Positions 1-64,000 of a DNA stretch of 64,000 bases are shown here, piece by piece (positions within the stretch are counted from its first letter, which is position 1; each line of letters begins with the position of its first letter). Both the position numbers and the translations under genes were made by a program. The DNA is from Miniphocaeibacter halophilus. GTDB taxonomy: Bacteria > Bacillota > Clostridia > Tissierellales > Peptoniphilaceae. A model generated the notes under the pieces. The model had not been told where the DNA came from, did not search any database, and worked only from the letters and a program-made list of their open reading frames with translations. The stretch covers positions 5,001 through 69,000 of the forward strand of contig NZ_CP066744.1 in assembly GCF_016458825.1 (NCBI RefSeq). Direction: 5' to 3'.

Positions 1-425
<425 letters not shown>

Positions 426-558
426 TGTTTGATTCAGCTCTTGCTGACTTCTTCTTAATTTTACACCGAAAATTATTGTTTTGGTTGTACTTTTTCTCAA
501 AGTTTTTTACACTTTTCTTTTGTCTAGGTTCTTGTTGCACTCTCGTGACAACTTTTTA

Positions 559-588
559 AGTATACCATAGGGTATTTCTTTTTGTCAA
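559..588 (-). promoter_or_regulatory. rRNA operon promoter
   Basis: On the minus strand, TTGACA (588-583) and TATACT (564-559) are separated by 18 bases. They lie about 135 bases upstream of the 16S 5' end, as expected for a strong sigma-A rRNA promoter. Confidence 0.8.
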
Positions 589-618
589 CACCTTTTATTT
601 TTTTGTTTCCAATTAAAA

Positions 619-639
619 AGGCACTTCAGTTGAGTGCCT
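619..639 (-). terminator. intrinsic terminator hairpin upstream of rRNA promoter
   Basis: AGGCACT and AGTGCCT pair around a 7-base loop. On the minus strand the stem is followed by TTTTAATT. It may insulate the rRNA operon from minus-strand transcription entering from the right. Confidence 0.55.
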
Positions 640-890
640 ATTTATATTATCAATTATTTTTAATATTGTCAAATCTTTTTTACTTGTTTTTTACATTTCT
701 TTTACATATATAAAGTAGCTGTAAAGAGCCAATAATCCAATTTTAAAGCTACTGATTCTTTTAAATTTGTCTATCCTTTCTTGTTTTATAATATTTTTTT
801 ATTATGTTTTATTGCTATTTATTAATATTAACTTTAACAATATTTTCAAATAAGTTTATAAGTGTATAATATATTGTAGTGGAGGTGTTT

Positions 891-1391
891 ATGAAAACAA
901 AAAAATTAGTTTATTCATCCTTATTATTATCTATAGGTATAATTTTACCTACTTTAGTTCATCTTACCGGTATTCCAGGTAATGTATTTTTGCCTATGCA
1001 TATTCCTGTTTTAATAGCAGGGCTTCTTTTAGGACCAACCTACGGAGCAATTATTGGGGTTCTTTTACCTTTAATTAATTTCCTAATTATTAATATGCCA
1101 CCAATACCTACTCTTTATATAATGACTTTTGAATTGTTAGGATATGGTTTATTTTCTGGAATTATTTATAAGAGAACAAGTAATATAATTCTTTCTTTGG
1201 TTTGTTCTATGATTATTGGGAGAATTTTTGGTGCTATAGTATCTTATGTTCTATTTACTATGCTAGGTATGTCGAAAATTTCACCTTATATATGGTTATC
1301 AGGTTCTATAATTACTGGTTTGCCTGGAATTATTATACAATTGTTGTTAATACCTATTATAGTTAAAGCGCTAATGAAAAAAGCATATTAA
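891..1391 (+). CDS. ECF transporter S component
   Basis: A 166-residue, very hydrophobic protein with about five or six membrane spans. The FLPMHIPVLIAGLLLGPTYGA region and the following MPPIPTLYIM segment resemble substrate-binding S components of energy-coupling-factor vitamin transporters. The shared A, A' and T subunits are not in the window and would be encoded elsewhere. The substrate cannot be assigned. The ATG at 891 was chosen because GGAGG at 881-885 precedes it by 5 bases; an upstream GTG at 879 overlaps that site. The gene stands alone on the plus strand and ends in a terminator shared with the xdhC operon. Confidence 0.75.
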   Translation: MKTKKLVYSSLLLSIGIILPTLVHLTGIPGNVFLPMHIPVLIAGLLLGPTYGAIIGVLLPLINFLIINMPPIPTLYIMTFELLGYGLFSGIIYKRTSNIILSLVCSMIIGRIFGAIVSYVLFTMLGMSKISPYIWLSGSIITGLPGIIIQLLLIPIIVKALMKKAY

Positions 1392-1404
1392 TTTTTCTAT
1401 ACAA

Positions 1405-1436
1405 AAAAGAGCTATTTAATCATAATAGCTCTTTTT
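1405..1436. terminator. bidirectional terminator
   Basis: AAAAAGAGCTATT (1405-1416 region) pairs with AATAGCTCTTTTT (1424-1436). U-runs form on both strands, so it serves both the ECF-S gene (plus) and xdhC (minus). Confidence 0.85.
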
Positions 1437-2247
1437 AATCTCTATTTTCTATTTCTATTTTCCTAGATTTTCCATCTAAACCATTTTTTACTTTTAATAT
1501 TTCTCCTAGTATTGATATTCCTATTTCCTCTATTGATCCATTTGATATGTCCAATCCAATAGGTAGGTATATTTTATTTACTAAATCAAGGTCTGTTCCA
1601 CTGTTTACTAACTTTTCCTTCAATTCTATTGCTTTTTTTCTACTACCTAACATTCCTATATATTTATAATCTTTTTCTATTACTGCTTTAGTCGCTTCAT
1701 AGTCATGCATATGACCTCTTGTTGCTATAACAATATAGGTTGAATTTTTATCGAATTTAAGTTTATCTACAATATCTTCTGGAATACCTACTATATATTC
1801 AGTAATTCCCTCAAAGTCTGGATGATTTTTAAATTCTTCTCTATCGTCTACAATTGTTACATTAAAGTTACACCCTAAGGCAAATTTAGCTAATTTTTGT
1901 GCACAATGTCCAGCTCCAAATATTATTAAATTGTTTTTAGGAACAAATATTTTTACAAAACCGGATGTTTGCCCACCACAGGCCATTTGTAATTCTCCAT
2001 CTTCTGTTAAGGAATAATCAAATTTGAAATTCTTGTTTCTTTCCATGGCTTTTAAAGTTCTTTGGACAATGTCAAATTCAATAGCTCCTCCACCAACAGT
2101 ACCTACTATGGATCCATCTTCAAAAACTCCCATTAAAGAGCCTTCTTTTCCCGGTACAGAACCACAATTATTCTCTAATATTACTAAGGCAGCCTTTTCT
2201 CCCTTTTCTACTTTTTTTGCTATTTTAGTTAAAACTTGGGTTTCCAT
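1435..2247 (-). CDS. xdhC: XdhC/CoxI family molybdenum hydroxylase maturation protein
   Basis: 270 residues. The N-terminal XdhC/CoxI domain carries the GTVGGGAIE and MACGG motifs. The C-terminal Rossmann half has the nucleotide motif IIFGAGHCAQ and ends in the SIEEIGISILGEIL segment typical of the family. XdhC proteins bind and insert the sulfurated molybdenum cofactor into xanthine-dehydrogenase-type enzymes. It is the last gene of a four-gene minus-strand operon, only 2 bases after yqeB. That context points to a selenium-dependent hydroxylase, but no hydroxylase subunit is encoded nearby. Confidence 0.88.
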   Translation of the reverse strand: METQVLTKIAKKVEKGEKAALVILENNCGSVPGKEGSLMGVFEDGSIVGTVGGGAIEFDIVQRTLKAMERNKNFKFDYSLTEDGELQMACGGQTSGFVKIFVPKNNLIIFGAGHCAQKLAKFALGCNFNVTIVDDREEFKNHPDFEGITEYIVGIPEDIVDKLKFDKNSTYIVIATRGHMHDYEATKAVIEKDYKYIGMLGSRKKAIELKEKLVNSGTDLDLVNKIYLPIGLDISNGSIEEIGISILGEILKVKNGLDGKSRKIEIENRD

Positions 2248-2249
2248 AT

Positions 2250-3062
2250 TTACCCCCTATCTTTCCCACTATTTTCTAAAATCAATATAGCTTCTAGTGT
2301 ATTTCCTCCTATTGCTCTTGCTTTGTCGGAAATTGTAAAACAATTATCAACCTCTTCTTTTCGTGGATCAACATCTGCAATTTTCAAACCTTTTGTTACA
2401 AAGAAACCATTATTTATGAGCCCTCTTAAAACACCAGTTAAATTGCTCTTTACTTCATTTCCATCTATAGTCGCAATAGTTTCACCTTTTGTTACTAGAT
2501 CGCCAATATTTTTTATATGGTTAATTACCCCTTCAAATTCAGAATATATTACTCTTTCTAATGTTCTTCCAGCAATATCACCTGGACTTCCGGTATTTTC
2601 CGTAGCAAATCCCTTAAATATAAGTCTACCTAAATCATGTCCTCTATTTGTTTCTATGACTATATCAGCATCTTTTCCTGCTTCAAATCCAGGTCCTAAA
2701 GCTATTTTACCAAAAGCTTTAAATTTATTAAAATTAATATTTTTCTTTGCTATAATTGCATCTACTATATATTTAGGTTTAAATCTATCTATGGTTTCTC
2801 CATCCGGATCTACTACTACTGGAACTTTGTTATTTTCCCAAGCTGCATAAACATCTGAGTTATTTTCACATTTTATTGCTACAATATCTTCAACTGTATA
2901 TTCATTTGTATATATACAGCTTGATACTGCTACTGTTCTTCTAATTGCAGTAGGTTTTTCAATTTCTAGCACCAAAACTCTAAATCCTGTTCTATGGAGT
3001 TTTTGAATTACGCCAGTAGCAATATCGCCACCGCCTCTTACTACAATAATATCATTTTTCAT
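2250..3062 (-). CDS. yqeB: selenium-dependent molybdenum hydroxylase system protein YqeB
   Basis: 270 residues, opening with IIVVRGGGDIATGVIQKL, a dinucleotide-binding-like start typical of the YqeB (EF2563) family. In comparative genomics this family is a marker for labile-selenium molybdenum hydroxylases; its precise biochemical role is not established. The gene overlaps mocA upstream by 11 bases and nearly touches xdhC downstream, so it is co-transcribed with both. Length and motifs look intact. Confidence 0.85.
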   Translation of the reverse strand: MKNDIIVVRGGGDIATGVIQKLHRTGFRVLVLEIEKPTAIRRTVAVSSCIYTNEYTVEDIVAIKCENNSDVYAAWENNKVPVVVDPDGETIDRFKPKYIVDAIIAKKNINFNKFKAFGKIALGPGFEAGKDADIVIETNRGHDLGRLIFKGFATENTGSPGDIAGRTLERVIYSEFEGVINHIKNIGDLVTKGETIATIDGNEVKSNLTGVLRGLINNGFFVTKGLKIADVDPRKEEVDNCFTISDKARAIGGNTLEAILILENSGKDRG

Positions 3063-3642
3063 ATTTTCTCTTTAATACCTCATAATCTTTTTTATTATCT
3101 ATATCAAAATTCTCAAAACTATCTTCTGTTTTAATAAAAATATTTTTTACTCTATCCTTATTTTGTTTTATTACAATTGAACCACCCTTGTCTCCCGATA
3201 GGTTTAGTAAGTCTTTTCTAAATATATTCCCAAAGACAACCGGATTGCCTTTTAGGCCATTATAATATGGTACAATAATCTTTCCTTTGTTTTCTTTGTT
3301 TTTCTCCAATATATAATTTATTGTTTTTTCTCTTATAAAAGGCTGGTCTGCCACAAAAAACATATAATCATTATTTTTCTTAGCACTATTTACCCCAAGC
3401 CTAATAGAGCTTGCTTGTCCTTCTTCAAAATTCTTATTAATAACAACTTTATACTTGTATTTTTTAGAATAATCGATTATTTCTTTAAATCTTGTTACAA
3501 CTATAACTTCATCGAAGTCAATTCTACTAATAGTATCTAAAATATATTCAAATATCATCTTCTTGTTAAGGGTTAATAACAATTTGTTTTCATTCATTCT
3601 TTTAGACATACCCGATGCCATAACTATACAACTAACAGCCAT
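3052..3642 (-). CDS. mocA: molybdenum cofactor cytidylyltransferase-like (MocA/YgfJ) nucleotidyltransferase
   Basis: 196 residues with an NTP-transferase fold. The N-terminal signature CIVMASGMSKRMNENKLLL matches the LAAGxSxRMGxxK nucleotide-binding loop of MocA/MobA proteins, and DQPF follows near residue 105. MocA forms molybdopterin cytosine dinucleotide; the E. coli paralogue YgfJ belongs to selenium-dependent hydroxylase clusters. Which of the two roles applies is inferred from the yqeB/yqeC neighbours. The gene overlaps yqeC by 11 bases. Confidence 0.75.
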   Translation of the reverse strand: MAVSCIVMASGMSKRMNENKLLLTLNKKMIFEYILDTISRIDFDEVIVVTRFKEIIDYSKKYKYKVVINKNFEEGQASSIRLGVNSAKKNNDYMFFVADQPFIREKTINYILEKNKENKGKIIVPYYNGLKGNPVVFGNIFRKDLLNLSGDKGGSIVIKQNKDRVKNIFIKTEDSFENFDIDNKKDYEVLKRKYEK

Positions 3643-4342
3643 AATACTTTCCTTTTAATGATGAACCACAAATAAATTTAATATTTTTATCTATATTATA
3701 TTTATGTGTTAAATCATCAACTACTTCTTTGCAAATGTTTACCATTTCCATATTGTCACATTTATTAAAGAGAATATACTTTTCTTTTGTAGTATTTTTA
3801 AATAAACCTACAGGGGAGTTAATTAATTTGAAAATACATTCAGTATCAAATATCCTTTTATTTGAACCAACAAGACTAAAGAATAACTCTCTTTGGAAAA
3901 TTTCTATTTTTCCCAATTCAACTTTGTAAACATCCATAGGGATAATTCCCAAAGTTTTATTTGACGAATTTAAAATTACCGGTTCATTGTCCCTCCATCC
4001 TTTTAATGGTAACGTTTTTGAGCCATCTGCTTCTATAATAATATAGTCAAAGTATTTTTTCACCCTATTTAAATCGCTATTGCTTATTCCTGAAAATTTA
4101 TATTCGGTGAAACATTTTCCAGTTAAATATATGTTTTTTTCCAAACTTTCTTTTATTTGTGAAATATCATCTATGGTAATAAATTTTCCGCCATATTCTT
4201 TTAATATTTTAGTACTGGTTGTCAATAAAACTCTATTGCCTACAAGTTCATCGGCTAATTTAAACATCGTTGTGGTTTTACCGCCACTTCCAACTATAGA
4301 GATAATATCTCCCTTGTGTAAATTCAATAAATCTTTAAGCAT
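3632..4342 (-). CDS. yqeC: selenium cofactor/hydroxylase accessory protein YqeC
   Basis: 236 residues with an N-terminal P-loop (IVGSGGKTTT, residues about 16-25) and an EADGSKTLPLKGW motif near 105, both characteristic of YqeC. The family is predicted to be an NTPase in maturation of selenium-dependent molybdenum hydroxylases. It is the first gene of the operon. A TATAAT at 4365-4360 on the minus strand is a possible -10; the start ATG follows CGAGGAAAT. Confidence 0.85.
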   Translation of the reverse strand: MLKDLLNLHKGDIISIVGSGGKTTTMFKLADELVGNRVLLTTSTKILKEYGGKFITIDDISQIKESLEKNIYLTGKCFTEYKFSGISNSDLNRVKKYFDYIIIEADGSKTLPLKGWRDNEPVILNSSNKTLGIIPMDVYKVELGKIEIFQRELFFSLVGSNKRIFDTECIFKLINSPVGLFKNTTKEKYILFNKCDNMEMVNICKEVVDDLTHKYNIDKNIKFICGSSLKGKYYGC

Positions 4343-4392
4343 ATTTCCTCGTTATTTTTATTATAATATAATACTTTAATTTTAACACAAAA

Positions 4393-4419
4393 AAACAGAC
4401 TTTCAAAAAAAGTCTGTTT
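4393..4419 (-). terminator. terminator of the ftsEX-M23 operon
   Basis: AAACAGACT and AGTCTGTTT pair. The minus strand continues into a T-run, just after the M23 peptidase stop codon. Confidence 0.85.
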
Positions 4420-4425
4420 AAATAA

Positions 4426-5691
4426 TTATTGAATATAATTTAATGGATTAGTATGAGCTCCATTTACCCTTACTTCAAAGTGTAAATGAGATCCTGTTGA
4501 ATTTCCTGTAGAACCCATTCTTGCGATAGTTTGTCCCTTAGACACTCTTTCGCCTACAGAAGCTACATATGATGATAAATGTGCATAATATGTAACCAAT
4601 CCACTGTCGTGTTGAACTTTCATTAAGTTTCCATAACTTCCTGTGTAAGCTGAATATATTACAGTTCCACTATCTGCTGATGCTATTGCAGTTCCAAGTG
4701 GTGCTGCTATGTCAACTCCCATATGAAATTCCGGAACACCAAATAATGTTCTATAACCGTAATTACTAGTTATATTTCTAGAAGATGGTACTGGCCATCC
4801 TAATGTTCCATTACCTACGTTAGTAGATATTTCACCTGCTCCTACACTACTTTTTGTACTTACTGTAGAAGTAACTTGTTTATTGCTGGAACTAGCTTTT
4901 GCTTGTGCTTGTGCTGTTGCTTTTGCTTGAGCCGCTTGTTCTCTAGCTTTTCTTGCAGCTTCTGCTTGAGCTGCTTTTTCTGAACTAATATTTTTTTCTA
5001 ATGTATAGATTTCTGATTCTAATTGTTCTAATTCAGCTTGAGATATTGATTGCTTGTTTGCAGCTTCTTCAATTAATACTAATTTGTTAGCTTTTGATGC
5101 ATATAGCTCAGCATTTTTATTATCTAAAGTCTGTTTAGATATTTCTAAAGATAGTTTTTGTCCATCTAATTCTGATTTTTTTGCATCTATTACAAGCTTA
5201 TCATTTTTAAGATTATTTATTATTTCTTTATCATATTCTGTAATAAATTTCATTGTTGAAGCTTTTGATAATAAATCATCTATTCCTGATGATGAAAAAA
5301 CTATGTCTAAGTAACCAACTTGACTGTTTTTATACATTGCACCAAGTCTTTCTTCAAACTCTTTTTGATTTTTATCTATATTTTCTTCTAATTTTTTAAT
5401 TTCTTCTTCAGTTTCCTGAATAGCAATTTCCAAAGCAGAAATTTGTTTCATTAGTTCACTTATTTGAGCTTCTAATGCACTAATTTCTTGATCTATAACT
5501 GCTACATCTCCTGCTAAAGAATTCTTTTCTTGTTCTAATGAATTAATTGAATTTTTTAATTCATCAGCTGATTTTAGATTTGAATTCTTTTTGTTCTCCA
5601 TTTCAGTTATGCTATCAGCAAAAGAAACTGTAGTAAGACTTATAGAAGATAGTAATAACATAGCTAAAAATCTTTTCTTGTTATGACCCAA
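4426..5691 (-). CDS. secreted coiled-coil M23 (LytM) peptidoglycan hydrolase, FtsEX effector
   Basis: 421 residues. The signal peptide (MLLLSSISLTTVSFA) is followed by a long Lys/Glu-rich coiled coil (about 30-245), an Ala/Gln-rich linker, and a C-terminal M23 domain from about 310. Zinc-site motifs HMGVD and HLHFEV, plus YYAH, are present. Architecture and position directly after ftsX match PcsB/CwlO/EnvC-type hydrolases that FtsEX activates during septal or lateral wall cleavage. The start is TTG with GGGAGGA upstream. Two neighbouring genes (ftsX, ftsE) form the operon. Confidence 0.88.
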   Translation of the reverse strand: MGHNKKRFLAMLLLSSISLTTVSFADSITEMENKKNSNLKSADELKNSINSLEQEKNSLAGDVAVIDQEISALEAQISELMKQISALEIAIQETEEEIKKLEENIDKNQKEFEERLGAMYKNSQVGYLDIVFSSSGIDDLLSKASTMKFITEYDKEIINNLKNDKLVIDAKKSELDGQKLSLEISKQTLDNKNAELYASKANKLVLIEEAANKQSISQAELEQLESEIYTLEKNISSEKAAQAEAARKAREQAAQAKATAQAQAKASSSNKQVTSTVSTKSSVGAGEISTNVGNGTLGWPVPSSRNITSNYGYRTLFGVPEFHMGVDIAAPLGTAIASADSGTVIYSAYTGSYGNLMKVQHDSGLVTYYAHLSSYVASVGERVSKGQTIARMGSTGNSTGSHLHFEVRVNGAHTNPLNYIQ

Positions 5692-5703
5692 TTCTTGTCC
5701 TCC

Positions 5704-6603
5704 CTATACTTTCAAGTATTTTCTAATTGACATTAATGAACCTATTATACCAATGCCCATACCTAAAGTCAAAAATATTATCAAAATATCCTTGTAGATT
5801 AGTTCTATTGGTATCAGGTACCCTGCTAAGTTTTGCTGAATTGCTTCTGCAAATCTCTTAAATAATAAATCATATCCAAAATATATAGCTGCAAATGCTA
5901 AACCGGAACCTATTAATCCAAATACTGCTCCTTCAACTATAAATGGTCCCGTTATAACAGTATTAGTTGCACCGATATATTTTTTTATTTGAATTTCTCT
6001 CTTTCTTGCAAATACAGTAAGCTTTATAGTATTGGAAATTATAAATATTGAAATTATAACTAATGCAACTACTCCAACAGCTCCACCAATTTGAACATAG
6101 TGAGAAATTTTAACTACTTTTTCAATAGTATCTTTGAAAAATATTACTTCGGATACACCTTCGTATTTTGTTGCTTCATTACTGAACTCTTCAGCATCCC
6201 TTACATCATTTAATGTTACTACATATGATGGTGGTAATGCTCCTTCCATTCCTTCAAGTAAATAACTTTGCGATTCACCTATACTTTTTGTATATTCTTT
6301 TAAAGCTTCTTCACTTGATTTGAATCGTATATCCTTGACGAATTTGTCATTTCCCAAATCTGATTTTAGTGAATCAATAATTGTTTGGTCACTATCCTTA
6401 TCCATATATACAACCACTTCGTCGACTTTTTTTTCTAAATCTAAAACATATTGATTTAAGGTTAAGGCCGAAATAAGAATAACACCTAATATTATAAGTG
6501 CCAACATAATGGATAGTACCGAAGCAAATCCCATACCCCTATGTTTCCAAAGGCTCTTTATACCTTCTTTTAAAGTGGCAAAAAATACTCTAATTTTCCT
6601 CAT
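5704..6603 (-). CDS. ftsX: cell division ABC transporter permease FtsX
   Basis: 299 residues. It has one N-terminal membrane span (about 20-45), a roughly 130-residue extracellular loop, and three C-terminal spans after HYVQIGGAVGV, the standard FtsX topology. With FtsE it transmits ATP-driven conformational change to an outside peptidoglycan hydrolase, here the adjacent M23 protein. ATG 6603 was chosen because AAGGTGG precedes it; a further in-frame ATG at 6621 lies inside ftsE. The ftsE and ftsX ends overlap by 14 bases. Confidence 0.93.
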   Translation of the reverse strand: MRKIRVFFATLKEGIKSLWKHRGMGFASVLSIMLALIILGVILISALTLNQYVLDLEKKVDEVVVYMDKDSDQTIIDSLKSDLGNDKFVKDIRFKSSEEALKEYTKSIGESQSYLLEGMEGALPPSYVVTLNDVRDAEEFSNEATKYEGVSEVIFFKDTIEKVVKISHYVQIGGAVGVVALVIISIFIISNTIKLTVFARKREIQIKKYIGATNTVITGPFIVEGAVFGLIGSGLAFAAIYFGYDLLFKRFAEAIQQNLAGYLIPIELIYKDILIIFLTLGMGIGIIGSLMSIRKYLKV

Positions 6604-7273
6604 ATTTACCACCTTTTTCATCTCTGATTATTTTGCCCTTTTCTAAATGAATAACTCTTTTTTTCATTGAGTCAACAATTGTTTTTTCGTGAGTTATCAT
6701 AATTACAGTAGTTCCTTCTTTATTAATCTGATCCAATGCTTTTACTATATCATCTGCAGTTTTAGGATCTAGGTTACCTGTAGGTTCATCTGCAATTAAA
6801 ATCTTTGGCTTTACAATTAAAGCTCTTGCAATACTAACTCTTTGTTGCTCACCGCCGGACAATTGATATGGATAGGATTTTTCTTTTCCTAGTAGATTTA
6901 CTTTTTCCAGTAATTTTGGTATTTCACGTTTTATATAACGTCTTGAATACCCTAAAATTTCCATTACATATTGTAAATTACCATATACATTTTTATTATC
7001 AATTAATCTAAAATCTTGAAAAACAACACCTATTTGTTTTCTTAAAATAGGTACACGTCTATTTCTAAGTTTAGTAATATTATCTCCAAATAAATATAAT
7101 TCTCCAGATGTAGGATTTTCTTCTTTTAAGATCAATTTTAAAAGTGTGGACTTACCTGCTCCACTTTCTCCAATTACAAATACAAATTCACCTTCATCTA
7201 TTTTAAAATTAATATTATCTAATGCTAAAACATTGTTTTTATACATTTTAGAAACATCTTTAAATTCTACCAA
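6590..7273 (-). CDS. ftsE: cell division ATP-binding protein FtsE
   Basis: 227 residues, a full ABC ATPase: Walker A GESGAGKST (about 36-44), Q-loop VVFQDFRLI, signature LSGGEQQR, Walker B ILIADEPTGNLD, and H-loop ITHE. It powers FtsX at the membrane. It is the first gene of the ftsE-ftsX-M23 operon, which is divergent from the folate gene at 7441. Confidence 0.96.
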   Translation of the reverse strand: MVEFKDVSKMYKNNVLALDNINFKIDEGEFVFVIGESGAGKSTLLKLILKEENPTSGELYLFGDNITKLRNRRVPILRKQIGVVFQDFRLIDNKNVYGNLQYVMEILGYSRRYIKREIPKLLEKVNLLGKEKSYPYQLSGGEQQRVSIARALIVKPKILIADEPTGNLDPKTADDIVKALDQINKEGTTVIMITHEKTIVDSMKKRVIHLEKGKIIRDEKGGKYEEN

Positions 7274-7440
7274 TACATCACCTCAACATATCATTAACAA
7301 TTATATCATAATTTTTTATGATTTTAATTAAAAGTTACAAAATGGTTACAAAAAAATATATAAAGATTAAGAAAAGTTAATATTTGATATACTATTATTA
7401 TATGAATTAAGTGTATAATAATTATATAGGAGGATGCATC

Positions 7441-8007
7441 TTGAACAAGAAATTATTAAGGAAAGATATTATAAAAAAGAGGGATTCTTTATCTTTAGAA
7501 CATAAGAACACTTTAGATGATAGTATTTTTAAACTACTTTTAAATTCAAATTTTTTGGATAAATTTAATAATATTTTTTGTTACGTTAGTTTTGGATCAG
7601 AAATTAATACAAGACCAATTATGGAATATATTATTAAGAAGAAGAAAAATCTATATGTACCCTATATTGATAAGGAAGAAAATATTATGAAATTGTCATT
7701 AATAAAGGATTTAGATAATGACTTAGTTTCCGGATACTATAATATCTTAGAGCCAAAAAAACACTTAAGAAATTTTGTAAATAATGATATTATAGATTTG
7801 GTTATTACACCTGGAGTAGCTTTTACAAGAGATAAATATAGAATGGGCTATGGTGGAGGATTTTATGATAAATTTTTTGCTAGTTTAAATTCATCTCCAT
7901 TGAAAATAGCTTTAGCTTATAATTTTCAAATAGTTAATGAGCTTCCTCTTGAAAAATTCGACATTCCTGTGGATATAATAATAACTGAAGATATTATAAT
8001 AAAATAA
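7441..8007 (+). CDS. fthC: 5-formyltetrahydrofolate cyclo-ligase
   Basis: 188 residues from the TTG at 7441, which has AGGAGG 6 bases upstream; an ORF start at 7411 lies before that site. The C-terminal signature PGVAFTRDKYRMGYGGGFYDKF is diagnostic, and the N-terminal KKLLRKDIIKKR matches the family. The enzyme converts 5-formyl-THF to 5,10-methenyl-THF with ATP, recycling folate for one-carbon steps such as those of PurN. The next gene, a CofE-like ligase, starts 13 bases downstream. Confidence 0.92.
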   Translation: MNKKLLRKDIIKKRDSLSLEHKNTLDDSIFKLLLNSNFLDKFNNIFCYVSFGSEINTRPIMEYIIKKKKNLYVPYIDKEENIMKLSLIKDLDNDLVSGYYNILEPKKHLRNFVNNDIIDLVITPGVAFTRDKYRMGYGGGFYDKFFASLNSSPLKIALAYNFQIVNELPLEKFDIPVDIIITEDIIIK

Positions 8008-8020
8008 ATTAGGAGGACTT

Positions 8021-9208
8021 ATGACAAGAAATATAGGAACTATTGCAAGAGGTATTAGAACACCAATCATTAAAGAAGGCGATGATTTAGTAAAGATTAT
8101 AGAAGAAACTGTTGAAAAAATCATTAAAGAAGATAATATTGTTTTAAATGATATGGATGTTTTTGCTATTACAGAGTCCTTACTAGCCAGAGCTCAAGGT
8201 AATTATGTAAATATAGATTGTATTACAGAAGACTTAAACGCTAAATATGACAAGTCAATAGGTGTGGTTTTTCCAATTACAAGTAGAAATAGATTTTCAA
8301 TGATAATGAAGGCCATAGCAAATACAAAGAAAAAAATTAAAGTATTTTTAAGCTATCCTTCCGATGAAGTTGGAAACGCATTATTTGATAAATCCCTACT
8401 TCTTGGAAAAGATATTAATATATATAAGGATACTTTAACAGAAAAAGAATATTGGGATTTAGTTGGAAAAAATTCCCTACATCGATTTACCGGAGTTAAT
8501 TATGTAGAATTATATAAAAGCTATGCTGTAAATGATAATATTGAAATTTACCTAACTAATAATCCTGAAGATATTGCTAAACTTTGTGATGAATTACTAG
8601 TTGCAGATATACACGAAAGAAAATATTTATCGGAACTGTTTAAAAAGCTCGGTGTGAAAACCATCTATACCTTAGCCGATATTTTAGCTAAACCAATTAA
8701 GGGAAGTGGTTATAATGAAATCTACGGACTTTATGGATCAAACTTAGCAACTGAAGATTCTATAAAACTATTTCCTAGAAAATCGCAGGAATTTGTTGAA
8801 AACCTACAAAGGATTTTAAAGGAAAAATATAATAAAAATATTCAAGTAATGATATATGGAGACGGCGCATTTAAAGATCCTGTTGGTAAAATTTGGGAAT
8901 TAGCCGATCCTGTAGTTTCGCCAGGCTATACCTCCGATTTAGTCGGTACACCTAGTGAAATTAAAATTAAATATATAGCTGATACGGATTTAAGAGACCT
9001 TTCCGATGATGAAAGAACAGAGGCTATAAAAGAAAAAATCATCCATAAAGATAGTAATTTAATTGGACAAAATGCCTCTATAGGAACAACCCCTAGACAA
9101 ATTACCGACTTATTAGGTTCCTTAAGTGATTTAATAAGCGGTTCAGGAGACAAGGGTACTCCTTTAGTCTTAATACAAGGTTATTTTGACAATTTTGCTG
9201 ATAATTAA
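8021..9208 (+). CDS. CofE-like (F420-0:gamma-glutamyl ligase family) amide ligase
   Basis: 395 residues, homologous across its length to the F420-0:L-glutamate ligase family. Recognisable blocks are IRTPIIKEGDDL, FAITESLLARAQGN, YGDGAFKDPVGKIWELADP and GTPSEIKIKYIADTDL. No other F420 gene is visible, and Firmicutes of this group are not known F420 users. The gene is coupled to 5-formyl-THF cyclo-ligase, so a role in folate gamma-glutamylation is a reasonable inference; a CofE-family protein (FolC2) replaces FolC in Chlamydia. The substrate is unproven. An AGGAGG site precedes the ATG. Confidence 0.75.
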   Translation: MTRNIGTIARGIRTPIIKEGDDLVKIIEETVEKIIKEDNIVLNDMDVFAITESLLARAQGNYVNIDCITEDLNAKYDKSIGVVFPITSRNRFSMIMKAIANTKKKIKVFLSYPSDEVGNALFDKSLLLGKDINIYKDTLTEKEYWDLVGKNSLHRFTGVNYVELYKSYAVNDNIEIYLTNNPEDIAKLCDELLVADIHERKYLSELFKKLGVKTIYTLADILAKPIKGSGYNEIYGLYGSNLATEDSIKLFPRKSQEFVENLQRILKEKYNKNIQVMIYGDGAFKDPVGKIWELADPVVSPGYTSDLVGTPSEIKIKYIADTDLRDLSDDERTEAIKEKIIHKDSNLIGQNASIGTTPRQITDLLGSLSDLISGSGDKGTPLVLIQGYFDNFADN

Positions 9209-9236
9209 AAAAACAAGCGATTATGCTTGTTTTTTT
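9207..9236. terminator. bidirectional terminator
   Basis: AAACAAGC (9211-9218) pairs with GCTTGTTT (9225-9232), flanked by A- and T-runs. It lies between the convergent CofE-like gene and znuB. Confidence 0.88.
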
Positions 9237-10027
9237 CTTATTTTCTCATAAATCAATTCAATTATTAATACTATTACACCAATTATAACAATAGTACCAC
9301 CTGGTTTTAATTTGAAATAGAAGGATATTACTATACCTGCCATTACATAAACAAAACTTAATATTACCGATATTTTTATAGTTTGTATAAAAGATTTCGA
9401 TATTCTAATAGCTGTTGCAACAGGTAGAACCATTAAGGAAGAAATCATTAACACTCCAACAATCCTTGAGCCTACTGCTATTGTTAAAGCCGTTAATACT
9501 GTAAAGATAAAATTAATTCTCTTAACTGGAATTCCTGCCAGTTCAGCTCCCTTTTCATCAAATACAATATATAATAATCCATAATACATTTTCATATACA
9601 GTAAAATTACTATTATTGAAATTATTAGGACTAGAATAACTTCAAAATTACTAACTGCAGCAATACTTCCAAATAAAAACGACTCTAAATTATTAGCTCC
9701 CGGAATAAAATCAGATAAAATAGCAGCTAGTCCTATTCCAAAACTCATTACAATTGCAATTACAATATCTGAACTCTTAGGAAACTTCTTTCGTAAAAAC
9801 TCAATTGAAAATGCAGCTAAAAGACAAACCACAATAGAACCTATTATAGGATTAATACCAACTATAAGGCCAATTGCTACTCCAGCTAAGGAAGTATGAG
9901 ATAGTGCATCACCAATAGTAGATGTTTTTTTACTAACTACAATACTGCCAATTAAGGGAACTGTAATAGAAATCAACATTCCGACTATAAAGGATTTTAA
10001 CATAAAATCATATTTGAAAATTACCAT
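9221..10027 (-). CDS. znuB: zinc ABC transporter permease
   Basis: 268 residues with about eight membrane spans, of the ABC-3 family of metal permeases. Conserved segments include GDALSHTSLAGVAIG, FDEKGAELAGIP and VGVLMISSLMVLPVATA. It overlaps the ATPase gene by 7 bases and is the last gene of the operon. Zinc rather than manganese is inferred from the His-rich loop of the binding protein and the divergent Fur-family gene. Confidence 0.9.
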   Translation of the reverse strand: MVIFKYDFMLKSFIVGMLISITVPLIGSIVVSKKTSTIGDALSHTSLAGVAIGLIVGINPIIGSIVVCLLAAFSIEFLRKKFPKSSDIVIAIVMSFGIGLAAILSDFIPGANNLESFLFGSIAAVSNFEVILVLIISIIVILLYMKMYYGLLYIVFDEKGAELAGIPVKRINFIFTVLTALTIAVGSRIVGVLMISSLMVLPVATAIRISKSFIQTIKISVILSFVYVMAGIVISFYFKLKPGGTIVIIGVIVLIIELIYEKIRKKQA

Positions 10028-10692
10028 ATATTTACCTCTGAATAATCTTTAAGTTCACCATTTTCCAATTTTAAAATTCTATTAAAGTATTTTTTTGAAA
10101 ATTCTAATTCATGGGTAACTATTATAATTGTAATATTGTGCTTCTTATTTAGATGGTCCAATATATTAAATAATAATTCTTTACTATCTTGATCTATTCC
10201 TGCTGTAGGTTCATCAAAAATCAATATATTTGAATTTTTTACTAATTCCTTAGCTATTAAAACCCTTTGTTGTTCTCCACCACTCATATTATTGTAATTA
10301 TAATAGGCTTTTTCCTGTAAATTTACCATAGACAAGGCATTTAATGCCATATTTTTAATTTTTTTATTAGGTACTTTCATTAATCCCATTTGATTATATA
10401 AATTTAACATTACTATTTCTAATGGTGTAATAGGAAAACTTACGCCAACTTCAATATTCATCTGTTTTAAATAGCCTATACTTTTATCTTTTCCATTATT
10501 CTCTAGGATTTTTACTCTTCCACTATTGGGTTTTAATTGACCTATTATTATTTTTAATAAAGTACTTTTTCCAGCACCATTAGGGCCAACTATTCCTATA
10601 AACTCTCCCCTAGTAATTTCTAAATTTATATTGTTTAATATTTTTTTATCATATCCAAAATTTAAATTTTCTAATACTATTGATTTTTCCAT
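10021..10692 (-). CDS. znuC: zinc ABC transporter ATPase
   Basis: 223 residues with Walker A GPNGAGKST, signature MSGGEQQR, Walker B ILIFDEPTAGID and H-loop VTHE. It is an ABC-type metal importer ATPase encoded between the permease and binding-protein genes, sharing a base with the latter. It is complete, with no unusual features. Confidence 0.92.
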   Translation of the reverse strand: MEKSIVLENLNFGYDKKILNNINLEITRGEFIGIVGPNGAGKSTLLKIIIGQLKPNSGRVKILENNGKDKSIGYLKQMNIEVGVSFPITPLEIVMLNLYNQMGLMKVPNKKIKNMALNALSMVNLQEKAYYNYNNMSGGEQQRVLIAKELVKNSNILIFDEPTAGIDQDSKELLFNILDHLNKKHNITIIIVTHELEFSKKYFNRILKLENGELKDYSEVNIW

Positions 10693-11588
10693 TATTTAAA
10701 GGACTCCAAAATATTGTTTAGGTTTTTTTCCATTAAAGTATAATAATTATCCTTGTTTTTAATCAATTCTTCTGTAATGTTTTCCAAAGAATAAATTTCT
10801 TTGATTTTTCCGTCTATTTCCTTTGCTATGGTTTTTGCTATTTTTTCACTTCCGCCATATTCATAAAATACAGTATTTATGTTATTATTTTTTGCCACAT
10901 CAACAATTTTTGCAACTGTACCTAAATCAGGTTCCGAACTGGAATTAATTCCTTCAATGGGTATTTGTTTTAAATTATAATCCCTAACTAAGTATCCAAA
11001 GGCATCATGAGGAACAATAATGGCTTTTCCCTTATATTCTTCCAGTGATGATTTGAATTTATTGTCCAGTTCTTTTAAATTTGTCTCAAGTCTTTCTAGG
11101 TTTTCCCTATAATATGATTTATTTTCCGGATCCAATTTTACAACTTCTTCTTCTATGTTTTTAGCCATCACTATCATATTCTTTATGCTTAACCAAATAT
11201 GCGGGTCATAATCACCATGGCCATGATTATCTTTTTCCCCTTCAGTTAATTTAATATAGTCAATACCCTTATTAACTTCTACAATTTTATCTTCTCCTAC
11301 TGATTCTGAAACAGAATCTGCCCAAGATTCCAGTCCTAAGCCATTGACTAGTATTAACTGAGAATCGGACATAGATGCTACAGTTTTCATTGACGGTTCC
11401 CAACCATGAATTTCTGCACCTTCTGGAATAATATTAATAACCTTATACTTATTGCCGACTATTTCTTTAGTAAGATACTCTATTGGGTAAATACTTGTAT
11501 AGATATTTTTTTCATTGTCATTGTTTTTATTAGTACAAGAAACTAAAACCAAGGACAATAATAATATTAATAAAATTTTTCTTTTCAT
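10692..11588 (-). CDS. znuA: zinc-binding lipoprotein of ABC transporter (cluster A-1)
   Basis: About 298 residues. Signal peptide with lipobox LVLVSC (Cys near 18), then the TroA/ZnuA fold: IHGWEPS, the acidic/His stretch EGEKDNHGHGDYDPHIW, PHDAFGYLV and FYEYGGSE. The short His cluster (NHGHGDYDPHIW) fits a zinc binder. ATG 11588 is used, with GGAGG just upstream; the upstream ATG at 11606 would destroy the signal peptide. A Fur-type operator candidate covers its promoter region. Confidence 0.92.
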   Translation of the reverse strand: MKRKILLILLLSLVLVSCTNKNNDNEKNIYTSIYPIEYLTKEIVGNKYKVINIIPEGAEIHGWEPSMKTVASMSDSQLILVNGLGLESWADSVSESVGEDKIVEVNKGIDYIKLTEGEKDNHGHGDYDPHIWLSIKNMIVMAKNIEEEVVKLDPENKSYYRENLERLETNLKELDNKFKSSLEEYKGKAIIVPHDAFGYLVRDYNLKQIPIEGINSSSEPDLGTVAKIVDVAKNNNINTVFYEYGGSEKIAKTIAKEIDGKIKEIYSLENITEELIKNKDNYYTLMEKNLNNILESFK

Positions 11589-11599
11589 AAATCCTCCAT

Positions 11600-11618
11600 A
11601 ATGCATATGATTTGCATT
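11600..11618. promoter_or_regulatory. candidate Zur/Fur box
   Basis: A 19-bp interrupted palindrome, AATGCA-7-TGCATT, lies in the intergenic region between znuA and the divergent Fur-family gene. Its size and 6-7-6-like layout match Fur-family operators. A further TTGCATTT repeat follows directly. Binding is inferred from position and symmetry. Confidence 0.55.
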
Positions 11619-11670
11619 TGCATTTAATTATAAAATAAACTATAATTAATGTCAATACAAAGGAGTTACT

Positions 11671-12093
11671 ATGATAGAAAATATTTTAAGGGAAAATAAT
11701 TTAAAGGTCACTGAAGCTAGAAAAATTATTTTAAATGAAATTATAAATATTAAAAACCCTATTTCTGCTGAAAATCTTTATACAATTGTTAATAAGAAGA
11801 AAAAAATAAATTTATCAACAATATACAGAAATTTAAATACCCTCTCTAATAAAAATATAATTAATAAGGTTGTTGAAATTGATGGTGAAGTTTTTTATCA
11901 ATATAATAGCAAAAATCATATACATCATTTAGTATGTATTAGGTGTAAGGAAGTTATACCTTTAAAAGACTGTCCCCTACACAGTTTAGAAAATGAGCTT
12001 TCAAATAATACAGGCTACGATATAATTAGTCATTCCTTAGAATTTAGGGGTATATGTCCAAAATGTAAAGAGAAATTAAAAAGAGAGCCTTAA
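11671..12093 (+). CDS. zur: Fur-family transcriptional regulator, probably Zur
   Basis: 140 residues. The winged-helix N-terminal half has LSTIYRNLNTL as its recognition helix region; the C-terminal metal domain has HHLVC and two CxxC pairs (CIRC, CPKC) forming the structural zinc site. Its divergence from the zinc transporter operon, with a shared palindrome between them, argues for Zur rather than Fur or PerR. AAAGGAG precedes the ATG. Confidence 0.85.
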   Translation: MIENILRENNLKVTEARKIILNEIINIKNPISAENLYTIVNKKKKINLSTIYRNLNTLSNKNIINKVVEIDGEVFYQYNSKNHIHHLVCIRCKEVIPLKDCPLHSLENELSNNTGYDIISHSLEFRGICPKCKEKLKREP

Positions 12094-12152
12094 GAATCTG
12101 AAACCCTAAATCCAAATATGGACTTAGGGTTTTACTAAATTTTAAGGTTCTC
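12081..12152 (+). terminator. nested terminator hairpin after zur
   Basis: The inner stem AAACCCTAAATCC/GGACTTAGGGTTT (12101-12132) lies inside an outer stem, AAGAGAGCCTTAA with TTAAGGTTCTCTT. The last codons of zur form part of the outer arm. It lies between convergent genes and can work on both strands. Confidence 0.75.
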
Positions 12153-12992
12153 TTATTGAATTTTATTTTTTAATATTCCAATTTTTTCAATTCTTAATTC
12201 AACTGTATCATTTGCTACTAAATATTTCGGTGGATTATAAGCCTTGCCAACTCCAGAAGGGGTGCCTGTTGCAATAATATCACCTGGTTCTAAGGTCATG
12301 GTCCTAGATAGATCTTCAATAATATCCTCTATTTTAAAAATCATTTTATTTGTATTTGAACTTTGTCTTAATTCTCCATTAACAAAAGTCTCTAAATTTA
12401 AACTTAGAGGAAATTCAAATTCATCTATTGTAACTATACAAGGTCCTAATACTGAATAATTATCAACGCTTTTACCCCTATACCACTGTTTATGATAGCC
12501 TTGTAAATATCTGGAAGAAATATCGTTGAAAATAGAAAATCCGAAAACATAGTTTCTATAATCTTCTTTTTTAATATTCTTACAATCCTTTGAAATTATT
12601 ACAGCTAATTCCACTTCATAATCCATTTCATTATCAATATCAAATATACCCTTAATAGTATCGTCATGACCGAGTATTCTATTAGCTCTTTTTCCAAAAT
12701 AATTAGGTATGAATTCACTTGTTATTTCTCCACCTAGCTCAGATATATGGTCTGCATAATTTTTACCAACACAAATAATATCATGAATAGGTCTTTCTAT
12801 TGGCGATAAAATATTAATAGAATCAAATTCTCTAAATTCTTCAGATATTAAATCTTCAATTTTCTTCGAATTATTATATCCATTTTCAATCATTTCAACT
12901 ATATTGTTGTAACCATTTAGTTTTATAATTTTATTATTGTCCTCTATACCTATTTCTGTTTTGTTTTCATAATTATATCTATATATTTTCAT
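12153..12992 (-). CDS. fumarylacetoacetate hydrolase family protein
   Basis: 279 residues. The C-terminal FAH domain has VGKNYADHISELG, the metal-binding DYEVELAVII, the FNDISSR-type block, and TLEPGDIIATGTPSGVG. Related enzymes act on 2-oxo acids as acylpyruvate hydrolases, hydratases or oxaloacetate decarboxylases. The exact substrate cannot be read from the sequence. It follows murI on the same strand after 9 bases. Confidence 0.85.
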   Translation of the reverse strand: MKIYRYNYENKTEIGIEDNNKIIKLNGYNNIVEMIENGYNNSKKIEDLISEEFREFDSINILSPIERPIHDIICVGKNYADHISELGGEITSEFIPNYFGKRANRILGHDDTIKGIFDIDNEMDYEVELAVIISKDCKNIKKEDYRNYVFGFSIFNDISSRYLQGYHKQWYRGKSVDNYSVLGPCIVTIDEFEFPLSLNLETFVNGELRQSSNTNKMIFKIEDIIEDLSRTMTLEPGDIIATGTPSGVGKAYNPPKYLVANDTVELRIEKIGILKNKIQ

Positions 12993-13001
12993 AAAATCTC
13001 C

Positions 13002-13799
13002 TTAAAAAATTTTACTTTTTACATCTTCTATTTTCTCGCCAAAATATATTGAGCCATTTTCTCTAAAGCTATCTAATTCTCCACTTGTATAAAAATCTAT
13101 ATTTCCTAAACTATTTTTCCCGTTTTCTAAATTATTATACTCAAGAAATTTTTTTATATTATCTACCAGCTTTATAGCAGGATTAATATATGTTTTATTT
13201 TCCCCAAACACCTTTTTTATTTCAGTAACTATATGAGGATAATGGGTACAGGCTAGTATAACCGTATCAAATTCCCTATTGGAAATTTCTTTATAATATT
13301 TTTTTGCTGCTTCTTCTATTTCTTTTTCTTTATTGCTTCCCTCTTCTACTAATGGGACAAATTCAGGGCAAGCTACAGATAAAATTTCTAACTCTTTATT
13401 TTCTTTTTTTAATTTTTCGTAGTAAACCTCACTGTTAATAGTAGCCTCAGTTCCTAAAACTGCAATAACATTGTTTTTACTAGAGCTTATTGCCGACTTT
13501 ACTCCTGAGTCAATAATTCCTATAATTGGAATATTAAAATTTTCTTGTAAATACTCCATAGCATTTGCTGTAACTGTATTACAAGCCAAAACAATCATTT
13601 TTACATTTTTTTCCATTAAAAAACTCGTAACTTGTTTTGAAAATAATTGTATGGTTTCTTTGTCCTTTGAGCCATAGGGAATTCTTTTTGTATCACCAAA
13701 ATAAAGGTAATCTTCTTTTGGTAATTTATCTCTTAATTCCTTTAGTACCGACAATCCCCCAAAACCGGAATCATAAATACCAATTGGTCTATTATCCAT
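13002..13799 (-). CDS. murI: glutamate racemase
   Basis: 265 residues. The two catalytic cysteines are visible in VLACNTVTAN and ILACTHYPH, and the N-terminal IGIYDSGFGGLSVLKEL is the family signature. It supplies D-glutamate for peptidoglycan in the cytoplasm. It sits 7 bases after ispE in the same direction. Confidence 0.95.
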   Translation of the reverse strand: MDNRPIGIYDSGFGGLSVLKELRDKLPKEDYLYFGDTKRIPYGSKDKETIQLFSKQVTSFLMEKNVKMIVLACNTVTANAMEYLQENFNIPIIGIIDSGVKSAISSSKNNVIAVLGTEATINSEVYYEKLKKENKELEILSVACPEFVPLVEEGSNKEKEIEEAAKKYYKEISNREFDTVILACTHYPHIVTEIKKVFGENKTYINPAIKLVDNIKKFLEYNNLENGKNSLGNIDFYTSGELDSFRENGSIYFGEKIEDVKSKIF

Positions 13800-13806
13800 A
13801 TATCAC

Positions 13807-14643
13807 CTACAAAGTTTTAGTTTTATATACAAATTCATATTTATTTTTAAGTTTATTATAAGCATTATTAAGCCCATCTTCTTGTTCATATAAGGCAAAA
13901 ACCGTTGAACCTGACCCCGACATTAAGGCAACAGACGCATTTAAAGAATATAATTCGTCTATTATCTCATGGATTTGTGGGCATATTCCTGCGCTAATCT
14001 CTGTCATTGCATTATAATAAAATTCTTTTTTAAAGGGCTTTCCCTCTTCAATTGTTTTTATACATTTTTCAATTTTATTTTTATTTAAAGGTTTTATTTT
14101 TTTATATACATATTCAGTACTTATTTTATAACCATTGTTTACAATTAAAACATTTATATTTTTAAAGTTTTTTACCGGTGAAAAAACATCTCCTATACCT
14201 TCTGCTCTAACAGTTCCTTCCTCAAAGAAAAAAGGCAGATCTGCACCTATTTTTTTTCCTAATTGTTTTAACTCATCGTTACTTAAATTTAGTTTCCAAA
14301 TATCATTTATAGCCTTCATAAAATAAGCTGCATTTGAACTTCCACCCGCTAAGCCTGCTGCAATAGGTATTTTTTTATCGATTTCTACATTTAAACCGTA
14401 ATCATTCTCTTTGTATTTCTTTAAAAGATTCCAAGCCTTATAAACCAGGTTATTTTCATCTGTTGGCACTTCTTTATTATTACAACTTATTTTTAAATTA
14501 TTAAATTTATTTTCTTCTATATATAAAATATCCTTTAAATCTATTAACTGCATAATTGTATCTATATTATGATAGCCGTCTTCTCTCTTATTAATAATAT
14601 CTAATGATAGATTTATTTTCCCGTATGAATTAATTTTATACAT
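13807..14643 (-). CDS. ispE: 4-diphosphocytidyl-2-C-methyl-D-erythritol kinase
   Basis: 278 residues, a GHMP kinase. Key blocks are SYGKINLSLDI, the ATP-binding loop PIAAGLAGGSSNAA (about 90-103) and MSGSGSTVFALY. It is the MEP-pathway step that phosphorylates CDP-methylerythritol. The ATG at 14643 was chosen because TTGGAG lies upstream; a TTG 12 bases earlier overlaps that site. The veg gene precedes it, a common Firmicutes gene order. Confidence 0.94.
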   Translation of the reverse strand: MYKINSYGKINLSLDIINKREDGYHNIDTIMQLIDLKDILYIEENKFNNLKISCNNKEVPTDENNLVYKAWNLLKKYKENDYGLNVEIDKKIPIAAGLAGGSSNAAYFMKAINDIWKLNLSNDELKQLGKKIGADLPFFFEEGTVRAEGIGDVFSPVKNFKNINVLIVNNGYKISTEYVYKKIKPLNKNKIEKCIKTIEEGKPFKKEFYYNAMTEISAGICPQIHEIIDELYSLNASVALMSGSGSTVFALYEQEDGLNNAYNKLKNKYEFVYKTKTL

Positions 14644-14728
14644 TATTATCTCCAATTTCTATTGCTAATTAATTATATCATAGTATATCTATCTATATTA
14701 TGGTAACAACTATTTTTTACAATAAAAA

Positions 14729-14746
14729 AAACGACTTACGTCGTTT
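14729..14746 (-). terminator. veg terminator
   Basis: AAACGAC and GTCGTTT form a tight stem with a 4-base loop; the minus strand then runs into eight Ts. Confidence 0.85.
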
Positions 14747-14749
14747 CAT

Positions 14750-14989
14750 TTAACATATCTGTAATTCTACAGTTGAAGTCAATAAGTCTGTATAGGTATA
14801 GGATACTGTTCTTTCTTGATCAAATTCATTTACAACTTTTATTGTAAATAAACTAGGAAAAACATTCTCAATTATTCCTGTTTTAGTAATAATTTTATTT
14901 CTTCCCTTATCAGCCTTTACAACTACTTTCTTCCCAATATTTTTTCGAACTTGGTTTTTCAAATATTCTAGATTTATTGCACTGGACAA
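14750..14989 (-). CDS. veg: Veg family protein
   Basis: 79 residues, matching Veg (DUF1021) throughout, from LEYLKNQVRKNIGKKV to FPSLFTIKV and VSYTYTDLLTSTVEL. Veg of B. subtilis affects biofilm formation; its molecular role is unsettled. The start is TTG at 14989 with AAGGAGGGG 8 bases upstream. It has its own strong promoter and terminator, so it is a single-gene transcript. Its promoter and ribosome-binding site carry the two arms of a 10-bp inverted repeat. Confidence 0.88.
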   Translation of the reverse strand: MSSAINLEYLKNQVRKNIGKKVVVKADKGRNKIITKTGIIENVFPSLFTIKVVNEFDQERTVSYTYTDLLTSTVELQIC

Positions 14990-15030
14990 TATTTACCCCT
15001 CCTTGACGAAAATACTTACACACTATACAT

Positions 15031-15059
15031 AATATAACATATTATGCAACTTTCGTCAA
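15031..15059 (-). promoter_or_regulatory. veg promoter
   Basis: TTGACG (15059-15054) and TATATT (15036-15031) are separated by 17 bases on the minus strand, ahead of veg. Confidence 0.75.
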
Positions 15060-15111
15060 GCTAACAAATTATTATACGATTATTATCCAATAATGTCAAT
15101 AGTTTTTTTAT

Positions 15112-16479
15112 TTAAATAGGCAATATTATTTTTATTACATTAAAATATATTAAAAGACTTACTGAATCAACAAGGGTACTAATTACAGGTCCCGCCATTA
15201 TAGCAGGATCTATCTTTAATTTTTTTGCAAGAATTGGTAAAAGTCCACCTACAAATTTCGCAAAACAAACTGTAAATATTAATGAAATTGAAATTATTAA
15301 GGCATAGGCTATACTTAATTTGTCATATATTAGGTTCTTTATAAAATTAACTCCACCTAAAATAGCTCCAACTAATATTGCAATCCTAAGTTCTTTTAAC
15401 ATAACTTTAAGCCAATCACCTATTTTTATATCACCTGTAGCCAAGCCACGAATAATAGTAGTTGAGGATTGATTTCCGGAATTACCACCTGCACCCATTA
15501 TCATAGGAGAAAAATTATATAAGGATGTGTAGGCAATTAAAAGATAGTTATAATGGCCTATTATTGCACTTGTAAAGGCTGAAGATATCATTAGTATAAG
15601 TAACCAATTAATCCTTCTTTTTGCCAAATACCAAACTGAAGACTCTATGTAACTTTCATCATCTGGTGACATAGCAGCCATTTTTTGAAAGTCTTCTGTA
15701 GCTTCTTGCTCCATTACATCCAGTATATCATCAACGGTAATTATACCTGTCATACGATTTTCATTATCCACTACCGGTAAAGCAACAAAGCCATATTTTT
15801 TAAAAACTTCCGCTACTTGCTCCTGGTCATCATGGGTATGAACAAAAATAACCTTCTCATGTAGTAAATCCCCTATTAAAACATCTTTTTCACTAATTAC
15901 AATGTCCCTTAAAGAAACAAATCCTATTAATTTTTTTGATTCATCTGTTACATAGCAAGTGTAAACTGTTACTTTATTTATACCTGTAGTTTTAATCCTA
16001 GTAAGTGCTTGCTCTACTGTCATGTATTTTTTAAGCTCAACATATTCTATTGTCATTAGACTTCCAGCACTTGATTCAGGATATTGTAAAAATTCATTAA
16101 TTAATTTTCTTTTACTGCTGTCAGTGTGTCTTATTATTTTTTTTACAATAGAAGCAGGCATTTCCTCAATCATATCAACCATATCATCAATATTTAATTC
16201 ATTGAGAATACGATCTAGTTCTGTATCGGTAAATGCCTGTATTAATCTTATTTGTTCTTCATTTTCTAAAGAAGAAAAAACTTCTATTGCATCATCTTTG
16301 CTTAAAAGTCTAAAAACCAAGACTCTGTCAAGCGGCTCTAATTCTTCAATAAAATCTTTAATATCTATGGGATTATATTTTTCTAAGTTATTTTTTAAGT
16401 TTCTATATTCTTTATTTTTTAAATTCTCTCTTAAATCTAAAAAGTGAATATCTTTTTGTTTTATATAACTTGTCTGCAT
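15112..16479 (-). CDS. mgtE: magnesium transporter MgtE
   Basis: 455 residues. The N-terminal helical superhelix domain (about 20-130) is followed by paired CBS domains (about 135-260) and five C-terminal membrane spans. The pore motif PMIMGAGGNSGNQSST and the EQEATEDFQKM plug-helix region are intact. Magnesium binding to the cytosolic domains gates the channel. The gene starts 13 bases after the stop of the HesB-like gene, so both may share a transcript. No magnesium riboswitch was recognised. Confidence 0.94.
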   Translation of the reverse strand: MQTSYIKQKDIHFLDLRENLKNKEYRNLKNNLEKYNPIDIKDFIEELEPLDRVLVFRLLSKDDAIEVFSSLENEEQIRLIQAFTDTELDRILNELNIDDMVDMIEEMPASIVKKIIRHTDSSKRKLINEFLQYPESSAGSLMTIEYVELKKYMTVEQALTRIKTTGINKVTVYTCYVTDESKKLIGFVSLRDIVISEKDVLIGDLLHEKVIFVHTHDDQEQVAEVFKKYGFVALPVVDNENRMTGIITVDDILDVMEQEATEDFQKMAAMSPDDESYIESSVWYLAKRRINWLLILMISSAFTSAIIGHYNYLLIAYTSLYNFSPMIMGAGGNSGNQSSTTIIRGLATGDIKIGDWLKVMLKELRIAILVGAILGGVNFIKNLIYDKLSIAYALIISISLIFTVCFAKFVGGLLPILAKKLKIDPAIMAGPVISTLVDSVSLLIYFNVIKIILPI

Positions 16480-16492
16480 ATCCCACCACCAT

Positions 16493-16768
16493 TTATTTTG
16501 CTACTATGCTAAATCCTTTTGTAAAACCTTCTGTAATATAGTCTACATCTATTTTATCGTAAATACCATCTAAGTCCTCTTCAATTAAAAATTTATACTT
16601 ATCATTTTCATACATCTTATCGTTTTCGGATTTATCAGATGCTACTAAAGTAAAAATTATATCACAACAAGAACGACTTCCCGGTACTAATTTAAAATAC
16701 TCCTTACCTGAAGCTTCTAATATTTTATCTAAATTTTCCTTAGCTGTATTTGTTATATTTATTTTCAT
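16493..16768 (-). CDS. HesB/IscA-like small protein
   Basis: 91 residues resembling the IscA/HesB fold: MKINITNTAKENLDKIL at the start, RSCCDIIFTLVASD mid-protein, and YITEGFTKGFSIVAK at the end. The canonical C-terminal CxC of A-type Fe-S carriers is absent, and only the CC pair near residue 34 remains, so a Fe-S carrier role is doubtful. AAGGAGG precedes the ATG. It is divergent from a DUF1858 gene that also carries a CxxC pair. Confidence 0.7.
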   Translation of the reverse strand: MKINITNTAKENLDKILEASGKEYFKLVPGSRSCCDIIFTLVASDKSENDKMYENDKYKFLIEEDLDGIYDKIDVDYITEGFTKGFSIVAK

Positions 16769-16880
16769 TTGAATTCCTCCTTAAATACTTATATACCTTT
16801 TTTATTATTTCTTAATCTCCATATTGATTTTTATTATAAATAAAGATATTATATAGGTATAAGAATTAAGGAGGAAAATT

Positions 16881-17066
16881 ATGGAAATCACTAAAGATAT
16901 GTTAATAGGTGACATTATAAGAACTTATCCAGACGCTATTGAAGTTCTTTTGCAAAACGGAATGTCATGTATCGGATGTCCAGGTAGTCAAATGGAAAGC
17001 CTTGAAGAAGCAGCTATGGTTCACGGCTTAGACATTGAAAAATTACTTTCAGATTTAAATGCATAA
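16881..17066 (+). CDS. DUF1858 domain protein (hybrid-cluster-protein-associated family)
   Basis: 61 residues, essentially a single DUF1858 domain: MLIGDIIRTYPDAIEVLLQNG, the CIGCPGS motif, and ESLEEAAMVHGLD. Such small proteins are common in anaerobes, and the CxxC suggests metal or redox chemistry. The function is unknown. It has a strong AAGGAGG site and its own terminator. Confidence 0.85.
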   Translation: MEITKDMLIGDIIRTYPDAIEVLLQNGMSCIGCPGSQMESLEEAAMVHGLDIEKLLSDLNA

Positions 17067-17067
17067 T

Positions 17068-17122
17068 CAAAAGGCACTTAATTGTGCCTCTACATATAGG
17101 CACCTATTTTAGGTGTTTTTTT
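17068..17122. terminator. paired back-to-back terminators
   Basis: There are two adjacent hairpins. AGGCAC/GTGCCT (17072-17089) is followed by Ts on the minus strand and serves metA. CACCT/AGGTG (17101-17115) is followed by seven Ts on the plus strand and serves the DUF1858 gene. Confidence 0.8.
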
Positions 17123-17124
17123 AT

Positions 17125-18051
17125 TTATAATTTCTTTTCCTCTATTTTATTTATATCATAAGGCGTTTCCTGGTAGACACAATAATTTAACCAATTTGAG
17201 AAGAATAAATTACTGTGTGCCTTCCACTTAACAGAAACTCCCTTTTCAGGATCATCATCCTTATAATAATTTTCCGGAATACTTATATCAAGTCCTTTTG
17301 CTATATCCCTTCTATACTCCCTGTCTAATGTATAGGTATCATATTCTCCATGACCGCTTATAAATATAAATCTATTATCTTTTGTTGATGCCATATGCAT
17401 GCCAACTTTATCTGAAGAAGCTAAAATTTTTATATCATCAATTTTTTTCATGTCCTCAATATCTGAAAAAGTATATCTGGAATGAGGGGCATAAAACGAC
17501 TCATCAAAACCATTTGTTAAAACAGATTTTTCTTGTAAATTGACTTCATAAACTCCAAATAATTTTTCTTTCATCTCATACTTTTGGATTCCATAATAAT
17601 GATATAAGGCAGCCTGAGATGCCCAACAAATAAATAAGGTAGAAAAAACATTTTTTCTAGCAAATTCCATAATATCCTGTAATTCTTCCCAATAATCAAC
17701 TTCTTCAAAATCTATTAGTTCAACAGGTGCTCCTGTAATTATCATTGCATCATATTTTTTGTTTTTTATTTCATCTAATGTAATATAAAATTTTTCCAAA
17801 TGGGCCTTACTGGTATTTTTACTTTCATAGGTCATAGTTCTAACTAAATCCACCTTAACCTGTAGGGCTGTGTTGGAAATTCTTCTTAATAACTGGGTCT
17901 CAGTTTCAACTTTAGTAGGCATAAGATTTATTATTGCCATTTCTAAAGGTCTAATATCTTGTGTTCTAGCTCTTTCTTCGTCCATGACAAAGACACGTTC
18001 TGCTTTTAGTATATCGCTAGCCGGTAGATCTTTAGGAATTATTATCGGCAT
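17125..18051 (-). CDS. metA: homoserine O-acetyltransferase (MetA family)
   Basis: 308 residues. MetA-family catalytic residues are present: the nucleophile Cys in LFICWASQAA, and His and Glu in ISGHGEYD. The acyl-donor region reads ITGAPVELIDFEEVDYW, with Glu in the position that marks acetyl-CoA use in B. cereus MetA, where the succinyl enzyme of E. coli has Gly. It is therefore called acetyltransferase despite frequent annotation as succinyltransferase. It is the first methionine-pathway step after homoserine. GGAGGT precedes the ATG. No SAM riboswitch was seen upstream. Confidence 0.9.
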   Translation of the reverse strand: MPIIIPKDLPASDILKAERVFVMDEERARTQDIRPLEMAIINLMPTKVETETQLLRRISNTALQVKVDLVRTMTYESKNTSKAHLEKFYITLDEIKNKKYDAMIITGAPVELIDFEEVDYWEELQDIMEFARKNVFSTLFICWASQAALYHYYGIQKYEMKEKLFGVYEVNLQEKSVLTNGFDESFYAPHSRYTFSDIEDMKKIDDIKILASSDKVGMHMASTKDNRFIFISGHGEYDTYTLDREYRRDIAKGLDISIPENYYKDDDPEKGVSVKWKAHSNLFFSNWLNYCVYQETPYDINKIEEKKL

Positions 18052-18106
18052 TTCGTACCTCCACTTTATATATCTTTCAAAAAATTCTTATTTATATAAA
18101 AATAAA

Positions 18107-18130
18107 GAGATTATACAATTGTATAATCTC
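18107..18130 (-). terminator. glutaredoxin gene terminator
   Basis: GAGATTATAC and GTATAATCTC form a perfect 10-bp stem, with TTTATTTTTAT following on the minus strand. Confidence 0.85.
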
Positions 18131-18148
18131 CCTAATTGAAAATTTATA

Positions 18149-18379
18149 TTATAATCCAAGTAAATTTCTTAACTTTGGTTCATCGAAACCAACAACTTCT
18201 TGTTCATCTACTAGAATTACCGGAACACCCATATGTCCCATTTTCATTAATTCTGTTCTCGCACTAGAATCCTTTGAAATATTTTTTTCAGTAAACGCAA
18301 CTTTATTGTTTTCTAAAAATTGTTTAGCTGCCACACAATATGGACAAGTATCACTTGAATAAACTACTACATTTGCCAT
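18149..18379 (-). CDS. glutaredoxin-like protein
   Basis: 76 residues, a single thioredoxin-fold domain with the redox motif CPYC near residue 12, a cis-Pro segment GVPVILVDE, and GFDEPKLRNLLGL at the end. It resembles YruB/NrdH-type small glutaredoxins. It could reduce the selenoperoxiredoxin encoded near the right end of the window, but that is only a suggestion. It is a single-gene unit with its own terminator. Confidence 0.85.
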   Translation of the reverse strand: MANVVVYSSDTCPYCVAAKQFLENNKVAFTEKNISKDSSARTELMKMGHMGVPVILVDEQEVVGFDEPKLRNLLGL

Positions 18380-18430
18380 TAATAAATCTCTCCTTTCTCT
18401 ACGATTTATTAATACCCTGAACTTTTTGTT

Positions 18431-19291
18431 TTAATCATCATTAATTTTATTTGTAATATTTATAAAATCATTTAAGGATAAATTCTCTGCCCTTAAATTT
18501 GAATTGATTTTTAACTCCGCTAATACTTCCTTTAATTCTTCCTTTTTAATATTAGCAAATCCAGTTGTTAAGGAATTTAAAATATTTTTCCTTCGTTTAG
18601 TAAATCCTGAATGAATTATTTTAAATAGTAAATCTTCATCTACATTAAATTCTTTGTTTCTTAATTCCAGAATTACTACTGCACTGTCCACTTTAGGACT
18701 TGGCATAAAAATATTTTTTGGAGCCTTTCCAATAATCCTTGCGTCGGAATTATAGGCTATATATAGTGAAAGGCTTCCGTAATCCTTGTTGTCTTTAGTA
18801 GCAACTATTCTCTTTGCAACTTCTTCTTGTACCATTATTGTAATAGAATCTATATACTCCTTATTTTCAATTAAATATTCAATAATAGGAGTTGTAATAT
18901 AGTATGGTAAATTAGCCACAACTTTTAATTTTCTATTAGGAGAAAATTCTTCCTTTATTTTTTTTATATTCTCTTTTAAAATATCATTATTTATAATTAT
19001 AACATTTTCAAAATCCTCTAATGTAAATTCTAAAACTTCCATTAAACGACTGTCTTTTTCAACAGCTATAACCTGCTTAGCATTTATTGCTAACTCCTCT
19101 GTTAAAGTTCCAAAACCCGGTCCTACTTCAAGTACTGTATCTTCCTTTGAAATACTGGACTCCTTAACAATTTTCCTTATAATATTCCCATCTGTCAGAA
19201 AATTTTGTCCTAGAGCTTTGGAAAAAGTAAAATTAAATTTTTTTAAAACCTCTTTTAAATAACTCGGTTGATATAGTCTATTATCTTTCAA
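18431..19291 (-). CDS. rsmA: 16S rRNA (adenine1518/1519-N6)-dimethyltransferase
   Basis: 286 residues. SAM-binding motifs LGQNFLTD and VLEVGPGFGTLTEEL and the catalytic NLPYYIT are all present. It dimethylates two adjacent adenines near the 3' end of 16S rRNA. The start is TTG, overlapping the rnmV stop by 11 bases. It is the last gene of the metG-tatD-rnmV-rsmA operon, an order shared with B. subtilis. Confidence 0.95.
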   Translation of the reverse strand: MKDNRLYQPSYLKEVLKKFNFTFSKALGQNFLTDGNIIRKIVKESSISKEDTVLEVGPGFGTLTEELAINAKQVIAVEKDSRLMEVLEFTLEDFENVIIINNDILKENIKKIKEEFSPNRKLKVVANLPYYITTPIIEYLIENKEYIDSITIMVQEEVAKRIVATKDNKDYGSLSLYIAYNSDARIIGKAPKNIFMPSPKVDSAVVILELRNKEFNVDEDLLFKIIHSGFTKRRKNILNSLTTGFANIKKEELKEVLAELKINSNLRAENLSLNDFINITNKINDD

Positions 19292-19814
19292 ATTTTAATA
19301 AAGCCTCCTCTAATTCCTTTCTTGAAATATTATATTTGTTTAATCTTTTCAAGAATTGTTTAGAATTTCCATAGCCTATTGAAAGTAAATTACCTACAAT
19401 TTCCCTTCTATTTTTTGATCCTGGACCAGTAAGCTCATAATAAACCATATCGTCAAAAGAAAACTCATCCCTAGTATCTTCAAAATTTGCCTTGGCATTT
19501 TTCAAAGCATTTAGTATATCCTCTGGCTTGGCATTTTCTATGCCTATATCTCCATTTTTTATGGTTTTATCCTGTTCAATATAGGCATTTTTAACACCTT
19601 TAATATTTTTATTAATAATTTTTCTAATTCTTTCACCTGCATAATCAGGATCTGTTAAAACTATTAAACCCTTTTCTTTTTGAGCCTTTTTTAATCTTTT
19701 AAATAAATCTTTAGGAAAGTGATAACCGCCAGTAATTATTATTTCACAATCACAGGCTTTTTTTACTGCTGTTACATCATCTCTTCCCTCAACAACTATA
19801 ATTTCCTTAATCAT
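19281..19814 (-). CDS. rnmV: ribonuclease M5
   Basis: 177 residues with a TOPRIM domain at the N-terminus: IVVEGRDDVTAV (catalytic Glu) and the DPDYAGERIR acidic cluster. It processes the 5S rRNA precursor. The ATG at 19814 overlaps the tatD stop region; a TTG one codon earlier is also possible. Confidence 0.94.
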   Translation of the reverse strand: MIKEIIVVEGRDDVTAVKKACDCEIIITGGYHFPKDLFKRLKKAQKEKGLIVLTDPDYAGERIRKIINKNIKGVKNAYIEQDKTIKNGDIGIENAKPEDILNALKNAKANFEDTRDEFSFDDMVYYELTGPGSKNRREIVGNLLSIGYGNSKQFLKRLNKYNISRKELEEALLKFER

Positions 19815-20595
19815 CAAATTTAATTCCCTTTAAATTAAATAGTTTTATAGTATTTTCCCTACTTGCTTCAATAATTTCATCAGTATCTACATTTCTCAAC
19901 TGGGCAATTGTTTCAGCAACATATTTAACATACTTAGGTTCATTTCTCTTTCCCCTATTAGGTGTAGGAGTTAAATAAGGAGAATCCGTTTCTATTAATA
20001 ATCTATCTAAAGGAATTTGTTTTGCAGTTTCTTTAACATTTTTAGCATTTTTAAAGGTTACCGGACCTGCAAAGGAAATATAGTAGCCTAAACTCATATA
20101 TCTTCTAGCCATTTCAATAGAGCCTGAATAACAATGCATTACCCCTATAACTTCACCTTTAAATTCATTTAATATGTCAAAGGTTTCACCATAGGCATCC
20201 CTTGAATGAATAATAACCGGCAAGCCTAATTCCTTCGCTAAATTCATTTGCTTTCTAAATACTTCTCTTTGTATTTCCCTTGGACTATTATCATAATAAT
20301 AGTCTAAACCTATTTCACCTATTGCCACAACTTTTTCATTTTTAGCCATTTGTCTTAATTCTTCTAAATTTTCATCTGTAAATTTTTCAGCTTCATGAGG
20401 ATGTATTCCTATAGCTGAAAAAATAAAATCATACTTTGAAGATAACTCCAATGTATTTTTACTAGAGTTCATGTCAGAAGCAGGATTAATATAATAGGCT
20501 ACATAATTATCATATAAATCGTTAATAATTAAATCCCTATCATAATTAAATTTTTCATCATCTAAATGGGCATGGCTATCTATCATAAATTTCAT
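19807..20595 (-). CDS. tatD: TatD family metal-dependent DNase
   Basis: 262 residues. The metal-site motifs are in order: DSHAHLD, GEIGLDYYYD, VIIHSRDA, VMHCYSG and LIETDSPYLTP. The family has 3'-5' exonuclease activity on DNA. The start overlaps the metG stop (TAATG), indicating translational coupling. Confidence 0.94.
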   Translation of the reverse strand: MKFMIDSHAHLDDEKFNYDRDLIINDLYDNYVAYYINPASDMNSSKNTLELSSKYDFIFSAIGIHPHEAEKFTDENLEELRQMAKNEKVVAIGEIGLDYYYDNSPREIQREVFRKQMNLAKELGLPVIIHSRDAYGETFDILNEFKGEVIGVMHCYSGSIEMARRYMSLGYYISFAGPVTFKNAKNVKETAKQIPLDRLLIETDSPYLTPTPNRGKRNEPKYVKYVAETIAQLRNVDTDEIIEASRENTIKLFNLKGIKFDD

Positions 20596-22547
20596 TATGA
20601 AACATCAGCTCCACTTTCAATATCTGATAAAGTTGAAAGTAATGTTAAATCTTCACCTTTGTCAGCTGCTAAAATCATTCCATTAGATTCAATGCCTCTT
20701 AATTTTACAGGTTTAAGATTAGTACAAACAATAACCTTCTTTCCAATTAAGTCTTCTGCAGTGTACCATTTTTTTATACCGGAGACAATTTGCCTTACTT
20801 CATCCCCAATTTTTATTTTAAAAACCAATAGCTTATCTGCTTTAGGATGATTTTCAGCCTCTATTATTTCTCCAACCTTTAATTTTACCTTGTCAAAATC
20901 ATCTATTGTAATTAATTCTTCTTCTTTTTCTTCTTCTGTTTTTTCTACATCCATGCCTTTTTCCTTTTTTCTTTCCTCTATTAATTTATTATTTGCTTCT
21001 TCAAGCTTTACCAGTTCTTTTTTAATATCTAGTCTTGGAAATAAATTCTCGGTTTTCTTCACAACTGTACCTACTTTAGTAAGTCCAAACACTCTAGCAT
21101 CATCCCAATTTAATTCTTCTAAACCGATTTGTACTTGAATTTTTTTAGCAGTATCTGTAATAAAAGGACTAATTAAAATATTTACAATTCTTAAACTATC
21201 CACTAAATTATAGAGTACTGTTGAAAGCCTATTATAATTTTCTTCTTTTCCTAAAACCCAAGGCTCAGTTTCATCAATATATTTATTAGTTCTTCTTATT
21301 AATTTCCATATACTTTCTAAAGCATTATTAAAACTTAATTCATCTATATATTTTTCAACCTCATCAATAGTTCCTTCTGCCAGTTCTATTAATTCCCTAT
21401 CTACTTCTTCTTTTTCTACCGGTTCCTTAATTTCCCCATTAAAATATTTCTCAACCATAGTAACAGTTCTGGAAACTAAATTACCTAAATCATTAGTTAA
21501 GTCCGAATTTATTCTTTGTAGGAATTTCTCGTTTGTATAATTTCCATCATTACCAAAAACAAACTCCCTTAAAATAAAATATTTTAAGGCATCTGCACCA
21601 TATAAATCTATAATTGGTTCAGGATAAACAATATTGCCTTTAGATTTACTCATTTTATCTTCATCAAATAATATCCATCCATGGGCAAATATTTCCTTAG
21701 GAACTTCTAAATCCAATGCCATTAATAAAGCTGGCCAAATAATAGCATGGAATCTTACAATTTCCTTTCCTACTAAATGAACATCGGCTGGCCAATACTT
21801 GTTGAATTTTTCTTCATCTACACCATAACCAATACCTGTTAAATAGCATGAAAGGGCGTCAATCCAAACATATATAATATGGTTATCATCAAAAGGAACT
21901 TTAACTCCCCAGTCAAAACTATTTCTAGTAACTGATAAATCATCTAATCCCTTTTTAATAAAATTATTTAACATTTCATTTCTTCTAGATTCAGGTAATA
22001 GGAAATTAGGGTTATCTTCATATAGTTTTATTATTCTATCTTGATATTTAGATAATTTGAAAAAATAGGATTCCTCTTCATGATATTGTACCGGTCTACC
22101 ACAATCTGGACATTTTCCATCTACTAATTGGGCATCTGTCCAAAAAGCCTCATCAGGTACACAATAATTTCCCTTGTATACGGATTTATAAATATCACCT
22201 TTGTCATATAGTTTTTGAAAAATTGCTTGTACATTTTTTTCATGTTGCTTATCAGTAGAACGAACAAAGGCGTCATAATTAATATCAAGTTTTTTCCATA
22301 ATTCCTTTGCACTTTCTACAATTGGATCTATATATTCTAAAGGTTCTTTTCCTGCTTCCTTAGCCTTTTCTAAAAGCTTTTGACCATGTTCATCTGTACC
22401 TGTTGTAAAAAAAACATCGTAACCTTGTATTTGCCTAATTTTTTTTAAAGTATCTGCAATAATAGTTGTGTAGGTATGGCCTAAGTGTAAATTATCACTA
22501 GGATAATAAATAGGCGTTGTCAAATAATAAGCTTTTTTATTACTCAA
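20595..22547 (-). CDS. metG: methionyl-tRNA synthetase
   Basis: About 650 residues. The class I catalytic core has TTPIYYPSDNLHLGHTYT (HIGH-like) and DKMSKSKGN (KMSKS). The zinc region has only one clear CxxC (CPDC). A Lys/Glu-rich linker leads to a C-terminal tRNA-binding EMAP-like domain (about 548-650) ending near LRGIESNGMILAA. The TTG at 22547 is preferred because GGAGATG precedes it at proper distance; the ATG at 22556 lies within that site. Expression is set by the upstream T-box, from which it is separated by about 575 bases of leader. Confidence 0.93.
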   Translation of the reverse strand: MSNKKAYYLTTPIYYPSDNLHLGHTYTTIIADTLKKIRQIQGYDVFFTTGTDEHGQKLLEKAKEAGKEPLEYIDPIVESAKELWKKLDINYDAFVRSTDKQHEKNVQAIFQKLYDKGDIYKSVYKGNYCVPDEAFWTDAQLVDGKCPDCGRPVQYHEEESYFFKLSKYQDRIIKLYEDNPNFLLPESRRNEMLNNFIKKGLDDLSVTRNSFDWGVKVPFDDNHIIYVWIDALSCYLTGIGYGVDEEKFNKYWPADVHLVGKEIVRFHAIIWPALLMALDLEVPKEIFAHGWILFDEDKMSKSKGNIVYPEPIIDLYGADALKYFILREFVFGNDGNYTNEKFLQRINSDLTNDLGNLVSRTVTMVEKYFNGEIKEPVEKEEVDRELIELAEGTIDEVEKYIDELSFNNALESIWKLIRRTNKYIDETEPWVLGKEENYNRLSTVLYNLVDSLRIVNILISPFITDTAKKIQVQIGLEELNWDDARVFGLTKVGTVVKKTENLFPRLDIKKELVKLEEANNKLIEERKKEKGMDVEKTEEEKEEELITIDDFDKVKLKVGEIIEAENHPKADKLLVFKIKIGDEVRQIVSGIKKWYTAEDLIGKKVIVCTNLKPVKLRGIESNGMILAADKGEDLTLLSTLSDIESGADVS

Positions 22548-22734
22548 AAATATCATCTCCTCGTATTATAATTAAAAATAAATTAATTAACATATTCTTC
22601 TTTTTTCTTATTGGTAATAGTATTTTACTATATCCATTAATATAAAAATCTGTCCTTTTTAAATCTTCTACCTTTTCTATAACTTAATACTATATAAATT
22701 CCCTAGTTCTGACTTGCAATATAACAAACTACAA
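22548..22734. other. AT-rich spacer in metG leader
   Basis: This is the leader segment between the hairpin-repeat block and the metG ribosome-binding site. No gene or structured motif was recognised. Confidence 0.5.
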
Positions 22735-23122
22735 TTTGAAGCCCTAGTCCAAATCTTTGATTTTGTTACAGGTCTTATGTCAGATTTCTCCAAGAGTAGT
22801 TTACTGCAACCGGTTTGAAATTACGACTGAAGCCCTAGTCAAAATCTTTTAGCTTGCTACAGGTCTAATTCAACTTCATATGTCTAACTCTTTTCTTTTT
22901 AACAAGACTGCATCTTATGGACCTAGTTCAAATCTTTGATTTGTTACGGGTCTTATGCAACTTATTGTCCAAATTTTATATTTAGCTACAATAATCTGCT
23001 GACTACCTGCAACTCGCCTTGCTCGTTGGGTTAAGTCATAATACAACTTTGTTTGCCAATCGCTTCGCTTTTGGACAAGACTGCATCTGACCTACAACGC
23101 AATCAAAGATTGCTGTTAGGTC
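22735..23122 (-). repeat. cluster of degenerate hairpin repeats in the metG leader
   Basis: On the plus strand a unit beginning CCTAGTCCAAATCTTTGAT and ending ACAGGTCTTATG recurs near 22741, 22832 and 22920. A related palindrome occurs at 23088-23122 (GACCTA arms, with GATTGC around a TTT loop). Each unit can fold, e.g. CAAATC-TTT-GATTTG. Other small hairpins (CCAATCGCTTCGCTTTTGG near 23055) fill the gaps. Copies differ from each other by several bases. The block lies between the T-box terminator and metG. Confidence 0.6.
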
Positions 23123-23123
23123 A

Positions 23124-23318
23124 TAAAAAAAACCTTCATCTCTAATAGAGACGAAGGTAATATTCGTGGTACCACTCTAATTCAACTTAAATAAATTAAG
23201 TCCTCATTAACTTAGACTCATGGGCCATTTTCACTAAATACATCCTTTGCTTTTCACCAAACAGCAACTCTCTTATCTCAGTATTAAGATCTCTTCCAAT
23301 CACAGTCCTATTCAATTG
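23124..23318 (-). promoter_or_regulatory. T-box riboswitch, Met-type specifier, upstream of metG
   Basis: The minus strand contains stem I with GUUUGGUGAAAAGC, the specifier region GUGAAAAUGGCC with AUG at 23228-23226, the T-box core AGUGGUACCACG (near 23175-23164), and a terminator (23157-23133, CCTTCGTCTCT paired with AGAGATGAAGG) followed by eight Us. The AUG specifier agrees with metG downstream: uncharged tRNA-Met would favour the antiterminator. Confidence 0.93.
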
Positions 23319-23324
23319 CACCTT

Positions 23325-23353
23325 ATTTTACCCTAATTTCCCAATTTAGTCAA
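23325..23353 (-). promoter_or_regulatory. promoter of the metG T-box transcript
   Basis: TTGACT (23353-23348) and TAAAAT (23330-23325) with a 17-base spacer, placing the transcript start just before the T-box. Confidence 0.7.
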
Positions 23354-23458
23354 GTTTACTCTATATTAATATAAAATAAATAATAATTTTAAATAGCATA
23401 TAATGCTGGACTACAAATACATTTAATATGTTAAAATTACTGTAAAGGAGATGATAAG

Positions 23459-24265
23459 ATGTACGAAGAAAAATTAGTTCCTTCCTTTGATGGGACAGAA
23501 CTTAGAATGAGGTCAGATAAAGTGGATAATCCAAAAGCCGTTGTATTAATTTGCCATGGATTATGTGAACATTTAAACAGATACGACTATGTAACTGAAA
23601 AACTAAATGAAAATAACTTTTCCGTTTACCGATACGATCAAAGAGGTCATGGAAAATCAAAAGGGAAAGATGTTTATTTTAATGACTACAAAGATATGCC
23701 AAGTGACGCAAATTTCTTCTTTAAAATTGCCGAGCAAGAAAATCCCGGTATTCCTATTTTCGTCTTAGGTCACAGTATGGGAGGAGAAACAGCAACTTTA
23801 TTTGGAACAATATATCCACGAAAAGCAAAGGGTATTATTTTATCCGGTGCCTTAACTAGATTCAACACTAAATTATTTCCGGACAAACTAATGGATGCAG
23901 ATGATGAGTTCTACTTTAAAAATGCCTTAGGCGATGGAGTTTGTTCCGATCAAAATGTAGTACAAAAATACATAGCTGACCCTCTGGTAAAAAATATGAT
24001 CTCTGCTAAATTAGTAAAAGAAGTTATCTCGGGAGTTCATTATTTAAAAAAGAATGCAGATAAATTCATTGCTCCAGTATTAATATTACATGGTGCAGAT
24101 GATGGACTTGTATCAGAAAAAGATTCTAGAGACCTGTTTGGAGAAATAGCCTCTAAAGACAAGGGCTTAATTATTTATCCAAAACTTTTCCACGAAATAT
24201 TAAATGAACCGGTTAAAGACAAAATTATAGCTGAAATTGTTGAGTGGATTAATGAGAGAATTTAA
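23459..24265 (+). CDS. alpha/beta hydrolase (serine aminopeptidase S33 / monoacylglycerol lipase-like)
   Basis: 268 residues. It has LICHGLCEHLNRY, DQRGHGKSKG and the nucleophile elbow LGHSMGGETA (Ser near 102), with a late acid ADDG and a His in KLFHEILNE completing the triad. It matches the Hydrolase_4 family of lysophospholipase/monoglyceride lipases. The substrate is not predictable. It is a single gene with an AAAGGAG site. Confidence 0.87.
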   Translation: MYEEKLVPSFDGTELRMRSDKVDNPKAVVLICHGLCEHLNRYDYVTEKLNENNFSVYRYDQRGHGKSKGKDVYFNDYKDMPSDANFFFKIAEQENPGIPIFVLGHSMGGETATLFGTIYPRKAKGIILSGALTRFNTKLFPDKLMDADDEFYFKNALGDGVCSDQNVVQKYIADPLVKNMISAKLVKEVISGVHYLKKNADKFIAPVLILHGADDGLVSEKDSRDLFGEIASKDKGLIIYPKLFHEILNEPVKDKIIAEIVEWINERI

Positions 24266-24299
24266 TTAATCACTATAAAATTTCCTCATAACATAATTA

Positions 24300-24338
24300 A
24301 ACTAAGGGATAAATTATAATTTTTAACCCTTAGTTTTA
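24300..24338. terminator. terminator between convergent genes
   Basis: AAACTAAGGG pairs with CCCTTAGTTT around a loop of about 19 bases. It serves the hydrolase gene and probably the alcohol dehydrogenase gene on the other strand. Confidence 0.65.
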
Positions 24339-24367
24339 ATTATTTCAAATCTAAAACATTCCTATAC

Positions 24368-25387
24368 CTAATAGTATTTCAACACTATCTTTTTCTTAGG
24401 AGTATTTGCATCCAACATAATTTCAAAAGCATCTTTGGCGTCTTTAAAGTCAATTACGTGGGAAATCATATCATCGAAGTTTATTTTTTTATCCTCTAAA
24501 CTTTTAATTACAGATGCAAATTTCCTATTATTTAATCTTGATCCTCTTATATCCAACTCCTTTGCAGTTATATGTTTTTGTTGAATCTTAGAAGGTGTTT
24601 CAGAAAATCCCAATGTAACTACTCTACCCCCTGGAGCTGCTAGTTCTATGGATTGTTCTACTGTCTCTGGAATACAAACTGCATCTATAACCACATTGGG
24701 ACCAAATCCCTCTGTATTTTCTTCTATTATTTTTTTCAAATCATCCCTAGCTGGATTAATGGTTAAAAAGGCACCTTGATTTTTTGCTGTCTCTAATTTT
24801 TCATCATCTATATCGCTTATTATAACTCTTGCTCCCATCATTAAAGCCGTTCTTAAAGTCGTTTGACCTATTGTACCAGCTCCTAAAATCAAAAGTGTAT
24901 CAGCTGGTTTTAATCCTGCTCGTGATGTAGCGTTAAAACCTATTGTATATGGTTCTATTAAACAAGCTTCCTCCCAAGGAATACTGCTGGATAATTTATA
25001 AACAGCATCCTTAGGAACGACTATGTATTCTGCATTAAAACCTTCTCCTTGTACTCCTCTCACTTTTAAGTTGTAGCATATATTAGGCCTACCCTCTCTA
25101 CAAGCGTGGCAATACCCACAATTATTTACAGGGTCTACTGTTACATGGTCTCCAACTTTCAGATTTTCCACTGAAGATCCCACTTCAACTACTTCCCCAG
25201 CCATTTCATGTCCAAATATCCTAGGATAAACAACCATTGTATTTGTCCCAGCATACATACTAACGTCTGAACCACAAATACCAGTTGTCATAGTTTTAAT
25301 CTTTACATCATTTTTATCTACTATCTTTGGTTCTTCAATATCTACTATTTTTAATATTTTTGGTTCAAATATTTTTAATGCCTTCAT
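24368..25387 (-). CDS. zinc-dependent medium-chain alcohol/polyol dehydrogenase
   Basis: About 339 residues. The GroES-like N-terminal half has the catalytic zinc ligands in TGICGSD and GHEMAGEV and the structural zinc cysteines in NNCGYCHACREGRPNIC. The Rossmann half has LILGAGTIGQTT. It is closest in style to sorbitol/threonine/galactitol-type dehydrogenases. ATG 25387 is used, with GGAGG before it; an upstream ATG would add eight residues. No partner genes are adjacent. Confidence 0.87.
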   Translation of the reverse strand: MKALKIFEPKILKIVDIEEPKIVDKNDVKIKTMTTGICGSDVSMYAGTNTMVVYPRIFGHEMAGEVVEVGSSVENLKVGDHVTVDPVNNCGYCHACREGRPNICYNLKVRGVQGEGFNAEYIVVPKDAVYKLSSSIPWEEACLIEPYTIGFNATSRAGLKPADTLLILGAGTIGQTTLRTALMMGARVIISDIDDEKLETAKNQGAFLTINPARDDLKKIIEENTEGFGPNVVIDAVCIPETVEQSIELAAPGGRVVTLGFSETPSKIQQKHITAKELDIRGSRLNNRKFASVIKSLEDKKINFDDMISHVIDFKDAKDAFEIMLDANTPKKKIVLKYY

Positions 25388-25954
25388 TATTTCCCTCCAT
25401 ATATAAAACACTTACACTAAATTTCAAAATTAACCCCAATTTCCAAGACCTAAAAACAAGGTTTGTATTCATTATCAAGTCAAATAACTCTTATCTATTG
25501 TTATGTTGTTTTACCTTTTAAATTACTCTTTTGAAACTATTTTTTTCATGAGCAGTATACCGCTCTTTAAATACGCTCTAATAAAACATTATAATTTTAA
25601 TATAGGCTAGATATTTAAATTCCTGATAGATTAAATAATTTAAAGTAATACTTCTATAATATTATTTAAATTGCTTTCATATCTAAAGTATTATTTTAAA
25701 ATCGTCATAAGAAATGTTCCTATATTTTATAATATTTATAATATTATACCATGTTATTCTAGTATATTAATTTAATTATCAGCCCTGTTTTAAATTTGAT
25801 TATTTTTTGATGAATATAATTTATTTAAGAGGCCTAAACTATAAGATCTAAGAACAATAGTTATATGTAGGTGCTTTTTATTACCGAGAAAAAATTGTAA
25901 TATTTAAATATCTATTAGGAACAAAATAAAAATATACAGTTTTAAAACTAAAAA
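25388..25954. other. intergenic region without recognisable gene
   Basis: An AT-rich stretch with no credible coding sequence on either strand. It presumably holds the promoter of the dehydrogenase gene. The only structure noted is a short palindrome GAGCAGTATACCGCTC near 25548-25563. Confidence 0.5.
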
Positions 25955-25982
25955 GTGGTCCAAACGCCTAAGCTTGAACCAC
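25955..25982 (-). terminator. probable terminator of the pur operon
   Basis: GTGGT and ACCAC close an imperfect stem (with inner CAAGC against GTTTG). The minus strand then reads TTTTTAGTTTT. It lies about 160 bases after the purD stop. Confidence 0.65.
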
Positions 25983-26139
25983 ATATAGTATTATATTGTT
26001 TAATCAACACCATTTAATAGTAATACAAATAACTGTTGATTTTTCTAGTTTCATTGCTACTTAATTTAAATTATACTTTTTTCTAAAATATTTACTCTAA
26101 ACATTATAAATCATACAAAATACTAAAACAAATCCCGAT

Positions 26140-27384
26140 TTATAAAATTCCGATATCTTTTCTATAATACCTTCCTTCAAAATTTATTCTATTAATATTT
26201 TCATAAACTTTGTTTCCTGCTTCTTCTAAGGTCTCTGCAAGGGCAGTTACTGAAAGGACCCTTCCTCCATTTGTTACTAGTTTTTCATTTTTTAGTTTTG
26301 TACCGTTATGAAATACTATTATGTTTTCATCTACCTTATCCAACCCAATTATTTCTTTGTTAATCTCGTATTTATCGGGATAGCCACCAGAACAAAGAAC
26401 AGTCGTTAAACAGTATTTCTCATCCCACTGTAAATCTTCATTAGATATTTCATTGTTCATGGTTTTTAATATAATATTAAGCAAATCAGATTTTAATCTC
26501 GGAAGAATAACTTCAGTTTCAGGATCTCCAAATCGGACATTAAATTCTAATACTTTCGCTCCTTCTTCTGTTATCATAAATCCTATAAATAAAACACCAT
26601 TATAGGCTAATTTTTCTTCCTCTAATGCATCTTGTATTTTTTTAGCAATATTATTTAAATCTTTTTTTGTATTTTCATCTAGAAATGGATTTGGAGATAT
26701 ACACCCTACACCACCTGTGTTTTCTCCTGTGTCCTTCTCACCTATTTTTTTATAATCCTTTGCAGGTTCTAAGGGTACAATATTATTTTTTGATACTAGA
26801 CATATTAAGGAAGCTTCAAATCCTTCTAAAAATTCTTCAATTACTATTTTATTTCCTTCTTCTCCAAAAACTTTATCTATGAAAATCTTTTTAAGATTCT
26901 TACTAGCTTCATCTTTGTTTTCACAAATAAATACTCCCTTTCCTTTACAAAGACCATCTGCCTTAATTACTAAGGGAAATTTAAAGTTTTCTAATCCCTT
27001 TATGGCACTATTATAATCTGTATAGGAAAAATATTTTGCAGTAGGAATATTGTTTCTCATTAAAAATTCCTTTGTAAATTCTTTACTGCCTTCTAGTTGG
27101 GCAGATTTTTTATTTGGTCCAAAGATTTTTAAGGAGTTTTTTTCAAATAAATCAACGATTCCTTCGCACAAAGGATTTTCAGGGCCTACTATTGTTAAGT
27201 CAATATTATTATTTTTTGCAAAGTTCAATATATCCAAATTGCTTTTTAAGCCAATGTTTTCAGCTATTGTGTTAATGCCACCATTGCCATTAACACAGAA
27301 AATTTTATTTACCAATTTACTTTGAGCAATTTTCCAAATAAGTGCATGTTCCCTTCCACCATTTCCTATTACTAAAATATCCAT
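26140..27384 (-). CDS. purD: phosphoribosylamine-glycine ligase
   Basis: 414 residues, a complete ATP-grasp enzyme. It opens with ILVIGNGGREHAL, has KADGLCKGKGV in the ATP-binding domain, EASLICLV, and the metal-binding FNVRFGDPETEVILPRL. It joins glycine to phosphoribosylamine, the product of PurF. It is the last gene of the pur operon, 1 base after purN. The usual purH between purN and purD is missing. Confidence 0.95.
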   Translation of the reverse strand: MDILVIGNGGREHALIWKIAQSKLVNKIFCVNGNGGINTIAENIGLKSNLDILNFAKNNNIDLTIVGPENPLCEGIVDLFEKNSLKIFGPNKKSAQLEGSKEFTKEFLMRNNIPTAKYFSYTDYNSAIKGLENFKFPLVIKADGLCKGKGVFICENKDEASKNLKKIFIDKVFGEEGNKIVIEEFLEGFEASLICLVSKNNIVPLEPAKDYKKIGEKDTGENTGGVGCISPNPFLDENTKKDLNNIAKKIQDALEEEKLAYNGVLFIGFMITEEGAKVLEFNVRFGDPETEVILPRLKSDLLNIILKTMNNEISNEDLQWDEKYCLTTVLCSGGYPDKYEINKEIIGLDKVDENIIVFHNGTKLKNEKLVTNGGRVLSVTALAETLEEAGNKVYENINRINFEGRYYRKDIGIL

Positions 27385-27385
27385 A

Positions 27386-28009
27386 CTATCTCCTTATTAG
27401 CACTTTCCTTCCGTTTATTTCAAGCCTTTTATCTTCTATTAGCCTAATTGTTTCTACTAATATTTTATGCTCAATATCTAAAACTCTTTTCTGTAATTCT
27501 TCTGCAGTTATTTCTTCTTCTATTTTCAAAGGCTCTTGTATAATAATCGGTCCAGTGTCCACACCTTCGTCTACAAAATGAGTTGTAGCTCCTGTTACTT
27601 TTACTCCATATTCTAAAACTTTTTCATGTACATTTATCCCATAAAATCCCTTGCCGCAAAAACTTGGAATTAAAGATGGATGAATATTAACTATTTTATT
27701 TTTGTAATATTTAATGATTTCCTCCGGTACTATTCCCAAGTAGCCAGCTAATACAATTAAATCAATTTTTTTATTTTTAAAAACTTCCAGTAATTCTTTT
27801 TCATATTCCTTTAAGGAGCTGTAATCCTTTTTAGACAAATACACTGCATCAATTCCATGCTTTTTTGCCCTTACTAATCCATAAGCTTTTTCCATATTGG
27901 AAATTACAATTTTAATTTCACTTTTTAATATATTTTTTTCTATAGCATCAATTATACTCTGTAAATTACTTCCACTTCCTGAAATCATTACAGCTATATT
28001 TAATGACAT
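27386..28009 (-). CDS. purN: phosphoribosylglycinamide formyltransferase
   Basis: 207 residues. Conserved blocks: VMISGSGSNLQSII, LAGYLGIVP, the catalytic NIHPSLIPSFCG, and GATTHFVDEGVDTGPII (His and Asp). It uses 10-formyl-THF, linking to the folate gene at 7441. It overlaps purM by 10 bases. Confidence 0.95.
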   Translation of the reverse strand: MSLNIAVMISGSGSNLQSIIDAIEKNILKSEIKIVISNMEKAYGLVRAKKHGIDAVYLSKKDYSSLKEYEKELLEVFKNKKIDLIVLAGYLGIVPEEIIKYYKNKIVNIHPSLIPSFCGKGFYGINVHEKVLEYGVKVTGATTHFVDEGVDTGPIIIQEPLKIEEEITAEELQKRVLDIEHKILVETIRLIEDKRLEINGRKVLIRR

Positions 28010-29034
28010 AGGATTACTCCTTCTTCTCCCTTTATAACTTCACCTATTTCATATACTTTTTCATCTATTTCTTTTAAATAATTTAGAACATCATCTTTTA
28101 TATCCTTATTAACAAAAAATACTATTCCAATGCCCATATTAAACGTTGAGTACATTTCCTTTGTATCTACATTTCCCCATTTTTGTAGTAGATTAAATAT
28201 TTCATGTTTTTCAATTTTTTTAGTATTAACCTTTGCAGTTAAGCCTTTAGGTAATGCTCGTGGAATATTCTCATATAAACCGCCACCTGTTATATGGGAT
28301 ATACCGTTTATTTTAAATTTTCTTACTAGGTCTAATAATGGCTTAGTATATATTCTTGTAGGTTTTAGTAATTCTTCACCTAAGGTTGATTCTAGTTCTT
28401 CTATATACATGTCCAATTTATAATTCATCTTTTCAAATATAATTTTTCTTACTATTGAATATCCATTACTATGTACACCTGTAGAAGGTAAGGCTAAAAT
28501 AACATCTCCTTCTTTTATATCTTTTTTACCATCAATTATCTTATTTTTATCGACTATTCCTACAGCAAAACCAGCTAAGTCATATTCATCTTCTTCGTAT
28601 AGGCCCGGCATTTCCGCTGTTTCTCCTCCAACTAGGGCACAGCCAGCTTTTACGCACCCATTTGAAACACCTTCAACTATTGAATACATTTTTTCCGGTA
28701 TTAATTTTCCAGTTGAAATATAGTCTAGGAAAAAAATAGGTTCAGCTCCTTGGCAAAGAATATCATTAACACACATGGCTACACAATCTTCACCTACTGT
28801 ATTATGTTTATCCATTTTAAATGCCAACATTAATTTTGTTCCAACACCATCAGTTCCTGAAACTAACACCGGTTCTTCATACTTGTCCTTATTTATGCCG
28901 AACAAACCGGAAAATCCACCTAAATCAGAAATTACTCCTTCTCTAAAGGTTTTTTTAATTAGAGGTTTTATTAATTGTACTTCCTTATATCCCGCTTCTT
29001 TATCTACGCCTGAATCCTTATATGTTAAATTCAT
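28000..29034 (-). CDS. purM: phosphoribosylformylglycinamidine cyclo-ligase (AIR synthetase)
   Basis: About 344 residues. It has LVSGTDGVGTKLMLAF, CVNDILCQGAEPIFFLDY, GGETAEMPG and HITGGGLYENIPR. ATG 29034 was chosen for its AAGGAG site; the longer ORF begins inside purF. PurM is structurally related to the synthetase half of PurL and acts on its product FGAM. Confidence 0.94.
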   Translation of the reverse strand: MNLTYKDSGVDKEAGYKEVQLIKPLIKKTFREGVISDLGGFSGLFGINKDKYEEPVLVSGTDGVGTKLMLAFKMDKHNTVGEDCVAMCVNDILCQGAEPIFFLDYISTGKLIPEKMYSIVEGVSNGCVKAGCALVGGETAEMPGLYEEDEYDLAGFAVGIVDKNKIIDGKKDIKEGDVILALPSTGVHSNGYSIVRKIIFEKMNYKLDMYIEELESTLGEELLKPTRIYTKPLLDLVRKFKINGISHITGGGLYENIPRALPKGLTAKVNTKKIEKHEIFNLLQKWGNVDTKEMYSTFNMGIGIVFFVNKDIKDDVLNYLKEIDEKVYEIGEVIKGEEGVILCH

Positions 29035-29044
29035 AACTTTCTCC

Positions 29045-30286
29045 TTATGCAAAATATTTTTCATAATATCCTTTGTTGCCACAACAATCTCTAAGCCCTT
29101 GTAAGCTTAAATGGTATAGGGAGTCAGCTTGTATTTCCCTTGCCACTTCTTCAAAGCTCTTACTTCGACTTATAAGATTTTCTTCACTAGGAATATCTAT
29201 ACTTAAATCATCTTTATTGACTACAGGTGGAGATGCAATTCTTAAATGAACTTTTCTAGCTCCTGAATCCTTTAACATCTTAATCAACCTTTTTGTAGTT
29301 GTACCTCTAACTATGGAATCATCTACTAAAATAATATCTTTATCCTTTACATTTTCAATTATTGGATTAAGTTTAATATTTACACTTTTCTCTCTATTTT
29401 CCTGATCTGACTCAATAAATGTTCTTCCTATATACCTATTTTTTACTATTCCTTCCATGTATGGAATTTTTGAAGCGTAAGAATAGCCTAATGCTGCAAT
29501 TATTCCGGAATCCGGAGCACCAACTACAATATCGGCTTCTGTTTTATTTTCCTCATATAATACCTGTCCAGAATTATATCTTGCTCTATATACACTTACA
29601 CCATCAATATAGCTATCAGGTCTTGCTATATAAACCATTTCGAATAGACAGAGTTTGCTTTCTTCATTTGAATATTTTATAAACTCATAATCTGAATTTG
29701 TTCCAATGAATATTTCACCAGGCTCTAAATCCTTTAATAATTTATACCCAATTGAGTCTATTGCGCAGGTTTCAGATGATATAACATAGCCCGAATCATT
29801 AACTCCTACAGACAATGGCTTAACACCATAGGGGTCCCTTATTGCTACAATTTTTTCATTATCCATATATCCAAGACTAAAAGCCCCTTTTATATTGGAC
29901 AAATATTTCTTTAACTCTTCTTTATTACCTTGAATTTTCTCCCTTAGTTTTTCATAGGATATATTTGAAATAATTTTGCCATCTATTACCATTAAGGAAG
30001 ACATTCCATTTTTCTTTGATATAAAGGGCATAGGATTTTCCTCTTCAAATCTAAAGGCATATTTTACATATCCCATAGCTTTATTTCCATTGAATTTTCT
30101 TAATACTTTATTACTAAAATTCTCCCCAACCAAACCTTCACCAACTAGATAATTAATTCTATCATTATCAATAGTTGCAATTCCTACTTCAGCCTGGCCT
30201 CTATGTTGAACACCATAAAGACCATATTGTAAATACCTTATAGCTTCAATATCCTCATTGTTGAAAAACCCGAATATACCACTCAT
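29045..30286 (-). CDS. purF: amidophosphoribosyltransferase with degenerate glutaminase domain
   Basis: 413 residues, shorter than the roughly 470 of B. subtilis PurF. The phosphoribosyltransferase half is well preserved: ARPDSYIDG, GAPDSGIIAALGY, KNRYIGRTFI and the PRPP loop VDDSIVRGTT (321-330). The N-terminal Ntn-hydrolase half aligns but is stripped. It begins MSGIFG instead of MCGIFG, so the nucleophile Cys is Ser. GHVRYxTAG is GYVKYAFRF (72-80), HNGN is IDGK (101-104), and the roughly 35-residue region carrying SSDTE is missing. Most Fe-S ligand cysteines (the PCxxGID and CLACF sites) are gone. Inference: it makes phosphoribosylamine from free ammonia. Confidence 0.9.
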   Translation of the reverse strand: MSGIFGFFNNEDIEAIRYLQYGLYGVQHRGQAEVGIATIDNDRINYLVGEGLVGENFSNKVLRKFNGNKAMGYVKYAFRFEEENPMPFISKKNGMSSLMVIDGKIISNISYEKLREKIQGNKEELKKYLSNIKGAFSLGYMDNEKIVAIRDPYGVKPLSVGVNDSGYVISSETCAIDSIGYKLLKDLEPGEIFIGTNSDYEFIKYSNEESKLCLFEMVYIARPDSYIDGVSVYRARYNSGQVLYEENKTEADIVVGAPDSGIIAALGYSYASKIPYMEGIVKNRYIGRTFIESDQENREKSVNIKLNPIIENVKDKDIILVDDSIVRGTTTKRLIKMLKDSGARKVHLRIASPPVVNKDDLSIDIPSEENLISRSKSFEEVAREIQADSLYHLSLQGLRDCCGNKGYYEKYFA

Positions 30287-30293
30287 AATACAC

Positions 30294-30773
30294 CTATATT
30301 TCCAAATCCTTATTAATTTCTATAATATCGGCCCTGCTTTTTTCCCTCAGTTGTTTTATATTATTCATTATTTTTTTATTATTTAAAGCTAGTATTTTAC
30401 CGGCTAATATTGCTGCATTTTCTCCTCCATCTATTGCCACTGTAGCAACAGGTACTCCTTTTGGCATTTGTACAGTAGATAGTAGGGCGTCTAAACCTTC
30501 CAGTGCTTTTGATTTTACCGGAATACCTATAACAGGTATATCAACTAAAGCAGCTGTAACTCCTGCCAAATGAGCAGACATACCTGCAATTGCAATTATT
30601 ACCCCAATTTCTTCTTCCTCTACTTTTTTACAAAAATCCATTAGTAGGTCTAATGACCTGTGAGCTGAAATAACATTAACTGAGTTTTCTATTTCCAATT
30701 CATCTAATTTGTTTTTTACTTTTTTTGCTATTTCCCTATCTGATATACTTCCCATAATTACAGCTACCTTCAT
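30294..30773 (-). CDS. purE: N5-carboxyaminoimidazole ribonucleotide mutase
   Basis: 159 residues. VIMGSISDREIA, ISAHRS, AIAGMSAHLAGV and LLSTVQMPKGVPVATVAI are class I-like PurE features. Class I normally works with PurK, which is not in this operon. It may lie elsewhere, or the enzyme may use AIR and CO2 directly. The position between purL and purF is normal for the group. Confidence 0.93.
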   Translation of the reverse strand: MKVAVIMGSISDREIAKKVKNKLDELEIENSVNVISAHRSLDLLMDFCKKVEEEEIGVIIAIAGMSAHLAGVTAALVDIPVIGIPVKSKALEGLDALLSTVQMPKGVPVATVAIDGGENAAILAGKILALNNKKIMNNIKQLREKSRADIIEINKDLEI

Positions 30774-30782
30774 TGTTTCCTC

Positions 30783-33700
30783 CTATTTGTTAAAGTAATT
30801 AACTCCAGATTCTATTATTTTTGAATATCCTTTTATGTTGTTGTTTATAAATAAACCTTCTTCTATTCTGTCTATTAATCCTATTAATCCTATTACTCTA
30901 CCACATGGGCTAATAAGTCCATCAATAGATAATTCAGAATTAAATAAATTTTTACTAGTAACTGTTATAATTTGATTGTTTTTAATTAAATTTTCCCTTG
31001 CATTTCCTAGTAGGATTCTACCTTGTCTAGTAGCTACCGGTGCTGTATAAACATCGCCTACTTCCATCTTGGACAACCAAGGAGAATTTTTAGAAACAAG
31101 CTTAACATCTGCTAAATCGGAAATAAAACCATCAAATTCATTTTTAGCAATTTCTATACTACTTCCCTTTTTTATTTCTCCAAATTCTATTAGTCCGGAA
31201 TTTACAAGGCCTGTAAAGCCTGCACCTAAACCTATTACTAATCCTTTTCTATTTTTAATTAAATCCTCTACTGCTTCTTTTATAGATTCTTGGGAAAGTA
31301 TTATTTCTATTAATTTTCCATTGCTTTCTAATTCTTCACCCATTAAAGCACCATTTGCAAAGGCTAAGATGTTATTTCTTTCAATTGCCTCTCTAAGTTC
31401 AATAAAAGATTTTTCAACCAGTTCTTTTGTTAAGGTATTAAATACAATTTTTTCAACCTTAGCTCCGGCTTTTAAAAATGTTCTTTCTAAATCATATTCT
31501 CCATTTGTTCCCGGTAAAACAGGAATTAATACCTTAGCTTCTTTTTCAACAGCTTCTTCAAATTTATTTATCTTGTAATTTAAATCTAATTTTTCCCTAT
31601 CTTCTTTTGCTTCTTCTAATGGATATATATCATTTAAAACCTTAAGGCTTTCTTCTTTTAAAATATCGATTAAAATTTTCTCATTATTAATATTAATAAG
31701 GGAACTGTTGTTAGTATGTCCTATTACTTCACCTATTTTTCCTATAGTAGCCACATTGCTATTATCTACTTCAATAATTATTGAGCCAAATAAATTTTTA
31801 AATAATTTATCTTTAATATTATCTTCAATTTCAATTCCAATATTATTTCCCATAGCCATTTCTACAAGGGCTTTACCAATTCCTCCTGAGCTTATTGTAG
31901 ATGCAGAAAGAATATGACCCTTATTTACAAGTTCCTTTATTTCTTCATATTTTTCTTTTAAAATTTCAATATTCAAAAGTTCATTTTCAAGTAGAGGGAT
32001 TTCAACTAAAATAATTGTAGAATTTTCAGATTTTAATTCTCTACTTACTATATTGTTTACGTCTTCCTTTGTAACAGCAAAAGAAATTAATGTTGGAGGT
32101 ACAGTAATATCTTCATAAGTACCACTCATACTATCTTTACCGCCTATAGCAGGTATATTTAGGTCTTTCATAGCCTTGTAGGCCCCTAGTAAAGAACTAA
32201 CAGGTTTACTCCATTTGTCAGGATTTTTATCCAATCTTTCAAAAAACTCTTGAAAACTCAATCTTGCCTTTTTGTAGTCACCACCTAAAGCAACTACTTT
32301 CGCCAAGGATTCAATTACAGCATAGTATCCACCATGAAATTGGCTTTTTTCTGCTAAATATGGGTCGTAGCCATAGGTCATAATTGAACAAGAAGTCGTA
32401 TTTTTATTTAATACCGGAAATTTTGCAACCATTCCTTCTTGACTAGTAATTTTGTTCTTTCCACCTAATTGAGAAAGTACAGTTCCTTTTCCAATACTAT
32501 TGTCAAAGTTTTTAATTAGGCCTTTTTGAGAAGCATACCTAATATCAGTTACAATTTTTTTAATATTATCTTCAATATTTGATTTCTCATCTATATTATT
32601 ATTAAACAAATAGTCTATTTCTTTTGGACTATTTATATTTATATCGACTTGTTTTCTTGCACCATTGCTATCTAAAAATTCCCTTGATAGATTTATTATT
32701 TCCTTTCCTCTCCAGATCATTTTCATTCTTGGTTCTTCAAAAACTTCTGCAACAATTGTAGCTTCAATATTTTCTTTTTCTGCCAAATCTAAAAATTCAT
32801 CAATATCCTTTTTTTCTATAACAACAGCCATTCTTTCCTGAGATTCAGATAAGGCTATTTCCCCTCCATGTAATCCCTTGTATTTTAATGGAACAGAATC
32901 TAAATCTATAACTAATCCATTGGCTAATTCTCCAATTGCTACTGCAACTCCACCAGCTCCAAAGTCATTACATTTTTTTATTAATCTTGTTGCCTTTTCA
33001 TCTCTAAATAACCTCATAATATTTCTTTCCGCTAGAGGATTTCCCTTTTGGACTTCTGCACCAGCTGTTTCTAAAGAACTTTTATCCTGAACATTAGAAG
33101 AGCCAACTGCCGCTCCTAAACCATCTCTACCGGTTCTAGCACCTAAAAGTACAATTAAGTCCGTTGGATTTGGATTTTCCCTTCTAACCCATTTTTTTGG
33201 TACTCCTGCAACTAAAGCGCCTAGTTCCATTCTTTTAGCTTCGTAGCCATCATGGTATATTTCCTTTACTAGGCCTCCTGCTAATCCTATTTGATTACCA
33301 TAATCACTGTAGCCTTCCATTGCAGACTGACAGATTTTTCTTTGTGGTAATTTTCCTTCCAAGGTGTTTTCAAGTTTTGTCCTAGGATCTTTAGCACCGG
33401 TTATTCTCATTGCTTGATGTACAAAGGCCCTTGATGAAAGAGGATCTCTTATTCCACCACCAATACATGTATGTGCTCCACCATAAGGCTCAATTTCTGT
33501 AGGATGATTATGGGTTTCGTTTTTAAATAGTAGTAGCCAATCTTCCATTCTACCTTCAACATCAACCTTTACTTCAACACTACAAGCATTTATTTCATCC
33601 GAAACTTCCATGTCGTCTAATAAACCTAGTTTTCTTAATTCCTTCATATTAATTGTTGCCATATCCATTAAAGTAACAGGTTTACTATTATTATGGGCAA

Positions 33701-33791
33701 ATTTTCTAGATTCTAAATATTCTTTAAATACTTTTTCTAAAGTCTCCTTATATTTACCTTCTTTAAAATTAACATTGTTAATTTCCGTCAA
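30783..33791 (-). CDS. purL: FGAM synthetase, main part (frameshifted from N-terminal part; degenerate glutaminase domain)
   Basis: 1002 residues read from a TTG that is probably not a real start. It continues the single-chain clostridial PurL. The synthetase core is strong: ETHNHPTEIEPYGGAHTC, GGIRDPLSSRAFVHQAMR, DFGAGGVAVAIGELA and IGGKDSMSGT. The C-terminal region (about 740-1002) keeps the fold (LIPVLPGTNGEYD, SPWLSKMEVGDV, SPCGRVIG) but not the chemistry. GICNGFQ is GLGAGFT (854-860, Cys to Gly856). GKMAHSER is GLIGLIDR (His to Leu972, Glu to Asp974). The PGGFSxGDE loop is FANGALMGEE, and SHGEGRF is ATRQGRI. Ammonia rather than glutamine is the inferred nitrogen donor. Confidence 0.9.
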   Translation of the reverse strand: MTEINNVNFKEGKYKETLEKVFKEYLESRKFAHNNSKPVTLMDMATINMKELRKLGLLDDMEVSDEINACSVEVKVDVEGRMEDWLLLFKNETHNHPTEIEPYGGAHTCIGGGIRDPLSSRAFVHQAMRITGAKDPRTKLENTLEGKLPQRKICQSAMEGYSDYGNQIGLAGGLVKEIYHDGYEAKRMELGALVAGVPKKWVRRENPNPTDLIVLLGARTGRDGLGAAVGSSNVQDKSSLETAGAEVQKGNPLAERNIMRLFRDEKATRLIKKCNDFGAGGVAVAIGELANGLVIDLDSVPLKYKGLHGGEIALSESQERMAVVIEKKDIDEFLDLAEKENIEATIVAEVFEEPRMKMIWRGKEIINLSREFLDSNGARKQVDININSPKEIDYLFNNNIDEKSNIEDNIKKIVTDIRYASQKGLIKNFDNSIGKGTVLSQLGGKNKITSQEGMVAKFPVLNKNTTSCSIMTYGYDPYLAEKSQFHGGYYAVIESLAKVVALGGDYKKARLSFQEFFERLDKNPDKWSKPVSSLLGAYKAMKDLNIPAIGGKDSMSGTYEDITVPPTLISFAVTKEDVNNIVSRELKSENSTIILVEIPLLENELLNIEILKEKYEEIKELVNKGHILSASTISSGGIGKALVEMAMGNNIGIEIEDNIKDKLFKNLFGSIIIEVDNSNVATIGKIGEVIGHTNNSSLININNEKILIDILKEESLKVLNDIYPLEEAKEDREKLDLNYKINKFEEAVEKEAKVLIPVLPGTNGEYDLERTFLKAGAKVEKIVFNTLTKELVEKSFIELREAIERNNILAFANGALMGEELESNGKLIEIILSQESIKEAVEDLIKNRKGLVIGLGAGFTGLVNSGLIEFGEIKKGSSIEIAKNEFDGFISDLADVKLVSKNSPWLSKMEVGDVYTAPVATRQGRILLGNARENLIKNNQIITVTSKNLFNSELSIDGLISPCGRVIGLIGLIDRIEEGLFINNNIKGYSKIIESGVNYFNK

Positions 33792-34467
33792 AAAAAGTTG
33801 TATGTCTACAATGGTCTGACCAATATGTATCTATTGTCTTTAGTTCCCAAATATTAGGATTTCTATTTTCTTCCCTAAAATAATTTTGTACAAATTTTAT
33901 ATCATCTAGATCCATGGCAAAGTTTGAAATTAAGTTTTCCAATTCTCTTTCATTCATATTAATAAAATTATCTACTTTTTCTATCTTATCTTCACAGTCT
34001 TCAAATATAAAAACAGAAGAATCATCTAAAGGAATTTCCTTACTATCCACATTGTTTATATAATATTTCTTTATTTTCTCTAAATCAGAATTGTCTATTC
34101 CTTTTAAAATTATAACTTTTGAATGTTTTATATTAATATTGTCATAACTAAAGAATTTTTTAATATATTCATTTGTCATATCTTCTCTTTGGTTGTATTG
34201 TCCATCCTTACCTTGTACTCTAAAAGCTTTTTCATCATCTTCTAACTGAATTTTATTTTCATAAAAAATATCTGTATTTTCATTTTTGAATAATTTGTTT
34301 TCTAAATCCTCATATTCCTCTTTAGTAAAATTAGAAATATTAAAAGCGTTTATAACCCTAACTGATTGTAGGTTTCCTATACTTAGAAAATTTTTAAATT
34401 CTCTGTATAGTTTACAATTTTCTGAATTAAATTCCTTTCTTTTTTCAATGAAGATAGTTTTATTCAT
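33778..34467 (-). CDS. purL: FGAM synthetase, N-terminal part (purL 5' fragment)
   Basis: 229 residues forming the PurS-like and linker region of large PurL. It ends in the conserved ELKTIDTYWSDHCRHTTF, then goes out of frame (FDGN, stop). The next ORF resumes exactly where homologues continue (LTEINNVNF). Removing one T from a 7-T run (33796-33790, minus strand) joins them into a protein of about 1230 residues, the usual size. AGGAGG precedes the ATG, and a PRPP-type riboswitch lies just upstream. Confidence 0.88.
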   Translation of the reverse strand: MNKTIFIEKRKEFNSENCKLYREFKNFLSIGNLQSVRVINAFNISNFTKEEYEDLENKLFKNENTDIFYENKIQLEDDEKAFRVQGKDGQYNQREDMTNEYIKKFFSYDNINIKHSKVIILKGIDNSDLEKIKKYYINNVDSKEIPLDDSSVFIFEDCEDKIEKVDNFINMNERELENLISNFAMDLDDIKFVQNYFREENRNPNIWELKTIDTYWSDHCRHTTFFDGN

Positions 34468-34490
34468 GACTCCTCCTTATATAATTAAAT

Positions 34491-34618
34491 AAAGCCAAGA
34501 TGGGTAAGTTAATAAACCTACCCGTCTTGGCTTTTCTCCATTCGGTGTATTGCATAGCAATTATATCGCTTGGACCAGCAAAGTTTAAACTTTCGGAACC
34601 CTAGATATACTTTATTAT
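34491..34618 (-). promoter_or_regulatory. ykkC subtype 2b (PRPP-type) riboswitch upstream of purL
   Basis: The minus strand carries the ykkC core UCUAGGGUUCCG and GCUGGUCCAAGCGAUAU, then a stem and ACACCG. It ends in a terminator (AAAGCCAAGACGGGTAGGTT paired with AACTTACCCATCTTGGCTTT). It lies between the purC stop and purL start. The ligand class is inferred from the purine genes it precedes; guanidine and ppGpp subclasses have other contexts. Confidence 0.88.
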
Positions 34619-34627
34619 ATTCTTTTG

Positions 34628-35305
34628 TTAAAAAAGATATTTTCCCAATTCCATTGGGTCTATATATTCATCGCCTTTATAAACTCTCATGTTTCCACCA
34701 GATAACTCATCAATTAAAACTATTTCACCATTATCAAGTTTACCAAATTCCAGTTTAATATCATAAAGGGTTAAGCCCTTTTTCTCTAACTCTCTTTTAA
34801 TAATTCCGGATATATCTTTAGTAAGACCAACAATCATATTATATTCTTCATTATCTAGTATATTTAAAATTGATAATGCATCTTTAGTTATTAGTGGATC
34901 GTTTCTTTCATCATCTTTTAAAGTAATTTCTGTATAGGCTGGTAATTTCATTCCTTCTTTTGCATATAAGCCATATCTTCTAATAAAACTTCCTACAGCC
35001 TTGTATCTACATATAACCTCTACACCTTTACCAAATACCTTGGCCTGTTTAACAACCATTGTATTATTTTCAATATCTGCTGAAATATAATGGGTAGAAA
35101 TATTATTTTCCTTTAATTTTTCAAAAAAGAATTTAGACATCTTTAGATTTTCTTTTCCTACACCTTCAATAGACAATCCTACTTGATTAGCTCCTGGATC
35201 AAAATGACCATCTACTCCTGTAACATCATCTTTAAATTGTAAGACTAAATTGCCATCTTCTCCTTTATAAATATCTTTAGTTTTTCCTTTATATAATAAT
35301 TCCAT
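34628..35305 (-). CDS. purC: phosphoribosylaminoimidazole-succinocarboxamide synthase
   Basis: 225 residues. It opens LLYKGKTKDIYKGE and has GADQVGLSIEG-like sequence, VICRYKAVGSFIRRYG and KLEFGKL. SAICAR synthase joins aspartate to CAIR. It is the first gene after the leading PRPP-type riboswitch and is separated from purL by a second copy of that switch. Confidence 0.95.
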   Translation of the reverse strand: MELLYKGKTKDIYKGEDGNLVLQFKDDVTGVDGHFDPGANQVGLSIEGVGKENLKMSKFFFEKLKENNISTHYISADIENNTMVVKQAKVFGKGVEVICRYKAVGSFIRRYGLYAKEGMKLPAYTEITLKDDERNDPLITKDALSILNILDNEEYNMIVGLTKDISGIIKRELEKKGLTLYDIKLEFGKLDNGEIVLIDELSGGNMRVYKGDEYIDPMELGKYLF

Positions 35306-35324
35306 ATAATTTCTCCTTAGTATT

Positions 35325-35458
35325 AAAAAAGCTCAGAAAGGTAGGTTCGGCGAAACCTACCCCTCTGGGCTTTTATCCCTTAGGTGTAATACATTTTTGT
35401 ATTTATATCGCTTGGACCAGCAAAGTTTAAACTTTCGGAACCCTAGATATACTTCCGC
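35325..35458 (-). promoter_or_regulatory. ykkC subtype 2b (PRPP-type) riboswitch upstream of purC
   Basis: The core UCUAGGGUUCCG and CUGGUCCAAGCGAUAU is identical to the second copy over about 45 bases, followed by ACACCUAAGGGAUAAAAGCCCAG. The 3' part of the aptamer overlaps the 5' arm of a strong terminator (GGGTAGGTT, TCGCCG loop, AACCTACC, then six Ts). Ligand binding would block the terminator, an ON switch for PRPP. Confidence 0.9.
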
Positions 35459-35526
35459 CCAAAAATGAGCTTTGTTTCAATTTTATAAATTTAAATTGTA
35501 TATTCTTAAACTATTATAATAGTTTA

Positions 35527-37032
<1,506 letters not shown>

Positions 37033-37035
37033 TCA

Positions 37036-37064
37036 AAATTATCAAATATTTCAACTATTGTCAA
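37036..37064 (-). promoter_or_regulatory. guaB promoter
   Basis: TTGACA (37064-37059) and TAATTT (37041-37036) with a 17-base spacer, about 60 bases before the guaB start. Confidence 0.65.
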
Positions 37065-37353
37065 CAGCAAAACATTGATATTTCAACATTTATAATAGGG
37101 AGAAAACGATATATTTCGTGATAACGTTTACTTATAGTATAAATGTTTATCTGCACTTTAAAATCATCAAATTTAAAAATTTCAAATAATAAATATAATC
37201 CTTCTATTTTAAACTCATTGTCTTTTATTAAATTTGAAAATAAGATTAAAAAAGAATAATGGCTTAATTTATATAAAAATATTTTTTAATATATTTTTGA
37301 AAATGTTTGCAAATATAAAAATTGTGAAATGGAGTTAATTTTTTGTAAATTTA
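37065..37353. other. AT-rich intergenic region upstream of guaB
   Basis: No gene, purine riboswitch or clear terminator was recognised. A loose inverted pair AAACG/CGTTT lies around 37104-37130. Confidence 0.5.
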
Positions 37354-37926
37354 TTAAATTTTTTTATTAATAGCCTTGTTTTCATTAAATAATAAATACA
37401 TTTTTGCTTCTTTTATAATTCCCCTAGAGATTTTCAAGTCAATATTTTTATAAAATTTAAATCCACTTTTCTCTATAACCCTTTTAGATTGCTTATTTTC
37501 TATAAAATGACTACAAACTAAAAAATCATAACCTAGTTCATTAAAACAATAATCAATTACTTTTAATACTGCTTCAGGTGCTATTTTCCTACCCCAATAT
37601 TCTTTACTGATAACGAAACCTATTTCCCCGCCTTTTAATAAATTCAGTTCTTCTAATTCATCTTCATATTCTTCTATTCCCAAAGAACCTATAACCTTAT
37701 TGTTCTCTTTTAATTCAATGGCAAACACCTTCTTATCCTTAATAAACATATCCAGTATTTTTTTACTTTCTTCAATATTTTGATGATGGTCCCATCCTGC
37801 TAATTCTCCTACACCTTCAACAGAAGCATATTCATAAAAATCTTCTAAATCAGTAATTTCCCATGATCTTAAAATAAGTCTATCCGTTTCTAATTTAATA
37901 TTGCTAATATTAACATCTACATTCAT
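37354..37926 (-). CDS. GNAT family N-acetyltransferase (RimJ/RimL type)
   Basis: 190 residues. It begins LETDRLILRSWEITDLEDF, typical of the RimJ/RimL group, and has the acetyl-CoA region IGFVISKEYWGRKIAPEAV and ENKQSKRVIEKSGF. Its acceptor is unknown; it may be a ribosomal protein or small amine. ATG 37926 was chosen because AGAGGTAG precedes it and it lies just past the upstream gene's stop. Confidence 0.85.
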   Translation of the reverse strand: MNVDVNISNIKLETDRLILRSWEITDLEDFYEYASVEGVGELAGWDHHQNIEESKKILDMFIKDKKVFAIELKENNKVIGSLGIEEYEDELEELNLLKGGEIGFVISKEYWGRKIAPEAVLKVIDYCFNELGYDFLVCSHFIENKQSKRVIEKSGFKFYKNIDLKISRGIIKEAKMYLLFNENKAINKKI

Positions 37927-37930
37927 AAAT

Positions 37931-38266
37931 CTACCTCTTAATACTCTCTTCACTGCTTTCAATCTCTTTATTTAAGAAATAAGAAATAGCTGTTCGTATA
38001 GCTACAATGGCTGCTAAAAGTCCAATATCTTTAAAAGTCGGATTAATAATGGTTTCTACAATGTCTGCAATAATTAAAATTTCAAGACCTAATAATACAA
38101 TTCCACCTAATTTGTTTTTTACCTTTTTTATTTCCTTGTAATTTTTTGTAAAAATAGCAATAAGAATATCTTTTAAATATGAAAGTAATCCAATTATTAA
38201 AGTAGCCACCGAAATTAATTTTACTATGTATACAGTTATTTCTAAAAAACTTTTTAGTACATACAA
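37931..38266 (-). CDS. DUF1622 family membrane protein
   Basis: About 111 residues with three hydrophobic spans. LGLEILIIADIVETIINPTF and IVAIRTAISYFLNKEI are characteristic of DUF1622. The function is unknown. A TTG at 38266 fits the AGAGGTG site; the GTG at 38275 overlaps it. It is co-directional and almost contiguous with the GNAT gene. Confidence 0.8.
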   Translation of the reverse strand: MYVLKSFLEITVYIVKLISVATLIIGLLSYLKDILIAIFTKNYKEIKKVKNKLGGIVLLGLEILIIADIVETIINPTFKDIGLLAAIVAIRTAISYFLNKEIESSEESIKR

Positions 38267-38369
38267 TTCCCACACCTCTTTTTATAATATTATCATAAAC
38301 TAGTATGTAGCATTGAAAACTTGTCAAAAAAATTATATTGTTATCTACATCCTAAATTTTTCATGCTCA

Positions 38370-38413
38370 CAAAAAAACCCTATGTTCCAGCATTAACTGT
38401 TACACAGGGTTTT
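38370..38413 (-). terminator. rplJL terminator
   Basis: AAAACCCTGTG pairs imperfectly with CATAGGGTTTT around a loop of about 20 bases; T-run on the minus strand after the rplL stop. Confidence 0.75.
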
Positions 38414-38419
38414 AAGCTA

Positions 38420-38794
38420 TTATTTTAATTCTATTGTAGCTCCAACTTCTTCTAATTTAGTTTTCATTTCTTCAGCTTCTGCTTTAGCTACACCTTCTTT
38501 AATTGTTTTAGGTGCTCCATCTACTAATGCTTTAGCATCTTTTAATCCTAAACCAGTTATATCTTTAACTGCTTTTATAACTTTAATTTTTTCAGCTCCT
38601 GCTGCTTCTAATACAACATCAAATTCAGATTTTTCTTCAGCTGCTGCTGCTTCTCCACCTGCTGCAACTGGTCCACCCATTACTACTGGTGCTGATGCTG
38701 ATACACCAAATTTTTCTTCTGCTGCTTTTACTAATTCATTTAATTCAAGAACACTCATGTTCTCAATAGCTTCTAATATTTGTTCTACTGACAT
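38420..38794 (-). CDS. rplL: 50S ribosomal protein L7/L12
   Basis: 124 residues. It has the N-terminal dimer domain, an Ala-rich hinge (about 36-55), and the C-terminal factor-binding domain [25 protein letters not shown]. It forms the flexible stalk that recruits GTPase factors. Confidence 0.97.
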
Positions 38795-38836
38795 TTCTAA
38801 ACCTCCGTTTAATTTATATATTTAATCTTCTTTTTA

Positions 38837-39361
38837 TTATGCTTCAACCGCTTCTTCTGCTGGTGATTCTTCATCTTTTTTCTTAGCTATTGCATCTACT
38901 AAGTATACGAAATTAGATATTGGAGCCTTAAAGCTTCCAAGTAATTTAGCTAACAATACTTCTCTTGCTGGTATAGATGCTAAATCCTTTACTGCTTCTA
39001 AATCTAAAAATTCGCCTTCTAAATAACCTGCTTTAATTTCTAGTTTTTCATGTTCTTTTGCAAATTCATTTGCAATTCTAGCTCCTGCTATAGGATCTTC
39101 TTTACTAAATGCTACTGCATTAGGTCCTTCTAATAATTCAAGAATATCTTCTAAACCCAGTTCCTTAAAAGCAAAGTTCATCATAGTGTTTTTATAAACC
39201 TTATACACTACATCTTCTTTTCTAAATCTGTCTCTAAGATCTGTTAATTCTTCTACATTTAATCCTCTATAATCAACTAATACAATCGACTTTGAAGATT
39301 CAATATTTTCTTTAATTTCATTAACTACTGATTGTTTTTTCTCTAAAACATAATCCTTCAC
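38837..39361 (-). CDS. rplJ: 50S ribosomal protein L10
   Basis: About 174 residues. The GTG at 39361 is the likely start, preceded by GGAGGT; an ORF beginning at 39391 would run through the ribosome-binding site. It contains IVLVDYRGLNVEELTDLR and VYKNTMMNFAF. It anchors L7/L12 and autoregulates through the leader RNA upstream. The customary rplK-rplA genes are not in front of it. Confidence 0.95.
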   Translation of the reverse strand: MKDYVLEKKQSVVNEIKENIESSKSIVLVDYRGLNVEELTDLRDRFRKEDVVYKVYKNTMMNFAFKELGLEDILELLEGPNAVAFSKEDPIAGARIANEFAKEHEKLEIKAGYLEGEFLDLEAVKDLASIPAREVLLAKLLGSFKAPISNFVYLVDAIAKKKDEESPAEEAVEA

Positions 39362-39392
39362 TAAACTTTCACCTCCACTACGGCTACACATA

Positions 39393-39500
39393 AAAAAATC
39401 TTTCCACCAAAAGGCAGAAAGATATTATATTTATCTTATCCACCTCGGTAGGATATTTAAATCTTTCGATACCTACGGTCTTTGGTAGCCAACTATTTAA
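39393..39500 (-). promoter_or_regulatory. ribosomal protein L10 leader with attenuator
   Basis: The transcript contains ACCGUAGGUAUCGAAAG and AUAUCCUACCGAGGUGG, matching the conserved L10-binding leader. An attenuator hairpin follows (ATCTTTC/GAAAGAT, then seven Ts) before rplJ. Confidence 0.85.
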
Positions 39501-39511
39501 TTAACATAATA

Positions 39512-39539
39512 AGTATAACAGAATCTCAAATTCTGTCAA
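39512..39539 (-). promoter_or_regulatory. rplJL promoter
   Basis: TTGACA (39539-39534) and TATACT (39517-39512) with a 16-base spacer, directly after the ctc stop codon. Confidence 0.8.
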
Positions 39540-39547
39540 CTATTTTT

Positions 39548-40192
39548 TTATTCTTCAGAAGCTTCTTCCTCTTCTTCTCCAACTGTTGGAACGTCTGAAG
39601 CATCAACTTCTTCAATTTCTTCTTCAATTTCTTCTTCTCTTGGCTCTGATAATGTTGCTATAACTTCTTCTGGATCAACTAATACTTCAACTTTTTCGTT
39701 ATTAAATACATCTAGGTCCTTAATTAATAAAGTATCTCCTATTTGCATTTCTTCAACATTTACCATTGCTTCACTTGGTAGGTCCGCTGGTAAACATTCA
39801 ACTTCGATTTCATTTACTAATTGCATTAATACAGATGGTTGAACCCTTATTGAATCTCTTCCTTCTAGTACTACTGGAATTACAACTCTCATCTTCTCAG
39901 ACATATCTACTCCAAGAAAATCTACATGAATATATTGATTTTTAAATGGATGTTTTTGAACTTCCTTAATTAATGCAGGTTTAGTTACTCCATCTATTTC
40001 CAAATCGATTATATTACTTGTACCAGCTCCTAAATATATTTTATCAAATTCTTTTGCATCTAGTACTATTGGCATACTTTCTTTACCTTTTGCATAAACG
40101 ATACTAGGTATTAATTTTTCAACTCTTAATTTGTCTACTTTATTTTTACCTATACTCTTTCTTATTTTAGCTTCTAACTTAAATTCTGACAT
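39548..40192 (-). CDS. ctc: 50S ribosomal protein L25, CTC form
   Basis: 214 residues. The N-terminal L25 domain binds 5S rRNA (residues about 5-95). It is joined to the C-terminal beta domain of CTC proteins and a Glu-rich acidic tail, EEEIEEEIEEVDASDV. The longer CTC form is a general stress protein in B. subtilis. Confidence 0.93.
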   Translation of the reverse strand: MSEFKLEAKIRKSIGKNKVDKLRVEKLIPSIVYAKGKESMPIVLDAKEFDKIYLGAGTSNIIDLEIDGVTKPALIKEVQKHPFKNQYIHVDFLGVDMSEKMRVVIPVVLEGRDSIRVQPSVLMQLVNEIEVECLPADLPSEAMVNVEEMQIGDTLLIKDLDVFNNEKVEVLVDPEEVIATLSEPREEEIEEEIEEVDASDVPTVGEEEEEASEE

Positions 40193-40227
40193 AATTACCT
40201 CCTGATTTATAAAGTCTTAATAACTTA

Positions 40228-40476
40228 TTATGCATTTATAAATAATAACACAATTATACCAGGAATGCCAAATATTCCTGAAATAATTGCATTAATAGGT
40301 GTTATGGCTAAATTTAAACCTATAATTCCACCTATAGCATTAAATATAAAAAGACTCACTACTCCAATTATACCATTTATTATAATTTTACCAAAAAACT
40401 TTATGGAAGTTTTTATTAATTTAAAAAATACAAATATAAGTGCAATTATAATACAGATTTCTATAATCTTATCCAT
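40228..40476 (-). CDS. BofA family membrane protein
   Basis: 82 residues, two or three hydrophobic spans. The C-terminal NAIGGIIGLNLAITPINAIIS and GIFGIPGIIVLLF match the pro-sigma-K processing inhibitor BofA family. BofA acts in sporulation in Bacillus; no sporulation genes are seen here, so the role is open. It lies upstream of ctc on the same strand. Confidence 0.8.
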   Translation of the reverse strand: MDKIIEICIIIALIFVFFKLIKTSIKFFGKIIINGIIGVVSLFIFNAIGGIIGLNLAITPINAIISGIFGIPGIIVLLFINA

Positions 40477-40544
40477 TGATTTTCTCCTTTTGATAATTCT
40501 TCTTCATATGATATTATCATATTTTTACTGCTTAAAAAGATACA

Positions 40545-40575
40545 AAAAATCAACAGTTTAAACTGTTGATTTTTG
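40545..40575 (-). terminator. terminator of the polysaccharide/VanY operon
   Basis: AAATCAACAGTTT and AAACTGTTGATTT form a perfect stem with T-runs on both strands, just past the VanY stop. Confidence 0.88.
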
Positions 40576-40577
40576 AA

Positions 40578-41981
40578 TTAATTGTTATTTTCATTATTTT
40601 TAGAATTATCGGAATCTTCTTTTTTATTTGAACTTCTATTATTATTCTCTTCATTAGAATTATTATCTAGGGAGTTACTGTCATTATTGTTTGATGAATT
40701 ATTATCTGCTGAAGAATTATTCTTCTCATCATTATTGGAATTGTTGTTTTCTTTTAATTCATTATTGGTGTTTTCATCTTCATTTCCAGTGTTTTTAACT
40801 AATCCTAAATATTCTTCTAATGTTTGGTTATTAGCATGTATTTCCTTAGCAGCTTTAGTACCAACATATCTTAAATGCCAAGGCTCTGCTTTTCTACCAG
40901 TTATTTCTTCTTTTCCTTCAGGGTATCTAATTATGAAACCATACTTGTGAGCATTTTCTTTTAGCCATTTATATTCTTTAGAATCAGCGAAGTTTTTACT
41001 ATATTTATTATCATATTCGCCATATACATCAAAGGCCAAACCTGTTTGGTGTTCACTTGCCCCTGCTGGAACTTGAGAACCATCACTTAAATATTCACCA
41101 TATGCACTAATACCTTCGCTATCATAGGAGTTGTTCTTTTGTAATTCATAACTTCTATAATCACTTGCTACTTTAATATTAACATCATCAGTTTTTGCAG
41201 CTTTTACCATAATATCAAAGTTTGTATTCGCTTCACTATTTTTACCTGCTTCATATTCTTCAGGCAAAGTATATTTATTGTTTACAATTAAAATACCGTC
41301 TATTACTTTAAGTTCGTCTTCTTTACTAATTTCAGTAATGTCTACTGTATGAACATAGCCTTCAGTACCTTGGTATTTAATTTTTGTAAATTCATCAACT
41401 GTTCCATATTTTTCCAAATATTCCCCTGCTAGAATTTCCTTTAATTCCGTTGAGGAATCATTACTATCTTCAAAACATTTAGTAGCTTTTGTAGTAACAA
41501 CGAAACCTTTTAATGTTTCAACATCCGTTTCTTTGTTTTGTTTCTTTTCAGCAGGCTCTGTTGCAACAATAGGATTTGTCTTTGCGTTTCCTTTGTCTAG
41601 CCATGTTTTAAAGGCAAAGGCTACAATTACTACTATTACTATTCCAAGAAAAACTGAAATTGTTAATCTTTTTTTTCTTTTTTGTTCTCTTTCCCTTCTT
41701 GCTTTCATTTCAACTCTTCTACGTTCTTTTTCAATAGCTTGAGCGTCCATTTTTATTGTATGATCTCTAAAATCCTGTCTATTATTGTTACTTCTAGGAT
41801 TTCTATGAGTCTGTTGATTCCTACCTTGTCTATTGTTCTTTTCAGAGTTTTCAGACATTGTCCTTCTTCTAGCTTCTTCATCTCGTGTAACATTTCTATT
41901 TTTTAATCCTTCTACACCTTCGTCTAAAAAACTATATTTTTTATTAATATCACTGAAACTCTTTCTTTTTTTATCTGACAT
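40578..41981 (-). CDS. membrane-anchored VanY-type D-alanyl-D-alanine carboxypeptidase (M15)
   Basis: 467 residues. A long charged cytoplasmic N-terminus (about 1-105, rich in Arg/Asn/Gln) leads to one membrane span (106-128), an SH3-like region (about 155-225), and a VanY domain. That domain has the zinc-site motifs SEHQTGLAFDVYG and EPWHLRYVG. The last 50 or so residues are almost only Asn, Ser, Glu and Asp. The unusually long basic N-terminus and the low-complexity tail are noteworthy. It overlaps the glycosyltransferase gene by 11 bases. Confidence 0.9.
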   Translation of the reverse strand: MSDKKRKSFSDINKKYSFLDEGVEGLKNRNVTRDEEARRRTMSENSEKNNRQGRNQQTHRNPRSNNNRQDFRDHTIKMDAQAIEKERRRVEMKARREREQKRKKRLTISVFLGIVIVVIVAFAFKTWLDKGNAKTNPIVATEPAEKKQNKETDVETLKGFVVTTKATKCFEDSNDSSTELKEILAGEYLEKYGTVDEFTKIKYQGTEGYVHTVDITEISKEDELKVIDGILIVNNKYTLPEEYEAGKNSEANTNFDIMVKAAKTDDVNIKVASDYRSYELQKNNSYDSEGISAYGEYLSDGSQVPAGASEHQTGLAFDVYGEYDNKYSKNFADSKEYKWLKENAHKYGFIIRYPEGKEEITGRKAEPWHLRYVGTKAAKEIHANNQTLEEYLGLVKNTGNEDENTNNELKENNNSNNDEKNNSSADNNSSNNNDSNSLDNNSNEENNNRSSNKKEDSDNSKNNENNN

Positions 41982-43131
41982 ATTTTTCTCCCCTTAAAAC
42001 TGCAGAATATATTTTTTTTAATTCTAAAATAGAAGCTTTTTCCGAAAAATTTCTATTTGCATATCCACTAATTATTTTTTTATTAAACTTATGTCTATTA
42101 TTATACATGAATTCAAGTTTATTTGCTAAATCATTTACATCTAATACATTTGCAATAGTACCATTGAATTCTTGTATGAAATGTTCACTTCCACCATTTC
42201 TAGTTGTTACTACCGGAAGTCCGCATATCATTGCTTCTATGTAAGCTTTACCATAGGTTTCAGAATGTGATGCTAGTACAAACAAGTCACCATTATTATA
42301 TTCTTTAGCAATTTCTTCAATGGATTTATGTCCCTTTAAAAATACCTTATGGTTAATTTTTTCTTCTTTAATAAGTTCTTCTAATACTTCTCTGTCTTCT
42401 CCTTCTCCAAAAATTATTAATTCACTATTTATATTCCTAAAGACCCTACCATATGCCTTAATTAGTTCCCTATGTCCTTTTTCATATTTTAAATTACCGG
42501 TAGATATAACCCTATATATATTTTTATTAAAATTGTAATTGTTAAGTGTAAATACATCGGTGTTTGCAACAGTTGGGGTACATATTGGCCTTACTCCAAA
42601 ATTCTTATACATTCTTTCTTGAAAAAAGGGACTTCCAACTAATAATTCATTACAATTATTATATACATATTTTGCAACTTCCAGCTTGTCTTTTCTAATA
42701 TGGCTAATATCTTCTTTATTTATAGAGGAAGAATGCTCTGAGACAATTACCGGTATATTGATTTTCTTATCCTTTATTGTCTTTATAAAAGAATAGGATG
42801 GTTCTGTGAAATGTGAATGAATAATGTCTGTGTTTTTTTCTTTATTCAATATACTGTCAATTTTTCTTTTTAAGAAAAAAGCTCCTATATTACATAGAAG
42901 TTTTTGATTAATATTTCCCAATGGTATATTTATTGCATATGTTTTTATTCCATCAACTATTTTTTCTTCATATCCCCATTTTCTTTTTCTTCTAAAAGAT
43001 CTAAGGTCTAATGCAACAACATATGTGTCAACACCATGTTTTTTCAAGGCTTTTGCATAAGCAAATTGATGAATTCCATTCATAGGATATTTTTTTGTAG
43101 GATAACCTTGAGAAGCTATCATTACTTTCAT
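41971..43131 (-). CDS. family 4 glycosyltransferase
   Basis: 386 residues, GT-B fold. The N-terminal half has MIASQGYPTKKYPMNGIHQF. The donor-binding half has VISTGNLKYEKGHRELIKAY and the EX7E-type block SHSETYGKAYIEAMICGLPVV. It presumably adds a sugar to the lipid-linked precursor of a surface polysaccharide. The donor and acceptor are unknown. It lies 2 bases after the next glycosyltransferase gene. Confidence 0.88.
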   Translation of the reverse strand: MKVMIASQGYPTKKYPMNGIHQFAYAKALKKHGVDTYVVALDLRSFRRKRKWGYEEKIVDGIKTYAINIPLGNINQKLLCNIGAFFLKRKIDSILNKEKNTDIIHSHFTEPSYSFIKTIKDKKINIPVIVSEHSSSINKEDISHIRKDKLEVAKYVYNNCNELLVGSPFFQERMYKNFGVRPICTPTVANTDVFTLNNYNFNKNIYRVISTGNLKYEKGHRELIKAYGRVFRNINSELIIFGEGEDREVLEELIKEEKINHKVFLKGHKSIEEIAKEYNNGDLFVLASHSETYGKAYIEAMICGLPVVTTRNGGSEHFIQEFNGTIANVLDVNDLANKLEFMYNNRHKFNKKIISGYANRNFSEKASILELKKIYSAVLRGEKYVR

Positions 43132-43133
43132 AC

Positions 43134-44249
43134 TTATTTATTCCTTATATTATTATAAATTTCTATATATTCTTTGGATATATCCTTCCAATTAAATTTT
43201 TTAGCAGATTTCGCTGCATTAATAGACATATTATTATAATTTTTTAAAATTTCTTTTACCTTCTTAACTATTTCATCTACATCGTTATATTTTACATGGT
43301 AGCCAACATAGCCTTCCGGAAATTGACCGTCAAAGCCTTGCCCCTTTGAATATATAACTGGCAATCCTTGACTCATAGCTTCAACATATACTAAACCAAA
43401 GGTCTCTTTTTTAGATGGCATTATAAAAATATCATTTTCGCTTAGGGCTTTTCTTACTCCATATTTGTCAGTTTCAGCAATATGTTTAATAAATGTGTTG
43501 TTTTTAACTATTTTTTTAAAAATTGAATTTTTTAACCTTCCAACTAAGGTAAGTTTAATATTATACCCCTGTTTTATAAGTTCTTTACAAGCTTTAATAG
43601 TAGTTATAACATTTTTATTTAAATCATCTACCCTGCCAACATAAATTAGATTAGCATCTTGCATATTGCTTTTTTCTTTAATTTGTCCATTATCTAAATA
43701 ATACTGATCTATTCCATTTGGTAATATAATGGATTTTTCCAGTATCTTATCCCTATCTACTTTATTTACATGCTTATTTACAGTTAAATCCCTATAGGTT
43801 GGAGACAAGAATATTACTTTTTCCGCTTCATTTAAAATTCTCTTTGCTGTATTTCTTACAAAGGGATATAGTCTTAAAAACGTAAATAAATCGGTGTTTC
43901 TCACTGCAACTATATATGGAATACCGTAATCTTCTTTAATTCTCATTGAAATATAACCATTTGAAACCAAGGAATGAGCATGGGTCATATAATACTTATT
44001 AAAATCCACTTTATTTTGAATATCCTTGTAGACCTTCTTATGTTTTACATGAAACGCAACTCTATCCAATGGTTTAAATGATTGAGAAACAATTAAATTG
44101 TTTGGTATTTCTCTTTCTATTACAGTTTTACTGGAACAAAAATATAAAATATCATGTTCAATTTTTTCATTATCAAATTGATCAAATAAATTTTGATATA
44201 AAGTTGAACCCATGTAATAGGAACAAACTTCTAATACACTATTTCTCAT
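43134..44249 (-). CDS. family 4 glycosyltransferase
   Basis: 371 residues. Its donor-site region reads IYVGRVDDLNKNVITTI, followed by PSKKETFGLVYVEAMSQGLPVIY. It is distinct from both neighbouring transferases. The N-terminal half carries YYMGSTLYQNLFDQF. It is 12 bases downstream of the CapD-like gene, within the same operon. Confidence 0.87.
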   Translation of the reverse strand: MRNSVLEVCSYYMGSTLYQNLFDQFDNEKIEHDILYFCSSKTVIEREIPNNLIVSQSFKPLDRVAFHVKHKKVYKDIQNKVDFNKYYMTHAHSLVSNGYISMRIKEDYGIPYIVAVRNTDLFTFLRLYPFVRNTAKRILNEAEKVIFLSPTYRDLTVNKHVNKVDRDKILEKSIILPNGIDQYYLDNGQIKEKSNMQDANLIYVGRVDDLNKNVITTIKACKELIKQGYNIKLTLVGRLKNSIFKKIVKNNTFIKHIAETDKYGVRKALSENDIFIMPSKKETFGLVYVEAMSQGLPVIYSKGQGFDGQFPEGYVGYHVKYNDVDEIVKKVKEILKNYNNMSINAAKSAKKFNWKDISKEYIEIYNNIRNK

Positions 44250-44261
44250 TATTATCCTCTA

Positions 44262-46106
44262 TTAAATATCTGGAGTAAAATTAGGAACAATATATTTTAA
44301 ATCATTTACTAATTCTAGCTTATTATTATTATGAATATCTTTTTCCAGTTTCTCTAATCCTTTATTTAAAATTTCAGTATCATGTACATAAGGTTTTTCT
44401 ATAAATATTTTCTCAAATTCAGTTTTACATGAGTTTTCTTTATTTAGAAGTAATTCCTCATAAAGTTTTTCACCTGGTCTTAATCCTGTAAATTCTATTT
44501 TAATATCTTCATATGGTACAAAGCCCGATAATTCTATTAATTTTTCTGCTAAATCTAAAATTTTCACCGGTTCTCCCATATCTAAAATAAATATTTCTCC
44601 ACCTTTAGCAATTGCTCCTGCCTGCATTACTAATTGGCAAGCTTCTGTTATAGTCATAAAATATCTAATTATGTCCGGATGTGTAACTGTTACAGGACCA
44701 CCTTCTTTTATTTGATTTTTAAATAAAGGTATTACCGATCCATTAGAACCTAGCACATTACCAAATCTTACTGCAACAAAATCCGTTTTAGATTTTTCAT
44801 TCATTGTCTGAACCATTATTTCACAAACACGTTTTGTACATCCCATAATAGAAGTAGGATTTACAGCCTTATCTGTTGAAATATTTACAAATTTATCTAT
44901 TCCAAACCTATCAGAACATTTTAAAAGGTTTAATGTTCCAAATATATTGTTTTTAATTGCTGAAACCGGAGAGTCCTCCATTAAAGGAACATGCTTATGA
45001 GCAGCAGCATGGAACACTACATTTGGTTTGTATTTATCAAATACATATTCCATTCTTTCCATTTCCCTAATATTTTCTATTAATACTACTATTTGAGGGT
45101 CTTCATAAGTTCTCTTTATTTCATTTTGAATATCATATATATTATTTTCATAAAAATCTAACATTACAAGTTGTTTTGGATTATATTTAATAATTTGCCT
45201 ACATAACTCTGAACCAATAGAGCCACCTGCACCTGTAACCAATATGACTTTATTTTCAATAAATTCCGACAATGAATTGTCATCGAGTTTTATTTCATCT
45301 CTACCTAATAAATCTTCTATTTCCACTTCTCTTATAAGATTTAAATCAAATTTATCCTCTTCTATTACCTTATAATAGCCGGGAATTATTTTTGTCTTAA
45401 TTTTTGTCTTATTTGCTATTTCCAATATTTCCTTTTGTTGTACTTCAGGTATTGACGGCATAGCTACAAGTATTTCATCAATTTTATAATCCTTTACAAC
45501 CTTAGGAATATCATGTCTTGTACCAACAACTGGTATACCCTTTATGATTTTATTCTTTTTCTCTGGAGCATCATCTATAAAAGCTACGGGAATTGAAGCA
45601 ATTTCTTTATGTTTTCTTAATTCTTTAAGAGCTAAGACTCCAGCTTCTCCTGCTCCTACTATTAAGGTTCTTTTAATTTGAGAAGTTGGTTTTTTACCGT
45701 TTTTAAACCCTTTTGACAAAAACACATCCCTTGCCCTAGAAAATAATCTTACACCGGAAATTAGCACCGTTTCAAATAAAAGTGCCATTACATATATTGA
45801 TCTTGGAATCTCTCTATCTATTAAAGTTATAAATACAATCGCTGTAGCAACACTAGCAAAAACAACGGCCCCTATTACCTTTAAAAACTCTTCAATACTT
45901 GCGTATCTCCACATGGTTTTATAAAGACCAAAAAAATAAAATATTACTATTTGTAATAATGTTATATAGATGGCGTATTTAAAATAACTATTTAAATATA
46001 TTTCCGGAGTTTTACCATCAAAACGTAGTACAAGTCCTAATAAATAACTAAAATTTATTAATATAATATCTAATATTATTAAACCTAATGTTCTTAAATA
46101 TCTCAT
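44262..46106 (-). CDS. CapD/PglF-type nucleoside-diphosphate-sugar 4,6-dehydratase
   Basis: 614 residues. Four N-terminal membrane spans (about 8-125) are followed by a CoA-binding-like Rossmann domain (LIVGAGEAGVLALKEL). The C-terminal SDR domain has VTGAGGSIGSELCRQI (about 290-305), FHAAAHKHVPLMED and STDKAVNPTSIMGCTK. In the last block Met stands where SDR enzymes have Tyr, as usual for this family. It likely makes a UDP-4-keto-6-deoxy amino sugar for the surface polysaccharide. Confidence 0.92.
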   Translation of the reverse strand: MRYLRTLGLIILDIILINFSYLLGLVLRFDGKTPEIYLNSYFKYAIYITLLQIVIFYFFGLYKTMWRYASIEEFLKVIGAVVFASVATAIVFITLIDREIPRSIYVMALLFETVLISGVRLFSRARDVFLSKGFKNGKKPTSQIKRTLIVGAGEAGVLALKELRKHKEIASIPVAFIDDAPEKKNKIIKGIPVVGTRHDIPKVVKDYKIDEILVAMPSIPEVQQKEILEIANKTKIKTKIIPGYYKVIEEDKFDLNLIREVEIEDLLGRDEIKLDDNSLSEFIENKVILVTGAGGSIGSELCRQIIKYNPKQLVMLDFYENNIYDIQNEIKRTYEDPQIVVLIENIREMERMEYVFDKYKPNVVFHAAAHKHVPLMEDSPVSAIKNNIFGTLNLLKCSDRFGIDKFVNISTDKAVNPTSIMGCTKRVCEIMVQTMNEKSKTDFVAVRFGNVLGSNGSVIPLFKNQIKEGGPVTVTHPDIIRYFMTITEACQLVMQAGAIAKGGEIFILDMGEPVKILDLAEKLIELSGFVPYEDIKIEFTGLRPGEKLYEELLLNKENSCKTEFEKIFIEKPYVHDTEILNKGLEKLEKDIHNNNKLELVNDLKYIVPNFTPDI

Positions 46107-46109
46107 AAT

Positions 46110-47195
46110 TTACACTTCTTTTTCTTTAATAATTTTTTTATATACTTCATCAACATAGTTGAAATTATCAACAATATCAAATTTTTCTAATACATATTCT
46201 CTAGCTTTTTTACCCATATTTTTTCGTAATTCTTCATCATAATACAATTTTTCTAAAGCATCTGCTATTTGTTCAGCATTTTTCGGCTCAACAATTAAGC
46301 TGGTTTCACCTGGCTTAGTTGCTTCAGGTAGTCCTCCAACATTAGTTACTATTGTTGGAATACCACAAGCTTGGGCTTCAACTGCCGCTACACCGAAACT
46401 TTCTTGAGTTGAAGGAAATACTGCAACATCCATTTTATTAAATGCTTTTACAACATTTTCCTGGTCTAAAAAGCCTAAAAATTCCACTTGTTTTTCCAAG
46501 TTTAAGTCTTTAGTTAATCTTTTAAGATTTTCTTCCTCTTTTCCTTTTCCCCCTAGTAAAAGTTTAATATTTTCATCTTTAATTTTATCAACAAAAATTT
46601 TAAATCCCTTAATCAGATAATCTAAGGAGTATTTCTCATAAAATGATTTTACCGTTCCAACAGTAAAATCATCGTATCTTTCAACTTTCCTAGGAGTGTA
46701 TATATTAATATCAACTCCAAAATAAGTTACAAGTATATTCTTATTTGTATATTTCAAAATCTCTTTTTTCATATCCTTTGATGTAGACATAATATAATCC
46801 GCTGATTTAATATTATGCTTTAACATAAATTTATGTATAGCAGATCTATTTGGAAAGTCATAGACATCTGAACCCCAAAAAGATAATATATATGGATGAA
46901 TATTTAACATCGATGCTAATATTCCATAACTTGTTGCATAATGTGCATGAATAATATCTGGATTTTCCTCTTTAATAATTTTTTTTACTTTTCTAATTTT
47001 TGTTGTATAGTTAAATAATTTATTTATATCACTTTTTAATATTAAATCCTTCATTCCAAAGGAGTAAACTTTACATCCTTCTATGACTGCATCCCCTAAA
47101 GAAATTATTATAATCTCATAACCTTTACTTAAAAAGAAATCACACCATTTCCTTGTGTGGGCGCTAGTTGCATCTGCAAGATAGCATATTTTCAT
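46110..47195 (-). CDS. family 4 glycosyltransferase
   Basis: 361 residues. It has ATSAHTRKWCDFF at the N-terminus, WGSDVYDFPNRS, and the C-terminal FPSTQESFGVAAVEAQACGIPTIV with the second Glu in VGGLPEAT. It is the first gene of the polysaccharide operon, 3 bases before the CapD-like gene. No polymerase or flippase is encoded alongside, so the cluster is only part of a pathway. Confidence 0.88.
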   Translation of the reverse strand: MKICYLADATSAHTRKWCDFFLSKGYEIIIISLGDAVIEGCKVYSFGMKDLILKSDINKLFNYTTKIRKVKKIIKEENPDIIHAHYATSYGILASMLNIHPYILSFWGSDVYDFPNRSAIHKFMLKHNIKSADYIMSTSKDMKKEILKYTNKNILVTYFGVDINIYTPRKVERYDDFTVGTVKSFYEKYSLDYLIKGFKIFVDKIKDENIKLLLGGKGKEEENLKRLTKDLNLEKQVEFLGFLDQENVVKAFNKMDVAVFPSTQESFGVAAVEAQACGIPTIVTNVGGLPEATKPGETSLIVEPKNAEQIADALEKLYYDEELRKNMGKKAREYVLEKFDIVDNFNYVDEVYKKIIKEKEV

Positions 47196-47259
47196 AACTT
47201 TCTCCTATTTCCTAATCTATATATGATTATAGCATACATAATTCTATGTAAAAATAGAA

Positions 47260-47285
47260 AAAGCCCTGTTATGCAACAGAGCTTT
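47260..47285 (-). terminator. rpsF-ssb-rpsR terminator
   Basis: AAAGCCCTGTT pairs with AACAGAGCTTT (one mismatch pair); T-rich on the minus strand after rpsR. Confidence 0.8.
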
Positions 47286-47290
47286 ATTTA

Positions 47291-47515
47291 TTAATCAGCG
47301 CTATATGGTAGCAATGCTACTTGTCTAGCTTTTTTAATTTCTTCAGTTACTGCTCTTTGATGCTTAGCACAACAACCAGTTACTCTTCTAGGAAGAATTT
47401 TTCCTCTTTCGCTAACAAATTTTTTTAAATTGTTAACATCTTTGTAATCTATGGTTTTGTTTTTATCAGCACAAAAAGCACAAATTTTCTTTCTAGGTCT
47501 ATATCTTCTTTGCAC
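47291..47515 (-). CDS. rpsR: 30S ribosomal protein S18, zinc-binding (C+) form
   Basis: 74 residues. It keeps the cysteines of the zinc ribbon (CAFC and GCCAKHQ), so it is the C+ form. [13 protein letters not shown] and LPRRVTGC are typical. It is the last gene of the conserved rpsF-ssb-rpsR operon. Confidence 0.95.
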
Positions 47516-47531
47516 TTAAAGTCCTCCTATA

Positions 47532-48017
47532 TTAAAACGGTATATCTTCATCATTTAATGGGAAGGCATCGTCACCTAACCCAAAATTATCATCACTAAC
47601 ATCTTGATTAAAACCTGCATTTTGGTTATAGTTATTAACTTGATTAAATCCTGTATTCATACCTTGTCCTGAAGAAGGATTACTTCCTATGAACTCTACT
47701 CTTTCTGCGACTACATCAGTTCTATAAACTCTATTGCCATCTTGACCATCATAAGAACTTGTTTGTATTCTTCCTTGAATAGCAACTTGCCTTCCTTTAG
47801 ACAAATAATTAGCAACTAATTCTGCAGTTTTACCCCAAGCAATACAACCAATAAAATCAGCTGTTGGTTGCCCCTTTTGTTCCATTTCCATTTTTTTATC
47901 TCTAGATAAACCTCTGTCAACTGCTAGTGTAAATCTACACATAGCCACTCCAGTTCCTGCAGTATATCTTAATTCAGGATCTCTTGTAAGTCTACCAATC
48001 AATATAACATTATTCAA
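47532..48017 (-). CDS. ssb: single-stranded DNA-binding protein
   Basis: 161 residues. The OB-fold N-terminal part (MNNVILIGRLTRDPELRYT) is followed by an Asn/Gln-rich linker (about 110-145) and the acidic partner-binding tip NDEDIPF. It lies between rpsF and rpsR as in most Firmicutes. Confidence 0.96.
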   Translation of the reverse strand: MNNVILIGRLTRDPELRYTAGTGVAMCRFTLAVDRGLSRDKKMEMEQKGQPTADFIGCIAWGKTAELVANYLSKGRQVAIQGRIQTSSYDGQDGNRVYRTDVVAERVEFIGSNPSSGQGMNTGFNQVNNYNQNAGFNQDVSDDNFGLGDDAFPLNDEDIPF

Positions 48018-48032
48018 GTTAATTCCTCCTAC

Positions 48033-48317
48033 CTATGCATCTTTTCTTACAAACATATAACGAATGATTGCATCAGATATTCTACTTCTTCTTTCTATCT
48101 CTGTAATCAACTCAGGATTAGCTTCAAAATCTACAATATAATAGTATCCTTCTTTAATATAGTCAATTTCATAAGCTAATTTTCTTTTACCCCAGTCTGA
48201 AATTTCAGAGATTTTACCGTTCGATTCTATAGTTTCTTTTATACGATCAAAAGCTTGATTTCTTGCTTCATCTTCCAAATCTGGTTTAAATACTAAAACA
48301 CCTTCGTATTTTCTCAT
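48033..48317 (-). CDS. rpsF: 30S ribosomal protein S6
   Basis: 94 residues, from [14 protein letters not shown] to [12 protein letters not shown] 48317 follows AAGGAGGTG at the right distance; an upstream in-frame start at 48359 runs through that site. Confidence 0.95.
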
Positions 48318-48324
48318 TAAATAC

Positions 48325-48372
48325 ACCTCCTTCTGGTCTCTGGCCACTTTACGTAGCAAGGATTACCTAAGT
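48325..48372 (-). promoter_or_regulatory. possible S6:S18-binding leader of rpsF
   Basis: The 5' leader reads GGUAAUCCUUGCUACGU and GGCCAGAGACC just before the ribosome-binding site. This resembles the conserved leader where S6:S18 bind their own mRNA in Firmicutes. The structure was not folded, so it remains tentative. Confidence 0.4.
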
Positions 48373-48475
48373 ATATTACCATATAAGTAATAATTTTACA
48401 AATTAATTTTCATAAAGATTATGTAATATTTATAATAAATGGTATACTAAAAAATATACATTATGGAGGTAATTC

Positions 48476-49150
48476 ATGAAACATAATTTTATTCCAGAAA
48501 TTAAATCTAACCTTAGAACTCGTTCAGTTAAGGTTCCTAATGTCATTAGAAAATGTAGTGGTATTATTATTTTAAATAAAAGAATAAAATCCTTGATTTT
48601 TTCTACAGATGTTGCTGTAATCCAAAATAGTAATCCTGATGCCGTTATGGCAGTTTATCCATTTACACCAACTTTAACCATTACCCAGGCACTTTTATCT
48701 TCTTCTTTCACTCCCTTATTTATAGGAGTAGGAGGAGGTTTAACATCTGGTGAAAGATCTTTAACACTAGCCCTTCAAGCTGAATTACTTGGAGCATATG
48801 GTGTAGTTGTAAACGCACCTATGCAAAATGATACCTTGGCCTTAATAGCTGAATCCTTAGATATACCAATAGTAGCTACTATTGTTTCTGAAAATGATGA
48901 TTTTGAAGGAAAGGCAAAGGCAGGTGCAAATATCTTTAATATTTCCGGTGGAAAAAATACAATAAATATAGTTAGAAAAGCTAGAAATATATTTGGTCCT
49001 GAATTTCCTATAATAGCAACTGGTGGAAAAACAGATGAACAAATAGAGGCAACTATTGATGCTGGTGCAAATGCAATTACATATACACCTCCATCAAGTG
49101 CAGAAATTTTTGCAGAAGTAATGAGAAAATATAGAGAAGATAAAAAATAA
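48476..49150 (+). CDS. conserved TIM-barrel-like protein of unknown function
   Basis: 224 residues. It has repeated beta/alpha units with phosphate-binding-like ends: GVGGGLTSGERS, the NISGGKNT block, IIATGGKTDEQI and DAGANAITYTPPS. Similar proteins occur in clostridia, usually labelled hydrolase without evidence. It is a single gene; GGAGGT precedes the ATG. Its stop codon lies within the terminator copy that flanks the insertion sequence. Confidence 0.65.
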   Translation: MKHNFIPEIKSNLRTRSVKVPNVIRKCSGIIILNKRIKSLIFSTDVAVIQNSNPDAVMAVYPFTPTLTITQALLSSSFTPLFIGVGGGLTSGERSLTLALQAELLGAYGVVVNAPMQNDTLALIAESLDIPIVATIVSENDDFEGKAKAGANIFNISGGKNTINIVRKARNIFGPEFPIIATGGKTDEQIEATIDAGANAITYTPPSSAEIFAEVMRKYREDKK

Positions 49151-49172
49151 ACCCATAAAAATGGGTTTATTT
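49145..49172. repeat. left target-site duplication (terminator hairpin)
   Basis: A 28-bp palindromic terminator (AAATAAACCC, loop, GGGTTTATTT) is repeated exactly at 50701-50728 on the other side of the IS. It contains the stop codon of the upstream plus-strand gene and the transposase stop codon. Confidence 0.85.
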
Positions 49173-50642
49173 CAGATTGAAGACAAAAGGCATTTTAGAA
49201 TTTATCAATAATCTAAAATGCCTTTTTAAAATTCTGAAATTTGAAATATTTTTCAAATCTTCAAATAAAACATGTAATTCGGAAGAATTCTTATACCTTT
49301 TCCATATGATTTTTGCCAACTTCTTTAAATTCATGCACCCAAATAAGAGGTATAGTTCATTTTTAACTCTTTCTAAACCCCTATGTAATGTGTATCGCAT
49401 CCCATGTAATTCTTTTGCATCAGCGAAAACTCTCTCTATTGTTTCTTTCCTTCTTCCATATTTTTCTTTAAATCCTTTAGTATGTCTAATATCTTCGCAT
49501 TTTTCTATGTATTCTTCCCAGATATGACGAGTTACTACTTTTTGATTATTCTTACTTTCTGTACAATTTTTGACATATTTACAGTTTTTACAATCGTTAG
49601 GATTACTTTTATATTCTTGATATCCATTTCTATTGGTTGTACTATATTTTAATATTTTGTTATTTGGACATATATAACAATCATAATATTCATCATAAAC
49701 ATATTCATATTTTTTATAGAACCCTTTTTTTGTCATTGGTCTTTTATATGGTAATAATGGTATTTTATCATTATCAAGTATTTGTTTTGCTATTGCCGGT
49801 GTTTTATATCCTGCATCAATTGCTATGTATTTATTACTTTTATATTTATTCTTTATTCTCTCATATAATATAGGAAATACTGTTGAATCATGTTTATTTC
49901 CTGAGGTTACTTCAAAATCAAGTATTATTCCATAATCATTACACGCTGTATTTGATAAATATGCAAATACTTTTTTATGCTCTCCTTTATGAAATATTCC
50001 ACAATCTGGGTCATTTTTACTTACTGTTATTTCTTTTGTTTTGATTTCTTCGTTTTTTTTTAATGGTTTTTTATTATGATTTTTTCTATCTTCATTTATT
50101 TCTTTTTCTAATATGTCTTGGTAATATTTAACAGATTCTTCTACTTCTATGGTTTCTTTATTATGTATATTTGCATTTGCCTTTATATGAGTTCCATCTA
50201 TGTATATATTTTCTTCTGTAAGTAATCCACATTTAGCTATTTCATTTAAAATTCTGAAAAATATTTGTTCAAAAATATCTGTTCCTTTAAATCGTCTTTG
50301 ATAATTTTTACTAAAGGTTGAGAAATGTGGTATTTTCTCAGTTAATCCATATCCTAAGTACCATCTATATGCTGCATTAACTTCTATTTCTTTTATTGTT
50401 TGTCGCATAGACCTAATTCCAAATGTATATTGGATAATATTTAATTTTATTAAAACAACAGGATCTATACTTTCGGCTCCTGTTTTAGAATAAAGATCTT
50501 TTACTAAATCGTAGATAAAGCTTAAATCAATAACTTGATCCAGTTTTCTTACCAAATGATCTTGTGGAACTAATGAATCTAAACTTAATATCTCTATTTG
50601 TGTTTTACTTATCTTGTCTTTTTTACCCATCATTTTTATCAC
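49167..50642 (-). CDS. IS1182-family DDE transposase
   Basis: 491 residues, apparently intact. It has the N-terminal LDSLVPQDHLVRKLDQVIDL and a catalytic core with IDGTHIKAN, IAIDAGYKTPA and RKETIERVFADAKELHGMRY, the last supplying the Glu of the DDE triad. A Cys-rich CxxC segment (YDCYICPN, CKNCKYVKNC) lies between, as in IS1182 enzymes. The final Lys codon and stop lie just outside the element, in the duplicated target. Confidence 0.93.
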   Translation of the reverse strand: MIKMMGKKDKISKTQIEILSLDSLVPQDHLVRKLDQVIDLSFIYDLVKDLYSKTGAESIDPVVLIKLNIIQYTFGIRSMRQTIKEIEVNAAYRWYLGYGLTEKIPHFSTFSKNYQRRFKGTDIFEQIFFRILNEIAKCGLLTEENIYIDGTHIKANANIHNKETIEVEESVKYYQDILEKEINEDRKNHNKKPLKKNEEIKTKEITVSKNDPDCGIFHKGEHKKVFAYLSNTACNDYGIILDFEVTSGNKHDSTVFPILYERIKNKYKSNKYIAIDAGYKTPAIAKQILDNDKIPLLPYKRPMTKKGFYKKYEYVYDEYYDCYICPNNKILKYSTTNRNGYQEYKSNPNDCKNCKYVKNCTESKNNQKVVTRHIWEEYIEKCEDIRHTKGFKEKYGRRKETIERVFADAKELHGMRYTLHRGLERVKNELYLLFGCMNLKKLAKIIWKRYKNSSELHVLFEDLKNISNFRILKRHFRLLINSKMPFVFNLK

Positions 50643-50700
50643 CCTATATTATTTTTACCCATTTTAAAAGGCTGCTGACAATTTCATTGTCAACAGCCTG
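49173..50700 (-). mobile_element. IS1182-family insertion sequence inserted in a terminator
   Basis: 1528 bp bounded by imperfect inverted ends CAGATTGAAGACAA (left) and CAGGCTGTTGACAA (right, read inward) and flanked by 28-bp direct repeats. It has one transposase ORF. A strong internal hairpin (50671-50699, GGCTGTTGACAAT arm) sits at the right end and could shield the transposase from outside transcription. Confidence 0.88.
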
Positions 50701-50728
50701 AAATAAACCCATAAAAATGGGTTTATTT
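50701..50728. repeat. right target-site duplication (terminator hairpin)
   Basis: Exact copy of 49145-49172. It is followed by a T-run on the plus strand and serves as terminator next to the LCP gene stop at 50731. Confidence 0.85.
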
Positions 50729-50730
50729 TT

Positions 50731-51687
50731 TTATTCATAAGAATTTATTTGTGATTTGTTAAAAAAATATTCTGGATATTTTTCTAGGAATAATTTATTC
50801 ATTTTTTCTTTGTCTACATAAAAATAATCTACTGGATTTCCATTTCCATTGTACTCCCTACCTGTTGTTCCTTCCAGGGTCATTGTTGTCATTTTCGATG
50901 AATCGAATTTTACTGCCTGTAGTAAAATACTTCCAAAATTTCCTAAACTAAGGTTATGTTCAACATTATCTTTAAAAACCTTTAGGAGTTTTGGTATCTT
51001 AGGTAAATTAGATATTTTAGTAACTTCTTTTGCTAGTTGTTTCAAAAAGTATTGCTGATTTTCCATTCTTTCAAAATCAGAGCCATTTTTTAAAACCTCC
51101 CTTGCCCTTAAAAAATACAAGGATTGTTTTTCATCTAATACAGATTTTCCCTTAGGAATATATACACCTATTTCCGGTGCTTCTATAACCTGTGGAGAGT
51201 CAACTTCAACTCCTCCAATTACTTCAACAAGTCTTAGAACTGCATTATAATCTACACTCATAAAATAATCTATATCCAGTCCTGTTAACTGTCGTACAGC
51301 TTTTAAAGCACCAACTTTTCCATCATATGCATGGGCTGCATTTATTTTTATGTTGCTTCCATTATAATTAACCTTAGTATCCCTTGGAATTGATATTAAA
51401 TCTATGGTTCCCTTATCAAAATTAACATTTACCAATATCATTGTATCCGTTCTAACATGGTCATCTTGTTGTTCTTCACTTACATCGGGATTTTTATCAA
51501 CACCTAGTAGTAAAAACATAAGCTCATCATCTACTACCGGCTCTATTTCATTTCCTTTACCTAGCTCATCTCCAGTTATATCTACAGTAGTTGCAACCTG
51601 TAAATCTAAAAGTTCGTTTATTATATAAAACGCAGCTCCAAATATAAGTAGAAATGCGATAAATATTATAACTGATTTTTTTTTCAT
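50731..51687 (-). CDS. LytR-CpsA-Psr (LCP) family glycopolymer ligase
   Basis: 318 residues. One N-terminal membrane span (about 5-25), then the LCP domain: FLLLGVDKN, the catalytic-site region ISIPRDTKVNY, INAAHAYDG, and RAREVLKNGSDFERMENQQYFL. LCP enzymes attach teichoic acids or capsule to peptidoglycan outside the cell. It is a close paralogue of the protein encoded at 52876-53883, suggesting local duplication around fni. Confidence 0.92.
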   Translation of the reverse strand: MKKKSVIIFIAFLLIFGAAFYIINELLDLQVATTVDITGDELGKGNEIEPVVDDELMFLLLGVDKNPDVSEEQQDDHVRTDTMILVNVNFDKGTIDLISIPRDTKVNYNGSNIKINAAHAYDGKVGALKAVRQLTGLDIDYFMSVDYNAVLRLVEVIGGVEVDSPQVIEAPEIGVYIPKGKSVLDEKQSLYFLRAREVLKNGSDFERMENQQYFLKQLAKEVTKISNLPKIPKLLKVFKDNVEHNLSLGNFGSILLQAVKFDSSKMTTMTLEGTTGREYNGNGNPVDYFYVDKEKMNKLFLEKYPEYFFNKSQINSYE

Positions 51688-51837
51688 AATTCCTCCAATA
51701 TGGTGTATAAGATTTCTTAAATATTATATCATTAGAAAAATAAATATCAAAAATAATTATTTTTCTAAAACCAGTTATTTCAACATTTAGATTTTTTATA
51801 ATTTCTACAATAAATCTACAATTATTAAAAACAAAAA

Positions 51838-51863
51838 AATAAACCCATGTTTAAGGGTTTATT
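51838..51863 (-). terminator. fni terminator
   Basis: AATAAACCC/GGGTTTATT stem around an 8-base loop, followed by seven Ts on the minus strand. The last fni codons form the 5' arm. Confidence 0.8.
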
Positions 51864-52867
51864 AATTCCTTTAAATATCCTGTTATTTTATACTCAACAG
51901 TTGTCAATTCCTTAATATTTTTCTTTCCAAGTAAAACCATTAATATTTTTGTTTTTCTTATAAGAGATTCAACATAGTCCTTTGCTGCATCAAATCCACC
52001 ATGCATTAAATATAGTAATATTTCTCCACTAATAGCTGTTAAATTACCTCCAACTACTAAAGATTTAACAATATCCTGTGCTGTTTTTATTCCACCGCTA
52101 CTTACTATAAACAAATCATCTGAAATGCCTCTACATTCAATTAATGCTTTTGCCGTTGGAATACCCCATTCATATAAATCTGAATAATCTGAACTAAAAT
52201 TTCTAATATCTTCTATTTCTATAAAATTAGTTCCTCCAGCTCCTGCAACATCTATATATTTAACTCCTATGCCCTTCAATTCACAAGCAACTTTTTTAGA
52301 TATTCCAAATCCCACTTCTTTAACTATAATCGGCTTATCGTACACTTCAAGAAATTTAGAAATATTTTTCTTAATCCCCCTAAAGTGTTTATCTCCTTCT
52401 TCCATAAATAGCTCTTGTGCGACATTTAAATGTACTTGCATAGCATCGGCATCAATCATTTTACTAGCTTCTAAAAAATTTTCTATAGGAGCATTTGCAG
52501 AAATATTTCCTATGACTATATTATCTTTTCCAATAATATCCCTTACTATTTCAAAAGAACTTTTACATTCTTCTCTTTCAATAGCAACTGTTTGAGAGCC
52601 AACTGCCATAGGAATATTGAATATTTTGGCAAGTCTTGCTAAATCTTCATTAATATCAGCTAGTTCCTCTCCTCCTCCTGTTATAGCATTAATCATTAGA
52701 GGAAAACTAATATTCTTACCTAAAAATTTCATACTTGTATCTATTTCATCTAAATTCACTTCCGGTAATGCATTATTTTCTATATATATATCTTCAAATA
52801 ATGTTTCACCTTTATAGTCGGATTTTAAATAATTTTCTATATGTTCTTTTTTCCTATCTAGACGCAT
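51851..52867 (-). CDS. fni: type 2 isopentenyl-diphosphate delta-isomerase
   Basis: 338 residues, an FMN-dependent TIM barrel: RKKEHIENYLKSDY at the start, NAITGGGEEL, AVGSQTVAIE, VQVHLN-like MQVHLNVAQE, KEVGFGISK and AGAGGTNFIEIE. It interconverts IPP and DMAPP and complements the MEP gene ispE in this window. It follows an LCP gene by 8 bases. Confidence 0.93.
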   Translation of the reverse strand: MRLDRKKEHIENYLKSDYKGETLFEDIYIENNALPEVNLDEIDTSMKFLGKNISFPLMINAITGGGEELADINEDLARLAKIFNIPMAVGSQTVAIEREECKSSFEIVRDIIGKDNIVIGNISANAPIENFLEASKMIDADAMQVHLNVAQELFMEEGDKHFRGIKKNISKFLEVYDKPIIVKEVGFGISKKVACELKGIGVKYIDVAGAGGTNFIEIEDIRNFSSDYSDLYEWGIPTAKALIECRGISDDLFIVSSGGIKTAQDIVKSLVVGGNLTAISGEILLYLMHGGFDAAKDYVESLIRKTKILMVLLGKKNIKELTTVEYKITGYLKELINP

Positions 52868-52875
52868 TTAACCAC

Positions 52876-53883
52876 CTAATTAAAATTATAATTTCTATTT
52901 TTCTCTTTCGGTATTTCCGTATTTTCGGTTTCATACTTATCAACTTCGGCTTTATCTAAAAAATAATCTGGATATCTTTTAGAAAATAATTCATTCATTT
53001 TTTTCTCATCAACATAAAAATAAGAAATTTTTTTACCATTAGCATTATATTCGTAATCGTCAGTTCCCTCTAGTGTTTGAGTTGTCATTTTTGACGAATC
53101 GAATTTAGCTGCCTGTAAAGCTACATTTCCTAAACTTCCTAAATCTATATTAGTTGTAACATTGTCCTTATATACTTCTAATAATTCCGGAATTTTTAAA
53201 AGGTTAGAGGGTTTTGTTACTTCTTTTACAAGTTGTTTTAAAAAATATTGTTGATTTTTCATACGTTCAAGATCTGATCTGTTTTTTAAAACCTCCCTAG
53301 CCCTAAGAAAATATAAGGATTGATTTTCGTCTAAAACAGTTCTACCTTTTGGAATATGAATATTAATTTCCGGAGCGTTAATTTCTTGAGGGGAGTCAAC
53401 TTCTACACCACCAATTACCTCTACAAGTCTTAAAACCGCATCATAATCTACGCTCATATAATAATCGATATCAAGTCCTGTTAAATTTCTAACTGCCTTT
53501 AGAGTTCCTTCTATTCCACCATAGGAATGTGCCTCTCCTAATTTTATAAAACTTCCCTCATACTTGATTTTTGTATCACGTGGTAAGGAAATAAGGTCTA
53601 TTGTACCTTTTTCAAAATTTACAGTTGTCAGTATCATAGTATCTGTTCTTACTCTTGTATTTTGAGCTTCTCCTACAGCATCAATGTTTTTATCGACACC
53701 TACTACTAAAAACATTAATTCATCATCTACAACCGTTTCTATTCTATTTCCTTTTCCTAAAGATTCTCCATCTATATCAACAGTAGATTTAGCCTTAAGA
53801 TCCAAAACCTCATCTACTACATACCATGTACCTCCAATAACCACTAAAGACACAAAAAAAATCACTATTGACCTAAGCTTCAT
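52876..53883 (-). CDS. LytR-CpsA-Psr (LCP) family glycopolymer ligase
   Basis: 335 residues, same architecture as its paralogue at 50731: membrane anchor, FLVVGVDKN, ISLPRDTKIKY, and RAREVLKNRSDLERMKNQQYFLKQL. A short charged C-terminal tail (TENTEIPKEKNRNYNFN) distinguishes it. Two copies suggest separate polymers or redundancy. GGAGG precedes the ATG. Confidence 0.92.
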   Translation of the reverse strand: MKLRSIVIFFVSLVVIGGTWYVVDEVLDLKAKSTVDIDGESLGKGNRIETVVDDELMFLVVGVDKNIDAVGEAQNTRVRTDTMILTTVNFEKGTIDLISLPRDTKIKYEGSFIKLGEAHSYGGIEGTLKAVRNLTGLDIDYYMSVDYDAVLRLVEVIGGVEVDSPQEINAPEINIHIPKGRTVLDENQSLYFLRAREVLKNRSDLERMKNQQYFLKQLVKEVTKPSNLLKIPELLEVYKDNVTTNIDLGSLGNVALQAAKFDSSKMTTQTLEGTDDYEYNANGKKISYFYVDEKKMNELFSKRYPDYFLDKAEVDKYETENTEIPKEKNRNYNFN

Positions 53884-53961
53884 TTCTCCTCCAAGAGTGC
53901 ATAAATAATTACTAAATATTATATCATGAAATATACAATATCAAAATTCCAATATAAAAAT

Positions 53962-53996
53962 AATAGGAAAATCACATTATTTGTAATTTTCCTATT
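53962..53996 (-). terminator. terminator of the activase operon
   Basis: AATAGGAAAAT and ATTTTCCTATT form an 11-bp stem, with TATTTTTAT beyond it on the minus strand. Confidence 0.85.
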
Positions 53997-54009
53997 ATAG
54001 TATTAAGAA

Positions 54010-57000
54010 TTAATTTGCTAATTGTTGCTCTTTTAAAATCTCCTTGGCTTGAGAAAGCATTAATTTAACTCTATTAACTTGATTTACCTCACTAGCACCT
54101 GGGTCATAGTCAATAGGTATAATATTTGCTTGAGGATATAGTTGTCTAATTTTTTTAATAACACCCTTGCCTGTAATATGATTTGGTAAGCAACCAAAAG
54201 GTTGAATACATACTATATTATTAGCTCCATCCTCGATTAATTCAATCATCTCAGCAGTTAATAACCAACCTTCTCCGTACTGATTACCAAGAGATACCAC
54301 TTTTTCAGCATTCTTTTCCAAATCGGTTATAAATAAAGGAGCAGTGTATTTTGACTTTTTAAGTTCCTCTCTTACAAAATTTCTATAATATTCTATAAAT
54401 TTTACTCCAGCACTTGAAACTATGCTGCCTATTTTCCCTTTGGAAAGTAAGGTATTCTTATGGTGTGCATTTCTTAAACAATACATAAGGAAATCCATAA
54501 GATCCGGTAATACTACTTCTGTACCTTCTGACTCCAATATTTTCTGTAGATTGTTATTTGCTTCAGGTAAATATTTAACTAAAATTTCTCCAACAATTCC
54601 TACTTTTGGAATAATTTTATCTTCCACTTCAATATTGGAAAAATCTGAAATAATTTGCTTAACATTATTTTTAAATACTGAAATTTTATTTGTTTGTATG
54701 TCTTCTCTACATTTTTCAATCCAGTATCTTTTTAAATTATCTGTTTCATTTTTTTTGACTTCATAAGGCCTTGTAGCATTTGACACCCTCATTATTAAAT
54801 CGCCGTATAAAACAGCTATTATTAATTTATGTCCTAATGTTAAAGTAATATTAAAGCCAGGGTTGGTCTCTATTCCTTGAGCCGATAAAGCTATAACAGG
54901 AATATTTGGATGGCCTGCTTCAGCTAATGCTTTTCTAATAAATCCTACATAATTTGAAGCCCTACAAGCTCCACCTGTTTGAGTCATTAAAAGTGAAATG
55001 TTATCATTGTCATATCTTCCGGACTCAACTGCTTCCATCATTTGTCCTACTACTGTAATTGACGGATAGCAAGAATCGTTGTTTACATATTTTAAACCCT
55101 CGTCTATAACCTTTGAATCTACAGTTTTTAAAAATTCAAACTTATATCCTTCAGCTTCTAAAGCCGCTTGCATTATTTCAAAATGATCCGGCGCCATTTG
55201 TGGTGCTAAGATAGTATGTCTCTTCTTCATTTCCTTAGTAAAAGAAACTTTCTTAGGAGCTTCAACATTTATAGGTTTTACAAACTTTCTATCCTTCAAT
55301 GCTTGGGTTAAGGACCTTAACCTAATTTTAATAGCCCCTAAATTAGATACCTCGTCTATTTTTATTACAGTGTATATTTTTCCATAGGATTTAAGAATTT
55401 CATTTACTTGATCTGTTGTTACAGCATCAATTCCACATCCAAAGGAGTTTAACTGTACTAATTCTAAATCTTCTCTCTCTCCAACGACCTTTGCCGCTCT
55501 ATATAGTCTGGAATGGTATACCCATTGATCTAAAACCCTTAACTCTCCATCAATATCGTCATCATAGGTAAGAACACTATCCTCTGATAAAACTCCCCAT
55601 CCTAAGGATAATATCAACTCAGGAATTCCATGATTTATACCTGGATCAATATGGTATGGTCTACCGGCAAGAACTATAGCCTTTAAATTATTTTCCTTTA
55701 AATACTCCTGAGCTCTTCTACCTTCCTCTTTAACATCCATTCTGAATTTTTCAAGTTCATCCCAGGCTTTATCAACAGCATTAACAATATTTCTAGGCTC
55801 TAAATTTTCATCATCTAACTCTTCAACTAGTCTTTTTGCTAATCTTTTTTTATTTTGTAAAGATAAAAATGGATTCTTAAACTTTATATTCTTATCTACT
55901 AAATTCTCTAAATTATTCTTTATTACTTCAGGATATCCTGTTACTACGGGACAGTTAATATTATTATCCACATTTTTATACTCCTGTTTTTCATAGAATA
56001 TAGAAGGATAAAAAATCAAATCTACATCTTTGTCTATTAACTCCTCAATATGGCCATGAACCATTTTAGCCGGGTAACAAGCCGTTTCACTTGTAATAGA
56101 ATCAATTCCCTTTTCATACATTTCCCTACTAGAAGGTCCCGATAAAACAACTTGGTATCCTAAAGATGTGAAAAAAGTATGCCAGAAAGGATAATTTTCA
56201 TACATATTTAGTACTCTTGGAATTCCTACCTTGCCTTTTATAGCTTTTTTCTCTGGAAGACTTTCGTAGTAATTAAATAATCTATTATATTTATATTCGT
56301 AAAGATTAGGTAGTTTATCATTTTCAGAAATCTTAATACCCGCTCCACGTTCACATCTATTTCCTGTTATATATTTTTTCCCATTTGAAAAAATATTTAC
56401 ACTTAAGGCACATTGGTTACTACAAAGTTTACAATTTGTTTGTGTTTGCCTATAGGAAAAATCATTTATAAATTCTTCATCTGCTAAAGTTGAAACCCCT
56501 GTGGATTTTTCCTTGGCTATTAAAGCCATTCCCATGGCTCCCATTAAACCTGCAATATTAGGTCTTGTTGGAACTCTGCCTGTTACCTTTTCAAAAGCCC
56601 TTAAAATAGCGTCTCCATAAAATGTTCCGCCTTGAACAACAATACTCTTTCCAAGTTTTTTAGGGTCTCTTACCTTTATAACTTTTTGAATAGCATTTTT
56701 AATTACTGAATAACATAATCCTGCTGCTATATCAGCTACAGTAGCCCCTTCTTTTTGGGCCTGCTTTACTTTTGAGTTCATAAAAACAGTACATCTTGAA
56801 CCAAGATCCACCGGATTTTTTGATTTTAAAGCTTCATTTTGAAACTCTTCAACAGTTAAGCCTAAGGATTTTGCAAATGTTTCAATAAAAGAACCACAGC
56901 CTGAAGAACAAGCTTCGTTTAATTGTATTGAGTCTATAACCCCATCAGTAATATGCATTGCTTTCATGTCTTGACCACCAATGTCAAGAATAAAATCAAC

Positions 57001-57330
57001 TTCTTCATCGAAATATTTTGCAGCAGTATAGTGGGCAATAGTCTCAACTTCACCAATATCAACACCTATAGCAGCCTTAATAAAATCTTCTCCATAACCG
57101 GTTATACCGGAGGAAACTATTTTTGCTTTACTATTTAATTTGCTATATATATCCTTTAATACTTCTATTACTAATTCTAAAGGCTTACCTAAATTATTAG
57201 CATAATGAGTATATAAAATATTATTATCCTCATCTATTAAAACAACTTTAGATGTTGTTGAACCTGCATCTATTCCTAAATAGCAATTGCCTTCATAGCT
57301 ACTTAGGTCTGCATATTTTTTCCTTTTCAT
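54010..57330 (-). CDS. 2-hydroxyacyl-CoA dehydratase activase-like protein, C-terminal part (split gene)
   Basis: 1106 residues. A BcrA/BadF-type ASKHA ATPase domain (about 15-285) has GIDAGSTTSKVVL and the [4Fe-4S]-binding ACSSGCGSFIE and GSRCTVFMNSK. A Cys motif CKLCSNQC follows. The DUF2229 region has ETACYPAKMVHGHIE, and a further activase-related region ends near PFGCLPNHITGKG. In related Firmicutes this is one protein of about 1400 residues whose first ATPase domain is here a separate ORF. Its function is unsettled; it is not next to a dehydratase. Confidence 0.88.
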   Translation of the reverse strand: MKRKKYADLSSYEGNCYLGIDAGSTTSKVVLIDEDNNILYTHYANNLGKPLELVIEVLKDIYSKLNSKAKIVSSGITGYGEDFIKAAIGVDIGEVETIAHYTAAKYFDEEVDFILDIGGQDMKAMHITDGVIDSIQLNEACSSGCGSFIETFAKSLGLTVEEFQNEALKSKNPVDLGSRCTVFMNSKVKQAQKEGATVADIAAGLCYSVIKNAIQKVIKVRDPKKLGKSIVVQGGTFYGDAILRAFEKVTGRVPTRPNIAGLMGAMGMALIAKEKSTGVSTLADEEFINDFSYRQTQTNCKLCSNQCALSVNIFSNGKKYITGNRCERGAGIKISENDKLPNLYEYKYNRLFNYYESLPEKKAIKGKVGIPRVLNMYENYPFWHTFFTSLGYQVVLSGPSSREMYEKGIDSITSETACYPAKMVHGHIEELIDKDVDLIFYPSIFYEKQEYKNVDNNINCPVVTGYPEVIKNNLENLVDKNIKFKNPFLSLQNKKRLAKRLVEELDDENLEPRNIVNAVDKAWDELEKFRMDVKEEGRRAQEYLKENNLKAIVLAGRPYHIDPGINHGIPELILSLGWGVLSEDSVLTYDDDIDGELRVLDQWVYHSRLYRAAKVVGEREDLELVQLNSFGCGIDAVTTDQVNEILKSYGKIYTVIKIDEVSNLGAIKIRLRSLTQALKDRKFVKPINVEAPKKVSFTKEMKKRHTILAPQMAPDHFEIMQAALEAEGYKFEFLKTVDSKVIDEGLKYVNNDSCYPSITVVGQMMEAVESGRYDNDNISLLMTQTGGACRASNYVGFIRKALAEAGHPNIPVIALSAQGIETNPGFNITLTLGHKLIIAVLYGDLIMRVSNATRPYEVKKNETDNLKRYWIEKCREDIQTNKISVFKNNVKQIISDFSNIEVEDKIIPKVGIVGEILVKYLPEANNNLQKILESEGTEVVLPDLMDFLMYCLRNAHHKNTLLSKGKIGSIVSSAGVKFIEYYRNFVREELKKSKYTAPLFITDLEKNAEKVVSLGNQYGEGWLLTAEMIELIEDGANNIVCIQPFGCLPNHITGKGVIKKIRQLYPQANIIPIDYDPGASEVNQVNRVKLMLSQAKEILKEQQLAN

Positions 57331-58237
57331 TTTTATGAATTTCCTTAAAGTCCTTTAATTCCTCTTCATTTTCAAATAAAGGCTCAAGAATATTTTCCGT
57401 ATCCATTTCTAATTCAACTTTTTCGTTTATTTTATTTATAATAGCTTTAAATGGTACAGATTCTAGTTCCTTTGAAGCAATAGCAGCTCCAATGGCTACA
57501 AAAACCTGAGAATTTTCCGGAATAATAAATTTATTTCCTTCTTCTCCTAAAGTTTCTTTAAAACGTTCCGCTAATTCGGACAAGAAATGTAAGGGTCCAC
57601 CTAATAGGGCAATATTTCCTCTAATTGGTCTACCACATGCTAAGTTTGATATTGTTTGATTTACTACTGATTGAAATACAGAAACAGCAATATCCTCTTT
57701 AGAGGCTCCTTGGTTTATCAATGCTTGTATGTCGGTTTTTGCAAAAACTCCACATCTAGAAGCTATTGGAAAAACTTTATTATAATTTTTAGCTAGTTCA
57801 TTTAATCCAGCTGCATCAGTTTCAATTAGAGAAGCCATCTGGTCAATAAAAGCCCCTGTTCCACCAGCACATATTGAATTCATTCTTTGTTCAACACTAC
57901 CGGTTACGTAGGTGATTTTACTATCCTCTCCTCCTAATTCAATAGCAACATCCGTTTCCGGAATTAAGGTTCTAATAGCTGTAGTACCTGAAACAACTTC
58001 TTGAATAAAGTTCATGTTCCAATATTTTTCAACAAACATACCACCAGAACCGGTTACCATAATAGTAACATCTTCATTTTCAAATTGTTTATATGCATCT
58101 GTTAATACACCCTTAACAGTTTCTTCAACATTTGATTTATGTCTTTTGTAAACACTATATTTTAGATTATTGTCCTTGTCTATAATAACGAGCTTAACAG
58201 TAGTTGAGCCTACGTCTAAACCCATATGCAATTCCAT
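57299..58237 (-). CDS. 2-hydroxyacyl-CoA dehydratase activase-like protein, N-terminal part (split gene)
   Basis: 312 residues, a BcrA/BadF-type ATPase domain: MGLDVGSTTVKLVII, ELGGEDSKITY, the Fe-S motif SICAGGTGAFIDQM, and ASRCGVFAKTDIQ. It ends in a charged tail that goes out of frame in a run of six As (near 57322-57317, minus strand). Dropping one A continues it as KYADLSSYEGN into the next ORF, reproducing the usual fused protein. The 32-base overlap could also allow two separate chains. Confidence 0.88.
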   Translation of the reverse strand: MELHMGLDVGSTTVKLVIIDKDNNLKYSVYKRHKSNVEETVKGVLTDAYKQFENEDVTIMVTGSGGMFVEKYWNMNFIQEVVSGTTAIRTLIPETDVAIELGGEDSKITYVTGSVEQRMNSICAGGTGAFIDQMASLIETDAAGLNELAKNYNKVFPIASRCGVFAKTDIQALINQGASKEDIAVSVFQSVVNQTISNLACGRPIRGNIALLGGPLHFLSELAERFKETLGEEGNKFIIPENSQVFVAIGAAIASKELESVPFKAIINKINEKVELEMDTENILEPLFENEEELKDFKEIHKNEKEKICRPK

Positions 58238-58258
58238 TTAACCCCTCCTGTCAACAAT

Positions 58259-59164
58259 TTAATAATTGTAATTTATTCCTTGTACAATATTATTATCTTT
58301 TAACTTTTTTTGTATTAATCCAATTACCGACAATTTATCTGCAGACCATTTGGGCAAATACAATTGTTTCTTATCTGCATCTCCTGTTAAACGATGCACT
58401 ACATAGTTCTTTGGTATAAGGCTAATTGCCTCACTTACCATGTCTGTATATTCATCTTTACTTATAACTTTAAAATTATTATTTAAATAATATGTGTATA
58501 AATCCGAATTTTTTTGAATATATAGACTGTGAAATTTCACTCCCCAAAGATTTAACCTAGAAATAAAATTCACACTATTAATCCAGTCTGTTTTATTTTC
58601 ATAAGGCAGTCCAAATATTAAGTGGGTTACTACCTTTATTCCTGCACTATTTAACTTTCTTACGGCATTAATAAGAACCTGGTTGCTGTACCCTCTTCTT
58701 ATTATATTGGCAGTTTCTTCCTTGCTTGTCTGAAATCCAAGCTCTAACCATAATTCATATTTTTCATTAATCTTCTTTAATAAATCAATTACCTCGTCAT
58801 CTATACAATCCGGACGAGTAGCTATTGCTAATCCTATTATTGTATCACAATTTAATGCTTCATAATATTTATTTTTTAGATTTTCTATTTTATCAAATGT
58901 GTTTGTAAAACTTTGAAAATATGCAATATATTTATTTGATTTGTTCTTATGTTTTAGAAAATTCTTTTGCCTACTTATTTGTTCCTTAATACTAAGGTTA
59001 GAATCTCCTCCAAACTCACCAGAACCTAAATCACTACAAAATAAACAGCCCTTTAAACCATTAATTCTATTAGGACATGTAAATCCTCCATTTATAGATA
59101 ATTTCAAGATTTTGCAACCGTATTTTTCCTTAAAATAATCAGATAAGCTATAATATCTTCTCAT
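58259..59164 (-). CDS. TIGR01212-family radical SAM protein (YhcC/YtqA)
   Basis: About 301 residues. The cluster motif CPNRINGLKGCLFC (Cys spacing CX9CX2C) after GGFTCPNR, TIIGLAIATRPDCI, and HLIFGLPYE are typical of this family. The physiological substrate is not established. ATG 59164 follows TTGGAG; an upstream TTG at 59176 overlaps it. It is upstream of the activase genes on the same strand. Confidence 0.87.
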   Translation of the reverse strand: MRRYYSLSDYFKEKYGCKILKLSINGGFTCPNRINGLKGCLFCSDLGSGEFGGDSNLSIKEQISRQKNFLKHKNKSNKYIAYFQSFTNTFDKIENLKNKYYEALNCDTIIGLAIATRPDCIDDEVIDLLKKINEKYELWLELGFQTSKEETANIIRRGYSNQVLINAVRKLNSAGIKVVTHLIFGLPYENKTDWINSVNFISRLNLWGVKFHSLYIQKNSDLYTYYLNNNFKVISKDEYTDMVSEAISLIPKNYVVHRLTGDADKKQLYLPKWSADKLSVIGLIQKKLKDNNIVQGINYNY

Positions 59165-59219
59165 GTTTTTCTCCAACTAGATAATTTTTGTAGGATATAG
59201 CAACAAATAAAATCCATTT

Positions 59220-59696
59220 TTAATTAGCTTTGTTTCTAATTCGCAATTTTTTGAAAAAATCCTGTATAAGTAACAAGCATTCCTTTTCCATTACTCCACC
59301 AAGAATTTCAACCTTATGGTTTAATTCTGTTTTAGTAGGTAAACTTTCAATAGAGCCACAATATCCTCTTTTGTAATCATAAGCACCAAAGACAACCCTA
59401 TCCATTCTAGAATAGACTAAGGCACCGGAACACATTGCACAAGGTTCTAAAGTAACATATAAAGTACAACCATTAAATCTCCAATTATCAATTTTTTTAG
59501 ATGCATCTTCAATAGCTATTAACTCTGCATGTCTTAAAGGATTGTTGTTACTTTCCACTAGATTATGTCCTCTACCTATTATTATATTATTCTTAACAAC
59601 TACACATCCTATAGGGATTTCATCTTTGTCTTTAGCTTTCTTAGCTTCTTTTAACGCTTCTTTCATATAATAAAAGTCATCTATTTTTTCATTCAT
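59220..59696 (-). CDS. tadA: tRNA adenosine(34) deaminase
   Basis: About 158 residues. The zinc and catalytic motifs NPLRHAELIAIE and TLEPCAMCSGALV are intact. It converts A34 to inosine in tRNA-Arg(ACG). The start is uncertain: ATG 59696 gives the usual family N-terminus (MNEKIDDFYYMKEAL) but no ribosome-binding site is evident. A TATTAT lies just upstream, so the mRNA may be leaderless. Confidence 0.92.
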   Translation of the reverse strand: MNEKIDDFYYMKEALKEAKKAKDKDEIPIGCVVVKNNIIIGRGHNLVESNNNPLRHAELIAIEDASKKIDNWRFNGCTLYVTLEPCAMCSGALVYSRMDRVVFGAYDYKRGYCGSIESLPTKTELNHKVEILGGVMEKECLLLIQDFFKKLRIRNKAN

Positions 59697-59881
59697 ATAA
59701 ATATAATAACATAAAATTATTAAACTATTCTTAAGTATACCCAATATATATTTTATTTCATATAGAAAATTTATAAACTACCTGATTTACTAACTCTCTT
59801 AATGTGACTTATTCAGTTGTTTATATAATTTTTATATGATATTCTTAATATGAAAATAATATTATGGAGGTAGTTACACGC

Positions 59882-61012
59882 ATGTCTGAGGAAGTTTTTA
59901 GCACTAGCCCACTAGGAGAATTGGGATTAATTGTTATGAAAAATATTTGGGATTTTGGAGAAAAAGTAGATGCTGAATTAAAAAGAAGATACAATATTGA
60001 TGACCCAGATTTCACTTTCAAAGTAGATATTACAGAAACTCGTTTTTCTAACGGTGAAGCTAAAGTTCAAATTAATGAATCTGTAAGAGGTAAAGATGTT
60101 TTTATTTTATCCGATATTGGTAATTATGGAATAACTTACAAAATGTTTGGTTTTGAAAATAGAATGGCTCCTGATGAACACTTTGCAGATATTAAAAGAG
60201 TAATTTCTGCTATAAACGGTAAGGCAAAAAGAATTAATGTAGTTATGCCTTTAATGTATGGTAGTCGTCAACATAGAAGAAAGGCTAGAGAATCACTAGA
60301 TTGTGCAATGGCTTTACATGAACTTGAAGATATGGGTGTACACGGAATCTATACATTTGATGTACATGATCCAAATGTACAAAACGCTATTCCATTATTA
60401 ACATTTGAAAATATCTATCCTACAGCTGAAATAGTAAAAGATTTTTTATGTAGGGAAAATATATCCGATGAAGAATTGGATAATAAAAATATTATTATTA
60501 TAAGTCCTGACACTGGAGCAATGGACAGAGCTGTTTACTATTCAAATGTATTACAACAAGATATTGGACTCTTTTATAAAAGAAGGGACTATAGTCGAAT
60601 TGTAAACGGAAAAAACCCTATTGTTGAACATGAATATATAGGTAAAAATGTTGAAGGAAGAGATATATTAATAGTCGATGATATGATTGCTTCTGGAGAA
60701 TCGGTTTTAGATATTGCAGAACAATTAAAAGCTCAAAAAGCTAGAAGAGTTTACGCAGCAGTAAGTTTTGCACTATTTACTGAAGGTCCTAGTAAATTTG
60801 ATGAATACTATGAAAAAGGACAGCTTGACGCTGTATATTCTACAAATCTTACCTATGTTCCTGACTCAATTAAATCTAAACCGTGGTATAGGCATGTTGA
60901 CATGTCAAAACTTTTAGGTAAATTTATTTATAATATAAACTTAGACATATCCCTTAGTTCTTTACTAGATAAGACTAGAGGAATACGAAGAATAGTAAGA
61001 AAGAAAAATTAG
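59882..61012 (+). CDS. prs: ribose-phosphate pyrophosphokinase (PRPP synthetase)
   Basis: About 376 residues, the longer clostridial form. It has NVVMPLMYGSRQHRR, FDVHDPNVQNAIP (catalytic region), KRRDYSRIVNG and the PRPP loop ILIVDDMIASGESVLD. It supplies PRPP, substrate of PurF and ligand of the riboswitches before purC and purL. ATG 59882 follows GGAGGT by 10 bases; ATG 59864 lies in front of that site. Confidence 0.9.
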   Translation: MSEEVFSTSPLGELGLIVMKNIWDFGEKVDAELKRRYNIDDPDFTFKVDITETRFSNGEAKVQINESVRGKDVFILSDIGNYGITYKMFGFENRMAPDEHFADIKRVISAINGKAKRINVVMPLMYGSRQHRRKARESLDCAMALHELEDMGVHGIYTFDVHDPNVQNAIPLLTFENIYPTAEIVKDFLCRENISDEELDNKNIIIISPDTGAMDRAVYYSNVLQQDIGLFYKRRDYSRIVNGKNPIVEHEYIGKNVEGRDILIVDDMIASGESVLDIAEQLKAQKARRVYAAVSFALFTEGPSKFDEYYEKGQLDAVYSTNLTYVPDSIKSKPWYRHVDMSKLLGKFIYNINLDISLSSLLDKTRGIRRIVRKKN

Positions 61013-61014
61013 TA

Positions 61015-61036
61015 AAAACTGCTTGAAGGCAGTTTT
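61015..61036 (+). terminator. prs terminator
   Basis: AAAACTGC and GCAGTTTT pair around a short loop, then a T-run on the plus strand. Confidence 0.88.
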
Positions 61037-61201
61037 TTTTTGCTTAATTATAAGTATAAAAATTGTTAAATAATGTTCTCATTATTTTCAATGTTCTATG
61101 TTAAGAATGATATTTTATTAATAATTATTGCATTTTACTTTATCTAGTTATATAATTGAGTCGTAAATATAAACAACTTTTTATATATTTGGAGGTAAAA
61201 A

Positions 61202-61972
61202 ATGAAGGATTATTTTGATTTAACTGGAAGAGTTGCTTTAGTAACTGGAGCTTCTAGCGGATTAGGAGTTCAATTTGCAAATGCATTGGGAAATCAAGGA
61301 GCGAAACTTGCTTTAATGGCGAGAAGAGCTGAAAAATTAGAAGAAGTAAAAAAAGATTTAGAAACAAAAGGTTATGAAGTGTTTGTTCAGACTTGTGATG
61401 TCACTAAGACAGAAGATGTAAAAAACGCTATAAATAATATAGAAAAGCATTATGGTAAAATAGATATTTTAGTAAATAATGCCGGCTTAGGTTTAGGTGA
61501 GCCTGCCGATACTATGAGTGATGAAGTCTGGGAAAAAATGATGAGAACAAATATTGACGGCGTTTATAAAGTAGCTAGAGAAGTCGGTAAAATAATGAAG
61601 AAAAACCATTATGGACGTATTATAAATCTAGGTTCTATTCACTCTAGAGTTGCCATGCCTCATTCAAATATGATGACTGCATACGCAACAACAAAAGGAG
61701 CTGTCTTTATGATGACAAAAGCCCTTGCTAATGAATGGGCAAAAGAAGGAATTACAGTAAATGCAATTGGACCAGCATATTTTGAATCTGAAATGACTAA
61801 GGATGTATTGTCTAACGATGCTTTCGATACAGTTGTTGGAACATATTGCCCTATGGGTAGAACAGGAAATAAAGGAGAACTAGATACAGCTGTAGTATAC
61901 TTTGCTTCTGAATTTTCATCCTATACCACTGGACAATTATTAAACGTAGACGGTGGTTGGACTGCAATATAA
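61202..61972 (+). CDS. short-chain dehydrogenase/reductase
   Basis: 256 residues, a classical SDR: TGASSGLGVQFA (cofactor loop), VNNAGLG, catalytic Ser in NLGSIHS, and YATTK with the Tyr-x3-Lys pair. It ends in the FABG-like TTGQLLNVDGGWTAI. Similar proteins include gluconate 5-dehydrogenase; the substrate is unknown. GGAGGT precedes the ATG. Confidence 0.88.
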   Translation: MKDYFDLTGRVALVTGASSGLGVQFANALGNQGAKLALMARRAEKLEEVKKDLETKGYEVFVQTCDVTKTEDVKNAINNIEKHYGKIDILVNNAGLGLGEPADTMSDEVWEKMMRTNIDGVYKVAREVGKIMKKNHYGRIINLGSIHSRVAMPHSNMMTAYATTKGAVFMMTKALANEWAKEGITVNAIGPAYFESEMTKDVLSNDAFDTVVGTYCPMGRTGNKGELDTAVVYFASEFSSYTTGQLLNVDGGWTAI

Positions 61973-61985
61973 TATATAAATACAA

Positions 61986-62019
61986 AAAAAGTAGACATTT
62001 TTTACTATGTCTACTTTTT
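61986..62019. terminator. bidirectional terminator between SDR and peroxiredoxin genes
   Basis: AAAAAGTAGACA pairs with TGTCTACTTTTT; U-runs form on both strands. Confidence 0.88.
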
Positions 62020-62024
62020 ATTAA

Positions 62025-62732
62025 TTAGTCTTCAAATGCGTCTTCAACTTTCCATTCTTTCCATACATTACCAACTAATCCAGTACCTGGTTTCAAAGTT
62101 TTCTTGCCTGGTTTCCAACCTGAAGGAGTAACTTCTCCACCGCCAGTTTTTCTTACTAATTGGTAAGCTTGAATTTGTCTTAAAGCTTCTGAAACATTTC
62201 TTCCTACTGGAGGAGTTAAAACTTCAAATGCTTGAATAATTCCATCTGGATCTATAATAAATCTACCTCTAGTGTCTGTTCCACCTTCTTCGTCATAAAC
62301 ACCATACATCTTACCTATAGTTCCACCTTGGTCTGATAACATTGGGAATGGAATATCTTTTCCAACCATTTTTGATAATTCTTGGTCATTCCATACCTTG
62401 TGTACAAATGTTGAGTCAACACTCATTGAAAGTACTTGTACATCTAAATCCTTAAATTCATCATTTTTTGCAGCAACTGCTGACACTTCAGTCGCTCAGA
62501 CAAAAGTAAAGTCTCCTGGATAGAAACATAATAATACCCATTTTCCTCTATAATCTTCTAAATTTACTTCTGTCATTTCTCCATTATAAAATGCTGGTGC
62601 TGTAAATAATGGTGCTGGTTTACCAACTTTAATCATCGCTTGTTCCTCCTTAATATTTTCTTCTACAATTAATTCTTTCTTCTCCTCTACCGGAGCATTT
62701 TTCAATGTAGGTCTTCCACAACCTGCTTTCAT
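62025..62732 (-). CDS. prxU: selenocysteine-containing peroxiredoxin (PrxU-like), UGA read as Sec
   Basis: About 235 residues if the TGA at 62498-62496 is read as selenocysteine. The frame continues unbroken across it: CFYPGDFTFV-U-ATEVSAVAAK, where ordinary peroxiredoxins have DFTFVCPTE, so the UGA sits exactly at the peroxidatic Cys. Family features on both sides match the AhpC/PrxU type (SVDSTFVHKVW, DTRGRFIIDPDG). The resolving-Cys motif VCP is VTP, so it is 1-Cys-like. A roughly 32-residue N-terminal extension (MKAGCGRPTLKN...) precedes MIKVGKPAPLF. Both possible starts have strong AAGGAGG sites. It reduces peroxides. Confidence 0.93.
62473..62495 (-). promoter_or_regulatory. bacterial SECIS element
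   Basis: Directly after the UGA, GCGACUG pairs with CAGUUGC (7 bp), or alternatively GCGA/UUGC with an apical CUGA-AGUG-UCAG hairpin and a 3-base bulge. Position and small G-containing apical loop agree with bacterial SECIS elements that bind SelB. Confidence 0.8.
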
Positions 62733-62918
62733 GTTGAAGATACCTCCTTAATCATGACTATTTTATAATGTATGTATTTTTGTAACTATTACAAATCCAT
62801 ACAGATTATATATAACCTATTTAAAGATATTTAAACATATTTATTCAAATTTTTGAATATATTTAAATATTTTCCAATTTATTTAAATATATTATTAATA
62901 GTTTTTACTACAGTAACT
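62733..62918. other. AT-rich intergenic region upstream of prxU
   Basis: It holds the presumed prxU promoter and several ATTTAAATAT-like near-repeats (about 62820-62900). No gene or clear operator was recognised. Confidence 0.5.
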
Positions 62919-62964
62919 AAAAAGGGCGAAATGTTTTTTGTTATAAAAACATTTCACCCTTTTT
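62919..62964. terminator. terminator of the lipoprotein gene
   Basis: AAAAGGGCGAAATGTTTTT pairs with AAAAACATTTCACCCTTTT (one mismatch), with T-rich tails on both strands. Confidence 0.88.
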
Positions 62965-62984
62965 CCACTTGATATAGAATTCAT

Positions 62985-63800
62985 TTATTCATCAATCTTT
63001 ATTTCTTTTTCAAGTAAAATACCCTTGAAAAACTCATATAATACACCATTAATTTCATCATTTTTATATACTTGCAATATTTTTTCAATATTATTCTCTA
63101 TTAAACTAACATAATAGTAGTCGACATCATTGTTAAAACTACTTGTAGATAATCTAACTATAGTGCCATTTTTTTCAAAACTTATAGGTTTAACAAATTT
63201 TACATCTGTATCTAATTTTTCATAATTATTTAATTTTGTAACAATACCATCAAAGTCTTTTTCTCTTTCTTTTGAGAAATCTTCCAGAACTAACTCTCCA
63301 TTTTCAAAATCCACCTCATGTAAAGTAACCTTTAACCCATTTTTAATATCTTCTTTAGTATTTTCCATAGATTTATCATAGAATTCCTGTATTCTATTTA
63401 CTACTTCATTTTCCATATTCAAATAATAATCCTTACTTGTATTATTTTTCTTTTTTTCATTAACTCTTATGTGCATTTTATTATTTGAAATATTATCAAA
63501 GGACAATATAATATCTCCACTATCAAAATTATTTTCTCTTATACATTCACATGAGTCTTCTGCCTTTACTTTTTCTAATTCTTTTATTATATTCTTAAAA
63601 TCCTCTTCTATTCCATCATACTTTACAAGTATAGGTTCGCTATTTTCCTTTGAATTCCAATATTTTATAATTATGTCTTCTTTTCCCTTAACTTCTGTGC
63701 CTTCACTAGTATAGTCATTATTTACAACGGGCTTACTATTACATCCATATAAAACTCCAACAAATACCATTATTAAAAAAATACTAATTATCTTTTTCAT
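62985..63800 (-). CDS. secreted lipoprotein of unknown function
   Basis: 271 residues. The signal peptide with lipobox VLYGC (Cys near 20) is followed by a charged, mostly hydrophilic domain with no recognised family. The protein has two similar-looking stretches: Tyr-rich strands and an Asn/Glu-rich helix around KDYYLNMENEVVNRIQEFYD, and YYYVSLIENNIEKILQVY. That pattern may reflect an internal duplication. AGGAGGT precedes the ATG. No partner gene is adjacent. Confidence 0.75.
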   Translation of the reverse strand: MKKIISIFLIMVFVGVLYGCNSKPVVNNDYTSEGTEVKGKEDIIIKYWNSKENSEPILVKYDGIEEDFKNIIKELEKVKAEDSCECIRENNFDSGDIILSFDNISNNKMHIRVNEKKKNNTSKDYYLNMENEVVNRIQEFYDKSMENTKEDIKNGLKVTLHEVDFENGELVLEDFSKEREKDFDGIVTKLNNYEKLDTDVKFVKPISFEKNGTIVRLSTSSFNNDVDYYYVSLIENNIEKILQVYKNDEINGVLYEFFKGILLEKEIKIDE

Positions 63801-63960
63801 AAGATTACCTCCTATATAAATAATAACTATTTATTCTGTTTTTCGTGACAAATTGTATTCTATTTTAGATAACAACAATTATTATAATATGCAAATATAA
63901 TATTATTAGGTGGTCTTCATAGATGTAGATATAATGAAAGATAGAATAATTAAATAAAAA

Positions 63961-64000
63961 ATAAATTCATCTAATTTATAAATTAGATGAATTTATTTTT
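63961..64000. terminator. long palindrome, probable terminator at right edge
   Basis: AATAAATTCATCTAATTT and AAATTAGATGAATTTATT form a near-perfect hairpin with T-runs on both strands. It probably ends a minus-strand gene beyond the window. A tiny plus-strand ORF before it (63930-63953) is not supported. Confidence 0.6.

Follow-up and report, generated by a model that had tools for sequence, protein, structure and literature searches.

A retained PurL glutaminase domain predicted to be inactive, and probable ammonia-dependent purine synthesis, in Miniphocaeibacter halophilus and related anaerobes

The window, i.e., the whole stretch of Miniphocaeibacter halophilus DNA that was analysed (64,000 nucleotides), carries a cluster of purine synthesis genes on its reverse strand. 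A 1002-residue frame (30783-33791) is identified by the frame list and by a profile search as encoding PurL. This C-terminal piece alone scores 1197.8 bits against the curated TIGR01857 cut-off of 1057.05, which assigns it to the large PurLs, and its residues 752-983 match Pfam GATase_5 (E 6e-27). The N-terminal 229 residues, recognised by profile matches, lie in another frame (33778..34467) that overlaps the C-terminal one. The initial annotation passed over this split, and likewise over the altered glutaminase of the PurF encoded downstream (29045..30286). The same cluster contains purE (30294..30773), purM, purN and purD (26140..29082), and purC (34628..35305), as presumed from the look of their sequences. 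In the related genomes G002, G080 and G090, purH lies between purN and purD; it is absent from this place in the window (27384-27386) and in G001. PurL is N-terminally fused to PurD (GAR synthetase) at loci L043 and L047, as read by eye, and other family members have similar open frames of 1629-1675 residues, the genus of the window being without this fusion. Elsewhere in the window are found a ribosomal protein L10 leader RNA (39384-39503; Rfam RF00557) and a transposase-like gene (49167-50642), which we take to be of the IS1182 type.

The C-terminal part of PurL (30786..31535, reverse strand) is predicted, from the GATase_5 match, alignments, a structural model and a fold search, to be a pseudo-glutaminase with a class I glutamine amidotransferase (GATase) fold devoid of catalytic residues. 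The initial annotation had placed it within 30783-33016, an interval that includes the domain but is wider than it. When aligned with intact PurLs, GICNGF is replaced by GLGAGF, SHGEGR by VATRQGR, LGKMGHSER by IGLIGLIDR, and the oxyanion loop PGGFSAGDE by FANGALMGEE (31332..31361, counted by hand from the translation). The Cys-His-Glu triad of class I glutamine amidotransferases is absent, its positions being occupied by Gly856 in place of the nucleophile (codon at 31224..31226) and by Leu972 and Asp974 in place of the His and Glu of HSER (30870..30878; base positions also counted by hand). These residue numbers, as first given, are correct for the 1002-residue frame; counted in the stop-to-stop frame, with its 13 additional residues, they become 869, 985 and 987. 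The same substitutions, sought in relatives, are found nearly unchanged in the congeners G001 and G002, G002 having Glu at the place of Asp974. Since both congeners carry nearly this set of substitutions in unbroken genes, a sequence error is not the cause. The FGAM synthetase part (31536..33791, reverse strand) keeps its motifs ETHNHPTEIEP, SESQERM and GGKDSMSG.

The AlphaFold prediction for 13 dead PurL domains yields a GATase fold with a pLDDT of 88.3, and the solved structures nearest to the model are Thermotoga PurQ (3d54, chain 3d54_D) and Salmonella PurL. The dead domain is under purifying selection, with a dN/dS somewhat higher than in the synthetase portion. By a simple counting method, the ratio is 0.099 (0.07/0.70) against G001 and 0.215 (0.22/1.00) against G002, compared with 0.071 (0.058/0.82) and 0.161 (0.195/1.21), respectively, for the synthetase part, dS being high in the second pair. 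From these low ratios it follows that the domain is kept. The loss of triad and oxyanion loop, the confident predicted model and the purifying selection all support the original proposal of a glutaminase fold that has been retained but would be catalytically dead. In Salmonella PurL, according to the available part of the study, the synthetase and glutaminase domains are suggested to unfold together and to stabilise each other (PMC3815217), which would suit a scaffold role of the dead domain.

PurF is also altered in its Ntn glutaminase. Its start, MSGIFGF, differs from the MCG or processed ECG of active enzymes by a Ser for Cys1, and alignment reveals Lys for the Arg of GHVRYS and Asp for the Asn of HNGN (the NG motif). 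It reaches 299.6 on profile TIGR01134, below the cut-off of 350. The PRPP loop VDDSIVRGTT is intact, and the dN/dS of purF is 0.03-0.08 where dS is computable. A Cys situated upstream in the open frame (...RCIMSG...) was considered as an alternative nucleophile and rejected, as it is out of alignment with the true position and absent in G002. Work cited in the accessible text of PMC3261824 indicates that E. coli PurF with Cys1 replaced by Ala or Ser loses its glutamine activity and keeps its ammonia activity. The PurF-like proteins of G008, G016, G024, G036, G045 and G053 are very divergent, have SHLG in place of QHRG, and may be a different enzyme.

GMP synthetase (GuaA) has an open frame of 324 residues in the genome of the window (G000) and of 324-326 residues across the genus (3/3 genomes), starting just before the ATP loop; its glutaminase domain is absent in the genus and is not found within 15 kb around guaA. 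A PF00117 search of the whole of G000 returns nothing but PabA, broken into two pieces, and a pair of PuuD-like proteins, and a search for class II glutaminases only PurF and AsnB. The PuuD-like class I GATases are adjacent (G000:C1:709126-710446; L003 and L006), one of them with Ser for the nucleophile Cys (GVSRGCQ). The idea that glutaminases have been lost across the board was also considered; it is rejected because AsnB and PabA of G000 keep their Cys, as does the CTP synthase PyrG in seven of the eight PurL-dead relatives checked, that of the eighth not having been read. PyrG is found in neither G000 nor G002, and only as a fragment in G001. At the thresholds applied, glutamine synthetase has no match in G000-G002 (14/14 controls positive), GlmS has none over the cut-off in these three genomes (best E 6e-14, in G000), and the Amt ammonium transporter has none in G000, in which NagB is present. 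As judged from these genes, glutamine use appears to have been lost in purine synthesis and probably in hexosamine synthesis, not everywhere.

The survey was extended to 101 genomes, kin of that of the window and including it, 92 of which have a PurL match. PurL was scored in 88 of these, G025 (broken gene), G056 (cut before the domain), and G066 and G082 (small PurL) being left out. PurF was scored in 89 genomes and called altered when its Cys or NG-motif Asn was changed (G023, set by hand as intact, was later confirmed), and GuaA in 97, leaving out G028, G029, G049 and G060 and with G027 set by hand as dead. The PurL Cys is lost in 22/88 genomes (17 Gly, 3 Ser, 1 Asn, 1 Asp), PurF is altered in 45/89, the GuaA glutaminase is dead or missing in 28/97, and glutamine synthetase is not found in 38/101. 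By hand reading, GlmS is absent in 28 genomes, the partial matches of G010, G037 and G097 being counted as present.

The associations between these losses are strong without correction for kinship; with correction, that of PurL with PurF is consistent in direction but not significant. Counting both lost, first only, second only and neither, and using Fisher tests that ignore kinship, the PurL/PurF table is 21, 1, 24, 41, i.e., PurF is altered in 21/22 PurL-dead genomes versus 24/65 PurL-intact ones (p 8e-7). It becomes 21, 1, 18, 41 without the six divergent PurFs, and 21, 1, 20, 44 when PurF is judged by Cys alone. The PurL/GuaA table is 15, 4, 8, 57 (GuaA dead or missing in 15/19 versus 8/65; p 8e-8), and that of PurL and missing glutamine synthetase 16, 6, 16, 50 (16/22 versus 16/66; p 8e-5). 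PurF gives 28, 17, 3, 41 with missing glutamine synthetase (p 3e-8) and 17, 25, 6, 38 with GuaA (p 0.007). Kinship being likewise ignored, missing GlmS tracks missing glutamine synthetase (26/38 versus 2/63), and NagB is present in 26/28 genomes lacking GlmS versus 42/73 having it. In kinship-aware pairs drawn on the tree of the GuaA synthetase part, PurL and PurF agree in 3.8 of 7, disagree in 0.0 and show no difference in 3.2 (p not below 0.05); PurF and GuaA agree in 1.4 of 8 and disagree in 1.0, without direction or significance.

GuaA is found at several stages: approximately full-length with the Cys lost (G003, G039, G065, G081, G094), cut down to 131-149 residues ahead of the SGGVDS loop versus about 220-230 in intact proteins (G014, G061, G072, G098), or without the domain (18 genomes). 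There are exceptions to the pattern. The GuaA domain is lacking in 4/41 genomes with PurL and PurF intact (G068, G075, G084, G096), and in another of the 41, G027, it looks dead; G091 combines a PurL Cys changed to Ser with an intact PurF and a missing GuaA domain; and a glutamine synthetase match is kept in 6/22 PurL-dead genomes (G063, G081, G090, G091, G093, G094). PF13507 finds the PurL domain in 22/22 PurL-dead genomes, with partial profile coverage in G014 and G031. This retention, set against the discarding by GuaA of its own domain in the genus, together with the purifying selection, fits the structural role that had been put forward for the dead domain, which is thereby partly supported. 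What the initial annotation missed is the wider pattern: PurF is altered, GuaA is truncated, and neither glutamine synthetase nor full-length GlmS is found.

A scan with the 13 dead domains was used to name carriers, the best 80 of 125 relatives being taken as named loci. Among these best 80 of 125, the PurL Cys is lost in 68, 65 of which have Gly, a share biased by one of the two search patterns, which demanded that Gly. Carriers include Miniphocaeibacter massiliensis, Tissierella praeacuta, T. pigra, T. creatinophila, T. simiarum, Schnuerera sp. xch1, [Clostridium] ultunense, Neofamilia massiliensis and many metagenome-assembled genomes (MAGs), several series of which are presumably digester or termite-gut sets, although their titles do not say so. 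Still among the best 80 of 125, PurF is within reach in 40 of the 68 dead-PurL loci, altered in 33 and intact at both sites in 7; 29 of the 33 are without the Cys, and 4 keep it and differ only at the Asn, like the PurF of [C.] ultunense, which has Asp there. As far as the accessible text goes, [C.] ultunense lacks both glutamine synthetase and an ammonium transporter (PMC5924567), and neither "amidotransferase" nor "purine" occurs in that text. The part available of PMC12079837 names M. halophilus as a compared relative and tabulates isolates from high-ammonia biogas systems; the second of them, presumably M. halophilus, is from such a system and tolerates about 0.8 M ammonia. Digesters are not the source of every carrier, since Schnuerera sp. 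xch1 is reported from a thermal spring (PMC8638607).

The reading that we favour, with a probability of roughly 0.8, is that these ammonia-rich anaerobes synthesise purines with ammonia and keep the dead PurL domain as a scaffold. The PurL synthetase and PurF phosphoribosyltransferase sites, both intact, would take free NH3, whereas the glutaminase domains of the two enzymes, unable to hydrolyse glutamine, would be kept as structural parts of the proteins. GMP synthetase would be one step beyond, its glutaminase domain having been lost, and hexosamine nitrogen would probably also come from ammonia, through NagB working in reverse where no full-length GlmS is found. The likely setting would be a very high ambient ammonia concentration, at which NH3 diffuses in and glutamine synthetase becomes dispensable. 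Free ammonia is proposed as the donor because PurF is altered, GuaA is truncated, and no glutamine synthetase or full-length GlmS is found; ammonia as the actual donor, the scaffold role, the reverse direction of NagB and the habitat as cause are the parts that we infer from sequences. Purine salvage, which could render the pathway dispensable, would count against ammonia-dependent synthesis, as does the absence of purH from the cluster.

Dead purL could also have moved between lineages by gene transfer, the losses then being fewer than the genomes suggest; this is compatible with ammonia-dependent synthesis, and we consider it an even bet. In a quick PurL tree, from which the glutaminase domain and the fragment G061 were left out, 13 dead sequences from four GTDB families, including the genus of the window, form one group with a support of 100. 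Trees forcing the dead PurL of G090 together with that of its congener G077 (intact), or forcing the family of the window into one clade, are rejected (p-AU 1.2e-5 and p 9e-4, respectively). On the other side, eight dead PurLs lie outside this group (G003, G018, G028, G029, G030, G039, G060, G091), and the fewest state changes of PurL are 7 on the PurL tree and 11 on the GuaA tree. In addition, a PurF tree, made without the six divergent proteins and short pieces, does not reject G077 and G090 together (p 0.11), and all the trees are quick ones. Taken together, the rejected constraints and the change counts lead us to conclude that dead purL probably arose more than once and was also transferred between lineages.

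It seems unlikely, though it deserves consideration, that the dead PurL domain has gone beyond a scaffold and acquired a new regulatory or binding role, e.g., in sensing ammonia or nucleotides. The 13 dead domains hold conserved motifs of their own (T[NHY]GEY, GxG at the old nucleophile, and the R of IDR) under purifying selection, and Cys is replaced by Gly in 17 of the 22 genomes, on more than one branch. However, conservation of the domain does not exceed that of the synthetase part, the 65/68 Gly of the named loci are not independent evidence given the pattern used, and Gly is expected at the strained nucleophile elbow once Cys is no longer needed.

We regard it as improbable that purine synthesis is simply decaying in the strain of the window and that its genes are pseudogenes, in spite of the split purL and of the absence of purH from the cluster, which G001 shares. 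The purL frame is continuous in G001 and G002, the dN/dS is 0.07-0.22 for both parts of purL and 0.03-0.08 for purF, and the synthetase and PRPP motifs are intact. The frame shift coincides with a run of seven T (33790..33796, reverse strand), which has no counterpart at that site in G001 (the pattern being unmatched in G002). A second frameshift, perhaps at an A run, splits a pabA-pabB fusion (G000:C1:448570-449111; L005). A programmed frameshift in purL was rejected: because the congeners are unsplit, G001 is without the T run and a second gene is split, sequence error is the likelier cause, although not proven, and the purL split is probably such an error, as is likely that of pabA-pabB.

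Finally, a glutaminase feeding PurL and PurF in trans, be it PurQ or another amidotransferase, is very improbable even though genes for PabA, PuuD-like class I GATases and AsnB persist in the genome, since PF13507, which picks up separate PurQ-sized frames in G066 and G082, has a single place in G000 and in each of the 22 PurL-dead genomes, inside PurL, whose own domain still fills the position that such a partner would occupy.

The protein resembles the large FGAM synthases (TIGR01857; Salmonella PurL, PDB 1T3T) in domain order, synthetase motifs and glutaminase fold, and differs from them in lacking the glutaminase triad and oxyanion loop and in having its gene split in the assembly. Precedents for the favoured ammonia-dependent synthesis are described in the accessible parts of three studies. 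PurF' of Crenarchaeota is a PurF-like protein without an active-site feature, encoded near purine genes and proposed to be possibly ammonia-dependent, but each species there also has a normal PurF, whereas a single PurF is found here along with a dead PurL and a GuaA devoid of its GATase domain (PMC3261824). Ammonia-dependent NAD synthetase, a synthetase without a glutaminase domain, uses free ammonia and has a mosaic distribution ascribed to transfer and loss; it is, however, a single and biochemically tested enzyme with a nitrilase-type glutaminase (PMC3376133). Cys mutants of PfGMPS such as C89A make GMP when given NH4Cl, and the double mutant that also carries C113A is without glutamine-dependent activity, but these are laboratory mutants, unlike the natural absence of the domain in the GuaA of the window (PMC9312489). 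Among the matches listed from the open-licence PMC literature, no title or start of abstract mentions a dead PurL or PurF in these bacteria. Single-enzyme precedents are thus known (archaeal PurF', NAD synthetase), and a loss across the pathway is without report among the matches listed.

The standard teaching is that glutamine donates the nitrogen in purine synthesis. All our results could be combined, tentatively and with somewhat less than even confidence, as follows: lineages of ammonia-rich anaerobes would have exchanged glutamine for free ammonia in purine synthesis (PurF, PurL, GuaA) and in hexosamine synthesis (NagB for GlmS) through a stepwise decay of glutaminase domains, usually PurF first and PurL later, with GuaA passing from dead to trimmed to deleted; dead purL would have spread between families by transfer, and the change from Cys to Gly would have been selected to admit ammonia to the old channel. 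The natural series from intact to dead to deleted glutaminases shows when the rule of glutamine as donor may break, and it allows the non-catalytic functions of a glutaminase domain to be tested. Ready-made ammonia-dependent enzymes would result, and the pattern may allow organisms living at high ammonia to be recognised from their genomes, which would be useful for biogas microbiology.
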